DNA from: an uncultured Leptolinea sp.
GTDB taxonomy: Bacteria; Chloroflexota; Anaerolineae; Anaerolineales; Anaerolineaceae
Direction: 5' to 3'
Assembly (NCBI GenBank): GCA_903828565.1
Contig: CAIKMQ010000030.1
Location: 1 to 49,309 of the forward strand
Length of the DNA stretch: 49,309 nucleotides
Position numbers and translations under genes: made by a program. The notes beneath the pieces were generated by a model. The model did not search any database and had not been told where the DNA came from. It saw only the letters and a list, made by a program, of their open reading frames with translations. This document shows positions 1-49,309 of this stretch, piece after piece (position 1 is the stretch's first letter; the number at the start of each line of letters is the position of its first letter).

Positions 1-273
1 CGCAGGACCACTTTTTCTTTTAATTACACAGATCTGATTTCCAAAAATGGGATTCGAATTCCCCAGCCCCCTGCGGGGGTGCTACGCGGCTCCCTGCGGG
101 AGTGCTACGCGGCTCCCTGCGGGAGTGCTACGCAGGACCACTTTTTCTTTTAACTACACAGATCTGATTTCCAAAAATGGGATTCGAATTCCCCAGCCCC
201 CTGCGGGGGTGCTACGCGGCTCCCTGCGGAAGTGCTACGCGGCTCCCTGCGGGGGTGCTACGCGGCTCCCTGC
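1..273. repeat. 130-bp tandem repeat with 23-bp sub-repeats
   Basis: Bases 1-130 recur at 131-260 with only three differences. Each copy has an A/T-rich half (T-run, then a GATTCGAATTCC palindrome-like core) and a G/C-rich half made of 23-bp units of the form CTGCGGGNGTGCTACGCGGCTCC, starting at 71, 94 and 117 in the first copy and at 201, 224, 247 and 270 (partial) in the second. Each 23-mer can fold through GGGAG and CTCCC. There are no unique spacers, so it is not a CRISPR array. The array starts at or before the window edge. Reading frames run through it but have no ribosome site, and I regard it as non-coding. Confidence 0.9.
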
Positions 274-339
274 CTCTCCATAACAGGCTATTTACTAATC
301 AGTTTACTCCACGAGATAAACAGGCGTTCCCATATGTCT

Positions 340-355
340 GGGTTATACTTAACCC
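340..355. promoter_or_regulatory. Inverted repeat in front of the permease gene
   Basis: A perfect 6-bp inverted repeat, GGGTTA-TACT-TAACCC, lies 18 bases before the chosen permease start. The TATACT inside it could serve as a -10 box with a start of transcription near 356, although no convincing -35 is present. It may be an operator overlapping the promoter. Both roles are inference. Confidence 0.3.
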
Positions 356-372
356 GAACAAGATCCTGCGCC

Positions 373-3132
373 ATGGAACCCACCCGCTCCAACCCGACCC
401 AACCGAACCCTGCCCCAGAAAGCAACCTGCCTTTACCGCCATCCAGGTCATCCACGCTTTGGGGCATCCTTCGTTTCCTGGGATTAAGAGCCCTGCTGAT
501 CTTCATCACCATCTTCACAGGAATATTCTTGACGATCGTGTTGGTCAATCGTCCGGTGGTGCTTGGATTTGGTACAAAACCTCCGCAATTTGAAGCCAAC
601 CTGCGAAAACAGGCACAGCAGGCAACCCTGGGCTACTACTACGATCACCTCGACGAATTTGCCGGCTTGACACCGGAAGAAGAAGATGCGCGTCTGGATG
701 AGATGCGCCTCGCTCTGGAAGATGATATGGGCCTTAATCTGCCATATCTACCCCGCCACTTACAGTGGACCGTAAACGCCATGCGGTTTCAATGGGGCAA
801 CCTGCGGCAGATTGCCATTGGCACCCTGCCCATGCTGAGCTGGGGGCGCAAGACCATGCTCAGCATGAATGACCTTGTATTCAAACACCTGCCCAACACC
901 CTGCTGCTGGCTGGGGTGGCGAATCTCATTATCTTTCTGGCTGGCATCCCCCTGGCTCTCTGGCTTTCCGGAAAATACGGCTCGCGCGCGGACCGCTTCT
1001 TCACTTTGCTTGCTCCGCTGTTTTCAGTGCCGTCCTGGGTAATCGGCATTTTCCTGATTGCATTGTTTGCAGCCTGGCTGAAAATACTCCCCTTTGGCGG
1101 AATGCTGGATACCCTGCCTCCAGACAAGCCGATCGGGTACATTGGGGTCGTGCTGAGGCATATGGCCCTGCCTGTACTGGCGATTGTCCTCAGCCTGATC
1201 TTTCAATTCATCTACGCCTGGCGGACCTACTTCCTCATCTTTTCAGAAGAAGATTATGTAGACCTGGGAAAAGCCGTCGGTTTGTCGCCCCGCCGGTTGG
1301 CCCGGCAGTATGTCTTCCGGCCAGCTTTTACTTACATCCTCACCAGTTTTTCCATGATGCTACTGGCTTTCTGGCAGATGACCATGGCACTGGAAGTGAT
1401 CTTCAGCTGGCCGGGTATCGGCTGGCTGTTCGTGACGGTCGGCCTGCCGAATTTCTGGGGTGAAAGCATGTATCCGGGTGAGATGATCGTTGCTGTATCG
1501 CTGGTCGTCCTCTTCGCCTATGTGTTGGGTTTGGTCGTTTTTATGCTGGATGTGGTTTATGTTCTGGTCGATCCGCGGGTACGCGCATTCGGATCAGAGC
1601 CATCCCTGCGGGGAAAGCAGGATTGGCGCTCCATCTTTTCCTTCAAACGCCGTAGACCGCACTTTCCTCCGCGAAGGCTCTCGCTGAGCAGGGAAGAAGA
1701 CACCTCCGTGAAACCGACCCGGTTGAACCCTAAAAGGATTCCCTTCATCCAGACCTTGCGACAAGCCTGGCTGCAGGTGGTTCGGTACCCGTCTGCCATC
1801 TTCGGGCTGGTTGTCATCCTTCTTCTTCTGGCAGGTTCGTTATACTCCCTGATCGCACTGCCCTATGGAAAGATCGGTGCCACCTGGGGCGGCAGTACCA
1901 TGACCGGGCAACCGGTAATTCCCAAGCTGGCCAGCCCTGCCTGGTTGAATGTGTTCAGGCAAAAAGACAGCTTATCCACCTTGATCCTGGACAGCCAAAA
2001 GGGCGAGGCCCAGGAGCAGGTAACTGAGCTTGCGGATGGCACCCGCTCGATCAACCTGACTTTCGAGTTTGATTACGATTACGGGGACTTCCCCAGCGAA
2101 GCCATGTTGTATCTGGACGGCAATTACACAGTGAAACGCTCCTTCGCAGCCGTTACCTGGTTCACCCCTGACGGCCGCGAAATCAAGCTAAAGAATACCG
2201 CCGTCATCACAGGGACAACTTATAATTTGGATGACAATATCCTAATCCAGCGTATGGTGAGTGCCAATCCCCACCTGGCAGCCTGGTTCCGCTTCGGGCA
2301 GATCGACCCCACCCCACCGCATCACAGCCTCTTTGCTGATCCCACAAAAGACTCTCCCACCCTGGTGCCGGGCAGATACACCGTCCGCGTGGAGGGGCTG
2401 ACTTTCGAACCAGGCAATGATATTTCAGCCCGGCTTGTTCTGCTGGGACATGTCTACGGTCTCGCTGGCACCGATAACATGCGCCGCGAGATCTCTACAC
2501 CGCTGCTGTGGGGCATGCCACTGACTCTCGGCTTCGGCCTTCTGGGTGCATTACTCACCACCCTGCTTTCGCTGCTCATATCGGCAGCCGGCGTTTGGTA
2601 CGGCGGCTGGTTCGATGCGCTGATACAACGGTTGACGGAGATCAACCTGGTGCTGCCTGTTCTCGCCATCAGCGTGCTGGCATACGCTTATCTCAATGTG
2701 GATCTGTGGGTCATCATGATCATCGTCGTCCTGCTCAATGTCCTGGGCAGCCCCACCAAGAATTTCCGTTCTGCATTCCTATCCATCCGCTCCAGCCCGT
2801 ACATAGAAGCAGCCCAGTCCTACGGCGCCAGCAGCAGCCGCATAATCTTGCGGTATATGGTGCCGCGAATTCTGCCGACGGTCATTCCGCAGCTGATCGT
2901 GCTCATCCCGTCCTTTGTCTTCCTTGAAGTGACACTGGGGTTGTTCAACATCAATACCGGCTATCCCACCTGGGGTACATTGATCTACCAGGGGCTCACG
3001 CAGGGAGCACTCTATCACCATCAATACCGTATCATCCAACCTCTGGCGCTCGTCCTGCTCACCGGGATGTCATTTTCACTCTTCGGGTTCTCGCTCGAGC
3101 GCATCTTGAACCCCCGTCTGGAAAAAGGTTAA
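373..3132 (+). CDS. Fused DppB-DppC type peptide/oligosaccharide ABC permease
   Basis: 919 aa. This single polypeptide holds both inner-membrane subunits of a peptide/opine/nickel-type ABC importer. Residues about 30-60 form the first helix. Residues about 165-400 are a DppB-like permease with its EAA loop at about 291-320 (EEDYVDLGKAVGLS, then FRPAF). A second permease of DppC type begins with a helix near 470, carries an inserted non-membrane domain of roughly 180 residues, then its remaining helices with a second EAA-like loop (EAAQSYGAS). DppB and DppC are normally separate proteins of 300-340 aa. The start chosen is the ATG before EPTRSN; an in-frame ATG at 334 is possible and neither has a strong ribosome site. 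No ATPase of this system is nearby. A family-5 binding protein lies 40 kb away in the window, but pairing is speculative. Confidence 0.88.
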   Translation: MEPTRSNPTQPNPAPESNLPLPPSRSSTLWGILRFLGLRALLIFITIFTGIFLTIVLVNRPVVLGFGTKPPQFEANLRKQAQQATLGYYYDHLDEFAGLTPEEEDARLDEMRLALEDDMGLNLPYLPRHLQWTVNAMRFQWGNLRQIAIGTLPMLSWGRKTMLSMNDLVFKHLPNTLLLAGVANLIIFLAGIPLALWLSGKYGSRADRFFTLLAPLFSVPSWVIGIFLIALFAAWLKILPFGGMLDTLPPDKPIGYIGVVLRHMALPVLAIVLSLIFQFIYAWRTYFLIFSEEDYVDLGKAVGLSPRRLARQYVFRPAFTYILTSFSMMLLAFWQMTMALEVIFSWPGIGWLFVTVGLPNFWGESMYPGEMIVAVSLVVLFAYVLGLVVFMLDVVYVLVDPRVRAFGSEPSLRGKQDWRSIFSFKRRRPHFPPRRLSLSREEDTSVKPTRLNPKRIPFIQTLRQAWLQVVRYPSAIFGLVVILLLLAGSLYSLIALPYGKIGATWGGSTMTGQPVIPKLASPAWLNVFRQKDSLSTLILDSQKGEAQEQVTELADGTRSINLTFEFDYDYGDFPSEAMLYLDGNYTVKRSFAAVTWFTPDGREIKLKNTAVITGTTYNLDDNILIQRMVSANPHLAAWFRFGQIDPTPPHHSLFADPTKDSPTLVPGRYTVRVEGLTFEPGNDISARLVLLGHVYGLAGTDNMRREISTPLLWGMPLTLGFGLLGALLTTLLSLLISAAGVWYGGWFDALIQRLTEINLVLPVLAISVLAYAYLNVDLWVIMIIVVLLNVLGSPTKNFRSAFLSIRSSPYIEAAQSYGASSSRIILRYMVPRILPTVIPQLIVLIPSFVFLEVTLGLFNINTGYPTWGTLIYQGLTQGALYHHQYRIIQPLALVLLTGMSFSLFGFSLERILNPRLEKG

Positions 3133-3232
3133 CCCGCTTCTCAGTCAACAGTCATCTGGGTTAAAATAACACCTGACATAGGGTATAAGCCTTATTTATT
3201 GGGATTTTAATATGTCATATACAAGGAGCAGC

Positions 3233-4186
3233 ATGAATTACAGGCATCTCGGCAAAGCAGGATTGAAGGTTAGCGAGTTATCACTTGGCGCATGGGTCAC
3301 TTACGGTGGACAGGTGGGTGAAGATGTAGCCCGCGAGTGCATGATTGCCGCATGGGAACATGGGGTGAATTTCTTTGACAATGCAGAAGCCTATGCTCAC
3401 GGCAATGCGGAGCTGGTGATGGGGCGCGTTCTAAAAGAACTGGGGTGGAAACGCGAATCTTACATTATTTCCACCAAGATCTTCTGGGGCGGCCAGGGAC
3501 CGAACGATAGCGGCCTGAGCTATAAACACCTAGTGGAAGGTACCCATAATGCCCTGCGCCGGTTGCAGCTGGATTATGTGGACCTTCTATTTGCTCACCG
3601 GCCAGACCCGGAGACCCCGATTGAAGAGACCGTGCGCGCTATGGACATGCTCATCCGTCAGGGAAAGGCATTTTACTGGGGCACCTCGGAATGGTCCGCG
3701 GAGGATATCCTTCGCGCAGATACCATCGCCCGGCAGGAGCACCTGACACCCCCCACCATGGAGCAGCCGGAATACAACCTGCTGCACCGGAAACGCGTGG
3801 AAGAGGAATATGCTCCGCTCTATCACAAACTGGGATACGGAACAACCATCTGGTCTCCGCTTGCCAGCGGAATACTCACCGGGAAATACAACGATGGTAT
3901 TCCTGAAGACAGCCGAATGGCGCAGAAGAACATGGCCTGGTTGAAAAAGGAGATTACGCCTGAGAAGATTGCGGTGGTTCGCCGGTTACAGCATGTGGCG
4001 GATGAATTGGCTACCACGCAAGCGCAACTCGCGATTGCCTGGTGTCTGAAGAACCCGCATGTATCCACGGTTATCACCGGTGCCAGCCGTGCCGAACAGG
4101 TGCATCAGAACATGGCAGCGCTCGACCTGGTAGCAAAATTAACCCCCGAAGTAATGGAAGAGATTGAAAAAGCGCTAGCCGGGTAA
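3233..4186 (+). CDS. Aldo/keto reductase, potassium-channel beta-subunit type
   Basis: 317 aa, the usual length for the family. It is predicted to be a cytoplasmic NADPH-dependent reductase of aldehydes and ketones with a TIM-barrel fold. The catalytic tetrad is visible: Asp49 and Tyr54 in FFDNAEAY, Lys82 in STKIFWGG, His122 in LFAHRPDP. The C-terminal NADPH-binding segment ([13 protein letters not shown]) is also present. The sequence is closest in style to the YghZ/KvBeta subgroup. The start is fixed by AAGGAG four bases upstream; an earlier in-frame ATG at 3212 lacks a ribosome site. The physiological substrate cannot be told from sequence. Confidence 0.92.
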
Positions 4187-4204
4187 AACGGCTGCGGGTA
4201 ATGA

Positions 4205-4816
4205 TCATCTGGGCTGCCATGAATATGGCAGCCTGTTGTTTAATACTTCCACCATTGGGTTCCCTGTACGAAAAGTGATCACCGTAAGTGAAGCGGTATC
4301 TATGATCATCCGGTTGTAATGGCTCAGGGGGATGTGAAGCGCACTGGCGGTGATCAACCGCACGCAATCCGCGTGGGTAAAGATAGCCACAATGCCAGCC
4401 TCTGTTTGTTTCAGTACACGCTGCATTCCATGCCAGAGCCTCTCCTGGGTGGATATGAACGTCTCGCCGCCCGGGTAACCAGCATCTTTCGGGTCTGACC
4501 GCAACTGTGCCCACAGAGGGTTCTGGAATAATTCTGAGAAAGGCCGCGAGGTCCATTCCCCCGGGTCCATTTCAATGAAGTCGGTATCCATTTCCAAACG
4601 CACACCAGTTTTCTCCACCAGTGGGGCTGCGGTTTGCACGGTGCGGTCTAACGGGCTTGAAATGATCCGCTCCAGTTTCACGCCAGACAGGCATTCAGCC
4701 ACCAGGCGGGCCTGTGCCTTTCCCGCCTCATTCAATCCCAATCCCGGCGTTCTACCAGGCATGTAATGCCCGATCGAATCGTTTTCTCCGTGGCGGATCA
4801 GCAAGATCGTCGTCAT
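4205..4816 (-). CDS. Histidine phosphatase superfamily protein (phosphoglycerate mutase-like)
   Basis: 203 aa. It belongs to the branch with a phospho-histidine intermediate. The RHG motif is at residues 8-10 (nucleophile His9), Arg58 sits in SSPLDRTVQTA, Glu82 in FIEMDPGEW, and the second histidine, His148, in IFTHAD. The LIRHGEN...GRTPGLGLNE pattern resembles the MSMEG_4193-type putative phosphomutases more than glycolytic mutases. GAGGTG lies just before the start. It is the last gene of a five-gene minus-strand run, 58 bp after rarA. Substrate unknown. Confidence 0.85.
   Translation of the reverse strand: MTTILLIRHGENDSIGHYMPGRTPGLGLNEAGKAQARLVAECLSGVKLERIISSPLDRTVQTAAPLVEKTGVRLEMDTDFIEMDPGEWTSRPFSELFQNPLWAQLRSDPKDAGYPGGETFISTQERLWHGMQRVLKQTEAGIVAIFTHADCVRLITASALHIPLSHYNRMIIDTASLTVITFRTGNPMVEVLNNRLPYSWQPR
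4212..4240 (+). terminator. Hairpin terminator of the aldo/keto reductase gene
   Basis: GGCTGCCAT and ATGGCAGCC pair perfectly (9 bp) around a GAAT loop and are followed by TGTTGTTTAAT. The hairpin lies inside the last codons of the convergent phosphatase gene, so this stretch is both coding (minus) and terminator (plus). Confidence 0.6.
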
Positions 4817-4874
4817 TGTTCACCTCAACGCTAAGTAAATTCTTCTCTATCTGGAATGGCAAAAAGAAGGCAAG

Positions 4875-6230
4875 TTATTTCATCTTCAGATCATTGTCGG
4901 ATGCAGCTCGTAAGGCTGCTGCACGCAGTTGATCCATCCGCTCACGGATGCCCTTCTCATACCCCTCATCGGAAGGTTCATAGAAACGCACTCCCTGGTA
5001 TTTATCTGGCAGATACTGTTGTGCCACATAATGCCCGGGAAACTGATGCGGATACTGGTACCCCTTGCCGTGCCCCAATGCTGGCCCGTCCCGGCTTGCA
5101 TCCATCAGGTGAGCCGGTACGGCTCCCACGCCATCCTTCTGGATCAATTCCAGCGCTTTGAAATATGCCCCGGTCGAATTGGATTTCGGTGCGGTTGCAA
5201 GGAAGATGGCTGCTTCTGCCATCGGGTAAACTGCCTCTGGCAGGCCGATATTCTGAACCGCCTGCAAGGCGGCGGTTGCTACCATCAGGGCCAGAGGTTC
5301 AGCCAGCCCCACATCTTCTGCAGCCAAGATCACCAACCTGCGGGCAATGAAACGCGGATCTTCGCCAGCTTGCACCATTTTCGCCAACCAGAAGAGCGCC
5401 GCATCAGGATCCGAACCGCGGACACTTTTAATAAAGGCAGAGATGGTGTCGTAATGCGCGTCACCATCCTTATCGTATAGAACCGCCCGCTGCTGAATAG
5501 ATTCCTGCGCTACATCCAGAGTTACCTGGATATTTCCCAGAGCATCCGGCGGGGTGGAATACACAGCCAATTCCAGCGCATTCAAAGCATTCCTGGCATC
5601 TCCGTTGGCCATGTGCCTGAAATGGTTGAAGGCATCGTCCCATAATTTCACCTGTAGTTTACCAAGCCCACGCTCTTCATCCTTCAGAGCGCGCTGCAGC
5701 ACTTCGCCTACCTGTTCATCGGATAGAGGTTTTAGTTCAAACACGCGGCTGCGTGAGACCAACGCTTTGATCACTTCAAAATATGGATTCTCTGTGGTCG
5801 CCCCGATCAGCGTCAGCACACCGCTTTCTACGTGCGGCAAGAGTGCATCCTGTTGTGCCTTATTCCAACGATGCACTTCATCCACAAAGAGAATGGTGCG
5901 GGTATTGAAGAGTTTGCGACGCTCCTGTGCTTCAGCAATCACCCGCCGCAATTCAGCCACCCCTGCCAACACCGCGGAGATCGTCTCAAAATGGCTTTTG
6001 GTGCTCAGAGCGATCACCCTGGCAAGCGTTGTTTTTCCTGTACCGGGTGGACCCCAGAGAATAATCGATGAGAACAGCCTGTCCGCGGCGATCGCCCGCC
6101 TGAGCAAACGACCCTCTCCCAGGATATGCTCCTGACCGATGATCTCGGTGAGGGAGACCGGCCGCATGCGAGCTGCCAGCGGAGCTTCCTGGCGCATGCG
6201 TTCTTCCATGGAGTAATCAAAAAGGTCCAT
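4875..6230 (-). CDS. rarA: Replication-associated recombination protein A (AAA+ ATPase)
   Basis: 451 aa, typical for RarA/MgsA/WRNIP1. The family is a clamp-loader-like AAA+ ATPase acting at stalled replication forks. The Walker A motif GPPGTGKT is at 60-67, Walker B LFVDEVH near 115-120, and sensor 1 GATTENPYF near 143-151, followed by the helical tetramerisation domain (PEAVYPMAEAAIFLATAPKSN, split here by reading only its core). The N-terminus MDLFDYS matches the family start. It follows the response regulator by 31 bp and precedes the phosphatase by 58 bp, so it is probably cotranscribed, although its job is unrelated to the two-component genes. Confidence 0.95.
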   Translation of the reverse strand: MDLFDYSMEERMRQEAPLAARMRPVSLTEIIGQEHILGEGRLLRRAIAADRLFSSIILWGPPGTGKTTLARVIALSTKSHFETISAVLAGVAELRRVIAEAQERRKLFNTRTILFVDEVHRWNKAQQDALLPHVESGVLTLIGATTENPYFEVIKALVSRSRVFELKPLSDEQVGEVLQRALKDEERGLGKLQVKLWDDAFNHFRHMANGDARNALNALELAVYSTPPDALGNIQVTLDVAQESIQQRAVLYDKDGDAHYDTISAFIKSVRGSDPDAALFWLAKMVQAGEDPRFIARRLVILAAEDVGLAEPLALMVATAALQAVQNIGLPEAVYPMAEAAIFLATAPKSNSTGAYFKALELIQKDGVGAVPAHLMDASRDGPALGHGKGYQYPHQFPGHYVAQQYLPDKYQGVRFYEPSDEGYEKGIRERMDQLRAAALRAASDNDLKMK

Positions 6231-6261
6231 ACGCCGCTTTCAGAATCGGGTTACTTTAAGG

Positions 6262-7467
6262 CTACGCGCGCAAGCGCCGGGTGGTGCGCATCCAGGCTTT
6301 GGTGGGATTATCCGGTTTGGCTGCCCGGTCTTCCTCCCGGCTGACCATATAAGCCAGGTTTTCCACAACCAACGAGATCTCTTCGGCCGGCTTTGTCAGC
6401 ATGAATGGCTGGCCGTAATTGATCGCCTCAATCGTGATCCACGGCACGAACGGGATGATATGGCGGATCGGGTGATGCAGTGCGGTTTCGATATTCTTGC
6501 GTGCCAGGCCATTCTTTTCAAAGGTCCAGTTCAAGATCAGCTTGACCTTATCCATATCATAACCCAACCGCTTATAGGTTTCCATAGCGGCGGCGGCGGC
6601 TCGGACTGAAGCCATTTCCGGAGAGGTGATGAGTATAATCTCACTGGCAATATCCAGAGTGTTGTAAGAAATCTCGCGGAAGTCATGCGGCAGGTCCACG
6701 ACAATGTATTCATAGTGCCCGCGTAGCAGGTTCATGGATGCAGTAAAATGCTGTGGTGTTAGCAGGTCGGCTTCCGGCGGGAAGGTCGGGGCAGCAATAA
6801 AATCCAACCCGCTGTCGTGGTGATTGATGATGCTGTGCAGTGAAAAGACATCGATCTCTCCAGGGAGACGATTTCCGAGGTCTGCCCAGGTACGGCGTAG
6901 GGACCCATTCAGCATCAGTGCTACCTGGCCTGCGGTCAGCACCAGATCGAGGATGATGGTCGGGCGATCCCACAAGCCGTGTAGCGCCGCAGCCAGGTTG
7001 ACGGCTATGGTACTGCAGCCCAATCCACCGCGCAAGTTGTGCACCGCGATCACGTGCCCGTCGCCGGTATGCTGCAGTGCTTCTGTGGGCTTCCCGACTG
7101 CCTCTTTTTTGATGAGGTTGCTCACCCGCGCCAGAAGTTCAGGCGGAGCAAAAGGTTTGGTCATATAGTCATCCGCCCCGGCCTCAAAACCAGCCAGTTT
7201 TTCATCCAGGTCGGTTTGAGCGGTCAACAGGAGAACGGGAAGCCTGGCAAAGCGTGCATCCCGCCGCAATCGGCGGATCACCTCATAACCATCCATGCCG
7301 GGCATCATGACATCACAGATGATCAGATCGGGGATCAATACGGTTGCCTGGGCCAGGCCTTGAACCCCATCATCGGCGAAAGACAGTTCATAATCTGTCG
7401 ATTGCAAGGCATGTTCTACCATTTTTTGGTAGATATGGTCATCTTCGATAATTAGTATTCGCGTCAT
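6262..7467 (-). CDS. Response regulator receiver fused to CpaE/MinD-like P-loop ATPase domain
   Basis: 401 aa. Residues 1-120 are a CheY-like receiver with acidic pocket E8-D9-D10, phospho-acceptor Asp52 and Lys104. Residues about 140-390 are a SIMIBI-type ATPase domain of the CpaE/TadZ pilus-localisation type. The P-loop reads RGGLGCST (146-153), lacking both the signature lysine and the Walker lysine of the deviant motif KGGxGKST. ATP hydrolysis is therefore doubtful; pseudo-ATPase behaviour is known for TadZ/CpaE proteins. The start is set by AGGGAGA a few bases upstream; a longer start would run into the kinase gene. It lies 13 bp behind the hybrid kinase, which is its likely phosphodonor. 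No tad pilus genes are in the window. Confidence 0.88.
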   Translation of the reverse strand: MTRILIIEDDHIYQKMVEHALQSTDYELSFADDGVQGLAQATVLIPDLIICDVMMPGMDGYEVIRRLRRDARFARLPVLLLTAQTDLDEKLAGFEAGADDYMTKPFAPPELLARVSNLIKKEAVGKPTEALQHTGDGHVIAVHNLRGGLGCSTIAVNLAAALHGLWDRPTIILDLVLTAGQVALMLNGSLRRTWADLGNRLPGEIDVFSLHSIINHHDSGLDFIAAPTFPPEADLLTPQHFTASMNLLRGHYEYIVVDLPHDFREISYNTLDIASEIILITSPEMASVRAAAAAMETYKRLGYDMDKVKLILNWTFEKNGLARKNIETALHHPIRHIIPFVPWITIEAINYGQPFMLTKPAEEISLVVENLAYMVSREEDRAAKPDNPTKAWMRTTRRLRA

Positions 7468-7480
7468 ATCGCTTCTCCCT

Positions 7481-10471
7481 TTATTCAACGAACTCTGTAG
7501 AGAAGGTATTCAGGTCCTCGGCTGCACTCTTCAGGTCCTTTATTAAACCAGCAACCCCAATACTGCTTTTTACTTTTCCCTGCAACTCGATCCCTGCTGC
7601 TACTGTCGCAATCGCATTGGCCGAGAAATTAGCAGCAGCGCCTTTTAGAGAGTGGGCAGTTCGTGTCAGGCTTTCATAATCCTGTCGAGCCAGGGCTTCT
7701 TCCAATGCCCCTATCCTGGCTGGCAGATCTGCGGTGAATTCCAGCAGCAACCGTTTGAAGAAAGCCTTGTCATCCATAAATCTTGGTAAGGCGGTTCTCA
7801 GATCGATGGGAGGAGTCGTTGCCAATTTACTGTCATCCTTTCCTGTATCGGAGGCCTCAGGTGAATTTCCATGCGTCTTTTCATCGACCGCATCCTGAAG
7901 CCATTTCTGCAGGTTATTATAGAAATCCTGCAAGTCCAACGGTTTCGGTAAATAATCATCCATGCCAGCCGCCATACACAGCTCGCGATCGCCCTTCATA
8001 GCGTGTGCGGTCAATGCGATAATCGGCGTATGGCTGCCGGCGGGTTCTTTCGCCCGGTATTGCCGGGTGGCTTCAAAACCATCCATTTCCGGCATCTGGA
8101 CATCCATCAGAACAAGCGCGTATGGTTTCATTAACATTGCAGTCAACGCTGCCGAGCCGCTTTCAACGACATCCACGGCACAGCCGGCTTTTTGCAATAA
8201 ATGAACAACCAGTTTCTGATTGATGGGGTTATCCTCTGCCAGCAACACCGGCACATGACGCCGACTGATCTCTTCCAAAAAGTGAGCGGTGATCAACGCC
8301 GATGGAGGCTGGCCTTTCTTCGCTTCGATCTCATACTTACCCATGACTGTTAACAACATCTCATGCAGGTGATCTTTCTTTACCGGCTTGATGAGGTAAC
8401 CTTCACAACCCATGTTCAATAACTTGGCAGCGTCCCCGCGGCGGCCGATCGAGGTGAGGATGATTACGTGGATATCTTTCACCTCCTCACAGGCTTTAAT
8501 CTCTTCCAGGACTTGAATACCGTCTTTCATTGGCATCTGCATGTCCAGCAGCAGGATCTGGAAAGGATCGCCCTGTTCCTTTGCCTTTTGCAGATGATCC
8601 ACAATATGCAGGTTATCTTCAGTGGCTTCCGGCCGGCAGCCAAAGAGTTCCAATTCCAGATTGAGGATCAGGCGGTTGGTCGGGTTATCATCAACGACCA
8701 GAATGTGGGTATCTTTAATGTCATCTGCGTAGTAATCGGTCTCATCCACCTGGGTATTGCTTTTCTTGAATTCGACCGTGAACCAGAAAGTACTGCCGGC
8801 ATTCGGCTCGCTGAACAGCCCGATCTCTCCGTGCATCAATTCAATCAGCTGCTTAGAGATGGCAAGCCCTAAACCGGTACCGCCGTATTTCCGGGTGGTG
8901 GAGCTATCCACCTGGACAAAACGTTCGAAGATGCTGCCTTGCCGTTCAGGGGGTATACCGATCCCCGTATCGGTGACGCTGAATTTCAAAGTAATACTTT
9001 CTTCTGTTCCCCGGTGGTAGGCCAGGCGAAGAACCACCTCACCATGACTGGTGAATTTCACCGCGTTGCCCGTCAGATTCATCAAGACCTGCCGCACTCG
9101 TCCCGGGTCCCCGATTACGCGGGAGGGGATGTTCGGTTGCACCAGGCTGATCATTTCCACGCCTTTTGTCTCCACCCGCGGGGCGAGCGCTATAGCTACA
9201 TTTTCCAACAGGGCCCGCGGATCAAATTCTACTTCATCCAGCTCCATATATCCGGATTCGATTTTGGAGAAGTCAAGAATGTCATTCAACAGAGCGAGGA
9301 GAGCGTCTGCGCTTTCTTTGGCAGTACTCAGGAAATCCCTTTGTTCATTTGATAGCTCTGTCTCCTGTGTTAGTTCGATCATGCCGAGAATGCCGTTCAT
9401 CGGTGTGCGGATCTCATGGCTCATGTTTGCCAAGAATTCGCTCTTGGCGCGGTCGGCAGCTTCAGCCGCCCGCCTGGCCTGGAAAATGTCGCTGACATCG
9501 TGATACATCACGAAGGAACCGTACGCCCGTCCGCCAATATTCACGGGCACGCCAAAAATCTCCACATCGATCGCGGTACCGTCCCGATGGATGCGTTGGC
9601 CAAAATCATGGATCTTCTTGCCGCCTGCCATGTCTTCAGACATCTTTCGCGCCAGCTCGGTTTCCTTCTCTCCGACGATAAGTAGATCCACTTCTTTTTT
9701 AACTACTTCCTGCAATTGGTAACCAAACAATTGCGTGAATGCCGGGTTGCAGGCGAGAATACGCTGCTGATTGTCCAGAATCAACACAGAGATCGGGCTG
9801 TTGCTGATGAGGACTTCCAGGTATTCTTTCTGATGGCCGATCTCGCGACTGACGCGATACTCTTCGGTGGTATCCCGAATAATGTAAATGCTCCCGGGTT
9901 CACTGGTATCCAGCGTCATCGGATTGACAGTGATAGTGTGCCAACCGGGTATTGCTCGCAAACAAACATGCGTATCCAATGCAGGCATCTTGCCCGAAAC
10001 GTCCGCAAAGATATCATCGAATTTGCAGCAAAGGATCGCCTGGTAAGATAAACCGGTAGTCATAATGGCCGCTTTGTTGCAGCGAACGATCGTACCAGAG
10101 AGATCTGTCAATACGATCACATCCGCGACTGCATCAAAAATCGCCTCCCAGGTCCGTTTGGCATGGGTAATCTTCTCTTCCGTGGTTTTCTGTGCTTCAA
10201 TGACTTTGCGGTTCTCAACCAGTAGTTTTTGCAGCTCGACATTACTTTGCATCTGGCGAATTTGCATATCCTGGATCGGAGCCATTTTCGTATCTTCAAA
10301 GCGGCCAATACCATACCCGATGAGCGGATGCAGGATGATTAAGGCGACATAAAAATACCAGGGGGTACTGGGGGAGATCTGGTTCAGCATAAGCGAGAGC
10401 AACAACCCCACCATGCCGCCTGCCATTGAGTAGAAAGAGGTTCGTTTAGTATAGGGAGTTATTGGTGCCAT
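7481..10471 (-). CDS. Hybrid sensor histidine kinase with two PAS, two receivers and HPt
   Basis: 996 aa, membrane-bound. Two helices at about 15-55 are followed by a coiled coil (65-105). Two PAS domains span roughly 108-200 and 215-330. The HisKA domain has its phospho-acceptor His352 in SHEIRTPMNG. The HATPase_c domain carries N469 (LTGNAVKF), DTGIGIP and GGTGLGL. Receiver 1 has Asp643, receiver 2 has Asp790, and the HPt domain has His940 in AHSLKGAAANF. All elements of a full internal phosphorelay are intact. A GAGG ribosome site precedes the ATG. The gene is 8 bp behind ppk2 and 13 bp before the response regulator, so the relay output is probably that regulator. The signal is unknown. 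Confidence 0.94.
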   Translation of the reverse strand: MAPITPYTKRTSFYSMAGGMVGLLLSLMLNQISPSTPWYFYVALIILHPLIGYGIGRFEDTKMAPIQDMQIRQMQSNVELQKLLVENRKVIEAQKTTEEKITHAKRTWEAIFDAVADVIVLTDLSGTIVRCNKAAIMTTGLSYQAILCCKFDDIFADVSGKMPALDTHVCLRAIPGWHTITVNPMTLDTSEPGSIYIIRDTTEEYRVSREIGHQKEYLEVLISNSPISVLILDNQQRILACNPAFTQLFGYQLQEVVKKEVDLLIVGEKETELARKMSEDMAGGKKIHDFGQRIHRDGTAIDVEIFGVPVNIGGRAYGSFVMYHDVSDIFQARRAAEAADRAKSEFLANMSHEIRTPMNGILGMIELTQETELSNEQRDFLSTAKESADALLALLNDILDFSKIESGYMELDEVEFDPRALLENVAIALAPRVETKGVEMISLVQPNIPSRVIGDPGRVRQVLMNLTGNAVKFTSHGEVVLRLAYHRGTEESITLKFSVTDTGIGIPPERQGSIFERFVQVDSSTTRKYGGTGLGLAISKQLIELMHGEIGLFSEPNAGSTFWFTVEFKKSNTQVDETDYYADDIKDTHILVVDDNPTNRLILNLELELFGCRPEATEDNLHIVDHLQKAKEQGDPFQILLLDMQMPMKDGIQVLEEIKACEEVKDIHVIILTSIGRRGDAAKLLNMGCEGYLIKPVKKDHLHEMLLTVMGKYEIEAKKGQPPSALITAHFLEEISRRHVPVLLAEDNPINQKLVVHLLQKAGCAVDVVESGSAALTAMLMKPYALVLMDVQMPEMDGFEATRQYRAKEPAGSHTPIIALTAHAMKGDRELCMAAGMDDYLPKPLDLQDFYNNLQKWLQDAVDEKTHGNSPEASDTGKDDSKLATTPPIDLRTALPRFMDDKAFFKRLLLEFTADLPARIGALEEALARQDYESLTRTAHSLKGAAANFSANAIATVAAGIELQGKVKSSIGVAGLIKDLKSAAEDLNTFSTEFVE

Positions 10472-10479
10472 GCATTCCT

Positions 10480-11313
10480 CTATGCCTGTGCGGATTGTGC
10501 ATTCGGATCCAGCTGAGACGCATATTGCTCGATACCCTCGACTGGTTGAGGATATCGCATTCTTAGTTTCTCCAACTCATTCACCAGGATCTGCGCCACC
10601 ATTAAATTGCGATACCAGTTGCGGTCTGCAGGGATGGCATACCACGGCGCCCAGGGCTTGCTGGTTTTTTGCAGCACATCCTCATAGGCATGCATGTACT
10701 CTTTCCAATGGTTGCGCTCGCTCAAATCACCTGGGTTGAATTTCCACTGCTTGGCTGGGTCTGTGATCCGATCCAGCAGTCTTTCTTTCTGTTCCTCAGG
10801 GCTGATGTGCAGAAAGAATTTCAAGATCGTCACACCCTCATCCGCCAGCATTCGCTCAAATTCGCATATATGGCGGTAACGCTTTTTCCACACTTTTGCA
10901 GGTACCAGCTTGTGCACCCGCACCACCAGCACATCTTCGTAATGACTGCGATTGAAGATAACGATCTCCCCCTTGCCAGGCACCTGGCGGTGTATTCGCC
11001 AGAGGTAATCATGATCCATTTCCTCCGTGCTAGGCACTTTAAAGCTTGCCACACGGACACCTTGCGGGTTCACCCCTTCGAACACACTGCGGATCACGCC
11101 ATCCTTACCGCCGGTATCCATTGCCTGTAATACTATGAGTACCCGGTGTTGATGTTCAGCATACAGAATTTCCTGCAGTGATTCAAGCTTTTTATTTAAC
11201 TTTGCCAGCTCAGCCAGGCCATCTTTCTTCCCACCCTCAAAATGGGAGGTGTCACTGGCATCAAAATCCATCAGCCGGGGTGTGTTCTTAGCTGTGATCA
11301 GGTAAGGTTCCAT
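10480..11313 (-). CDS. ppk2: Polyphosphate kinase 2 family protein
   Basis: 277 aa. PPK2 enzymes transfer phosphate between polyphosphate and nucleotides, usually making ADP or ATP from AMP or ADP. The lid and P-loop regions are clear: QAMDTGGKDG (63-72) is the Walker A equivalent, FNRSHYEDVLV (120-130) carries Walker B, and KQWKFNPGDL and WKEYMHAYEDVL are family landmarks. The length fits the short single-domain class. The start is the ATG with GGAG eight bases upstream; the ATG 27 bases earlier overlaps a perfect TATAAT box and is unlikely to be transcribed. First gene of the run that continues into the hybrid kinase. Nucleotide preference (AMP or ADP) cannot be told here. Confidence 0.93.
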   Translation of the reverse strand: MEPYLITAKNTPRLMDFDASDTSHFEGGKKDGLAELAKLNKKLESLQEILYAEHQHRVLIVLQAMDTGGKDGVIRSVFEGVNPQGVRVASFKVPSTEEMDHDYLWRIHRQVPGKGEIVIFNRSHYEDVLVVRVHKLVPAKVWKKRYRHICEFERMLADEGVTILKFFLHISPEEQKERLLDRITDPAKQWKFNPGDLSERNHWKEYMHAYEDVLQKTSKPWAPWYAIPADRNWYRNLMVAQILVNELEKLRMRYPQPVEGIEQYASQLDPNAQSAQA

Positions 11314-11338
11314 AGTGCGCTCCGGGTGTGCATAATTC

Positions 11339-11344
11339 ATTATA
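11339..11344 (-). promoter_or_regulatory. Probable -10 box of the ppk2-kinase operon
   Basis: A perfect TATAAT on the minus strand would start transcription about 20 bases before the ppk2 ATG, leaving room for its GGAG site. The -35 region is poor. Confidence 0.5.
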
Positions 11345-11488
11345 CACTGTCAGGGTAGCATGAAAAATATCACGGGTTTTGGTATTTTCTCGACGATTTC
11401 CATGAACAATCATCCATTGGCGAAATTAGAATTCCTGGACCGACATCTGGTTTTGCTTGGCAGATTTTCCGGCAAAAGGCCTCAGGAG

Positions 11489-11494
11489 TATAAT
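11489..11494 (+). promoter_or_regulatory. Probable -10 box of tldD-pmbA
   Basis: A perfect TATAAT stands 42 bases before the tldD start, with the GGAGG site between. No clear -35. The rest of this divergent gap (11345-11536) holds nothing else I can identify. Confidence 0.45.
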
Positions 11495-11536
11495 AGGTAA
11501 GTTCTACCCATCCCCATCGACCGGAGGGATTTCCCC

Positions 11537-12991
11537 ATGCTGGATGATATCAAGAAACAGATCAAACGCCTGCAAGCACAAGGCGCGACCTATGTCGATA
11601 CCCGCTGGTATCCGTATGAAGAGAGGAATAGCCTCTCCATGTGGAACGGTAACCTGAAAGATACCAACGCAACCCGCCAAAGCGGCGTAGGCGTTCGCGT
11701 TCTCTACAAAGGCGCCTGGGGGTTCTCAGCCTCCTCGAATGTTGAACAGCTGACTGCCATCTACGACCGCGCGCTGGAGAATGCCCGCGTGGCAGCAGAG
11801 CGGGTCACCTTCCCCATCCGACTGGCTGAAAAGGATATCCTGCAGGCTTCTTTCGCCAGCCCCAATCAGGTGGATCCATTCACTGTTCCTCTGGCAGAGA
11901 AAGTTGACCTGATGAAACAGGTGGATGCCTGGTTGAAGGATGATGCCGTGCAGCAGCGGTCTGTAGATTTGACCTTAACCCGCCGCCTGGCACACTTCAT
12001 AGATTCAGAGGGCAGCCAGATCGAAAAGAACATTGTCGATGTTTTCACCAGGGTGGAAGTATCCAGCCAGGATGAGAATGGGGTCACGCAGGAGCGTAAA
12101 TTCCGCCTGGGCCGCAGGGGTGAGTCCCGCGGCTGGGAAAATTTTGACCCGGCATTCTTTCAAGAAATCTCGCTGCGTATCGTTCAAGAATTAAAAGAAT
12201 TACTGGCAGCGCCAGAATGCCCCAAAGATGACCGCTCTGTCATTCTGCTGCACTCCATCATGTTCCTGCAGACCCACGAAACGATTGGCCACGCGTTGGA
12301 GCTGGACCGCATCCTCGGGTACGAGTTGGCATTTGCCGGCGGATCTTTCGTCACCCTGGATGATTTTGGGAAGCTGCGATACGGTTCTAACAAACTGACC
12401 GCACGCGCGAATGCCACTCTGCCGAACAGCCCCGGCAGTTTTGGGTTTGATGATGATGGCGTACCCGCCCAGGATAACCTGCTGATCGACCGCGGTTTGC
12501 TTGTCGGAGCCATCACTTCACGCCAGATGGTGGAAGAGGCAAATGCCCGCGCCCGCCGGGAGATCTTCCAGGGCAGCAGCGGCGCAAACCGGGCTACAGC
12601 CTTCTACCGGGTTCCGATCGAGCGCATGACCAACATCAATATCGACTCCGGCACAGACGGTACGCTTGAAGATATCATCGCGGGCACCGAACACGGCATC
12701 ATTCTGGATGGCGACCGATCCTGGTCCATCGGCTCCAATCGCGAACAATTCCACTTTGGAACTGAGATCGGCTGGCTGGTGGAAAACGGCCTGAAAAAAG
12801 GCGTGGTGAAGAATTCCACCTATAAAGGCGACACCCTCAAATTCTGGAACTCTCTTTCAGCTGTAGGCAATGCCAGTACCTGGAAGATGCACTTTGTTGA
12901 TAACTGCGGCAAAGGTCAGCCTAACCAGATCATCCAACTGGGACACGGTGTACCCATCTGCCGTTTCGATAACGTTCGCGTGGGAGAATAA
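11537..12991 (+). CDS. tldD: TldD-type metalloprotease subunit
   Basis: 484 aa. TldD is the catalytic subunit of the TldD-TldE (PmbA) heterodimer, a zinc protease that trims unfolded peptides and modified-peptide leaders in the cytoplasm. The metal site HExxxH is present as HETIGH beginning at residue 247. The C-terminal glycine-rich modulator-of-gyrase fold (GSFGFDDDG, GSSGANRA) is also present. GGAGG lies nine bases before the ATG. It is followed after two bases by pmbA, the usual arrangement. No ribosomally made peptide precursor is apparent next to it, so the substrate is unknown. Confidence 0.93.
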   Translation: MLDDIKKQIKRLQAQGATYVDTRWYPYEERNSLSMWNGNLKDTNATRQSGVGVRVLYKGAWGFSASSNVEQLTAIYDRALENARVAAERVTFPIRLAEKDILQASFASPNQVDPFTVPLAEKVDLMKQVDAWLKDDAVQQRSVDLTLTRRLAHFIDSEGSQIEKNIVDVFTRVEVSSQDENGVTQERKFRLGRRGESRGWENFDPAFFQEISLRIVQELKELLAAPECPKDDRSVILLHSIMFLQTHETIGHALELDRILGYELAFAGGSFVTLDDFGKLRYGSNKLTARANATLPNSPGSFGFDDDGVPAQDNLLIDRGLLVGAITSRQMVEEANARARREIFQGSSGANRATAFYRVPIERMTNINIDSGTDGTLEDIIAGTEHGIILDGDRSWSIGSNREQFHFGTEIGWLVENGLKKGVVKNSTYKGDTLKFWNSLSAVGNASTWKMHFVDNCGKGQPNQIIQLGHGVPICRFDNVRVGE

Positions 12992-12993
12992 AC

Positions 12994-14379
12994 ATGAAAG
13001 AGATTGTCTTTTCCACACTGGAACAATTACGAAATTATGCTCGCCAACAGGGGCTGACTGCCACCTTCCTCTACCGCGAGGAGGATAGCAGCCTGATGCG
13101 CTTTGCGAATTCGGCCATTTCCCTGAATACCAATGAACACCTGATAGCGATCGAGATCACGGTGTATGACGGCAGCCGGCGCGCCAGTTATGAGGTGATC
13201 GCCAGCCCCGGTGATCAAGAAGCCCTCCTCCGCGGGGTGGATACCGCCGCAGAGATGGTGAAGCATACCATGCCGCTGGATTACGCCCCCACGGTGACCG
13301 CAATCAAAATAGATTTTGTGGATGAGAGCGGTTTCGATGCAGCGCTTGCAGAAATGTCCAGCCAGCAGAAGCTGGAGTACTTCAATGCTGCGGCTGCTGG
13401 CATGGAAACCGGTGAGCTGAGACTGGGCGGAATCTTTTCCAGCGGTATCAATGTGCTGGCCATTTGCAGTACATTGACCGATCAGACCCAGTACATCAAA
13501 TTCACCGATGCCCAGGTGAACGTCGTCCTCTCACATGCCGTGGATAAGTGGGAAGTGCTGGCGGAACAATCCGCTGCCAGGAAGACCGACCTGGATCCAA
13601 CCCCCTTGCAGGATCACCTCTCCTTCCTGGTAGAGCACTACCGGCAAGACCCGCCCATCCAATTGCCCCTCGGAAAGTATGACATCATCTTCGGCGCATC
13701 TGCCACTGCCCACATGCTGCATTTCATGCACTGGATCGGGTTCAATGGTGGATTGATGAAACGCGGTTACTCTTTCCTGAGCGAAGCAGAGATCGGTACG
13801 CAGGTTCTTTCTCCCCTGGTCAACATGGCAGATGATACGTCTGATTACCGCACCTTCCCGCTGCGCCAGGACTTGATTGGTATGGATCGCAGCCGCTACC
13901 CGTTATTCGAAAAAGGTATTTTCAGGGGCTTTACCTACCTGCAGGATGAGGCAGATGAATTTGCTCAACCCGCGACCGGTCACACCGTCTATCATGACAG
14001 CCTGACCTTCGCTGGTGGTGATCACCCGGTAAGCTCACTGCGACAGCTGGTATCAGAACCGCGTGACACGGACCTGCTGTACTTCCCCTACCTGCACTAT
14101 GCCAATATTGTCAATCCGTCACGTGGTGTGCTGACGGGCAGCAGCAGATTTGGCGCTCTGCTTCTGAAAAAGGATGGAACCATTGCCGTACCGTTCAATG
14201 TACGCATTTCTCCCAGCTTGAAAGACATTCTGGGGTCTCAGCTGGCTTGGCTTTCACGCGAGAGCGAAGCCAATAACATTTCTCTCTCTTACGGAGCCCG
14301 CAACCCGCAGGCCATTGTGGTACCCAAGTTTATGCGTGTGAACGGTGTGGAGATCACTCACTCCAACAGTTCTTACTAA
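12994..14379 (+). CDS. pmbA: PmbA/TldE-type protease partner
   Basis: 461 aa. It is the non-catalytic partner of TldD: the fold is the same but there is no HExxxH motif at the equivalent place. The N-terminal part (RFANSAISLNTNEHLIAIE) and the C-terminal segment with HYANIVNPSRGVLTGSSR match the modulator-of-gyrase family. A GGGAG site overlaps the end of tldD, so the two are translationally coupled. A strong hairpin terminator follows. Confidence 0.92.
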   Translation: MKEIVFSTLEQLRNYARQQGLTATFLYREEDSSLMRFANSAISLNTNEHLIAIEITVYDGSRRASYEVIASPGDQEALLRGVDTAAEMVKHTMPLDYAPTVTAIKIDFVDESGFDAALAEMSSQQKLEYFNAAAAGMETGELRLGGIFSSGINVLAICSTLTDQTQYIKFTDAQVNVVLSHAVDKWEVLAEQSAARKTDLDPTPLQDHLSFLVEHYRQDPPIQLPLGKYDIIFGASATAHMLHFMHWIGFNGGLMKRGYSFLSEAEIGTQVLSPLVNMADDTSDYRTFPLRQDLIGMDRSRYPLFEKGIFRGFTYLQDEADEFAQPATGHTVYHDSLTFAGGDHPVSSLRQLVSEPRDTDLLYFPYLHYANIVNPSRGVLTGSSRFGALLLKKDGTIAVPFNVRISPSLKDILGSQLAWLSRESEANNISLSYGARNPQAIVVPKFMRVNGVEITHSNSSY

Positions 14380-14384
14380 ACAAG

Positions 14385-14424
14385 AAGAGGCATGCGGATT
14401 TTCATTATGCATGCCTCTTTTAAA
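14385..14424. terminator. Bidirectional terminator between pmbA and the dehydrogenase gene
   Basis: Eleven perfect base pairs (AAGAGGCATGC with GCATGCCTCTT) enclose a 13-base loop, with TTTAAATA on the plus side and a TCTTGTTT tail on the minus side. It serves two convergent genes. Confidence 0.75.
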
Positions 14425-14442
14425 TATCTTCCAAGATAACTC

Positions 14443-15462
14443 TCAATATCCTTTATCCAATTTGACCAGATTGAGCGGCGGCAACCCGCGCGCATACCGG
14501 TCCAGGTTCTCGGCGAACAGGCTGGCCGCGCGCTGATTGTATTCTCGGCTGATGCCGGCAATGTGAGGTGTGATGATCACATTCGGTAATTGCCATAGCG
14601 GGTTGTCAGGCAATAGCGGTTCGCGGGTGAACACATCCAATGCCGCACCGGCCAACCGTTTCTCCTGCAGGGCAGAGAGCAGCGCTGCCTCATCCACAAT
14701 CTCACCGCGGGATATGTTCACAAGGACTGCGGACGGTTTGCAGACAGCCAGCTCATCTACGCCGATCATGTGTTTTGTTTCGGAGGTCAGGGGCACACAA
14801 ACTACGATGAAATCACTTTCCTGCAGCACGCTCTTCAAAGCCTGGGGTGGGTATAACCGGGTGAAATAATCCCCGCCCGGGTCACCCATACCGTCGGGAG
14901 TGTAACCGGTATCTTCGGGATGCATTGCATCTCTTTTGACGGCCAGCACGCGGGCGCCGAATGGCTGCAACAGCCGCGCGACCTGCCTGCCGATGGAACC
15001 ATAGCCCACCAGGCAGACCGTGCTGCCGCGCAATTCCAGCGGGGCGAAATGCTCCCAGCGGTCGGCCGGCCAATCTCGTGCCGCCTGATTGGCATTTAAT
15101 GCGGGCAGCTGGTGCCCGAATGCCAGCAGCATCAGCAGAATATACTCTGCCACCTGAGAACTGGCAGAACCGCTGAGATTACTCGTCAGTAACCCGGGGC
15201 GCTGCAGAAGCGGGGCATCCAGGGCAAAATCGATGCCGGCGTAATGGAATTGCACCCAGCGTAATAACGGCACTTGCTCCGGCGTGGGTAAAATTCGGTC
15301 GGTGTACAGGACTTCCACTTTATTCCAGATCTCCTCAGGGATATCCTCTACCTGTCGCGCAGGAGCGAATTTCACACGGATACCGTGCGCGGCTTCGCGG
15401 ATCTGTACTTGTTGCGCTTCATTGAAAGGGATGGTCACCAGGACTTCTATGCTCTTTGCCAT
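14443..15462 (-). CDS. D-isomer-specific 2-hydroxyacid dehydrogenase
   Basis: 339 aa. A cytoplasmic NAD(P)H-dependent oxidoreductase interconverting 2-oxo and D-2-hydroxy acids. The Rossmann motif GYGSIG is at 153-158. The catalytic triad is complete: Arg252 in NISRGE, Glu281 in TREPL, His300 in TPHIAG. The helix 126-136 and the insert at 180-205 (HPEDTGYTPDGMGDPGGDY) resemble GhrA-like and plant-type hydroxypyruvate reductase relatives. Two consecutive ATG codons occur; the second has GAGG at the best distance and was chosen. Substrate not predictable. Confidence 0.9.
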   Translation of the reverse strand: MAKSIEVLVTIPFNEAQQVQIREAAHGIRVKFAPARQVEDIPEEIWNKVEVLYTDRILPTPEQVPLLRWVQFHYAGIDFALDAPLLQRPGLLTSNLSGSASSQVAEYILLMLLAFGHQLPALNANQAARDWPADRWEHFAPLELRGSTVCLVGYGSIGRQVARLLQPFGARVLAVKRDAMHPEDTGYTPDGMGDPGGDYFTRLYPPQALKSVLQESDFIVVCVPLTSETKHMIGVDELAVCKPSAVLVNISRGEIVDEAALLSALQEKRLAGAALDVFTREPLLPDNPLWQLPNVIITPHIAGISREYNQRAASLFAENLDRYARGLPPLNLVKLDKGY

Positions 15463-15526
15463 CATCTCACCTCGCATTTATTATAGTAGATTCATCCCAT
15501 TTTATCGGCCAAATACTTTCCGCCCC

Positions 15527-15556
15527 TTGCACCTTATACCGAACCTTTGCTAAAAT
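15527..15556 (+). promoter_or_regulatory. Promoter of the photolyase gene
   Basis: TTGCAC, 18-base spacer, TAAAAT. The predicted start of transcription near 15563 leaves a 36-base leader that holds the AAGGAG ribosome site. Confidence 0.55.
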
Positions 15557-15598
15557 CGGAGTTTTGTAGCACAATTACCGTGAAGGAGAGCAGCCTCT

Positions 15599-17020
15599 AT
15601 GACAACAGGAATCTGGTGGATCCGCCGCGATCTTCGGTTGGATGACAACCCGGCACTGCAGGAAGCGGTCACTCACAGCGATCACCTGGTACCTCTCTAC
15701 ATTCTTGATCCCACCCTCCTTTCCCATCCTGCAGAGAAACGAAAATCCTTCCTTTTTGATGGTCTACGCGCGCTCGATGCCAGCCTGCGCCGTCACGGAA
15801 GTCAACTGGTCGTCATGCAGGGAGAGCCGCAGCAGGTCATTGCAGATGTCGTGCACACTACCGGCGCGCAGGCTATCTATGCCGAAGCGGATTACTCCCC
15901 GTACGCACGCAAACGCGACCAGGCAATCGCTGCCAACTTTCCATTCTGGCTGGTCCACGGGCTGACAGTTTTCCCGCCAGGCTTTATCCAAAAATCCACA
16001 GGCTGCCCGTATACGGTCTATACCTATTTCAATCGGGCGTGGAAAAGCTTGCCCACCCCGTCGCCCTGCTGTGCTGAAGGTAAGTTTCGCATTCCACCAC
16101 TACCGGAAAACCTGCCAGTGTCACAACCGATACCGCCATCCACTGCGCGGAACCTGGCTCTGCAAGCCGGGGAGAAAGCCGGTTTTGAGCGCTTGCAGCA
16201 CTTCCTTGCCGGGCCCATTACACGCTATGGACAGGAGCGCGACCTGCTGGCTTCAGATGCGACCTCCATGTTGGCCCCGTACCTTCGGTTCGGTATGCTT
16301 TCCATCCGCGGGCTGGTTGCTGAAGCGCGCTTCGCAATGGAAAATGCCACAGATGAACAGACTCATAAGAATGCATCGCTCTGGTTGGATCAACTCATCT
16401 GGCGTGACTTTTATTTTTCGATCCTTCATCATTTCCCCCAAGTGTTGAAGACATCTTTCCGAAAGGACCTGCAAAACATTCAATGGCGCAATGCCCCGCA
16501 GGACCTCGAAGCCTGGAAACAGGGAAAGACCGGCTACCCGGTGGTCGATGCAGGGATGCGTCAATTAAGACAGACCGGCTGGATGCATAACCGCGCCCGC
16601 ATGATCACCGCATCCTTCTTAGTGAAGGACCTGCTGATTAACTGGCAGGATGGCGAAGCCTGGTTTATGGAGCAGCTGCTGGACGGTGACCCGGCATTGA
16701 ACAATGGCGGTTGGCAATGGTCCGCCGGCGTCGGCACGGATGCTGCCCCATATTTTCGCATTTTCAACCCCACCCTTCAGGGCCGCAAGTTCGACCCCGA
16801 AGGTGAATACATTCGCCGCTGGGTACCTGAACTGACTCGCGTACCAGATAAATATATCCACCAGCCCTGGTTAATGCCTTCTGAGATCCAACAACAATCC
16901 GGTTGTGTGATCGGGATCCATTACCCGCGGCCAATCGTGGATCACCAACAGATCAAAGAACGGACCTTGCAGGCTTACCACACCGGACAAAAATACCAGG
17001 TGCTTGAATCCTGCGACTAA
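15599..17020 (+). CDS. phr: Deoxyribodipyrimidine photolyase, class I
   Basis: 473 aa. A light-driven flavoenzyme that splits cyclobutane pyrimidine dimers. The N-terminal antenna domain opens with IWWIRRDLRLDDNPAL. The FAD-binding helical domain (about 205-460) has YLRFGMLS, WRDFYF, the VVDAGMRQLRQTGWMHNRARM block, and GGWQWSAGVGTDAAPYFRIFNP (only its core motifs are quoted), including the tryptophans and Asn expected for CPD repair. AAGGAG lies ten bases upstream. The UbiA gene follows after 41 bp and may be cotranscribed. A 6-4 photolyase or cryptochrome is less likely given these motifs. Confidence 0.95.
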   Translation: MTTGIWWIRRDLRLDDNPALQEAVTHSDHLVPLYILDPTLLSHPAEKRKSFLFDGLRALDASLRRHGSQLVVMQGEPQQVIADVVHTTGAQAIYAEADYSPYARKRDQAIAANFPFWLVHGLTVFPPGFIQKSTGCPYTVYTYFNRAWKSLPTPSPCCAEGKFRIPPLPENLPVSQPIPPSTARNLALQAGEKAGFERLQHFLAGPITRYGQERDLLASDATSMLAPYLRFGMLSIRGLVAEARFAMENATDEQTHKNASLWLDQLIWRDFYFSILHHFPQVLKTSFRKDLQNIQWRNAPQDLEAWKQGKTGYPVVDAGMRQLRQTGWMHNRARMITASFLVKDLLINWQDGEAWFMEQLLDGDPALNNGGWQWSAGVGTDAAPYFRIFNPTLQGRKFDPEGEYIRRWVPELTRVPDKYIHQPWLMPSEIQQQSGCVIGIHYPRPIVDHQQIKERTLQAYHTGQKYQVLESCD

Positions 17021-17061
17021 ACCATTATCAAAATATTATTATTCATATCGGACGGTGACCT

Positions 17062-18069
17062 ATGAACACAAAGATGTGGGGCAAAGCCCTGCGGGGAATT
17101 CCACGCTTGAGCACAGAAGAATGGCAGGATCTCGATATCATCAGCCGCTGGCTGATCGCTACACGTGCGGCGGTCCTGGTGATGACCTTCATATCCGCAG
17201 CCATTGCCGGCATCCTGGCCTTCCGGGATGGCGCTTTTGTATGGTGGCGCTGGTTGTTGCTCGCCGCCGGGCTGATCCTGGCACATGCCACCAACAACCT
17301 GCTGAACGACCTGGTAGATCACAAAAAAGGTGTAGATCAGGGTAATTACTTCCGCACGCAGTACGGTTTGCAGCCATTGGAGATGGGCCTGCTCAGCGAA
17401 AAGCAGCTGCTGCGTTATGCCGGAATCACCGGCGGGCTGGCGATTGCTGCCGGCTTGCCGCTCGTGCTCACCAGCGGATGGATTGGCTGGGCGTTACTGG
17501 CGGCTGGCGCCTTCTTCGTCCTTTTCTATACTTGGCCGCTGAAATACATTGGCCTGGGTGAGATCGCAGTCATCCTCGTGTGGGGTCCGTTGATGGTCGG
17601 CGGCGGGTATTATGTGATCACAGGGCAGTGGAGTTGGCTCGCAATCCTCGCCAGCCTGCCATACGCTCTCGGCACCACCATGGTCATTTTTGGCAAGCAT
17701 ATCGATAAGCTGGAAGCTGACCGCGCCAAAGGCATTCACACTTTGCCGGTCATTATAGGTGAGGCCGCTGCCCGCTATGTCACCCTGGGAATGATCGGGC
17801 TGCAGTACATTCTGGTCTTTTACCTGGTCATCTCGCGCGAATTCACCCCGGCGCTGGTATTTGTTGTGATGGCTGCCGATGCCCTGCCTTCCGTCTGGCA
17901 GGTATACAAGAATCCCCGACCGCAAGAGAAACCTGAGAACTACCCGGCGGATGCCTGGCCGCTCTACTATGTTGCCCTTGCCTTTGTTCATAACCGAAAG
18001 TTCGGTATGTGGTACTTTGCCAGCCTGATTCTGGATGTGGTCTTCAAATACTTTCATTTATTCGGGTGA
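17062..18069 (+). CDS. UbiA-family prenyltransferase
   Basis: 335 aa, an integral membrane protein with about eight to nine helices. UbiA enzymes attach a prenyl chain to an aromatic acceptor such as 1,4-dihydroxy-2-naphthoate (menaquinone synthesis). The first aspartate motif is NDLVDHKKGVD (82-92). The second is weaker, DKLEADRAKG near 214-223, instead of the usual DxxxD. A soluble N-terminal lead of about 30 residues precedes the first helix. The start follows GGTGACCT. A MenA-like role is plausible, but heme, chlorophyll or tocopherol-type acceptors cannot be excluded; no quinone genes are adjacent. Confidence 0.85.
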   Translation: MNTKMWGKALRGIPRLSTEEWQDLDIISRWLIATRAAVLVMTFISAAIAGILAFRDGAFVWWRWLLLAAGLILAHATNNLLNDLVDHKKGVDQGNYFRTQYGLQPLEMGLLSEKQLLRYAGITGGLAIAAGLPLVLTSGWIGWALLAAGAFFVLFYTWPLKYIGLGEIAVILVWGPLMVGGGYYVITGQWSWLAILASLPYALGTTMVIFGKHIDKLEADRAKGIHTLPVIIGEAAARYVTLGMIGLQYILVFYLVISREFTPALVFVVMAADALPSVWQVYKNPRPQEKPENYPADAWPLYYVALAFVHNRKFGMWYFASLILDVVFKYFHLFG

Positions 18070-18120
18070 GTTGCCCGCTAAAAGGCCAGTTGGTCATAAA
18101 CCCTTATTTCAGTTAATAGA

Positions 18121-18723
18121 TTAGTCTGTGACCGTACGGATCACGACTTTTTTTCTGAAGACATTGGTAAACAGGTCTGCTTTCTCAGAAGCCGCCTTTT
18201 CTTCTTCTGGCGCCGGGCATACCACCTTGCACCGAAGCAGAACCTCTTCCTGATCGATCAAACAACGCACTCCGCGGACACGGCACTCATGCGTCCGGTC
18301 AAGCCCGTCTGCCACCCGCAGCAGGGCAGCCAGACGGCACACCAGGGTTCGTTCAGCCAATTTCAACGCGGCGAAATGGTCATGCTTTTCTGAGGGGAGT
18401 GCCTTGCGGTGGTAGCGTGCGATCGAGCCGATGATCAGACGGGTCTTGCCGTCCAACGGCAGCAGCAGATTATCCACGATCATCTCCAGTGAACTCTTGT
18501 GATGCCCGCGCCATCCGCGGACCCAGCCAATATCGTGCAACAGCGCGGCATATTCCAGCAGATCCCGCTCCGCGTTGCCGAGCCCGTGCAGCGTTTCTAA
18601 TCCATCGAATAACTGCAAAGCTAGCAGCGTCACCTGTTCGGTATGGGTCATATCGCCCATGCAGGCCTGCGCCAGAGATGTCACCGCAGCGCGGGTGCTG
18701 TTGGTTGATAACTTCCTGGTCAT
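18121..18723 (-). CDS. HD-domain protein resembling the C-terminal part of Ppx/GppA
   Basis: 200 aa. Metal ligands of an HD phosphohydrolase are visible: His27, the pair His63-Asp64 in ALLHDIGW, His74/His75, and Asp139 in RVADGLDRTH. The RVADGLDRTH segment and its spacing are those of the C-terminal HD domain of exopolyphosphatase/pppGpp phosphatase, here as a free-standing protein without the actin-like catalytic domain. It is the last gene of the CHAD operon: its ATG begins one base after the stop of the phosphoesterase gene. A role in polyphosphate or nucleotide signalling is inference. Confidence 0.8.
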   Translation of the reverse strand: MTRKLSTNSTRAAVTSLAQACMGDMTHTEQVTLLALQLFDGLETLHGLGNAERDLLEYAALLHDIGWVRGWRGHHKSSLEMIVDNLLLPLDGKTRLIIGSIARYHRKALPSEKHDHFAALKLAERTLVCRLAALLRVADGLDRTHECRVRGVRCLIDQEEVLLRCKVVCPAPEEEKAASEKADLFTNVFRKKVVIRTVTD

Positions 18724-18724
18724 C

Positions 18725-19480
18725 TTAGCCCGAACCCTCCGTCAGTTGCATTGCCCGACACTCATCCAGGGTGACGGCCGCAGCCATCATACGGGTGTAC
18801 AAGTCCGGCAGACCGGCGGCACGAATGGCATCCACCGCGATCTGCAGGTTGTATTCCACCCGGTAAAATTGCGCGTCCACCCTGCCTTTGTGAATATCGA
18901 GGATACAGTAGGATGCCCGCGGATCGTGATCGATCGTCCGCCCGACGCTGCCAGGATTGATAAATACCGTGCTTCCGCTCTGCCGGGTGAATGGTTGATG
19001 GGTATGCCCGCACAGGATGAAATTGGCTTCTGTCATCCCTGCCAGTTCTGCCAGGCGTTCTTCCGCTGTATCCAACTGGATGGGGTCATCATTCGCTGCC
19101 GGACTACCGTGGGTCAGCAGGAAACGGTGTCCTTTGAACTTCAACAACATAGCCTGGGGCAGGTCATCCATATAAGCACGGTCCTTCTTTGAAAGCTGGT
19201 TATAGCTCCAGGCAAAAGGCTGTTGATCCTCAGGGATATCCTCAAAAGGTGTGCTTTTTACCAGCGGGCGTAAATCCATCACCCGCCGGTCAATATTCCC
19301 GTGGATGCACGGGATGCCCAGCTTGCGGATTGTTTTCACCACTTCATGCGGGAAGGCATTGAACTGCACCAGGTCTCCCAGGCACCAGAACCCTTGGGTT
19401 TTCAAAGAGCGCGCATGCGCCAGAACCGCTTCCAGCGCCGGCAGGTTGGCATGGATATCACTGATGATGGCTATTTTCAT
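18725..19480 (-). CDS. Calcineurin-like metallophosphoesterase
   Basis: 251 aa, cytoplasmic. The dinuclear metal site is complete: Asp8 and His10 in ISDIHAN, Asp36 in LGDLV, Asn62 in HGNID, His124 in LTHGSP, and His159/His161 in GHTHQP. It resembles the YfcE/MJ0936 class of small phosphodiesterases that hydrolyse non-nucleotide or cyclic phosphodiesters. Its ATG overlaps the stop codon of the CHAD gene (ATGA), and the HD gene starts one base after its own stop, so the three products are made in register. Substrate unknown. Confidence 0.9.
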   Translation of the reverse strand: MKIAIISDIHANLPALEAVLAHARSLKTQGFWCLGDLVQFNAFPHEVVKTIRKLGIPCIHGNIDRRVMDLRPLVKSTPFEDIPEDQQPFAWSYNQLSKKDRAYMDDLPQAMLLKFKGHRFLLTHGSPAANDDPIQLDTAEERLAELAGMTEANFILCGHTHQPFTRQSGSTVFINPGSVGRTIDHDPRASYCILDIHKGRVDAQFYRVEYNLQIAVDAIRAAGLPDLYTRMMAAAVTLDECRAMQLTEGSG

Positions 19481-20451
19481 TCTGCTGCTCCTTGTTGTTC
19501 TCCCGGATCACCAAAAGATATTCGGTGGGTGATCTCTGCCGGGTGATTAGCTTTGACGTGTAATTCCAACTCATCCCAGCTGGAACCTTTCGCGGGGGAA
19601 TCCCACGCGGTAATAAACGCGGTGTACATACGTGCGCGGTGATTGGCTCGGTTTTCCATCCACAGTTGAATACCCGGCGGATAGCCGGCACCCGTGACCG
19701 ATTGGGATTTAAGCAGCACATCCCAGGCATCACAATCATGGATGGCGCCCAGCATCTCCTGCACACCACGCACACGCTTCAACCACGGTTTAAAGCCGTT
19801 CGTTTCCAGCGGCGCAAAGATCTCCAGTGTGTATCGCAGCCTCTTGGCGGCAATGCGCATGGCATGCAGTTTTTCTATCTGCTGCGGGTCCCGCATCACG
19901 TCCGTAAAGCTAATTAATCGTCGCAGCCGGGTACGGATGGCTTGATCCGCAAGCAACCGCAGCGGTGTGGACGGCTGGTTCATTGGTTCTACTGCCAACC
20001 TTTTAAGTACTTCAGATGCTGTGGCAACCGCCGTGTTTGCTTTGAACAGGTGGATCAATGTGCGTACTTCTTCCCCGCTTTGTGACCGTTGGCGCTCCAG
20101 CGCTGTCAGCAGCTCATCCAGGCCGGCCAGGCGGGACTCCCCTTCTCGCATGAGCTGGAAGCGGCGCAAAGCCTGCATTTGGATATCCAGATCACGCGAA
20201 TTGCCCAGAGCCAGCGTGACATTGCGTACCTGTTCCTGGAATTTCTGGCAGATGCCAGCGGGCAGTACCGGATCAAAATAAGCCAGAACAGCTCGCAACC
20301 GCCGTGACGCCACCCGCATGCGGTGGATGCATTCCAGGTCCGTCCCGGCAGCCGCGCCATCACTCTCAGCATGCAGGACGTTCAGTTGAGCCAGCATTAA
20401 ACCAGCCCCAAAGCACTTCGCGGCAGCATCCGGCTTCATTTTCCATTTCAC
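19477..20451 (-). CDS. CHAD domain-containing protein
   Basis: 324 aa, a single CHAD domain of two four-helix halves. Each half has the basic histidine-containing signature: HRMRVASRRLRAVL (43-56) and HAMRIAAKRLRYTL (about 195-208). CHAD domains are established polyphosphate-binding modules, often found at polyP granules. The start is taken as GTG because it sits exactly six bases after an AATAAT box preceded at 17 bases by TTGATT, suggesting a leaderless mRNA; an ATG four codons later is the alternative. It heads the operon with the phosphoesterase and HD genes. There is no fused CYTH triphosphatase domain, which is the common partner. Confidence 0.88.
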   Translation of the reverse strand: MKWKMKPDAAAKCFGAGLMLAQLNVLHAESDGAAAGTDLECIHRMRVASRRLRAVLAYFDPVLPAGICQKFQEQVRNVTLALGNSRDLDIQMQALRRFQLMREGESRLAGLDELLTALERQRSQSGEEVRTLIHLFKANTAVATASEVLKRLAVEPMNQPSTPLRLLADQAIRTRLRRLISFTDVMRDPQQIEKLHAMRIAAKRLRYTLEIFAPLETNGFKPWLKRVRGVQEMLGAIHDCDAWDVLLKSQSVTGAGYPPGIQLWMENRANHRARMYTAFITAWDSPAKGSSWDELELHVKANHPAEITHRISFGDPGEQQGAAE

Positions 20452-20457
20452 TCTTTG

Positions 20458-20486
20458 ATTATTGCCGGAATAACCTAATAAATCAA
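20458..20486 (-). promoter_or_regulatory. Promoter of the CHAD operon, leaderless type
   Basis: TTGATT, 17 bases, AATAAT, then six bases to the GTG start. No Shine-Dalgarno sequence is present. Diverges from the thioredoxin promoter. Confidence 0.5.
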
Positions 20487-20611
20487 GCCGTGTGGGGATG
20501 GGATGAAACCTTCGCGCTGCTGCTGCATCTAATTGAGGAGTATAAAAGTTCAGAAGCCTAGAGATGCGGGAAAAGATCAGGGCCGTGGTGCATCCCTCCG
20601 CTGCTGATGGG

Positions 20612-20640
20612 TTGTGACCCCTGCACGCGCTGCTTAAAAT
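20612..20640 (+). promoter_or_regulatory. Promoter of the thioredoxin-DUF2892 gene
   Basis: TTGTGA, 17-base spacer, TAAAAT; transcription would start near 20647, leaving a 32-base leader with AGGA at the right distance. Confidence 0.55.
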
Positions 20641-20678
20641 GCTTACTCGAAAAATCGAAATGCAAAGGATTGAAAAAC

Positions 20679-21194
20679 ATGAAACTTGTAACCTGGGAAC
20701 AAAAGCTTGCTAAATACGATCGCCCGGTTATCGTGGAATTTTGGGCTACCTGGTGCGTGCCATGCAAAATGATGACTCCGGCACTCAATCAAGTCAAAGC
20801 AGAATACGCAGGCCGGGTAGATGTGATCAAGGTCAATGCGGATGATGAAACAGAATTGATGCGCGAACTGAAAGTATTCAGCATCCCGACCGTACTGGTC
20901 TATCAGCACGGGAAACTGGTCTCACGGCGCAGCGGCGCTCTCAATGTGGAGCAGATACGGAAACTCTTTGAAGGTGCGTTGAAAGATCAACCCGCAGGTT
21001 CCCTGGGTACCGGTGCGCGGGTGTTCCGCCTGGCGCTAGCTGTCGGGTTGGCTGGCGCGGCGTTCTTTTTGAACCACAACATCCCTCTGTACATCCTGGC
21101 CGGCATCGCGCTGTTCAGCGCGATCTATGACCGCTGTCCTATCTGGAAATTCGTGAAAGCGCGGATTAAAGGTGTGCTGGTAAAAGGCAATTAA
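20679..21194 (+). CDS. Thioredoxin domain fused to a DUF2892-like membrane domain
   Basis: 171 aa. Residues 1-105 are a thioredoxin with the active site WCVPC (Cys26, Cys29) and the cis-proline segment FSIPTVLVY. Residues about 112-165 form two membrane helices ending in DRCPIWKFVK, the pattern of the DUF2892 domain found in YgaP-type inner-membrane proteins. As there is no signal peptide, the thioredoxin should face the cytoplasm and be tethered to the membrane by its C-terminus. The start with AGGA nine bases upstream gives a normal thioredoxin N-terminus; a longer Cys-rich extension is upstream sequence, not protein. A reductant for a sulfur-transfer or membrane partner is a guess. Confidence 0.85.
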   Translation: MKLVTWEQKLAKYDRPVIVEFWATWCVPCKMMTPALNQVKAEYAGRVDVIKVNADDETELMRELKVFSIPTVLVYQHGKLVSRRSGALNVEQIRKLFEGALKDQPAGSLGTGARVFRLALAVGLAGAAFFLNHNIPLYILAGIALFSAIYDRCPIWKFVKARIKGVLVKGN

Positions 21195-21195
21195 T

Positions 21196-21239
21196 AATAA
21201 CTGCGGGCAGGTGACTGTCCGCAGTTATTTTATTTATTG
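21196..21239 (+). terminator. Terminator of the thioredoxin gene
   Basis: AATAACTGCGG pairs with CCGCAGTTATT (11 bp, 12-base loop), followed by TTATTTATT. The hairpin starts two bases after the stop codon. Confidence 0.8.
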
Positions 21240-21246
21240 CCGAGGT

Positions 21247-21417
21247 CTAGAACAATCCCCAGACATTGGTCTGGTATGCCTGCCAGGCGATCACTGCAGT
21301 TACGATACAGCAGCAGACCATGACAGCAGCCACGATCCCCAGGATGATCCAGATCGATTTCTTCTTATTCTTGGGTTCCGGTGTTCCAGTCACAACTTCA
21401 GGTTCGATGACGTCCAT
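21247..21417 (-). CDS. Small single-helix membrane protein with CCC patch
   Basis: 56 aa, below usual gene-finder cut-offs. It has an acidic/proline N-terminus (MDVIEPEVVTGTPEPKN), a KKK stop-transfer-like patch, one strongly hydrophobic helix (about residues 22-44) that contains three consecutive cysteines, and a short tail ending in VWGLF. A GGAGGAG ribosome site lies seven bases before the ATG, which is the main reason to call it real. It is 56 bp after the DUF4126 gene on the same strand. I recognise no family; similar short TM proteins with runs of cysteine are common in Chloroflexota. It would lie in the cytoplasmic membrane, N-terminus probably inside. Confidence 0.7.
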   Translation of the reverse strand: MDVIEPEVVTGTPEPKNKKKSIWIILGIVAAVMVCCCIVTAVIAWQAYQTNVWGLF

Positions 21418-21473
21418 AATTTTCTCCTCCGAAATTACTTGATGAATTCATTATATATCAGAGCGGATAGTTT

Positions 21474-22052
21474 TCAGCCAGTCTTAGAGGGATGATCTCT
21501 GCCGGCGCTTTTATACAGGCGGATGATCACCCAGGCCGTAAACACAATGACAATGGCAGCGACCACCACGGGCAGCACTACAGAGATGACCGAAACCAGA
21601 GATGAAACCACATCTTCTGCCGTGGAGACCACTACGTTACCAGTACCGGCGGTCGCCGCGGTCACGGACGGCCGCACTACCACGGATTTAACGGCATGAA
21701 CGCCGCCTGCCACCAGCAACCCGGCACCTATGGAAAGGAGCGGATGCACATCCGTCAATACTTTTGCGCTGGCCGCAAAAACAATCGCACCGGCTGCCGG
21801 GCGGATGAGGCTCTGGATGACGTCATTCGCATGATTCACAGCCGGGATCTTATCCGCAAAGAATTCGATCAGCGCCAGTAATACCAGCAGCCCGATGATC
21901 CACCAGCTGGTGAGGGCATCCCAGGGCTGCGAAAGTTTAATCAGCGGTGTGAATTTCGCCAGCAGCGCGATCACCAGCAGAGGAATATAGGCATTCAGGC
22001 CGGCGCTGGCTGAAAGCCCGAAAGCAGAAAAGATACCCATCAATAAGTCCAT
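21474..22052 (-). CDS. DUF4126 family membrane protein
   Basis: 192 aa with about four to five hydrophobic segments. The glycine/alanine-rich opening (FSAFGLSASAGLNAYIP) and the middle GxHAVKS segment fit DUF4126, a membrane family of unknown function. A perfect AGGAGG stands before the ATG. It starts 10 bp after the DUF2085 gene ends, so it belongs to that operon. No catalytic residues are evident; a transport or membrane-organising role would be guesswork. Confidence 0.75.
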   Translation of the reverse strand: MDLLMGIFSAFGLSASAGLNAYIPLLVIALLAKFTPLIKLSQPWDALTSWWIIGLLVLLALIEFFADKIPAVNHANDVIQSLIRPAAGAIVFAASAKVLTDVHPLLSIGAGLLVAGGVHAVKSVVVRPSVTAATAGTGNVVVSTAEDVVSSLVSVISVVLPVVVAAIVIVFTAWVIIRLYKSAGRDHPSKTG

Positions 22053-22062
22053 ACGCTTCCTC

Positions 22063-22869
22063 CTATAAAGAAAAACCGCCCCAGGTGCCGGTCAATGCGT
22101 ACCGCGCCAGATCCACCAGGCTGATCTGGGTTACGGTTGTCAGCAGGCCGACAGCCAGGGGTATCACCATGTCCCGCCAGCCTTGCGCCTGGTTATCCCG
22201 GTGGAATACCATCATATATACTACGGAATATACGAGCGTAAGTATCAAAATCACCCCGGCGGCGCTGATCCATGCCAGGCCGTAACGTAGCGGAGACCAA
22301 TCGAAAAAGATCAGGCTGGCAGCGCCAAACCCGGCCGCGAGCAGTCCGGCGTACCCGCGCCAGCTGGTGAAAAGTGGGCGGGCATCATACACCGTCCAGG
22401 CGGTCTGGTGGAAGGATGGCACAAGATAAGCAGCGATGGTGATGCCCATGCCGGCCCCGGTGAGCAGCCGCAGGGTGTTGTTCGGTTCATACAGGCCGGT
22501 CAACCCGGGGAAGAGATGCAGGTAAGAGTTGGTGCCATCCACCGCAAAAGCCAGCCCCAGCAGGAGAAAGGGAATGCTGGCCTTCCAACCCGGCAGCCCG
22601 CCGCGTCGTGGATACACGATCACCTGAAAGAAGATGCCCGCGACTGCCCCCAGGTACATCCCCGAGCAGCGCGCGCACAACGGCAGCGGCCGGCCGTCCA
22701 CGCTGAACGAGCGCGCCGGGATGCGGTGGCAGACCGCGTAGCCAACGGCATCCGCTTTGGCAAGCAGCCCGGTCGGCGTTTCGAACCACCAGGCGGCAAT
22801 CACCACCAGGCACAGCAGCAATACTAAAACCTTGCCGGCTGGCAATTTCGTCGGTTTATATTCTTCCAT
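22063..22869 (-). CDS. DUF2085 family membrane protein
   Basis: 268 aa with about seven membrane helices. The family signature is present in the first third: VCHRIPARSF (Cys47, His48) followed by PLCARCSGMYLG (Cys65, Cys68). The clustered Cys/His residues near a membrane face suggest metal or redox binding, but no function is established. The start is the ATG exactly six bases after a perfect TATAAT whose -35 (TTGCAT) is 17 bases further up, so the mRNA probably has no leader. A longer reading frame extends 26 codons upstream but would start ahead of the promoter. Confidence 0.82.
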   Translation of the reverse strand: MEEYKPTKLPAGKVLVLLLCLVVIAAWWFETPTGLLAKADAVGYAVCHRIPARSFSVDGRPLPLCARCSGMYLGAVAGIFFQVIVYPRRGGLPGWKASIPFLLLGLAFAVDGTNSYLHLFPGLTGLYEPNNTLRLLTGAGMGITIAAYLVPSFHQTAWTVYDARPLFTSWRGYAGLLAAGFGAASLIFFDWSPLRYGLAWISAAGVILILTLVYSVVYMMVFHRDNQAQGWRDMVIPLAVGLLTTVTQISLVDLARYALTGTWGGFSL

Positions 22870-22875
22870 GTGGGC

Positions 22876-22904
22876 ATTATAGGTTTGCTTGCCGCGCGAT
22901 GCAA
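22876..22904 (-). promoter_or_regulatory. Promoter of the DUF2085 operon, leaderless type
   Basis: TTGCAT, 17 bases, TATAAT, six bases, ATG. The expected +1 coincides with the start codon and no ribosome-binding sequence is present. Confidence 0.65.
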
Positions 22905-22950
22905 GCGCCTGCCAAAGGGTACGGTACCAACACACCATCATTTTCAACCC

Positions 22951-23115
22951 CCAAAACTACAAGGTTTTGGTGGGTTGGATTGAGCGCAGCTAAATCCAAC
23001 GAGCGCAATGCGTCGGATGCCGGGTTGTGGATGGGAACCTGATATTAATGCTTCTCTCAATCCGACGTACGCATAAGGCAGGTGCGGGGGTTGGATGGTG
23101 CGTCAGCGACGCACC
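22951..23115. repeat. Hairpin-rich intergenic repeat region
   Basis: Three hairpins lie between the DUF2085 and leucine-rich-repeat genes: CCAAAAC/GTTTTGG (22951-22970), GTTGGATT/AATCCAAC (22974-23000) and GGTGCGTC/GACGCACC (23097-23115). The 14-mer CTTCTCTCAATCCG occurs twice (23051 and 23142). The GGATTGAGCGC pattern resembles short dispersed intergenic repeats. The second 14-mer copy runs into the 3' end of the leucine-rich-repeat gene. No gene is seen here. Confidence 0.6.
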
Positions 23116-23147
23116 TAAAGAATCATTCAACACACCTTGGGCTTCTC

Positions 23148-24626
23148 TCAATCCGGCTCTAGCTCATCATCGTCAGCTTCCACTGCCAAATCGTCCAGGC
23201 TCAATCTCAGCACGGTATCACCCCAGGTGCGGTGCCGATATTCCAACAACAAAGCGGTAATCTCTCCCCGCTTTGTTTTCGCGGACCAATCCACCATGTC
23301 GATGTACTTCTTCAGTGGGATGGTCACATTCCCCAACAGGAAGGTCAGCATCTCGAGGTTGTTGTCTTCTGCCAGCTTCTGGATGCTGAGCCTGGCATGT
23401 TGGATGAGGAACTGCTCGTAAACCAGCTTGTATTCCTCGCTCAGTTCATACGGGAAGCGCAGCCGGCACAGCGCGATCCGGGCTTTATCATACAGGACCT
23501 GGTCTGGTCTTTCCTCATGATCAGGATACCCTGCAAAGAAGGTGTCATATTCGCTGATGTTCCGCGCGCCGCCTGAGAGCAGCCGGGTCGCCCAGTACCC
23601 GTATGCTGAGGAGTAGTTGGTGGTTTCTCCCCCAGCATCCTCTAGTTCCCGCACATATTCATAAGGGATGTAGACCCGGCAGAGAAACAGTCCGGTTGTG
23701 TCTATGATCTGAAGGTAAACATCAGAGAAGCCATGCTCAGACCCTAATGTTGTTCCTTCCCCTTGCCAGAGAGTCACCTCCGCTACACACTCCTGGGTGA
23801 AGTTGTACCCAACGTGTTTGATTCTGGCAGGTAATTTGAGAACCACCTTTTGGCTGAACGGATCGGTAATCTTCTGGTCCAAAGAGAAGGCTCCAGACCC
23901 AATCTCCGTCACTCCCTGTGGGATCACTACCGACTGCAGGCTGCGGCAGTCACGGAAGGCATCACTCCCGATCTGCGTCACACTATCCGGGATCTCCACC
24001 GACTGCAGGCTGTGGCACCAATAGAAGGCGTTCTCCCCAATCTCCGTCACACCCTGTGGGATCACTACCGACTGCAGGCTGTGGCACCAATAGAAGGCGT
24101 TCTCCCCAATCTCCGTCACACCCTGTGGGATCACTACCGACTGCAGGCTGCTGCAGCCAGCGAAGGCATTCTCACCTATCTGCGTAACACTATCCGGGAT
24201 CTCCACCGACTGCAGGTTGTCACAAAACTGAAATGCACTATCCTCTATCTCCGTCACACCCTGCGGGATCACTACCGACTGCAGGCTGGCGCAATACTTA
24301 AATGCACTATCCTCTATCTCCGTCACACCCTGCGGAATCACTACCGACTGCAGGCTGCTGCAGCCCCAGAAGGCTCCGTCCCCGATCTGCATCACCCCCT
24401 CCGGGATCACCACCGACTGCAGGTTGGCACAACCACTGAAGGTGGAATAACCTATCGCTGTCACCCCCTGCGGGATGACCACCGACTGCAGGCTTTCGCA
24501 CCCTGAGAAGGCTTCACTCCCGATCTGCGTCACCCCCTCGGGTATGACCACATGAGCGTCATTTCCATTGTACTTTGTTAATATACGCTTGCCGTCTCGC
24601 TCTTCAAACCGCATGTTGTCTGCCAT
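23148..24626 (-). CDS. BspA-type leucine-rich repeat protein
   Basis: 492 aa. Residues 28 to about 250 are ten 23-residue repeats of the form IPxGVTEIGxxAFxxCxSLQSVV (LRR_5/BspA class), which stack into a solenoid used in protein or surface binding. The C-terminal half (250-492) has no repeats; residues about 420-470 (NNLEMLTFLL, ITALLLEYRH) look like degenerate ankyrin helices. Unlike classic BspA there is no signal peptide or anchor, so it may stay in the cytoplasm. GGAGGAGGG precedes the ATG. The gene stands alone, its stop codon lies inside a short dispersed repeat, and related hairpins flank it on both sides. Function unknown. Confidence 0.88.
   Translation of the reverse strand: MADNMRFEERDGKRILTKYNGNDAHVVIPEGVTQIGSEAFSGCESLQSVVIPQGVTAIGYSTFSGCANLQSVVIPEGVMQIGDGAFWGCSSLQSVVIPQGVTEIEDSAFKYCASLQSVVIPQGVTEIEDSAFQFCDNLQSVEIPDSVTQIGENAFAGCSSLQSVVIPQGVTEIGENAFYWCHSLQSVVIPQGVTEIGENAFYWCHSLQSVEIPDSVTQIGSDAFRDCRSLQSVVIPQGVTEIGSGAFSLDQKITDPFSQKVVLKLPARIKHVGYNFTQECVAEVTLWQGEGTTLGSEHGFSDVYLQIIDTTGLFLCRVYIPYEYVRELEDAGGETTNYSSAYGYWATRLLSGGARNISEYDTFFAGYPDHEERPDQVLYDKARIALCRLRFPYELSEEYKLVYEQFLIQHARLSIQKLAEDNNLEMLTFLLGNVTIPLKKYIDMVDWSAKTKRGEITALLLEYRHRTWGDTVLRLSLDDLAVEADDDELEPD
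23877..24545 (-). repeat. 69-bp tandem repeats encoding the leucine-rich repeats
   Basis: Ten 69-bp units in phase with the protein repeats. Units 24001-24069 and 24070-24138 are identical base for base, which points to a very recent duplication or gene conversion. Repeat number is likely to vary between strains. Confidence 0.9.
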
Positions 24627-24668
24627 GGTATTCCCTCCTCCTTTATATTACCACAATCATATTCGTGG

Positions 24669-24725
24669 GATGCGTTCGCAACGCACCAAAATATGCATCC
24701 CCCCATTTTCGCAGATAATGGGGGG
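24669..24725. repeat. Two hairpins upstream of the leucine-rich repeat gene
   Basis: The 19-mer GATGCGTTCGCAACGCACC (24669-24687) mirrors the hairpin at 23097-23115 on the far side of the gene. Next to it, CCCCCCATT pairs with AATGGGGGG over a nine-base loop (24699-24725); it lies downstream of the glycosidase gene on its strand and may act as its terminator, although a clear U-tract is missing. Confidence 0.5.
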
Positions 24726-24785
24726 TATTAAAAGGGGGGATTGCGTCCCCGAGCACATGACGGGACAGAGTTTACCAGCCCTCGC

Positions 24786-26120
24786 CTATGCAGCGAAGAT
24801 CTCGTCCAGTACCTCGGGGGCGAAGCGGCGCACCATCTCAGTGGTGATGCCGTTCTCGCGGCAGATGGCTTCGTACACATCCACACTCTTGCGGCGGACG
24901 CGCGCCTGCGTCTCTGTGTTCAGCCCCCACAGGCCAAAGCGTTGTGTCCAACCGCGCTCCCACTCGAAATTATCCACCAGCGACCAGTGGAAGTAGCCGC
25001 GCACCGGCCAGTTGAAGTTGACCGCGCGCCAGACCTGATGCACATGCTGCAGCAGATAACGCGGCCGCAACTCATCCGCGGCATCTTCCACGCCGTTCTC
25101 GGTGACGATGATTGGCAGCTTGAATTTCAAAGCCCACTTCAAGGCTTCGTACATCCCCGCCGGCACATTGGCAATGAAGCCAGTTGGGCTCAGGTCGGAC
25201 CCTTTGGGGTAGAAATTATGGATGAATTGCGTCTGTGGCCGGGTGAGGTCGAAAGCCACCAGGTCGCGTGAATAATAATTCACGCCGATGAAGTCTTGCG
25301 TGGCAACCGCGCCTGGTACCTGCTGTTTCAGGAAAGGAGTCACGAACCGGCCGTTCATGGCAGCCACAGGGATTGAATCATTAAAAAACTGGTGCTGAAT
25401 ACCCGCGGCAGTCCGATCCAGCGGAGACCAGGCGCGCGCGGGTTGGAAGCTGCGGTAGTTGATGGCAAAGCCCACCCGCGCCTCAGGCTGCAGCTCGTGG
25501 ATGGCGCGGTAAGCCAGGGCGTGCCCCCGGACAAGGTTCAGCATCACCTGCAGTGCGGTGGGTATGGACTGTTTTCCGGGAGGGAACATGCCGTAGACAT
25601 AACCCGAAACCGCGTACACATTGGGTTCGTTGATCGTCACCCAGGTGGTGCAATATTCTTTAAGCGCGGGTATCACCTTGCGGACGTAGCGTTCGAACCA
25701 TTCCGGGGCTTCCGCATTCTCCCAGCCGCCCTGCTCGGTCATCCAAAGCGGGTCGGTAAAGTGATGCAGGGTGACCATGGGTGCCAGCCCGCGATCGTAC
25801 ATTCCGCGGAGAATGGCGCGGTAATGGTCCAGCGCGTCCTCATCCCAGCGGTCACGGGCGGGTTGAATGCGGCTCCACTCGATCGAGAGGCGGTGGGCGT
25901 TCTGGCCGGTCTCCACAGCCCGGTCCAGGTCTTCCTTCCACCGGCCGCTCCACCAGTCACATGCCAGGCCGGCTTTCTGGCCAGCAATCACCCGGTCGGG
26001 TTCTACCTCCCAACGGGACCAGTTATTATTTTGGTTCGACCCTTCCACCTGGTGAGATGCTGTCGCGGTCCCCCACAGGAAACCCCGGGGGAAATGGTAG
26101 GATGCTGAATAGTCTGGCAT
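24786..26120 (-). CDS. Glycoside hydrolase family 1 (beta-glucosidase-like)
   Basis: 444 aa, a normal GH1 length. The TIM-barrel enzyme hydrolyses beta-linked glucosides, galactosides or fucosides with retention. The N-terminal signature FLWGTATASHQVEG is present. The acid/base is Glu165 in TINEPN and the nucleophile is Glu341 in IVTENG; the aglycone-site motif FHWSLVDNFEWE also fits. There is no signal peptide, so it acts on imported sugars in the cytoplasm. A perfect AGGAGG lies before the ATG. It follows the lipoprotein gene by 16 bp. Exact sugar specificity is not predictable. Confidence 0.93.
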   Translation of the reverse strand: MPDYSASYHFPRGFLWGTATASHQVEGSNQNNNWSRWEVEPDRVIAGQKAGLACDWWSGRWKEDLDRAVETGQNAHRLSIEWSRIQPARDRWDEDALDHYRAILRGMYDRGLAPMVTLHHFTDPLWMTEQGGWENAEAPEWFERYVRKVIPALKEYCTTWVTINEPNVYAVSGYVYGMFPPGKQSIPTALQVMLNLVRGHALAYRAIHELQPEARVGFAINYRSFQPARAWSPLDRTAAGIQHQFFNDSIPVAAMNGRFVTPFLKQQVPGAVATQDFIGVNYYSRDLVAFDLTRPQTQFIHNFYPKGSDLSPTGFIANVPAGMYEALKWALKFKLPIIVTENGVEDAADELRPRYLLQHVHQVWRAVNFNWPVRGYFHWSLVDNFEWERGWTQRFGLWGLNTETQARVRRKSVDVYEAICRENGITTEMVRRFAPEVLDEIFAA

Positions 26121-26136
26121 GGTTCCTCCTGGTGTT

Positions 26137-27033
26137 TTACGGCCCGGTGGGGCCAACTAGCATGGATGAGAGCATCGCATCCACTAATTGAATGGATGGG
26201 GTGAAAGAATCCAGCGGCTGTGATTCCAGCCCCGTGCGGATCGTTTGGCTGTAGGCTTCATAATTCGCGGCGAACGCGTCGAAATCATCCGGGAAGGGAT
26301 CCGGCCCTGATTGCAGAGATGGGTGTTGGATCGGTAAAACGGCCGCTACCCAGTATTTGCCATCCGCTGTCAAACCCTGGAACATATAGAACAATTCGTG
26401 GTTGTTGACCGGCATGAAAGACTGCCCGTACTGGGCGATAAACCGAATTCCCGCGCCGTTTTTGAACTCCACATAAGCTGGCAGGGCATGGAATATCCTT
26501 CCGGCATTCCAGGGTGGCAAGGATGGCACGGAGGGAGGATCTGCCGGGCGTTGCGCGAGGATCGTCTGCAATGCGGCTACCCTATCGGCGAAAGCCGGAT
26601 CCAGAGCAATAAAATCCTGCACAGGGTAAATGTAAAATTGCGGCTCATGGAAGGTGTTGCTAAGCGCGTAGCCTGTCAATGGGATTTTTTCGTGCAGAGG
26701 AGCGATCTCCCAGGGAGAGACATCCGCGCCATTGCTCACGCCGGGGATCACATCTGAAAGACCGCCCGATGCCACCACTGCGGGGATGTTGATCCGCAGC
26801 CAGGAGAATGTGAAGAGCGGCCCAATCGAGGAGGTCGGTTCCACAGTAGGAGGAACAGTGGTTTCGGTAGCAACCGGAGCTGGTAACTGGGTTACAGGCT
26901 GTTGTGTCGCGGCAGGCTCCACCACCGGCTCCGCCGGGGCCACGGTCGGAGCAGAAATAACCCCGGCCGGCAGGCTGCATGCCAACGCAACCAACAGAAG
27001 CATCCCAACTATGAAGAACGATCGCTTATTCAT
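26137..27033 (-). CDS. Lipoprotein of unknown function
   Basis: 298 aa. A signal peptide (MNKRSFFIVGMLLLVALAC) ends in the lipobox ALAC, with Cys19 as the lipidated residue, so the protein should be tethered outside the membrane. A Pro/Thr/Val-rich linker (20-75) precedes a globular domain of about 220 residues with many aromatic residues (IRFIAQYGQSF, HELFYMFQGL). I recognise no family. AAGGAGG precedes the start. It sits between the thiolase gene (19 bp) and the glycosidase gene (16 bp), so the three are probably one transcript without an obvious shared pathway. Confidence 0.75.
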   Translation of the reverse strand: MNKRSFFIVGMLLLVALACSLPAGVISAPTVAPAEPVVEPAATQQPVTQLPAPVATETTVPPTVEPTSSIGPLFTFSWLRINIPAVVASGGLSDVIPGVSNGADVSPWEIAPLHEKIPLTGYALSNTFHEPQFYIYPVQDFIALDPAFADRVAALQTILAQRPADPPSVPSLPPWNAGRIFHALPAYVEFKNGAGIRFIAQYGQSFMPVNNHELFYMFQGLTADGKYWVAAVLPIQHPSLQSGPDPFPDDFDAFAANYEAYSQTIRTGLESQPLDSFTPSIQLVDAMLSSMLVGPTGP

Positions 27034-27052
27034 AACTGCCTCCTTTTTAGCA

Positions 27053-28270
27053 TCACCCCAGCCATTCAACGATCATGGCCTGTCCCTGGCCCACCCCCAC
27101 GCACAGCGCGGCCAGTCCGTAGAAGGGGCGTGGACTAACCGCGGCGCGGGCAGACATCTCGTTCAGCAGGGTCGCCAGAATACGCGCACCGGAGCATCCC
27201 AACGGGTGGCCCAGCGCCACTGCTCCGCCATTTACATTGGTGATCTCATGACTTAAGCCCAACTCCTGCATACAGGCAAGGACCTGTACCGCGAAGGCTT
27301 CATTGATCTCAGCCAGGCTGATCTGCCCTAGCGACAGGCCGGCATGCGCCAGCGCCTTGCGGGCGGCTGCTACCGGCCCCATCCCCATCAGGCGCGGCTC
27401 CAGCCCGACCACCGCGGTAGAAACGATCCTTGCCAGTGGTTTTGCGCCGAATTTCTTTAAGCTGCTTTCAGACATCAATACCAAACCCGCTGCCCCGTCA
27501 TTTAAACCGGAAGCATTGCCGGCTGTGACGGTGCCATCCTTTTTGAACGCGGGCTTCAAGCGCGCGAGGCTTTCCTGCGTGGTGTCACGCCGTGGACGTT
27601 CATCCCGGTCTACCAGCAAGTTATCGCCTTTCTTTCCGGCAACTTCAACCGGCAGGATCTCACGCGCGGTCTTCCCTGAATCTTGCGCTGCGATCGCCCG
27701 TTGATGGCTGGCAACTGCGAAGGCATCCTGCTGCTCACGGGAGATAGAGTATTTTTCGGCAATATTCTCTGCCGTCACCCCCATCGGGTCGGTGCCGTAA
27801 CTCTCAGTCAGGCGTGGATTGGTGAAACGCCATCCCATAGCGGTATCGAAAACGGTCAGATTACCGAATGCGTATGCCTGTTCTGCTTTTCCAAATACAT
27901 AAGGTGCACGTGACATGCTTTCCACCCCGCCAGCCAGGTACAAATCACCATCACCAGCGCGGATGCAGCGCGCCGCCTGCGTGATTGCTTCCAACCCGCT
28001 GGCACACAGGCGGTTGACGGTGTGCGCCGGGACTTCCACCGGCAGCCCGGCAAGCAGCGTAGACATTCGCGCTATGTTGCGGTTGTCTTCCCCCGCCTGA
28101 TTAGCGCAGCCCAGCACGACTTCATCTACCTGGTACGGATCCAGATGATTGCGTTCCACCAGCACGGAAAGGACACGTGCCGCCAGGTCATCCGGCCGCA
28201 CGCTCGCGAGCCCGCCACCCAGCGCGCCAATTGGCGTCCGGATGGCATCTACGATATAAGCATCAGACAT
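27053..28270 (-). CDS. Thiolase (acetyl-CoA acetyltransferase / beta-ketoadipyl-CoA thiolase type)
   Basis: 405 aa. A degradative-type thiolase that cleaves or condenses 3-ketoacyl-CoA. The catalytic residues are all present: Cys89 in [10 protein letters not shown], His355 in [10 protein letters not shown] and Cys390 in [21 protein letters not shown] and the [11 protein letters not shown] segment resemble PcaF/PaaJ (3-oxoadipyl-CoA thiolase), but AtoB-type activity cannot be excluded because no aromatic-degradation or fatty-acid genes are adjacent. GGAGG stands six to seven bases before the ATG; the longer frame upstream crosses the -10 box. First gene of a three-gene run. Confidence 0.92.
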
Positions 28271-28288
28271 ACACACCTCCACATCCGT

Positions 28289-28294
28289 ATTGTA
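28289..28294 (-). promoter_or_regulatory. Possible -10 box of the thiolase operon
   Basis: TACAAT on the minus strand, 18 bases before the thiolase ATG; the expected leader is about 12 bases and just covers the GGAGG site. No good -35. Confidence 0.35.
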
Positions 28295-28335
28295 GCATGC
28301 CTCCCGCGGAACCCTTTTACAATCCGCTGGTTCCC

Positions 28336-28364
28336 TTGACAACCTCATGCGACAGGGGTATATT
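28336..28364 (+). promoter_or_regulatory. Strong promoter of the marR-ABC exporter operon
   Basis: TTGACA, 17-base spacer, TATATT. This is the closest match to the sigma-70 consensus in the window; transcription should start near 28371. Confidence 0.75.
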
Positions 28365-28374
28365 TCCACGCCTA

Positions 28375-28394
28375 ATAGTTCTACGTGTTACTAT
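28375..28394. promoter_or_regulatory. Possible MarR operator
   Basis: ATAGT and ACTAT form an inverted repeat with a 10-base centre directly over the expected transcription start. The position and two-turn spacing fit autorepression by the MarR protein encoded next. Short arms make this tentative. Confidence 0.4.
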
Positions 28395-28412
28395 ATTCAA
28401 GGAAGAGATGGC

Positions 28413-28976
28413 ATGGACCATAACCACAGGGATCCTGAACAAGTAAAGGAACGCATCCAGCAGGTGCTGCGAGACCGGTTTAATATTGAAGACGCTACCG
28501 GCCTGGAATTGCTCACAGCCATGCACCGCGTGACGGTCATGAGCAACATCCTGGATACACAGGGAGATGGTGAAGAGCTGGAGCTTTCAGGCCCACGCTG
28601 GTGGCTGATGTTGCGCCTTTTCTTCGAAGAAGAGATGGACAATGATGCCGGGTTGACACCTTCCCACCTCAGCCATACCCAGCGCGTCAGCCGCAACACA
28701 ATCAGCTCATTGCTGCGCGGTTTGGAAAGCCAGGAATTGATCGTACGCGTGACCGATCCTTCAGACCTGCGGATTTTCCGCATCCGTCTCTCGGACACAG
28801 GCCGTCAGTTGATCCTGCGTACCGTCCCGGCACGGATACAGGCTCTCAACCGTCTGTACGCTGTCCTCTCTCCCCGGGAGAAAGATGAATTATTACGCAT
28901 TCTGCACAAACTGGATCGGGCATTGAAACAGGCAACGTGTCCACATCATCATACGGGCGGTGAAGGTACCGCCTGA
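28413..28976 (+). CDS. MarR-family transcriptional regulator
   Basis: 187 aa, a winged-helix DNA-binding protein. The recognition helix and wing lie at about 95-145 (RVSRNTISSLLRGLESQEL, then DPSDLRIFRIRLSDTG). Helices on both sides supply the dimer interface. A His-rich tail (CPHHHTGGEG) could bind metal but may be incidental. The start has AAGGA nine bases upstream. It is 18 bp ahead of the exporter genes, behind a strong promoter with a possible operator, the common layout for a drug- or lipid-responsive repressor of its own exporter. The ligand is unknown. Confidence 0.9.
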   Translation: MDHNHRDPEQVKERIQQVLRDRFNIEDATGLELLTAMHRVTVMSNILDTQGDGEELELSGPRWWLMLRLFFEEEMDNDAGLTPSHLSHTQRVSRNTISSLLRGLESQELIVRVTDPSDLRIFRIRLSDTGRQLILRTVPARIQALNRLYAVLSPREKDELLRILHKLDRALKQATCPHHHTGGEGTA

Positions 28977-28994
28977 TCTATAACAGGAGCGTTT

Positions 28995-31253
28995 ATGAAG
29001 TTACTGAAGTATTTAAAACCCTATTTACCCCAGATGCTGCTCGTCCTTGTACTGTTGTTCGTACAGGCGAACGCAGACCTGGCCTTACCGGATTATTTAT
29101 CACGCATCGTCAATAACGGCATCCAGCAGGGCGGCATTACAAGCCCAACACCTGAAGCGATCCGTGCCAGCCAGCTGGAAAAACTTTCACTGTTCATGGC
29201 GGAGCCGGATGCGGCTCGCGTGAAGGCGAATTTCACACTGCAAAACCCGGCAACAGCCGGGGAAGAGCTGGTGAAACAATACCCGCTGTTGGCGACAGAA
29301 TCCATCTACACGCTCAACGTGCTGACGATTGATGAACAAACCTGGATGGATACCACCTTCACCCGTGCCAACCTGGCGCTTGCCGGCGTAGAAAAACTTC
29401 TGGCCGACCCGGCAAAAGCCGCTACGGTTGCCGCTGGTATGGGTTTCGATCTTTCCAAAATCCCAGCGGGAACCGACCTGTTCCAGGTTCTTGGCACCCT
29501 GCCAGCAGCTCAACGTCAGGCGATGGTCACACGCATATCATCCGCTGTGGAAGGGCAGCTGGTGACACTTGGCGAAGGGATGTCAAAACAGGCTGCCATC
29601 GCCCTCGTGCGCACAGAATATGATGCCCTGGGCATGGATACCACCCGCATGCAGCAAGGATACATTTTACAGGTTGGCGGGTTGATGCTGCTCATCACCC
29701 TGCTTTCAGCTGCGTGCATGATCATCGTCAGCCTTATCTCTGCCCGCGTAGCTGCCGGTTTCGCTCGTGATACCCGTTCACGGGTCTTCTCTCGTGTCGA
29801 ATCCTTCTCCAACCGTGAATTTGACCACTTCTCCACCGCATCTCTCATCACCCGCACGACCAATGACATCACCCAGGTGCAGATGGTGGTGATGATGATG
29901 CTGCGCATGGTCTTCTACGCACCCATCATGGGGGTTGGCGGAATCATCCGGGCGATCAATAAAGATTCATCCATGTGGTGGATTATTGCCGTCGCCGTTG
30001 GTATGCTGCTCAGCCTGATCGTGGTTCTCTTTACTCTGGCTCTGCCAAAATTCAAGCGGATGCAAACACTGATAGACCGGTTGAACCTGGTCATGCGCGA
30101 GAACCTCTCGGGTATGATGGTCATCCGCGCTTTCAACCGCCAGGCTTTTGAAGAAAAACGTTTTGAACAAGCCAACCAAGACCTGACCGGCAATACCCTG
30201 TTCGTCACACGGTTGATGGCCAGCATGTTCCCTGCCATGACCATCATCATGAACGGCGTATCTGTATTGATCATCTGGATCGGTAGCCACCAGGTGGCTG
30301 AAGCCAAAATGCTGGTAGGCGATATGATCGCTTTCCTTCAATACGCCATGCAGATCGTCTTCTCCTTCCTGATGATGTCAATGATGTTTATCTTCCTTCC
30401 GCGCGCTTCTGTATCCGCAGACCGTATCGCTGAAGTGATCGATATGGAACCAGAGATCAAGGACCCCGAAAAACCGGTAGCTTTTTCTGAACCTTTCAAA
30501 GGCACCGTGGAATTCCGTAATGTTTCCTTCCATTACCCCGGCGCGGATGAGAACGTCATCTGCAGCATCAATTTTACTGCCCGCCCAGGTGAGACAACTG
30601 CTATCATCGGTTCGACTGGTTCAGGCAAGTCCACCGTGGTGAACCTCATTCCCCGCTTCTATGATGTCACCGAAGGGGAGATCCTGATTAGCGGGTTGGA
30701 TATCCGCAAGGTTACCCAGCACGAACTCCGCGAAAGGATTGGTTACATCCCGCAAAAGAGCGTTCTCTTCTCTGGAACTATTGCCACCAACCTGTTATAT
30801 GCGGATGAGAACGCAGCAGATTCTGTCTTGCAAGAAGCCATCGAGATATCACAGGCACAGGAGTTTGTATCTACCGACCCGGAAGGGATGGAAAAAGAGA
30901 TCTCACAGGGCGGAGTAAATGTCTCTGGTGGCCAGAAACAACGACTATCCATCGCCCGCGCGCTGGTAAAGCGTGCGCCGATCTATATTTTCGACGACAG
31001 TTTTTCAGCGCTGGACTTCAAAACAGATGCCGCGCTGCGGCGCGCCTTGCGCGAACGTGCGCACACCAGCCAGTCCCCGGCAACTCTGATCGTTGTTACC
31101 CAGCGCGTTTCCACCATCCGCCATGCTGAGCAGATCATCGTTCTGGATGAAGGCAACATGGTTGGACGGGGTACCCATGAAGAACTAATGAAAACCTGCG
31201 AAACCTATCGTGAGATTGCGCTTTCGCAGCTTAGCCAGGAGGAATTGGCATGA
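28995..31253 (+). CDS. ABC exporter half-transporter with degenerate catalytic site and large extracytoplasmic insert
   Basis: 752 aa, type IV ABC exporter (MsbA/TM287 fold). After the first helix (about 12-32) there is an insert of roughly 180 residues, mostly helical, before the second helix near 232; other half-transporters are 570-620 aa. The nucleotide-binding domain has Walker A GSTGSGKS (539-546), signature VSGGQKQ and Walker B IYIFDD, where the catalytic Glu is Asp668. That Glu-to-Asp change marks the inactive-site subunit of heterodimers such as TM287/288, LmrCD and BmrCD. Its stop overlaps the ATG of the partner gene. AGGAG precedes the start. Exported substrate unknown: drugs, lipids or peptides are possible. 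Confidence 0.92.
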   Translation: MKLLKYLKPYLPQMLLVLVLLFVQANADLALPDYLSRIVNNGIQQGGITSPTPEAIRASQLEKLSLFMAEPDAARVKANFTLQNPATAGEELVKQYPLLATESIYTLNVLTIDEQTWMDTTFTRANLALAGVEKLLADPAKAATVAAGMGFDLSKIPAGTDLFQVLGTLPAAQRQAMVTRISSAVEGQLVTLGEGMSKQAAIALVRTEYDALGMDTTRMQQGYILQVGGLMLLITLLSAACMIIVSLISARVAAGFARDTRSRVFSRVESFSNREFDHFSTASLITRTTNDITQVQMVVMMMLRMVFYAPIMGVGGIIRAINKDSSMWWIIAVAVGMLLSLIVVLFTLALPKFKRMQTLIDRLNLVMRENLSGMMVIRAFNRQAFEEKRFEQANQDLTGNTLFVTRLMASMFPAMTIIMNGVSVLIIWIGSHQVAEAKMLVGDMIAFLQYAMQIVFSFLMMSMMFIFLPRASVSADRIAEVIDMEPEIKDPEKPVAFSEPFKGTVEFRNVSFHYPGADENVICSINFTARPGETTAIIGSTGSGKSTVVNLIPRFYDVTEGEILISGLDIRKVTQHELRERIGYIPQKSVLFSGTIATNLLYADENAADSVLQEAIEISQAQEFVSTDPEGMEKEISQGGVNVSGGQKQRLSIARALVKRAPIYIFDDSFSALDFKTDAALRRALRERAHTSQSPATLIVVTQRVSTIRHAEQIIVLDEGNMVGRGTHEELMKTCETYREIALSQLSQEELA

Positions 31254-33130
31254 TGCACGGAGGAATGTCTCAGCAATCGGGCAACAACCGCTCCAACCAG
31301 CGGCGCGGCCCCATGGGCGGCGGCCCAATGCAATTTATGAAAGGGGACAAGGCTCGCGATTTCAAAGCTACCATGCGGAACCTGGTGAAGTACCTGGGCG
31401 AATACCGCCTGGCGATCGTGATCGTCATGCTGCTTGCTGCCGCATCTACAGTTTTCGGAATCGTCGGCCCCAAGATTCTCGGTAAAGCCACGACTGCCCT
31501 CTTCGAAGGCATTATGGGCAAGATTGCCGGCACCGGGCCGGGAGTAGATTTCACCTATATTGGCAACATCCTGCTTTCGCTTGTTGGCTTATATGTCCTC
31601 TCAGCCGCTTTCGGGTATATCCAGGGCTGGGCTATGTCTGGCGTTACAGCTAAGATCACTTACCGCTTCCGCAAGGATATTGCCGCAAAGGTGAACCGCA
31701 TGCCCCTGGGGTACTTCGATGGCACCAATCACGGAGAGGTGCTCTCCCGCGTCACCAATGATGTGGATACGATCAGCCAGACGATGAATCAGAGTCTTTC
31801 GCAGATTATTACCTCTGTGGTCAGCGTGATCGGCACCCTGGTGATGATGCTCACAATCAGTTGGCAGATGACTCTGGCTGCCCTGGTGGTCATCCCCCTA
31901 TCGATGATCCTCACGATGGGAGTCATCGGTAAATCGCAAAAGTACTTCAAAGACCAGCAGGATTACCTCGGACACCTGAACGGACACATTGAAGAAATGT
32001 ATGGCGGCCATATCGTCATGAAAGCCTTCAACGGAGAAGCCAAGAGTGTGCAGAAGTTCGATCAATACAACGGCATTCTTTTCAAAACTGCCTGGAAATC
32101 TCAGTTTCTTTCCGGCTTGATCATGCCAATGATGAACTTCATCGGCAACGTGGGTTACGTGGCAGTCACCGTACTTGGCGGGTACCTCGCCATCCGCAAA
32201 CTGGTCACCGTTGGTGATATTCAAGCTTTCATTCAATATGTGCGCGGGTTTATGCAGCCCATATCACAGATTGCCAATATATCAAATGTACTTCAGCAGA
32301 CAGCCGCAGCCGCAGAACGTGTGTTTGAATTCCTGTCCGAAGCGGAAGAAAGCCCCGATGTTGCCAACCCGTACATTCCGGCGCAGGTTCCCGGCAGCGT
32401 GGAATTCCGCAGCGTGGAGTTTGGCTATAACCCCGAAAAGACCATCATCCGCAACTTCTCAGAAAAAGTGGCTCCCGGGCAGAAAATCGCCATCGTTGGC
32501 CCCACCGGGGCTGGTAAGACCACAATGGTCAAACTGCTGATGCGCTTCTATGATGTGAACCAAGGTGCGATCCTTGTGGACGGCCACGACATCCGTGAAT
32601 ATTCCCGGGGTGACCTGCGCTGCATGTTTGGTATGGTTCTTCAAGATACCTGGTTATTCAATGGAAACATCATGGATAACATCCGCTACGGACGACCGGA
32701 TGCCAGCGACGATGAGGTCTACGCAGCCGCACGCGCAGCCCATGTGGATCATTTCGTCCACACGCTCCCTGAGGGATATCACACCATCCTGAATGAGGAA
32801 GCCAGTAACATCTCGCAGGGACAGAAGCAGTTGATCACCATTGCGCGTGCGATCCTGACCGATCCCAATATCCTCATCCTGGACGAGGCGACTTCGTCTG
32901 TAGATACCCGTACCGAAGTGCTCATCCAGAAAGCAATGATCAACCTGATGAAAGGCCGAACTTCCTTCATCATTGCCCACCGCCTGAGTACGATCCGCGA
33001 TGCCGACCTCATCCTGGTGATGCGCGACGGAGATATCGTAGAACAGGGCAGCCAACAGGAACTGATCGCTAAAAAAGGCTTCTACGCCGAGCTATATAAC
33101 AGCCAGTTCGAACGCGCTGCCGAAGCATAG
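31250..33130 (+). CDS. ABC exporter half-transporter, catalytic partner
   Basis: 626 aa. Six membrane helices (about 45-360) are followed by a nucleotide-binding domain with Walker A GPTGAGKTT, signature ISQGQKQ and Walker B ILILDEATSSVD with the catalytic Glu546 intact; His-loop IIAHRLSTI. The SQGQ form of the signature and the intact Glu are what the active-site partner (TM288/LmrD/BmrD type) shows. The N-terminus is a Gly/Pro/Asn-rich stretch of about 30 residues. The ATG overlaps the preceding stop and is served by AGGAGG. A strong terminator follows, closing the MarR operon. Confidence 0.93.
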   Translation: MMHGGMSQQSGNNRSNQRRGPMGGGPMQFMKGDKARDFKATMRNLVKYLGEYRLAIVIVMLLAAASTVFGIVGPKILGKATTALFEGIMGKIAGTGPGVDFTYIGNILLSLVGLYVLSAAFGYIQGWAMSGVTAKITYRFRKDIAAKVNRMPLGYFDGTNHGEVLSRVTNDVDTISQTMNQSLSQIITSVVSVIGTLVMMLTISWQMTLAALVVIPLSMILTMGVIGKSQKYFKDQQDYLGHLNGHIEEMYGGHIVMKAFNGEAKSVQKFDQYNGILFKTAWKSQFLSGLIMPMMNFIGNVGYVAVTVLGGYLAIRKLVTVGDIQAFIQYVRGFMQPISQIANISNVLQQTAAAAERVFEFLSEAEESPDVANPYIPAQVPGSVEFRSVEFGYNPEKTIIRNFSEKVAPGQKIAIVGPTGAGKTTMVKLLMRFYDVNQGAILVDGHDIREYSRGDLRCMFGMVLQDTWLFNGNIMDNIRYGRPDASDDEVYAAARAAHVDHFVHTLPEGYHTILNEEASNISQGQKQLITIARAILTDPNILILDEATSSVDTRTEVLIQKAMINLMKGRTSFIIAHRLSTIRDADLILVMRDGDIVEQGSQQELIAKKGFYAELYNSQFERAAEA

Positions 33131-33138
33131 ACTCACCA

Positions 33139-33168
33139 GCCCTCCCGAAAACGGGAGGGCTTTTTTAT
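33139..33168 (+). terminator. Terminator of the MarR-exporter operon
   Basis: GCCCTCCCG and CGGGAGGGC (9 bp) around AAAA, followed by TTTTTT. A textbook intrinsic terminator. Confidence 0.95.
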
Positions 33169-33192
33169 CCCCTCTACTATTCTGGCGGGGTG

Positions 33193-33198
33193 TAAAAT
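33193..33198 (+). promoter_or_regulatory. -10 box six bases before the first YbhF-like ATPase gene
   Basis: TAAAAT, six bases (AGAACC), ATG. No ribosome site; probable leaderless mRNA. The -35 is poor. Confidence 0.45.
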
Positions 33199-33204
33199 AG
33201 AACC

Positions 33205-34143
33205 ATGAACGAGATCGTCATTAGTTCACTGGTCAAAGCCTACCCGCATCAGAAAAGCAGCTCTCCGGCACTGGATGGCCTGCAGCTTTCCATAGAAGCT
33301 GGCTGCTTGTTCGGTTTGGTTGGCCCGGATGGCGCAGGAAAAACGACACTGATGCGCGTACTGGCCACCGTGCTGCTGCCCACATCAGGGACTGCCTCGA
33401 TCTTCGGAGCAGATGTCCGGCATGACCCGGAAACTATCCGCAGGACCACCGGCTATATGCCACAAAATTTCTCACTCTACCCTGACCTTTCGGTTGAGGA
33501 GAACCTGCGCTTTTTCGCAGAAATGCAAGGGGTGAGCACCACTGAGCAGAACCAGCGTATCCCCCGCCTGTTGGATTTTGCCCGCCTGCAGGAATTTCGC
33601 AATCGCCGCAGTGAGCACCTTTCCGGTGGGATGCGCAAGAAACTTGCCCTGGCCTGTGCCCTGATACACAACCCCAGCCTGCTTTTGCTGGATGAACCAA
33701 CTACCGGCGTTGACCCCGTCTCCCGCCGGGAACTCTGGCACCTGCTGACCGAAGTGATTGGCCGCGGTGTGACCGTGGTCGTTTCCACGCCATATATGGA
33801 TGAAGCCGAACGTTGTCACATGGTTGGCATGCTCTACCAGGGGCACCTGCTGGCACAGGCAACCCCGCAGGAGCTGATCGCCTCCTTCCCCTATCAGCTG
33901 GTGGAGATCCGTACTGAGCCGGCTGCCAGCGCGCGCCAGGCTCTGGAACAGCTGCCCGATCTCATCTCCTGGCGCATGGTCGGTGACCGCCTGCGCCTGG
34001 CGATCCCGGATGCACCTCTGGCGCTCAGCCAGCTGAGATCGATCCTTTCTTCGCTCAGCGCAGAGTCTCTGCTGCTCCGTCAGGCAAGGCCGTCTATGGA
34101 AGATGTTTTTATTCACCTCTCCGCGGAAGGTAGAGCATCATGA
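33205..34143 (+). CDS. ABC transporter ATPase, first of a YbhF-like pair
   Basis: 312 aa. The nucleotide-binding domain shows Walker A GPDGAGKTT (about 44-52), signature LSGGMRKK and Walker B LLLLDEPTTGVD. The switch histidine is replaced: the usual STHYMDEA reads STPYMDEA (Pro196). Loss of the switch His on the first ATPase is a feature I associate with the N-terminal half of fused YbhF/RbbA-type proteins, so this and the next gene correspond to the split halves. The start has no ribosome site but follows a -10 box by six bases. Its stop overlaps the next ATG (ATGA). Partner permease not found. Confidence 0.88.
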   Translation: MNEIVISSLVKAYPHQKSSSPALDGLQLSIEAGCLFGLVGPDGAGKTTLMRVLATVLLPTSGTASIFGADVRHDPETIRRTTGYMPQNFSLYPDLSVEENLRFFAEMQGVSTTEQNQRIPRLLDFARLQEFRNRRSEHLSGGMRKKLALACALIHNPSLLLLDEPTTGVDPVSRRELWHLLTEVIGRGVTVVVSTPYMDEAERCHMVGMLYQGHLLAQATPQELIASFPYQLVEIRTEPAASARQALEQLPDLISWRMVGDRLRLAIPDAPLALSQLRSILSSLSAESLLLRQARPSMEDVFIHLSAEGRAS

Positions 34144-35090
34144 CCTACCCGATCCAGGCTTCCGGACCGGCCGTCACAGCTCAAGATCTTACCCGCCGCT
34201 TCGGGCATTTTACCGCAGTGGATGGAGTCTGCTTCAACATTCAACGCGGTGAGATCTTCGGCCTTCTCGGCCCCAACGGTGCCGGAAAAACCACTACCAT
34301 CCGCATGCTGTGTGGAATTTTACTGCCATCTGCAGGCAGCGCTACCGTCCTGGGTGTGGATGTCGCATCCCACCCTGAAGAGGTCAAACAGCAGATCGGG
34401 TATATGTCGCAGAAATTTGCTCTGTACGATGATCTGACAGTGCGGGAAAACCTGGATTTCTACGCCCGTATCTACTCCGTCCAACGGGAAACCCGAAAAG
34501 AACGGTTGGATGTGCTGATCGACATGGCGGGGCTGACAGGCCACGACCGGCAGTTGACTGCCAACCTTTCAGGCGCATGGCGGCAACGGTTGGCATTAGC
34601 TTGCGCCATCGTTCACCAGCCGGCTATGCTCTTCCTGGATGAACCGACAGCAGGTGTGGATCCCGTTTCACGCCGCGAGTTCTGGGACCTAATATATGAA
34701 ATGGCATCTGGTGGAGTGACCGTGTTGGCAACGACGCATTATATGGATGAAGCGGAGTACTGCCATCGGGTGGGGATGATGTACGAATCCCGCCTGATTG
34801 CGCTGGATTCCCCGGACGCGCTGAAGGCCGGCATGGGTGGTGTTTTACTGGAGGTGGAATGCTCCGATCCTGCCCACGCAGAAGGATTGCTGGCGGGAGT
34901 ACAAGGCATTTCCAGCGTGAATCAGCACGGATTGCTGTTGCATGCATCGGCAGCAGATGCCGGTATGGCAGCGAGCATCCGGCGGACATTAAAGTCATCG
35001 GGGATTTCTGTTCAGCGGGTGGAAGAAGTGATCCCATCCCTGGAGGATGCATTTGTGACCATGGTCCATCGGGAACACACCCGTGGATAG
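34140..35090 (+). CDS. ABC transporter ATPase, second of a YbhF-like pair
   Basis: 316 aa. Walker A GPNGAGKTTT and Walker B LFLDEPTAGVD are intact, and the switch histidine is present (TTHYMDEAEY). The signature motif is altered to LSGAWRQR (about 143-150) instead of LSGGMRQR, a change typical of the C-terminal half of YbhF-like ATPases. The two genes together therefore form an asymmetric pair in which one composite ATP site is canonical and the other is not. Translationally coupled to the gene before; the HlyD gene starts 17 bases later. Exact export substrate unknown. Confidence 0.88.
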   Translation: MTYPIQASGPAVTAQDLTRRFGHFTAVDGVCFNIQRGEIFGLLGPNGAGKTTTIRMLCGILLPSAGSATVLGVDVASHPEEVKQQIGYMSQKFALYDDLTVRENLDFYARIYSVQRETRKERLDVLIDMAGLTGHDRQLTANLSGAWRQRLALACAIVHQPAMLFLDEPTAGVDPVSRREFWDLIYEMASGGVTVLATTHYMDEAEYCHRVGMMYESRLIALDSPDALKAGMGGVLLEVECSDPAHAEGLLAGVQGISSVNQHGLLLHASAADAGMAASIRRTLKSSGISVQRVEEVIPSLEDAFVTMVHREHTRG

Positions 35091-35107
35091 TTTCGGAGGT
35101 TAGAGAG

Positions 35108-36433
35108 ATGAAAAGACTTCTATTTTTCCTGCCATTAATCACCCTTTTCCTTTCCGGATGCGGTACTACCACCAACCAGGCTGGCACATTAACTGCCTCG
35201 GGCACGATCTCCGCCCGTGAAGTGAATATTGCTTCTGAGCTTTCCGGCCGGGTGGCAGAGGTTCTGGTGGATGAATCTCAGCCGGTGAAAGCCGGCGATG
35301 TGCTGATCCAGTTGGATACAAGCCTGTTGCAAGCTCAGCTCAACTCCGCTGATGCCGCGATTGTACTGGCTGAAGCCAACCTGGGTATAGCCCGTGCCGC
35401 CCGTGACACAGCCGCCACTCAATTCGATCTGGCTGAAAGCGCTGCCCACCTGGCTGATACCCCATCGCGAACGGCTATCTGGAAGAGATCGCAGATCTCG
35501 GAAGTGGATACGCCCGGCTGGTACTTCGACAAGCCCGAACGCCTGACTGCTGCCCGCACTTTGCGAGATTCGACCAATGAGTCACTGGTGCAAGCCCAGG
35601 CTGACCTACAAACATTGATCTCCGGCATGGGCATCCCTGGCCTGGCGGATGTAGAAACACGGCTAGCTCAGGCTGAGATCCACTGCGCTTCAGCCAAAGC
35701 GATGCGCGACCTGGCCAATCAGGCTGCGAACAGCTCAGAATTACGGGATGTCGCCCAGGATGCCTATGATACCGCCTGTGGTGATCTGGATGATATTCAG
35801 CAGGAAATGGATGATCTGTTGACAGATGACCAGGCATCAGATCTGCTCAATGCCCGGGCAAAAGTTGCCCTGGCACGTCAGACTTCGGATGATGCCCGTT
35901 TGAGGTACGAAACAATGCTGAGCGGAGATGATTCCTTACAATTGAGCACTGCCCGCGCTGCCCTTTCACAGGCTGAAGCTGTCATTACCCAGGCTGAAGC
36001 TGGTGTAACCCAGGCAAAAGCCGCCAGAGATGTACTGCAGGTTCAGCTGGATAAAACTGCCATCACCGCGCCGGTGGATGGAATACTACTCACACGCTCT
36101 ATTGAAACCGGTGAAATGGCCACCCCCGGCCAGACCCTGATGGTTTTGGGGCAGCTGGATATTCTGCAACTGACAGTGTATGTACCTGAAGACCGCTACG
36201 GCGAAGTATCGCTAGGACAGCAGGTGGAAATCAGCGTAGATTCTTTCCCGGGTGAAGTCTTTACCGGCACTGTAGTACGCATCGCGGACCAGGCAGAGTT
36301 CACGCCCCGCAATGTGCAGACTGCAGATGGCCGCCGCACGACCGTGTTTGCGATTGAGATCAGCCTGCCCAACACCGAACTAAAGTTGAAACCGGGCATG
36401 CCGGCAGATGTAGTTTTCGCCACCGTGGAATAA
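35108..36433 (+). CDS. HlyD/YbhG-type membrane fusion lipoprotein
   Basis: 441 aa. A signal peptide ends in the lipobox LSGC (Cys18), so it should be lipid-anchored on the outer face of the membrane. A biotinyl/lipoyl-like half (SGRVAEVLVDESQPVKAGDVL) at about 40-75 is followed by a long coiled coil of Ala/Gln/Asp-rich helices (85-310). The second lipoyl half (ITAPVDGILLTR) and a beta-barrel domain complete it. GGAGG precedes the start at eight bases. In YbhG-YbhF-YbhS-YbhR operons such a protein pairs with two ABC-2 permeases; here no permease follows. Confidence 0.9.
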   Translation: MKRLLFFLPLITLFLSGCGTTTNQAGTLTASGTISAREVNIASELSGRVAEVLVDESQPVKAGDVLIQLDTSLLQAQLNSADAAIVLAEANLGIARAARDTAATQFDLAESAAHLADTPSRTAIWKRSQISEVDTPGWYFDKPERLTAARTLRDSTNESLVQAQADLQTLISGMGIPGLADVETRLAQAEIHCASAKAMRDLANQAANSSELRDVAQDAYDTACGDLDDIQQEMDDLLTDDQASDLLNARAKVALARQTSDDARLRYETMLSGDDSLQLSTARAALSQAEAVITQAEAGVTQAKAARDVLQVQLDKTAITAPVDGILLTRSIETGEMATPGQTLMVLGQLDILQLTVYVPEDRYGEVSLGQQVEISVDSFPGEVFTGTVVRIADQAEFTPRNVQTADGRRTTVFAIEISLPNTELKLKPGMPADVVFATVE

Positions 36434-36434
36434 G

Positions 36435-37064
36435 ATGGGCAACAAGCTAGTTCCCAAAGTCATTCTGGAAGGCACGCGCCTGACGCACAAGACGGACCTG
36501 GCTTTTGCTTTGAATTCCCATCCGCGCATCGTGGGGCCGCGGAAATATGAGTACCATTCCCCTCTTATCTCCGCGGAATGGTGCGGTTTCACCAACTTCC
36601 CCTGGGGACGCGGACCGATCAATTTCAACTCAGAAGAGGAAACCCAGGCTATGGAAACCTATGCAACCTGGGCGCGCCTGTTCGAGCTCCAAAGGTATTA
36701 CTCCTGGATCGTGGACCGTTTCCATATTTCCACGCGCGCCTGGCAACTTACCAACCGCGGCGTGGATCTGGACTTCTCCTGGCTGGAAGATCGCCTGTTG
36801 CCCCTCGGTTTCAGGCTGGTGCTTGTGACCCGTTCCCCGGATTCCTTTGAAAAAGCCCGTGAAAAACGACTGCTGGTATCTGGAAATCCCTCACAGTATG
36901 ATGATCTACTCCCATTTATAAAGGAGCAGGAACTCATGCGCAGACTGGCGGCCGAATCACACCTGCCGCTGCTTGAATTGGATATCTCGGATGACGATGT
37001 GCCAGCGGCCGCGGAACGGATTGCGGACTGGCTGGAAGCAACCGGCGGCCTTTACCTGCCTTGA
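36435..37064 (+). CDS. P-loop kinase-like protein (thymidylate/deoxynucleoside kinase fold)
   Basis: 209 aa. A strand-loop-helix at the N-terminus reads VILEGTRLTHKT (9-20), a P-loop in which the glycine before the Lys is His. The DRFHISTRAW segment (94-103) matches the DR(Y/F/S) motif of nucleoside monophosphate and deoxynucleoside kinases, and RSPDSFEKAREKR (133-145) resembles their lid. I therefore infer a nucleoside or small-molecule kinase; some sulfotransferases also look alike at this level. The ATG is two bases after the HlyD stop, so translation is probably coupled. It takes the place where the ABC-2 permeases would be expected. Whether it is still an active kinase is uncertain. Confidence 0.6.
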   Translation: MGNKLVPKVILEGTRLTHKTDLAFALNSHPRIVGPRKYEYHSPLISAEWCGFTNFPWGRGPINFNSEEETQAMETYATWARLFELQRYYSWIVDRFHISTRAWQLTNRGVDLDFSWLEDRLLPLGFRLVLVTRSPDSFEKAREKRLLVSGNPSQYDDLLPFIKEQELMRRLAAESHLPLLELDISDDDVPAAAERIADWLEATGGLYLP

Positions 37065-37075
37065 GCCGATAAAAC

Positions 37076-37310
37076 CTAAGGCGGCGGCAGCGTTGCGGTT
37101 TCTGTTGGAGTTTCGGTTGGTGTTTGCGTTGGGGTCGCCGTTGCTGTTTCGGTCTCAGTAGCAGTTGCTGTCGCCGTAGCCGTGGGAGACGCCGTTGCAG
37201 TAGCCGTTGCCGTAGCCGTTGCGGTTGCTGTGGAGGTGGCCGTTGGCGTGCGCGTGGCTGTGGCGGTTGGGGTACGGGTGGCAGTGGTGGTCGCGGTAGG
37301 TGTGGGGATG
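37076..37310 (-). repeat. Short-period GC-rich repeat encoding Thr/Ala/Pro tail
   Basis: Degenerate hexamer repeats of the type GCNACN on the coding strand (GTTGCC/GTAGCC on the plus strand) make the Thr-Ala tail. The region is prone to slippage, so copy number may vary. Confidence 0.7.
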
Positions 37311-37987
37311 ACAACAATATTCACCCACACGATATCACCGAACAGATTGCCGTTCCCGTCTGCCATCTGCCAGTAGCCGTAATACTTACCAGTAGCCAAC
37401 GGCGCAATCAATTCAGTGGTCAGATGCGCGTGGCTGCCCGGCAGCACATTGCTTAGCACATCCACCGGGTCTCCACCCATGCGCTTTCCATAGATGAATT
37501 TCAACTCAAAATACGGCTGCCATTTACAGGTACCGTTGTTATACATCACCCAGGTTTTGTCAAAAACCTCTCCGGGATAGAAGGTGGTACCATCCACAAC
37601 AGTTTCGCCGATGATGGCGGCATCATAGATACATGCCGGCGCGCTGGTTGCGCTTGGCAGCCTGGTGCTGGAAGGTAACGGCGTGAAAGATGGTAAAGGT
37701 GTGGAAGACGGCAGCGGCGTAGCGCTGGGCAGGGGTGTAGCCGTCGGCAGCGGGGTCGAAGAAGGTACGGCTGTTTCGCCAACCACAGGGGGGAGTGTTG
37801 CCGGAGCAGCTAAAGAAGGTTGCGGAGGGGCCGGCAGTGTTGCCTGCGGATGTTGTGCCACATAGGTAAGAGCAGCCTGTGTATAGATCTGCTGCTTGAG
37901 AGCATCCGGGATTACCGGGGTTGGCGTCCCGCAGCCGGACAGCAGGATGGCTGCGATCATCAGTACCAGAAAACCACGCATCTTCAT
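37076..37987 (-). CDS. Lipoprotein with NBR1-type Ig-like domain and Thr-rich repeats
   Basis: 303 aa. The signal peptide ends at lipobox LSGC (Cys19). Residues about 55-115 are Ser/Thr/Pro/Leu repeats (ATPLPSATPLPSSTPLPS). Residues about 118-225 form an Ig-like domain of the type found after NBR1/Next-to-BRCA1 (FYPGEVFDKTWVMYNNGTCKW, shown here as two overlapping parts of a known motif: GEVFDKTW and NNGTCKW). The rest is a run of Thr-Ala and Thr-Pro dipeptides (TATATATATA) ending in LPPP. Both linkers look like surface-exposed, possibly glycosylated stalks. GGAG precedes the start. Such lipoproteins are frequent in Anaerolineae; their ligand is unknown. Confidence 0.85.
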   Translation of the reverse strand: MKMRGFLVLMIAAILLSGCGTPTPVIPDALKQQIYTQAALTYVAQHPQATLPAPPQPSLAAPATLPPVVGETAVPSSTPLPTATPLPSATPLPSSTPLPSFTPLPSSTRLPSATSAPACIYDAAIIGETVVDGTTFYPGEVFDKTWVMYNNGTCKWQPYFELKFIYGKRMGGDPVDVLSNVLPGSHAHLTTELIAPLATGKYYGYWQMADGNGNLFGDIVWVNIVVIPTPTATTTATRTPTATATRTPTATSTATATATATATATASPTATATATATETETATATPTQTPTETPTETATLPPP

Positions 37988-38009
37988 AGCGTTCTCCTGT
38001 TTCATTTCT

Positions 38010-38015
38010 ATTATA
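38010..38015 (-). promoter_or_regulatory. -10 box of the Ig-like lipoprotein gene
   Basis: TATAAT on the minus strand, 22 bases before the chosen ATG. The short leader contains GGAG and makes the upstream in-frame ATG unlikely. Confidence 0.5.
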
Positions 38016-38106
38016 ACGCCGGGAAGCCTGGATTTGTTCCGAAGTTTGACCTACATCGTATAACTGTGCCTCCTCTGCATGTCGCAGTCGGTTCGATCAC
38101 GCATGT

Positions 38107-38112
38107 TATAAT
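38107..38112 (+). promoter_or_regulatory. -10 box six bases before lipA
   Basis: A perfect TATAAT, six bases (CCCGCC), ATG. No ribosome site; leaderless mRNA likely. No clear -35. Confidence 0.55.
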
Positions 38113-38118
38113 CCCGCC

Positions 38119-39057
38119 ATGGCCAATTCCCCCACCCGCGACCGCGTCAACCCCGAAAAGATCGATACCACCCCCTTGCGGCGTCCTGATTGGATCAAAG
38201 TACGCCCTCCATCCGGTGAGACCAGTGAGTGGTTAAATCAGCTGATGCGGCAGAAAGCTCTGCACACGGTCTGTGAAGAAGCCGGCTGCCCGAACATGGG
38301 TGAATGCTGGGGCAGCGGTACCGCTACTTTCCTCATGCTGGGCAGTGTCTGCACACGGTCCTGCGGTTTTTGCGATGTGCGGCATGGTAAACCCGAAGGT
38401 TTGGACTGGCAGGAACCGGAACGTGTAGCCCAGGCGGTGAAAGCAATGAGGTTGAAGCATGCCGTCATCACCAGTGTCAACCGGGATGAACGAATGGATG
38501 GTGGCGCACCGATCTTCGCCATGGTCATTCGGCGTATCCGCCAGCTGCTGCCCGGATGTTCGGTGGAAGTGCTGATCCCGGACTTCAAAGCTAACCTCGA
38601 AGCGCTGGCTATCGTTATGGCTGCCCGGCCGGAGATACTCAATCACAATATCGAGACCGTGCCGCGTCTCTTTAAAGCAGTTCAGCCGCAGGACCATTAC
38701 GAGTGGTCACGCGATGTGCTGGTGAATGCCAAGAAATTGGACCCTGATGTGCTGACAAAAAGCGGTGTGATGCTGGGGCTGGGGGAAGAGATTGAAGAAG
38801 TGCGCCAGGTGATGAGAGACCTGCATGACTGGGGCGTAGATATCCTGACGCTTGGGCAGTACCTGCAGCCCAGCCGGCGGCATTTGCCCATCAATAGGTA
38901 CTACACTCTGGAGGAATTCGCGGAGCTGAAAGAGTTCGGGTTATCCATCGGTTTCCGCTGGGTCGAAAGTGCTCCGCTGGTGCGTTCCTCCTACCACGCT
39001 GTAGAGCAGGTACGCGCGCTTAGCCGCGTACACGCTGATCTTTACAACCCCCGGTAA
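38119..39057 (+). CDS. lipA: Lipoyl synthase
   Basis: 312 aa, the usual length. A radical-SAM enzyme that inserts two sulfurs into octanoyl groups on lipoyl domains of 2-oxoacid dehydrogenases and the glycine cleavage system. The auxiliary cluster cysteines are Cys52, Cys57 and Cys63 ([12 protein letters not shown]). The radical-SAM cluster is CTRSCGFC with Cys78, Cys82 and Cys85. The C-terminal RSSYHA serine motif, which also ligates the auxiliary cluster, is present. The ATG is six bases after a TATAAT box with no ribosome site. No lipB is adjacent. Confidence 0.97.
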
Positions 39058-39091
39058 AGTACACGTCCTGGCTTACTTCATCATCACGTGC

Positions 39092-39745
39092 CTAAGGCAG
39101 CGTACTTCCGACAGGGCACTCTCCCGGTTCCAATGACCGCGGATCTTCCCGGGTTGCAAAAGCAGCAACTCTGCCAAAGGCAGAATAACCATAAGCTGCC
39201 GCGGCATAATCATCCTCAGGAAGTGATGCGGGGATGAGAAATGGCGCTGCCCGGCGGAAAAGGTGGCTTTTAATCAGGAAATCAACATCACAGGCAATCT
39301 GGATAGCACCTTCCTTGAGGCTTCTGCCTGCTGCCCGCACAGCCTGTAACTCCACCCTGTCAAAAGAGAACCTGACATCCGCCAGATAGATCAGCTCCCC
39401 TGTCCAACTGCGGCTGAAATAAAGCCGCTCTGCGATCAGGTAGATATCCCATTTTTCTTCCATGCGAGTTGCTTTGAAGAGCGCCCCTTCCGCAGAATTG
39501 CCATTATATGGGTATGAAAGTTCGCAAGGGACAAGGATATCCGCTTTTGGCAGTAGATCCACTACATGTCCGCCTGTAGAGGCACGCAGGGCAGTAAACC
39601 GCTCCAATACCAGCGGATCGACTGGTGCGGCTGTCATTTGGGCGGAGAAGGAACGCACATCCAGGCAGCGGAAAGGAAAGGGGCAAGTTGGAGGTTCCAA
39701 CCATTTCAGATCGGGCAGATGCGGCAATTGTATATCAGGGTTCAT
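39092..39745 (-). CDS. Hypothetical protein, cytoplasmic
   Basis: 217 aa with no signal peptide or membrane segment. I do not recognise the family. The middle part alternates beta-type stretches (WDIYLIAERLYFSRSWTGE, quoted as family-free text; ELIYLADVRFSF) and resembles a small beta-barrel or START-like fold only in general texture. The start ATG is exactly six bases after TATACT, with TCAACA 17 bases above, suggesting its own leaderless promoter inside the end of the subtilase gene. It is 12 bp after that gene and converges with lipA. Conserved hypothetical status cannot be checked here. Confidence 0.65.
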   Translation of the reverse strand: MNPDIQLPHLPDLKWLEPPTCPFPFRCLDVRSFSAQMTAAPVDPLVLERFTALRASTGGHVVDLLPKADILVPCELSYPYNGNSAEGALFKATRMEEKWDIYLIAERLYFSRSWTGELIYLADVRFSFDRVELQAVRAAGRSLKEGAIQIACDVDFLIKSHLFRRAAPFLIPASLPEDDYAAAAYGYSAFGRVAAFATREDPRSLEPGECPVGSTLP

Positions 39746-39751
39746 ATTCAG

Positions 39752-39780
39752 AGTATATCATTCGATCTTCGGCTTGTTGA
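39752..39780 (-). promoter_or_regulatory. Promoter of the hypothetical gene, leaderless type
   Basis: TCAACA, 17 bases, TATACT, six bases, ATG. The -35 lies within the last codons of the subtilase gene. Confidence 0.45.
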
Positions 39781-41266
39781 TCAATCTGACCCACCTTATG
39801 GTTGCGAACCCCAGTATCAGCCCGCCACCTAACAGGCCGCATGCCAACAATGCCGGCAGCCAACCAGATGGGGTATTCTGCGTTTGAGCTGCAACTGTCG
39901 GCTGTGCTGCCTGTGTCTGAAGAATGCTTGCACGTACCGCATCCAGAGTGGCAGTAGCATTCGCTGTTGGTGCGGTAGTGGCAGTCGGTATTAGAGTAGC
40001 TGTTGTTGTGGCAGTTGCGGTAAAGCTCATCCCTCCGGCCGGGAAATTCGTTGCGGTTGGTTTGGCTTTTGCGGCTGCGTATTGCAGTGCTTTATCCATT
40101 TGGATCAAACCAAAACCGTACTCAGCATCCCAACCCGGGGTACCCAGATCCAACGCGGAAGATTCCATTGCGACTTCCACCAGATAAGGCGTGGTAGCGC
40201 CGGCTTTACCCCATAATACTGCCGCCAGCCCGCTGACAAAAGGTGCGGCCATGCTGGTACCTGTCCTGTATCCATAACCACCTCCGGTGGTGGAAGAAAA
40301 GATCTCATCTCCCGGCGCCACCAGGTCCAGCCCGGAACCATAGTTGGACCCAGACCAGCGCTGGTTGAGCGAGTTGGTAGCACCAACAGAGACTGTTACT
40401 CCGTAAGCAGCCGGATAACGCAATGTACCGGAAGCGTCATTGCCGGATGCTGCTACCACCAGACATCCCCGTTCTACCGCGTACATCACCGCGGATTCAA
40501 GTACATCGCCCGGGTTCTTTCCACCCAGGGACAGGTTGATGATCTGCGCGCCGTTATCCACAGCATAGACGATGCCGGCAGCCACGACAGAATAACTGCC
40601 GACGCCGTATGCGTCCAACACGCGGACAGGCATGATCTGCGCTCCCCAGGAGACCCCCGCGACTCCCTGCGTGTTATTAGTGACAGCCGCAGCAATACCC
40701 GCCACATTCGTGCCGTGGCCGTAGACATCCTGCGGGGTCGTGTCGTTTTCCACAAAATCATACCCTGCCAGTACTTTGGGTGCCAGGTCGGAATGTGTAA
40801 AATCCACGCCAGAATCTACCACTGCGATGGTGACATACTCCGCCCCGGTTTCCATTTGCCACCCCTGCGGAGCGCGGATATTGACCAATCCGTATTGCGT
40901 TGAAAAGGAAGGGTCATCCGGGTAAACATCCAACGCAAACACCGGTTCATCGTATTGAACGAATGTGACGCCGGGATCCTCCGCGAGCTTCCGGATCTGA
41001 TCTTCGGCTTCTGCAGCAGAGACATCCAGTACCATCACGCCCAACTTCTCCAACTGCTCCGCGACCGGGTCGTGCCGGCGATTCGCACCATGCGGTGCGG
41101 ATAATGCGCTAGACTTTCCGGGGTGTACCCCAACTAGCAGACGGACTGTACCCTCGCCGGCAGGGGCGGAGTATATCCCCTGTGTACTTGCGGGAACAAG
41201 CATCACAAATCCGCTGGTGATCAACCAGATGATCAAGAAGCCGATATTCTTGATGCGTTTGTTCAT
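39758..41266 (-). CDS. Membrane-anchored subtilisin-like serine protease (S8)
   Basis: 502 aa. A signal peptide (1-30) precedes an I9-like propeptide (about 40-115) and the S8 catalytic domain. The triad is complete: Asp151 in VVDSGVDF, His184 in GHGTNVAG and Ser338 in GTSMAAPF; the oxyanion Asn is in ASGND. A Thr/Ala-rich stalk (about 405-465) leads to a C-terminal helix (about 472-492) with a short basic tail, so the protease is displayed outside the cell and tethered. The start has no ribosome site; six bases before it is CAAAAT, a weak -10. Probable roles are nutrient proteolysis or processing of surface proteins. Confidence 0.93.
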   Translation of the reverse strand: MNKRIKNIGFLIIWLITSGFVMLVPASTQGIYSAPAGEGTVRLLVGVHPGKSSALSAPHGANRRHDPVAEQLEKLGVMVLDVSAAEAEDQIRKLAEDPGVTFVQYDEPVFALDVYPDDPSFSTQYGLVNIRAPQGWQMETGAEYVTIAVVDSGVDFTHSDLAPKVLAGYDFVENDTTPQDVYGHGTNVAGIAAAVTNNTQGVAGVSWGAQIMPVRVLDAYGVGSYSVVAAGIVYAVDNGAQIINLSLGGKNPGDVLESAVMYAVERGCLVVAASGNDASGTLRYPAAYGVTVSVGATNSLNQRWSGSNYGSGLDLVAPGDEIFSSTTGGGYGYRTGTSMAAPFVSGLAAVLWGKAGATTPYLVEVAMESSALDLGTPGWDAEYGFGLIQMDKALQYAAAKAKPTATNFPAGGMSFTATATTTATLIPTATTAPTANATATLDAVRASILQTQAAQPTVAAQTQNTPSGWLPALLACGLLGGGLILGFATIRWVRLINKPKIE

Positions 41267-41272
41267 GGTTCT

Positions 41273-41278
41273 ATTTTG
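41273..41278 (-). promoter_or_regulatory. Weak -10-like box six bases before the subtilase gene
   Basis: CAAAAT, then AGAACC, then ATG. The same AAAATAGAACCATGAAC context occurs at the first YbhF-like ATPase gene (33194-33210), suggesting a shared leaderless start. Alone it would not be called. Confidence 0.3.
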
Positions 41279-41344
41279 CCACAGTTTTGATGCAGGTAAT
41301 GACCGAATTAAATTGGATCATTTTTATCCAGACAGGTTTTATTG

Positions 41345-41350
41345 TATAAT
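41345..41350 (+). promoter_or_regulatory. -10 box of the MerR/B12 regulator gene
   Basis: A perfect TATAAT, 25 bases before the ATG at 41376 and ten before an in-frame TTG at 41361. No good -35 and no ribosome site. Confidence 0.45.
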
Positions 41351-41375
41351 GTTTCCATTATTGATTGACAAACCT

Positions 41376-42320
41376 ATGCCTAATCTATCGGAGCTATCCA
41401 CAGATTCCCGTTACACCATCAAAACTGTCACCACTCAGACAGGCATCCGCGCTGTCACCATCCGCGCCTGGGAAAACCGCTACAACCTGCTGTCTCCGCT
41501 GCGTTCAAACAACCGCTACCGGTTGTATTCCGACCGGGACGTTGCCACCCTGCGCTGGGTGAAAAGCCAGGTGGACCAGGGAATGGCTATTTCTGCGGTT
41601 GTTCGTGATTTAAACAACATGCTGAATCGCGGCGAGTACCCTGAAGTACTGCCCGCCATTACACCACGCAACCGCAGCTACGTACCGGTTCCACCTGAAA
41701 CCATGGCCAGCCAACTTCACCAGGCTTTGATCGCGAATGATGAAAACGCAGCCGGTGAAGTATTAAAGCAAGCCAGCGCAATGTACGATCTGACCACTGT
41801 CTGCATGGAGGTGATCGGCGGAGCACTGGTGACGATCGGCGAAGCCTGGCACCGCGGTGATATTCGCGGAACGACACAGCATAATGCCAGCCGCCTGCTG
41901 CAGGCTCGCCTGGTGACCCTGCTGCAGGCTTTCCCCAGCCGCCGGGCTGCTCCGCTCATCCTAACTGCCTGCGCACCGGACGAAATGCACGAAAGCGCGC
42001 TGCTGATGCTTTCTGTGCTGCTCAGCCACGATGGCTACCGGGTGGAATACCTGGGCACTGACCTGGCACTGGATGACATTGTGGATTATTCGCGTCAGGA
42101 AAAACCCGCCATGGTCTGCATGAGCGCCACCACCGAAGAGAGCGCATTAGCCCTGGCACGAATGAACGAAAAACTGGCCAAAATAAAGCCGCGCGTCTTG
42201 TTCGGTTATGGCGGACTGATCTTTAACTTGAAACCGGCATTACGCGACAAAGTCCCTGGCGAGTACCTCGGTGATAGCATCATCGCCGGGGCTGCACGTG
42301 TCAACCAGCTGTTGGGGTAA
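41376..42320 (+). CDS. MerR-type regulator with cobalamin-binding domain (CarH/LitR-like)
   Basis: 314 aa. Residues 12-80 are a MerR winged helix (YTIKTVTTQTGIRAVTIRAWE). Residues about 110-190 form the four-helix cap of B12 proteins and 193-314 a B12-binding Rossmann domain. In CarH photoreceptors the cap motif is W-x9-EH; here it is Trp158-x9-Gln168-His169. The lower-ligand motif E-x-H-x-x-G appears as E203-M-H205-E-S-A. Most cofactor contacts thus seem conserved, with two substitutions. Such proteins repress DNA as tetramers in the dark and dissociate in light. Start: ATG without a ribosome site; TTG at 41361 is an alternative. The MA peptidase gene follows after 33 bp. Confidence 0.88.
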   Translation: MPNLSELSTDSRYTIKTVTTQTGIRAVTIRAWENRYNLLSPLRSNNRYRLYSDRDVATLRWVKSQVDQGMAISAVVRDLNNMLNRGEYPEVLPAITPRNRSYVPVPPETMASQLHQALIANDENAAGEVLKQASAMYDLTTVCMEVIGGALVTIGEAWHRGDIRGTTQHNASRLLQARLVTLLQAFPSRRAAPLILTACAPDEMHESALLMLSVLLSHDGYRVEYLGTDLALDDIVDYSRQEKPAMVCMSATTEESALALARMNEKLAKIKPRVLFGYGGLIFNLKPALRDKVPGEYLGDSIIAGAARVNQLLG

Positions 42321-42353
42321 TCCACCCGTCAGCACAGTTTAAGGGGAGGTGAT

Positions 42354-43745
42354 ATGCGGTCAACCATACTTCTTTTACTCTTCACACTTTTTTATCCCCA
42401 TCCTGCGGGGACCTTGCTCACCGTGGATGTCCGCCATGATCAGGCTATCATCAACTTTCCTGAGAGCGTCACTTTCTCAGCCGAGTTGACATCTGCCTCT
42501 GTGATTGATAGTGTCAGGCTCATTTACGGCTCCACCCAGGATACTTGCGGCCAGGTGGAAGCGCTCGCTTTCCCTGATTTCACACCTGGCACGAAGGTAA
42601 AGCCAACCTGGACCTGGGAGATGCGCAAGAGTGGTGGTGAACCACCCGGGGCAGACCTGTGGTGGCAGTGGGAAGTAAGCGATGCAGCTGGCCACACCAC
42701 CCGCACACCAAAACAGCACGCACTCTGGCTGGATACCAGCCATAACTGGAAGGTCACTGAAGAAGGTAAGGTGCGCATCCACACCTATGCCGGCGGGAGC
42801 GATTTTGCTGCCACCCTGCGAACGGCTGGTGTGTCTGCGCTGAACCGGCTGGCTAAAGATACCGGCATCACACCAGCTGACCCAATAGACCTCTACATCT
42901 ACGCCTCTCTGACAGACATGCGCGATGCTGTCCTTTACGAACCCGGTTGGACCGGAGGTATTGCTTTCCCTGAAAACAATATCGTGATCATCGGTATCGA
43001 TAGCGACAGCCTGGAATGGGGAAAACGTACTGTGGCGCACGAGCTGACGCATGTGCTGGTGGGAGACTTCACATTCTCCTGTTTGGGTGATATACCCACC
43101 TGGCTGGTGGAAGGGCTAGCCATGTATGGCGAAGGCGGGCTCGATTCCATGGAGCAGGAGGCTTTCGACCAGAACGTCAGCCAGGATACCCTGCTGACAT
43201 TCCAGGTGCTTTCAGGAGGCTTTTCAGAGGATCCGGATAAAGCTGACCTTTCATACAGCCAAAGCTACAAAATGGTGGAATACCTGATCTCACAATTTGG
43301 AAAGCAAAAACTGCTGGACCTGCTAGTTGCCTTACGTTCCGGTGGAGAATTGAATGCATCCTTCCTGTCTGTATATGATATGGACCTGCAAGGATTCGAG
43401 AGCCGCTTCCGATCCCAATTGGGGTTACCCGCGGGCGATGCAGGAGTTCAATCAGCCACAAGTACCCCAACTGTTGTACCTACCATCCAACCCGTGTCCG
43501 GTTTCCAACCGGCTGCCACCCTCGTCCCTTCCGAATACAACACTGCTGCCGATAACCGCCAACCGGGGGCAATTACGCCTACGCCAGCTCAGGCGGGATG
43601 GCTGTCCTCCCCTGAATTGAAGACTGCGCTGGGTATCGCAGCAACCTGTGCCTGCGCCAGCTTCATGATCGTGATCATACTCGTCCTGATATTCATGCGC
43701 AAGAAACGCAAGAATACCAGTGTTGGACAGGGAGGTGCACAATGA
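42354..43745 (+). CDS. Membrane-anchored MA-type zinc peptidase (gluzincin-like)
   Basis: 463 aa. A signal peptide (1-20) is followed by a beta-sandwich-like region (about 22-130) and a peptidase_MA domain. The zinc motif is HELTH (His229, Glu230, His233) and the third ligand is probably Glu253 in WLVEGLAMYGEGG. After a Thr/Pro-rich stretch (about 365-420) a C-terminal helix (about 425-447) with a KKRKK stop anchors it. It is therefore an ectoprotease. GGGGAGGTGAT gives a strong ribosome site. Its stop overlaps the ATG of the binding-protein gene, so the two are made together. Confidence 0.87.
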   Translation: MRSTILLLLFTLFYPHPAGTLLTVDVRHDQAIINFPESVTFSAELTSASVIDSVRLIYGSTQDTCGQVEALAFPDFTPGTKVKPTWTWEMRKSGGEPPGADLWWQWEVSDAAGHTTRTPKQHALWLDTSHNWKVTEEGKVRIHTYAGGSDFAATLRTAGVSALNRLAKDTGITPADPIDLYIYASLTDMRDAVLYEPGWTGGIAFPENNIVIIGIDSDSLEWGKRTVAHELTHVLVGDFTFSCLGDIPTWLVEGLAMYGEGGLDSMEQEAFDQNVSQDTLLTFQVLSGGFSEDPDKADLSYSQSYKMVEYLISQFGKQKLLDLLVALRSGGELNASFLSVYDMDLQGFESRFRSQLGLPAGDAGVQSATSTPTVVPTIQPVSGFQPAATLVPSEYNTAADNRQPGAITPTPAQAGWLSSPELKTALGIAATCACASFMIVIILVLIFMRKKRKNTSVGQGGAQ

Positions 43746-45865
43746 AAAAGCTGCTGACGATCTCAATTCCGCTAGCCCTGGCACTGGCACTGCTCTTCAG
43801 CACACCGTCTGTTCAAAACGGAGCAGCAGCCACACAGGCACCTACGTCTTATCCACCTTTTCCGACGGCGACTGCTTACGCACCGGAAACTCCATCCAGT
43901 GATAGTTTCGTCGACGAGATCTCCGGATTCAGCATCACGACCCCGGCACGAGTCACCGCCACGGTTACGGAAGGCAGCGGAAACTTGCAGGAATATGAAT
44001 TCGGCAATACCGAATTATTTGGCTTCCTCTTTACCGTCCCCGTCAACCCCGCCGGATTGGAGGCCAGTGGTAAAGATGCACGCGATGGACAGATCATCGG
44101 GCTGGAAGATATAAAATATCTGGCCGATGAGCAGATCACCACCCGCAGCGGCTTACCTGCCTGGTACAGCCGTTTTACCGGGTATGTTACAGATTACGAT
44201 TACACCATCGAAGTACGTGCTTATACTTTCATCGTCAATCAACAGGGGATCTGCCTGATGATCTATTCGCTGCCGGAAAATTTTTCGGGGTGGGAGAATA
44301 TCATCACGCAAATGCTTGACTCAGTTGAAACCTCCACCCCGCAGGTACTCGGTTTTCCGCGCAGCCAGGTACTGATCCTGGAGGGGGGTGAGAGCCAGAA
44401 CCCGCGTGAGAATGACCCGGCTACGACCCACTCTGCCGGGGATACGCTGGTGTTCAACGGCCTGGTGACCTTCGGCCCCAACGGCAGCCTGGCACCTGAC
44501 CTGGCGGATGATTGGGAGTTGAGCGCTGACGGGCTGGTATATACCTTCCATCTCCGCCCAACCGCATCCTTCCATAACGGCCGCCCGCTGACTGCCGCGG
44601 ATATAGTCTATTCCTGGGAACGTGCAGCGGACCCTGCGCTTAATTCGGATACGGTGTTGACTTATCTGGGTGACATCGTGGGCGTGAAAGAGATGCATGC
44701 AGGTGAGGCGGCGCACATTAGCGGGTTGGAACAAGTGGATGAACATACACTGCGTGTGACCATCGATGCCCCCAAAGCTTACTTCCTGCAGAAGCTTACC
44801 TATCCAACCGCCTTCGTGGTAGACCGTGAGAATATTGCTCAGGGGGAAGATTGGTACCGCACGCCCAATGGCGCAGGTCCATACCGCCTGGTACGCTGGG
44901 AACCGATGGTAAAGCAGGTTTATCAACGCTATGCAGGGTATACCGGCTGGATGCCGGCCATCCCCAACATTGTGGTGACCCTGTATACCGGCGAAGGCAT
45001 CCGGCTTTATGAATCCGGTTCGATCGATCTGACCGGCATTGGCAGTTACAATCTTGGCCGGGTGACAGACCCTGCTGACCCTCTGAACGCGGAATTACAT
45101 GCAAGTGTTTCTCTATGCACCTATTACATCCAGTTTGACACGACACGCCCCCCGTTCGATGATCCACTGGTTAGAAAAGCCTTCAGCCTGGCCATTGACC
45201 GGCAGAAGTTGGTGGAAGTGGTCATGCGAAATGCTGCTCTGTCTGCGAAGGGGATTTATCCACCTGCCATTCCCGGCTACAGCCTGTCCCTGCAGGGGCA
45301 GCAGTACGACCCCGAGGCGGCAAAAGAGATGTTGGCCTCTTCCAGTTACGGCTCAGCGAAGAAGCTGCCACCGATCATCTATACTGACAGCGGATACGGT
45401 AGCGCGGCGAACGCGGATGCTGCCGCCATGCTGCAGATGTGGCAGCAGAACCTGGGAGTAACGGTGACCGTCCAGAATATGGACCCGGAAATTGCCACGG
45501 ATGAGATCAGTGCCGGACATCACGGCCAGCTGGTGAGCGGCGGCTGGTGTGCCGACTACCCCGACCCCGAGAATTTTACAGATGTCCTTTTTCACTCGGA
45601 TGCAGGGATGAACTACGGCGGATACAGCAACCCCGAATTCGACAGGTTGGTAGAAGCAGCCCGTGTGGAAACCGATGTGACTGCCCGGATGGAGTTGTAC
45701 GCTCAAGCTGAACAATTCCTCGTGGATGATTCCGCTGCCATCTTCCTGATGCACCCATTGGATCTGACACTGGTGAAACCTTATGTGTTGGGTTACGCCA
45801 ATAATCCGCTCAGCACATTCCCACAACTGCGGTACCTGGCTTTAGATCAAACTTATTGGAAATAA
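43742..45865 (+). CDS. Family-5 extracellular solute-binding protein with extra N-terminal domain
   Basis: 707 aa. A Sec signal peptide (about 1-29, no lipobox) precedes a domain of about 150 residues (50-200) that is not part of the binding-protein fold; its opening GFSITTPARVTATV resembles PsbP/DUF1795-like lipoprotein domains in style only. Residues about 210-705 are a peptide/nickel-type binding protein (SBP_bac_5): LADDWELSADGLVYTFHLR, IVYSWERAADP, NGAGPYRL, RKAFSLAIDR and the NPEFDRLVEAAR segment. Coupled to the peptidase gene by ATGA overlap, it could capture the peptides released by it. No permease or ATPase follows; the fused permease at the start of the window is of the matching class. 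Confidence 0.88.
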   Translation: MKKLLTISIPLALALALLFSTPSVQNGAAATQAPTSYPPFPTATAYAPETPSSDSFVDEISGFSITTPARVTATVTEGSGNLQEYEFGNTELFGFLFTVPVNPAGLEASGKDARDGQIIGLEDIKYLADEQITTRSGLPAWYSRFTGYVTDYDYTIEVRAYTFIVNQQGICLMIYSLPENFSGWENIITQMLDSVETSTPQVLGFPRSQVLILEGGESQNPRENDPATTHSAGDTLVFNGLVTFGPNGSLAPDLADDWELSADGLVYTFHLRPTASFHNGRPLTAADIVYSWERAADPALNSDTVLTYLGDIVGVKEMHAGEAAHISGLEQVDEHTLRVTIDAPKAYFLQKLTYPTAFVVDRENIAQGEDWYRTPNGAGPYRLVRWEPMVKQVYQRYAGYTGWMPAIPNIVVTLYTGEGIRLYESGSIDLTGIGSYNLGRVTDPADPLNAELHASVSLCTYYIQFDTTRPPFDDPLVRKAFSLAIDRQKLVEVVMRNAALSAKGIYPPAIPGYSLSLQGQQYDPEAAKEMLASSSYGSAKKLPPIIYTDSGYGSAANADAAAMLQMWQQNLGVTVTVQNMDPEIATDEISAGHHGQLVSGGWCADYPDPENFTDVLFHSDAGMNYGGYSNPEFDRLVEAARVETDVTARMELYAQAEQFLVDDSAAIFLMHPLDLTLVKPYVLGYANNPLSTFPQLRYLALDQTYWK

Positions 45866-45867
45866 GT

Positions 45868-45904
45868 ACAAGCCCCGGAAGTACCGGGGCTTGTTATTCT
45901 TTAC
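45868..45904. terminator. Terminator after the binding-protein gene
   Basis: ACAAGCCCCGG and CCGGGGCTTGT (11 bp, loop AAGTA), followed by TATTCTTTA on the plus side; the minus side has ACTTATTT, so it may also stop the GNAT gene. Confidence 0.85.
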
Positions 45905-45917
45905 TTATCAGGACGTA

Positions 45918-46385
45918 TTAGAGGAGGTATTCAAAGGAGAAATCACCCGGGCGTTCTTCCCAACCCAGGCGCTTGTAGAACTCACGGTGATAGGACTCCC
46001 GCTTGGCGATGTTCACCAGGCGCAGCCGGCAGCAGCCGCGTTCGCGAGCTTCCACCTTGATCGATTCCAACAGCAGCGTACCCACACCATGCCCGCGGTC
46101 AGCTTCCAGGATATACAGCTCAGAGATGAAACCTTCGGGGCCGGGCAGGTAGCCGTACGAGATCCAATGGACACTGGCATAGCCCATCACCCGCTCATCA
46201 TCGCCTTCAGCCACATAGACAGATTGGCATTTTTCATTTTGGGCGGCTTTGACGATCGCTTCGATGCGGACCAGAGTGGCAGCTTCTTTTTCCGCCTTGA
46301 TCGTGTCGAACCAGCCTAGTTCCCGCAGAATGGTCGAAATCCCCGGCACATCCGCGATGGAAGCATTGCGAACCATGATATCCAT
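45918..46385 (-). CDS. GNAT family N-acetyltransferase
   Basis: 155 aa, one GNAT domain. Motif A, which binds acetyl-CoA, is ISELYILEADRGHGVGTLLL (R-G-H-G-V-G) at about 92-111. The ending FYKRLGWEERPGDFSFEY is typical for the family. AGGAGG precedes the chosen ATG at seven bases; an earlier in-frame ATG would place the ribosome site inside the gene. The acceptor substrate (small amine, ribosomal protein or aminoglycoside) cannot be told. Single-gene unit. Confidence 0.9.
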   Translation of the reverse strand: MDIMVRNASIADVPGISTILRELGWFDTIKAEKEAATLVRIEAIVKAAQNEKCQSVYVAEGDDERVMGYASVHWISYGYLPGPEGFISELYILEADRGHGVGTLLLESIKVEARERGCCRLRLVNIAKRESYHREFYKRLGWEERPGDFSFEYLL

Positions 46386-46446
46386 GACTTCCTCCTGCAA
46401 CTTTCTCTCTATAAATTATATATAGATTTAAAGATTCTGCATGCAA

Positions 46447-46474
46447 TTGAAGATGGACAGCGGACTAGTATAAT
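46447..46474 (+). promoter_or_regulatory. Promoter of the DsbA-like gene
   Basis: TTGAAG, 16 bases, TATAAT. Transcription would start near 46481, leaving a leader of about 29 bases with GGAGG. Confidence 0.6.
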
Positions 46475-46509
46475 GAACGTAGAATTCTTTTACTACCATT
46501 GGAGGTTGT

Positions 46510-47340
46510 ATGTCAAAATACGAGAATCATGCGGAACAAAACCGATTTTACCGGGCAGTTCCGTGGATCTTGGGCATTTTGGTTGGAATGCTGCTTAGCA
46601 TCGGATTGATCGCAACCGGTGTCGTCATCGCTCCGCGTGTCAACCAATACATAGCTTCTTCGAATACAACGGATGGGACAGTGGATGCAGCAGTACAAAT
46701 CCCCGGGCAAGCGCCGGCTGTAGTGCAGCCGGCTGCAGCAGTCACAGGGAAAGGCCAGATATCCGAACTGATCTTTCCGTTGATCTTGGAACGTCCGAAC
46801 GAACAAGGCAATACGATGGGGTATGATGATGCTCCCGTACTGGTGGAAGCGATATCCAACTTCCAGTGCATTCACTGCACTACTTTCACCGTGGGAGATG
46901 TTCTGGGTACTGCAGGAAACAAAGTGACAGAGACCGATATCTTTACTGATTATATAGCCACCGGGAAAGTGAAATTCCGCTACATTACTTATTCCTGGTC
47001 TCCTGAAGAGCAATTCGCTCCAGAGGAGGGGGCATACTGCGCCGGTGATCAAAACAAGTTCTTTGAGTATCGCGACATGGTATTTTTGAACAAGGATAAT
47101 GCGAAGATCGGCGGGTTAAATAAGGATAACCTGGTGCTGTTTGCGGAAGCCCTGAACCTGGATATGACCGCATTCAATGACTGTTTCAATTCCCACAAGT
47201 ATTTCTACAAGGTGGATGAAGATATGACCTATGCCAGGAATGCCGGCCTGACCGGAACACCATCCTTTATCGTCAACGGCCAGCTCTTCGCGGGCTCCGG
47301 CCAGTTGATCAGCAGTATCGAAAGTGAGCTTTCGAAGTAA
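46510..47340 (+). CDS. Membrane-anchored DsbA-like thiol oxidoreductase
   Basis: 276 aa. One N-terminal helix (about 17-40) anchors the protein with the rest outside. After a Gly/Ala/Val/Pro linker comes a thioredoxin-like DsbA domain (about 85-276) with active site CIHC (Cys120, Cys123), a helical insert rich in charged residues, and the cis-proline motif TGTPSFIVNG near the C-terminus. It would form or isomerise disulfides in secreted proteins. The neighbouring RCC1 protein is Cys-rich (paired cysteines in each calcium repeat) and may be a client, which is inference. GGAGG precedes the start at four bases. Confidence 0.9.
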   Translation: MSKYENHAEQNRFYRAVPWILGILVGMLLSIGLIATGVVIAPRVNQYIASSNTTDGTVDAAVQIPGQAPAVVQPAAAVTGKGQISELIFPLILERPNEQGNTMGYDDAPVLVEAISNFQCIHCTTFTVGDVLGTAGNKVTETDIFTDYIATGKVKFRYITYSWSPEEQFAPEEGAYCAGDQNKFFEYRDMVFLNKDNAKIGGLNKDNLVLFAEALNLDMTAFNDCFNSHKYFYKVDEDMTYARNAGLTGTPSFIVNGQLFAGSGQLISSIESELSK

Positions 47341-47397
47341 CTCTCTCCCTTTGTCCTCTAGAGGTAGAAACAGGGTAAGATACCTTTCAAGAATAAC

Positions 47398-47434
47398 AGA
47401 AAACTCCCACCCTTTCGGGTGGGAGTTTTCTTAT
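47398..47434. terminator. Strong bidirectional terminator
   Basis: A 15-bp perfect stem (AGAAAACTCCCACCC with GGGTGGGAGTTTTCT) around TTTC. A-rich and T-rich arms supply the U-tract in either direction, so it closes both the DsbA-like gene and the convergent RCC1 gene. Confidence 0.92.
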
Positions 47435-47451
47435 ATGAATGTTCTTTACGA

Positions 47452-49309
47452 TCAGTTACTCGGCATGGTGGGTAGGATCACCAGCACCGGTTTACTACTG
47501 TCGGTGTGGCTGTCGTTACCCAGCTGACCCCAGGTGTTGTCACCCCAGCACATGGCATTGCCATCCGGCAGCAGCGAGCAGCTGTGATGTGCGCCTACAC
47601 CCAGCGCGGTGATCGGATCAAGACCAATCACCTTCACGCCACCGGTGCTGTTTGTGGATTTACCGTTACCCAGCTCACCATTGGAGTTTGCACCCCAGCA
47701 GTAGACTTCCTGGTTCAGGTCGATGGCGCAGGCATTCGCCTGGCCGGTGCCAACAAAGATGGCATCCACGATATCAGCTACTTCCACCGGGGTATTATCC
47801 AGACCCCAGCAGTTCACCTTGCCGTCCAGCCCGGCTGCGCATCCGCCAATCGTGAAGCGGTTGCCGGAGATATTGAGGATATTGCTTAACCCTTCAATAC
47901 CGAAAGACTGCTTATTCTTCCACAGGGATACCAGACCGCCATTCTCACCGACCAGGTCGTTCTGGCCGCCCGAGATCTGGGTTGGCAGTGTGGAGAAGTC
48001 CGCGGCTACAGCTTTCTTCTGGCTGGTGAGAGTGCCGTCATTCAACTGACCGGACATATTCTTTCCCCAGCACCAGATGCTGCCGTCTTCAATGTTCGCA
48101 CAGTTGAAGTGCTCACCGGCAGTGATATCTGTAGCCAGGCCGGGCAATCCCTGAACCTGGACAGGTACATTGCTGTTCATTGTATTGGCATCGCCGAGCT
48201 GGCCGTAGACATTGCTACCCCAGCACCAGATGGTGCCATCGATCTTCAAAGCACAGTTGTGGTTGGCGCCAACGCTCAGGCGAAGGACGCTATCCAATCC
48301 CTCTACGAACACGGGGATCGCGCTGTCAATGAAAGTTGCATTCCCTAACTGGCCAGAGGTGTTCAAGCCCCAGCAGATCACCAGTCCATCAGCGGTCGTC
48401 ATGCAGCTGTGGCCAATGCCACTGCCGATCAACGATCCACCGGTTACCGGGATGAGCAGAGGAGCCGCTCCACCACCACCGCCGCCGCCACCACCTTCGC
48501 AGGCATCACCAAGGCCATTGCCGTTGGTATCTGCCTGGTCAGGGTTGTAATCCAGCGGGCAGTTATCCACGCAATCAGCTACGCCGTCAGCATCCACATC
48601 GGTATCGGCTACACCGCATCCACAGACACCTGGATCAACCTTGCCGATGTCAGCCGGGCAAAGGTCATTGCAGTCCGCAGTGCCGTCGTCGTCGCTATCC
48701 GTGTCGGGTACACCACAACCACACACACCCGGATCCGATTTGGCAGGATCGTCGTCGCAGATCTCATTGCAGTCCAGAACTCCATCACCGTCAGTGTCAT
48801 TGTCAGGTATTCCACAACCGCAGACACCAGGGTCAGTCTTGGCAGGGTCGTTGTCGCAGGTTTCATTGCAGTCGGCAACACCGTCACCATCACTGTCCGT
48901 GTCGGCTACACCACAACCGCAGACACCTGGGTCAGTCTTGGCAGGATCGTTGTCGCAGGTTTCATTGCAGTCGGCAACACCGTCACCATCACTGTCCGTG
49001 TCGGCTACACCACAACCGCAGACACCAGGGTCAGTCTTGGCAGGGTCGTTGTCGCAGGTTTCGTTACAGTCTGCTACACCATCCCCATCGCTGTCGGTGT
49101 CGGCCACACCACAACCGCAGACACCAGGGTCAGTCTTGGCAGGGTCGTTGTCGCAGGTTTCGTTACAGTCTGCTACACCATCCCCATCGCTGTCGGTGTC
49201 GGCTACACCACAACCGCAGACACCTGGGTCAGTCTTGGCAGGATCGTTATCGCAGGTTTCGTTACAGTCTGCTACCCCATCGCTGTCGCTGTCGGTGTCG
49301 GCCACACCG
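47452..49309 (-). CDS. Secreted calcium-binding-repeat and RCC1-repeat protein, N-terminus outside window
   Basis: Partial: the frame is open to the window edge, so signal peptide and any earlier domains are missing; 618 or more residues are visible. First comes a series of 33-residue repeats (CNETCDNDPAKTDPGVCGCG plus DTDSDGDGVAD), of thrombospondin type-3 style: the DxDxDGxxD loops bind calcium and the paired Cys probably form disulfides. Five are near identical and at least two more diverge. A nine-glycine linker follows. The C-terminal 350 residues are about seven RCC1-type blades (SxGxxHxCxLxxDGxxxCWGxNxxGQLGN). The stop is 20 bases before the terminator. An extracellular adhesin or surface-binding role is inferred. 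Confidence 0.87.
   Translation of the reverse strand, partial: GVADTDSDSDGVADCNETCDNDPAKTDPGVCGCGVADTDSDGDGVADCNETCDNDPAKTDPGVCGCGVADTDSDGDGVADCNETCDNDPAKTDPGVCGCGVADTDSDGDGVADCNETCDNDPAKTDPGVCGCGVADTDSDGDGVADCNETCDNDPAKTDPGVCGCGIPDNDTDGDGVLDCNEICDDDPAKSDPGVCGCGVPDTDSDDDGTADCNDLCPADIGKVDPGVCGCGVADTDVDADGVADCVDNCPLDYNPDQADTNGNGLGDACEGGGGGGGGGAAPLLIPVTGGSLIGSGIGHSCMTTADGLVICWGLNTSGQLGNATFIDSAIPVFVEGLDSVLRLSVGANHNCALKIDGTIWCWGSNVYGQLGDANTMNSNVPVQVQGLPGLATDITAGEHFNCANIEDGSIWCWGKNMSGQLNDGTLTSQKKAVAADFSTLPTQISGGQNDLVGENGGLVSLWKNKQSFGIEGLSNILNISGNRFTIGGCAAGLDGKVNCWGLDNTPVEVADIVDAIFVGTGQANACAIDLNQEVYCWGANSNGELGNGKSTNSTGGVKVIGLDPITALGVGAHHSCSLLPDGNAMCWGDNTWGQLGNDSHTDSSKPVLVILPTMPSN
48580..49309 (-). 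repeat. 99-bp tandem repeats encoding calcium-binding loops
   Basis: Units recur every 99 bases (for example the GTCAGTCTTGGCAGG block at 48832, 48931, 49030, 49129 and 49228). The outermost copies differ at only a few bases; the copies nearest the glycine linker are diverged. The array continues past the window end. Confidence 0.92.

Follow-up and report, generated by a model that had tools for sequence, protein, structure and literature searches.

A CHAD-metallophosphoesterase-HD unit conserved beside polyphosphate genes, probably a machine for breaking down stored phosphate

Gene arrangement and genomic background

Three tightly packed genes of an uncultured Leptolinea sp. code for a CHAD protein, a calcineurin-like metallophosphoesterase (MPE, by which we mean that of the CHAD-MPE-HD unit) and an HD protein. 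Do they constitute a functional unit, how far does it extend beyond this organism, and does it act on polyphosphate? The window, i.e., the whole stretch of DNA analyzed, comprises 49,309 nucleotides (contig CAIKMQ010000030.1) and contains the following features.

CHAD gene, 19477..20451, minus strand: 324 amino acids, GTG start; first gene of the unit, predicted polyphosphate-binding protein (PF05235, E 1.3e-42)
MPE gene, 18725..19480, minus strand: 251 amino acids; predicted catalytic protein (PF12850, Metallophos_2, E 9.1e-31)
HD gene, 18121..18723, minus strand: 200 amino acids; stand-alone relative of exopolyphosphatase domain III (PF21447, E 4.1e-16)
PPK2 gene, 10480..11340, minus strand: PF03976, E 7.7e-76; separate locus, functional context only

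The end of the CHAD gene and the start of the MPE gene have four bases (ATGA) in common, a single base separates the MPE stop from the HD gene, and the coupling of the three genes that a first-pass annotation of this DNA had claimed is borne out by the ORF coordinates on the minus strand. Its conclusion that the proteins are produced stoichiometrically does not follow from the overlap, which suggests coupled translation only. A scan for promoter-like consensus sites yielded 2 sites versus 2.2 in shuffles, promoter and terminator scans alike remaining at shuffle level. PPK2 lies 6.8 kb away by coordinates, in line with the approximately 7 kb given earlier, with genes of both strands in between.

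In Pfam, the MPE and both of its neighbors score above the cut-offs of their families; CHAD belongs to PF05235 (146.8 bits, cut-off 25.6) and the HD protein to Ppx-GppA_III, PF21447 (59.8 bits, cut-off 27.3), with HD (PF01966, E 1.2e-8) as a second match. The RVADGLDRTH segment, earlier ascribed to the C-terminal domain of exopolyphosphatase Ppx, is found in the HD protein. The MPE scores 70.6 bits with TIGR00040 (YfcE; cut-off 56.25) and possesses the metal-site pattern of the YfcE group (D-H, D, N, H, H-H), and the HD protein possesses the pattern of HD phosphohydrolases (H...HD...H...H...D). In Pfam searches, neither an actin-like (ASKHA) catalytic part (PF02541), whose absence from the HD protein had been predicted correctly, nor a CYTH/TTM domain is matched in any of the three proteins. 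On another contig of the genome, a CYTH-like ORF was noticed by eye only.

The genome to which the window belongs (2.22 Mb, 48 contigs, 99% complete) contains a single match each for CHAD and PPK2 and no match for PPK1 in profile searches; the Ppx actin domain PF02541 is not matched either, the same search being positive in 10 of 14 control genomes. We reject the idea that the HD gene is a leftover of a local Ppx gene, because the search of the genome yielded no Ppx actin part. On contig C8, phoU and two kinase-like genes occur together, the CHAD-MPE-HD block being situated elsewhere, and the sole relative from the same genus (L032) has the same separate block.

Distribution of the unit within and beyond the family

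We looked for the MPE across 121 genomes belonging to the same family and retrieved the top 36 places other than the window itself; L058 and L065-L067 were set aside because their context and their position on the tree mark them as other MPEs. The MPE clade is present in 33 of the 121 genomes, window included (31 of the 33 are on the tree), and absent from 88. At these loci, taken with flanks of about 7 kb, CHAD is encoded directly upstream of MPE in 32/33 (30 scored plus L032 and L041, where CHAD overlaps MPE), and the remaining locus, L059, stops at a contig edge. The HD gene directly follows MPE in 14/33, once as a remnant of 102 residues (L064), and does not adjoin it in 19/33, one of which (L037) is at a contig edge. 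PhoU is encoded nearby in 27/33 and two thymidylate-kinase-like genes are present upstream in 22/33, the longest gene order being pstS-pstC-pstA-pstB-phoU-kinase-kinase-CHAD-MPE-HD; in L040, L041, and L048 the pst genes are located downstream on the opposite strand. The ORF caller was simple, and the CHAD gene in L047 and genes in L171, L172, L175, and L179, which it had missed or split, were re-annotated. In L054, the CHAD sequence appears as two ORFs. A part resembling SAM hydroxide adenosyltransferase is fused to MPE or follows HD in 12/33. A link of the unit to PPK1 within the family was rejected, as there is no association (13/33 genomes with the unit versus 35/88 without). For PPK2, there is a weak association (31/33 versus 63/88, Fisher P 0.007 in a test that ignores kinship).

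At 20 loci of paralogous MPEs from the same genomes, CHAD, HD, Ppx, PPK1, Pst, PhoU, kinase-like or SAM hydrolase genes were encountered in 0/20, within flanks of about 1.5 kb as compared to about 7 kb for the family loci and with no MPE called in L258. An MPE tree of 116 rows, made by a quick method without bootstrap, accounts for linked and unlinked loci with 3 changes, the exceptions being the unlinked L185 inside the linked part and L164, L180, and L181, which branch basally in the other one. The tree omits L001-L031 and L077-L149 (repeats or short), the duplicates L077, L174, L182, and L188, L037 and L059, where the MPE is truncated or was missed by the caller, short fragments, additional MPE copies from unlinked loci, and, after the first ones, approximately every second unlinked locus. 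MPEs beside pst genes in L159, L161, and L191 were dropped as support because they are placed in the other part of the tree.

Beyond the family, we annotated with our own profiles the best 80 MPE places in GTDB genome contigs, among the matches listed. In 21 of these 80, MPE is fused to, or at most four genes away from, CHAD, HD, Ppx or PPK1; family genomes account for three of the 21 (L174, L182, L188). The remaining 59, mostly labeled as Bacteroidota in their titles, have no such link. Fusions account for 14 of the 80 places, 9 of them confirmed by Pfam and five (L172, L180, L184, L205, L247) identified by our own profiles only. CHAD, MPE and HD are united in a single protein in Methanomassiliicoccales (L189, 809 amino acids) and in Bathycorpusculum (L194 and L247, 781 and 777 amino acids), each time with PPK1 before and Ppx after the fusion. 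CHAD-MPE or MPE-HD fusions span other archaea and four bacterial phyla. CHAD-MPE fusions, each followed by Ppx, are encoded in Methanocalculus (L177) and Methanoculleus (L179), and MPE-HD fusions in Synergistota (L171, L172), Chloroflexota (L173), Methanophagales (L187), Planctomycetota (L176, L184, L205), and Omnitrophota (L180, L183). The gene order is CHAD, MPE-HD, Ppx, PPK1 in L176 and PPK1, CHAD, MPE-HD in L183. Behind PPK1 and CHAD in L181, the MPE carries a ROK domain according to Pfam and is not counted among the fusions. Among 12 places fetched from the best ones of the phylum outside the family, 2 are linked to CHAD, HD or PPK1, namely G472 (PPK1-MPE, L157) and G150 (PPK1-HD-MPE, L164), and two further ones adjoin pst genes only.

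The first-pass annotation had recommended a search for conserved CHAD-phosphoesterase-HD neighborhoods; these exist in the family and, as full or partial fusions, in archaea and four bacterial phyla. A restriction of the order to close relatives, which would have spoken against its proposal, does not apply in view of the fusions and the several phyla, although outside the family the occurrence is patchy, as the 2/12 phylum places illustrate. The unit thus reaches far past close relatives, in a patchy manner.

Conserved residues, fold and relationship to Ppx

A profile made from 13 stand-alone HD proteins identifies the C-terminal domain of the exopolyphosphatase 8JGT/8JGO in the PDB (E 1.5e-29); as judged by sequence, the HD protein is predicted to be exopolyphosphatase domain III coupled to another catalytic domain. 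The HD residues H27, H63, D64, H74, H105, and D142 are present in the window protein, and of 26 MPE-linked HD domains on a hand-made list, which omits L064 (remnant) and L153 (no MPE), 24 have an intact motif, the exceptions being L048 and L049. Among 27 HD domains in L078-L105, most of these loci stemming from one family, 5 are intact, and several Ppx-attached copies keep the motif residues; the notion that HD residues decay in the absence of a linked MPE is only partly true. When 400 genomes of the phylum were searched with the HD alignment, 110 gave matches at E 1e-6, many of them within a reading frame some 500 residues long, like that of Ppx. In family f30, HD adjoins CHAD genes, and at the f30 loci inspected closer (L078, L082, L169) CHAD is joined to part of the Ppx actin domain. 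In L103, Ppx is followed by CHAD, and in G116 (L153) the order is CHAD-HD-Ppx. Judging from f30 and L103, CHAD and HD are old partners, and the phosphoesterase is the special part.

The window MPE has D8, H10, D36, N62, H124, H159, and H161, which we take to be metal ligands. The full set of seven is shared by 21 of 31 aligned family members and by 20/20 linked members outside the family, and 10 of the 31 vary at one or two of them (N62D together with H159N in six, N62D alone in three, D8E in one). In the PDB, the MPE profile matches 3RQZ (E 2.1e-38), 3QFM, and 1NNW. The fused protein of L189 was modeled from a 30-row alignment (mean pLDDT 91.8, pTM 0.66), and the placement of the domains relative to one another in this model is uncertain. 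Three segments follow one another along the modeled chain, of which the CHAD segment resembles the CHAD-polyphosphate structure 6QVA (Z 26.6, 3.0 Å over 292 residues) and the HD segment domain III of PPX/GppA, 6PC0 (Z 22.1). For the MPE segment, the best solved match is a metallophosphoesterase from Sphaerobacter thermophilus, 3RQZ (Z 29.8, 33% identity), whose listing names no activity. Among solved enzymes whose activity is named, the nearest is the asymmetric Ap4A hydrolase SapH (Spr1479), 3QFM, which shares the MPE fold (Z 28.4 over 236 residues) but is only 25% identical, its chain being devoid of a CHAD or HD domain.

Proposed function and significance

CHAD domains bind polyphosphate and stand-alone CHADs occur in polyphosphate operons (PMC6537752). 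In E. coli Ppx, chain binding is ascribed to the C-terminal part, and a naturally occurring variant lacking this part favors short chains (PMC3411833); the Deinococcus enzyme is less active once the part is removed (PMC11234463). In yeast, polyphosphate is hydrolyzed by the calcineurin-like Ppn1 and the PPP-type Ppn2, metallophosphatases that mobilize it in phosphate starvation (PMC6973038, PMC7381174). From this literature we infer that CHAD and HD would hold the chain and MPE would cut it. CHAD would bind or thread polyphosphate, the HD protein would act as the chain-binding exopolyphosphatase domain III, split from the actin-like part and paired with a binuclear calcineurin-like phosphoesterase, and MPE would cut phosphoanhydride bonds of the held chain in an exo or endo mode, phosphate or shorter chains being the products. 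Because the unit is situated by pst-phoU in most relatives of the family, its likely job would be to mobilize stored phosphate under phosphate limitation. In the window's genome, where neither Ppx nor PPK1 was found, it may be the main polyphosphate hydrolase beside PPK2. Fold and context together incline us, with some confidence, to the view that CHAD-MPE-HD is one polyphosphate-hydrolyzing unit; its architecture, conservation, fusions and context and the preserved motif residues are observed, whereas a physical complex, polyphosphate as its substrate, the role of HD and the regulation are suppositions. As a few archaea encode a single CHAD-MPE-HD protein beside polyphosphate genes, a role in the breakdown of stored phosphate is probable, and we probably deal with a machine for this purpose that has so far gone unrecognized.

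How does such a unit relate to known systems? With Ppx/GppA it has domain III (PF21447) in common, but it lacks the actin-like part and has a calcineurin-like phosphoesterase in its stead. The CHAD domain is shared with phosins and with CHAD-CYTH tripolyphosphatases such as YgiF, from which the unit differs in that its three proteins are without CYTH/TTM and the coupled enzyme is a calcineurin-like phosphoesterase. Ppn1 and Ppn2, compared with MPE by description, are similar in kind of enzyme but are eukaryotic and vacuolar, and they are not known to have CHAD or HD. In the open-licence literature, represented largely without full texts, no description of a unit of CHAD, calcineurin-like phosphoesterase and HD was found. 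The early proposal of a polyphosphate-linked hydrolase unit apart from the CHAD-CYTH and Ppk-Ppx pairs finds partial, comparative support in the order in the family, the fusions and the ppk1, ppx and pst context in several phyla.

The main rival is a nucleotide substrate of the Ap4A type. MPE would then be a nucleotide-polyphosphate hydrolase (Ap4A, pppGpp or similar), HD a nucleotide phosphohydrolase, and CHAD only a tether to granules, linking polyphosphate stores to a nucleotide signal. SapH among the solved relatives fits this idea, the widely intact HD motif means that HD may be an active enzyme, and the two thymidylate-kinase-like genes upstream hint at nucleotides; however, the neighbors that are kept are PPK1, Ppx, CHAD, and pst-phoU, and the closest solved MPE, 3RQZ, has no named activity, so that we regard this rival as rather improbable. 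A pure non-orthologous replacement, with MPE(-HD) as just another exopolyphosphatase that has displaced Ppx from its site behind pst-phoU-CHAD, is a narrower form of the polyphosphate hydrolase that we favor, and for this reason its chances overlap with those of the latter. In G068, G086, and G092 (L150-L152), a full Ppx indeed follows pst-phoU-CHAD where MPE(-HD) would be, and the genus includes one more genome, G003, whose Ppx gene (L107) has no CHAD called next to it. Moreover, a Ppx actin domain is matched in 13 genomes of the family (12 above cut-off), and these do not overlap with the 33 that have the unit among the 121 (hypergeometric P 0.012, or 0.018 without the single match below cut-off, kinship being ignored in both). 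Yet outside the family the unit lies beside Ppx in one cluster in L172, L175, L176, L177, L179, L189, L194, and L247, and because of this coexistence it is more than a simple replacement of Ppx and may have another task; we consider the pure form possible at best.

A regulatory or structural unit, in which MPE and HD serve as sensors or granule scaffolds without hydrolyzing polyphosphate, could explain the changed metal positions in 10/31 aligned family MPEs and the lack of HD beside many MPEs. It is at odds with the seven positions kept in the window MPE, in 21/31 family members and in all linked members outside, and appears distinctly unlikely. Short intergenic gaps are common in bacteria, and one might think of a chance or merely local neighborhood in a gene-dense genome. 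The fusions, the order recurring in several phyla and the 0/20 paralogue controls lead us to reject such an adjacency by chance, to which we concede practically no probability.

In microbes, kinases and exopolyphosphatases are regarded as the whole of polyphosphate metabolism, and a polyphosphate-degrading activity is reported from Haloferax volcanii (PMC13318637). This activity is probably not due to the unit described here, since the profile search gave no CHAD match in the H. volcanii control genome. Organisms ranging from archaea to mammals are reported to possess endopolyphosphatase activity, in contrast to bacteria (PMC12210182), and in a survey the known endopolyphosphatases had no significant match in archaea (PMC6864096). 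In our family, 96 of 121 genomes encode a polyphosphate kinase versus only 13 with a Ppx actin domain, and the conserved, in some cases fused unit of CHAD, phosphoesterase and HD, with its locations near pst-phoU and within ppk1/ppx clusters, offers a concrete candidate for a missing hydrolase. The conserved polyphosphate-linked unit is real and wider than the first-pass annotation could know, down to one protein in a few archaea, and it suggests that the chain-binding domain of Ppx is a transferable module. More speculatively, and with more doubt than conviction, CHAD-MPE-HD may represent an unnamed class of prokaryotic polyphosphatases in archaea and bacteria, probably endopolyphosphatases, in which a clamp of CHAD and Ppx domain III would feed a binuclear calcineurin-like site, working next to Ppx in organisms that have both and on its own in those without Ppx. 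The question of a prokaryotic endopolyphosphatase becomes testable with one protein of 800 residues and, if this reading is true, the unit would provide prokaryotic endopolyphosphatase activity with a gene.

Variation and neighbours of the phosphoesterase

Within the family relatives of the calcineurin-like metallophosphoesterase encoded between the CHAD and HD genes, one subclade (L057, L060-L064) is marked by the substitutions N62D and H159N at predicted metal positions, and CHAD still adjoins the phosphoesterase in this subclade. In another relative (L034), two matches to the polyphosphate kinase PPK2 directly adjoin the phosphoesterase in convergent orientation:

G039, contig C1, 6542-7207 and 7363-8037, minus strand: two PPK2 matches

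In eight loci (L038, L039, L042, L043, L044, L045, L046, and L052) the phosphoesterase carries a fused part that resembles SAM hydroxide adenosyltransferase, and in four others (L033, L035, L036, and L059) such a part follows HD; the L033 copy was recognized by Pfam PF01887/PF20257 and those of the remaining loci by a profile built in this analysis. In family f30 of the phylum-level set, the HD pair of the HD genes adjoining CHAD reads HN (L078-L105, L169), and in L078, L082, and L169 part of the Ppx actin domain is joined to CHAD.

Repeat proteins in the window

23148-24626, minus strand: protein with many near-identical repeats of the SLQSVVIPQGVTEIG type, leucine-rich-repeat-like as judged by eye
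47452-49305, minus strand: RCC1-repeat protein

Kinase-like and ROK proteins

Behind phoU, the window's own genome encodes a thymidylate-kinase-like tandem pair:

L075, contig C8, 9551-10300 and 8856-9554, minus strand

Among 41 thymidylate-kinase-like genes of relatives (L033-L064), 21 carry the P-loop GIDGSGKST versus 20 with G[TSN]DGVGRST, in which Lys is replaced by Arg. The own-genome pair has one P-loop of each type. Judging from these motifs, a pair seems to consist of one canonical and one altered copy.

At one Omnitrophota locus, phosphoesterase and ROK domain are combined behind PPK1 and CHAD:

L181, 2822-4912: phosphoesterase and ROK domain in one protein

Since polyphosphate glucokinases are ROK proteins, a link is imaginable.
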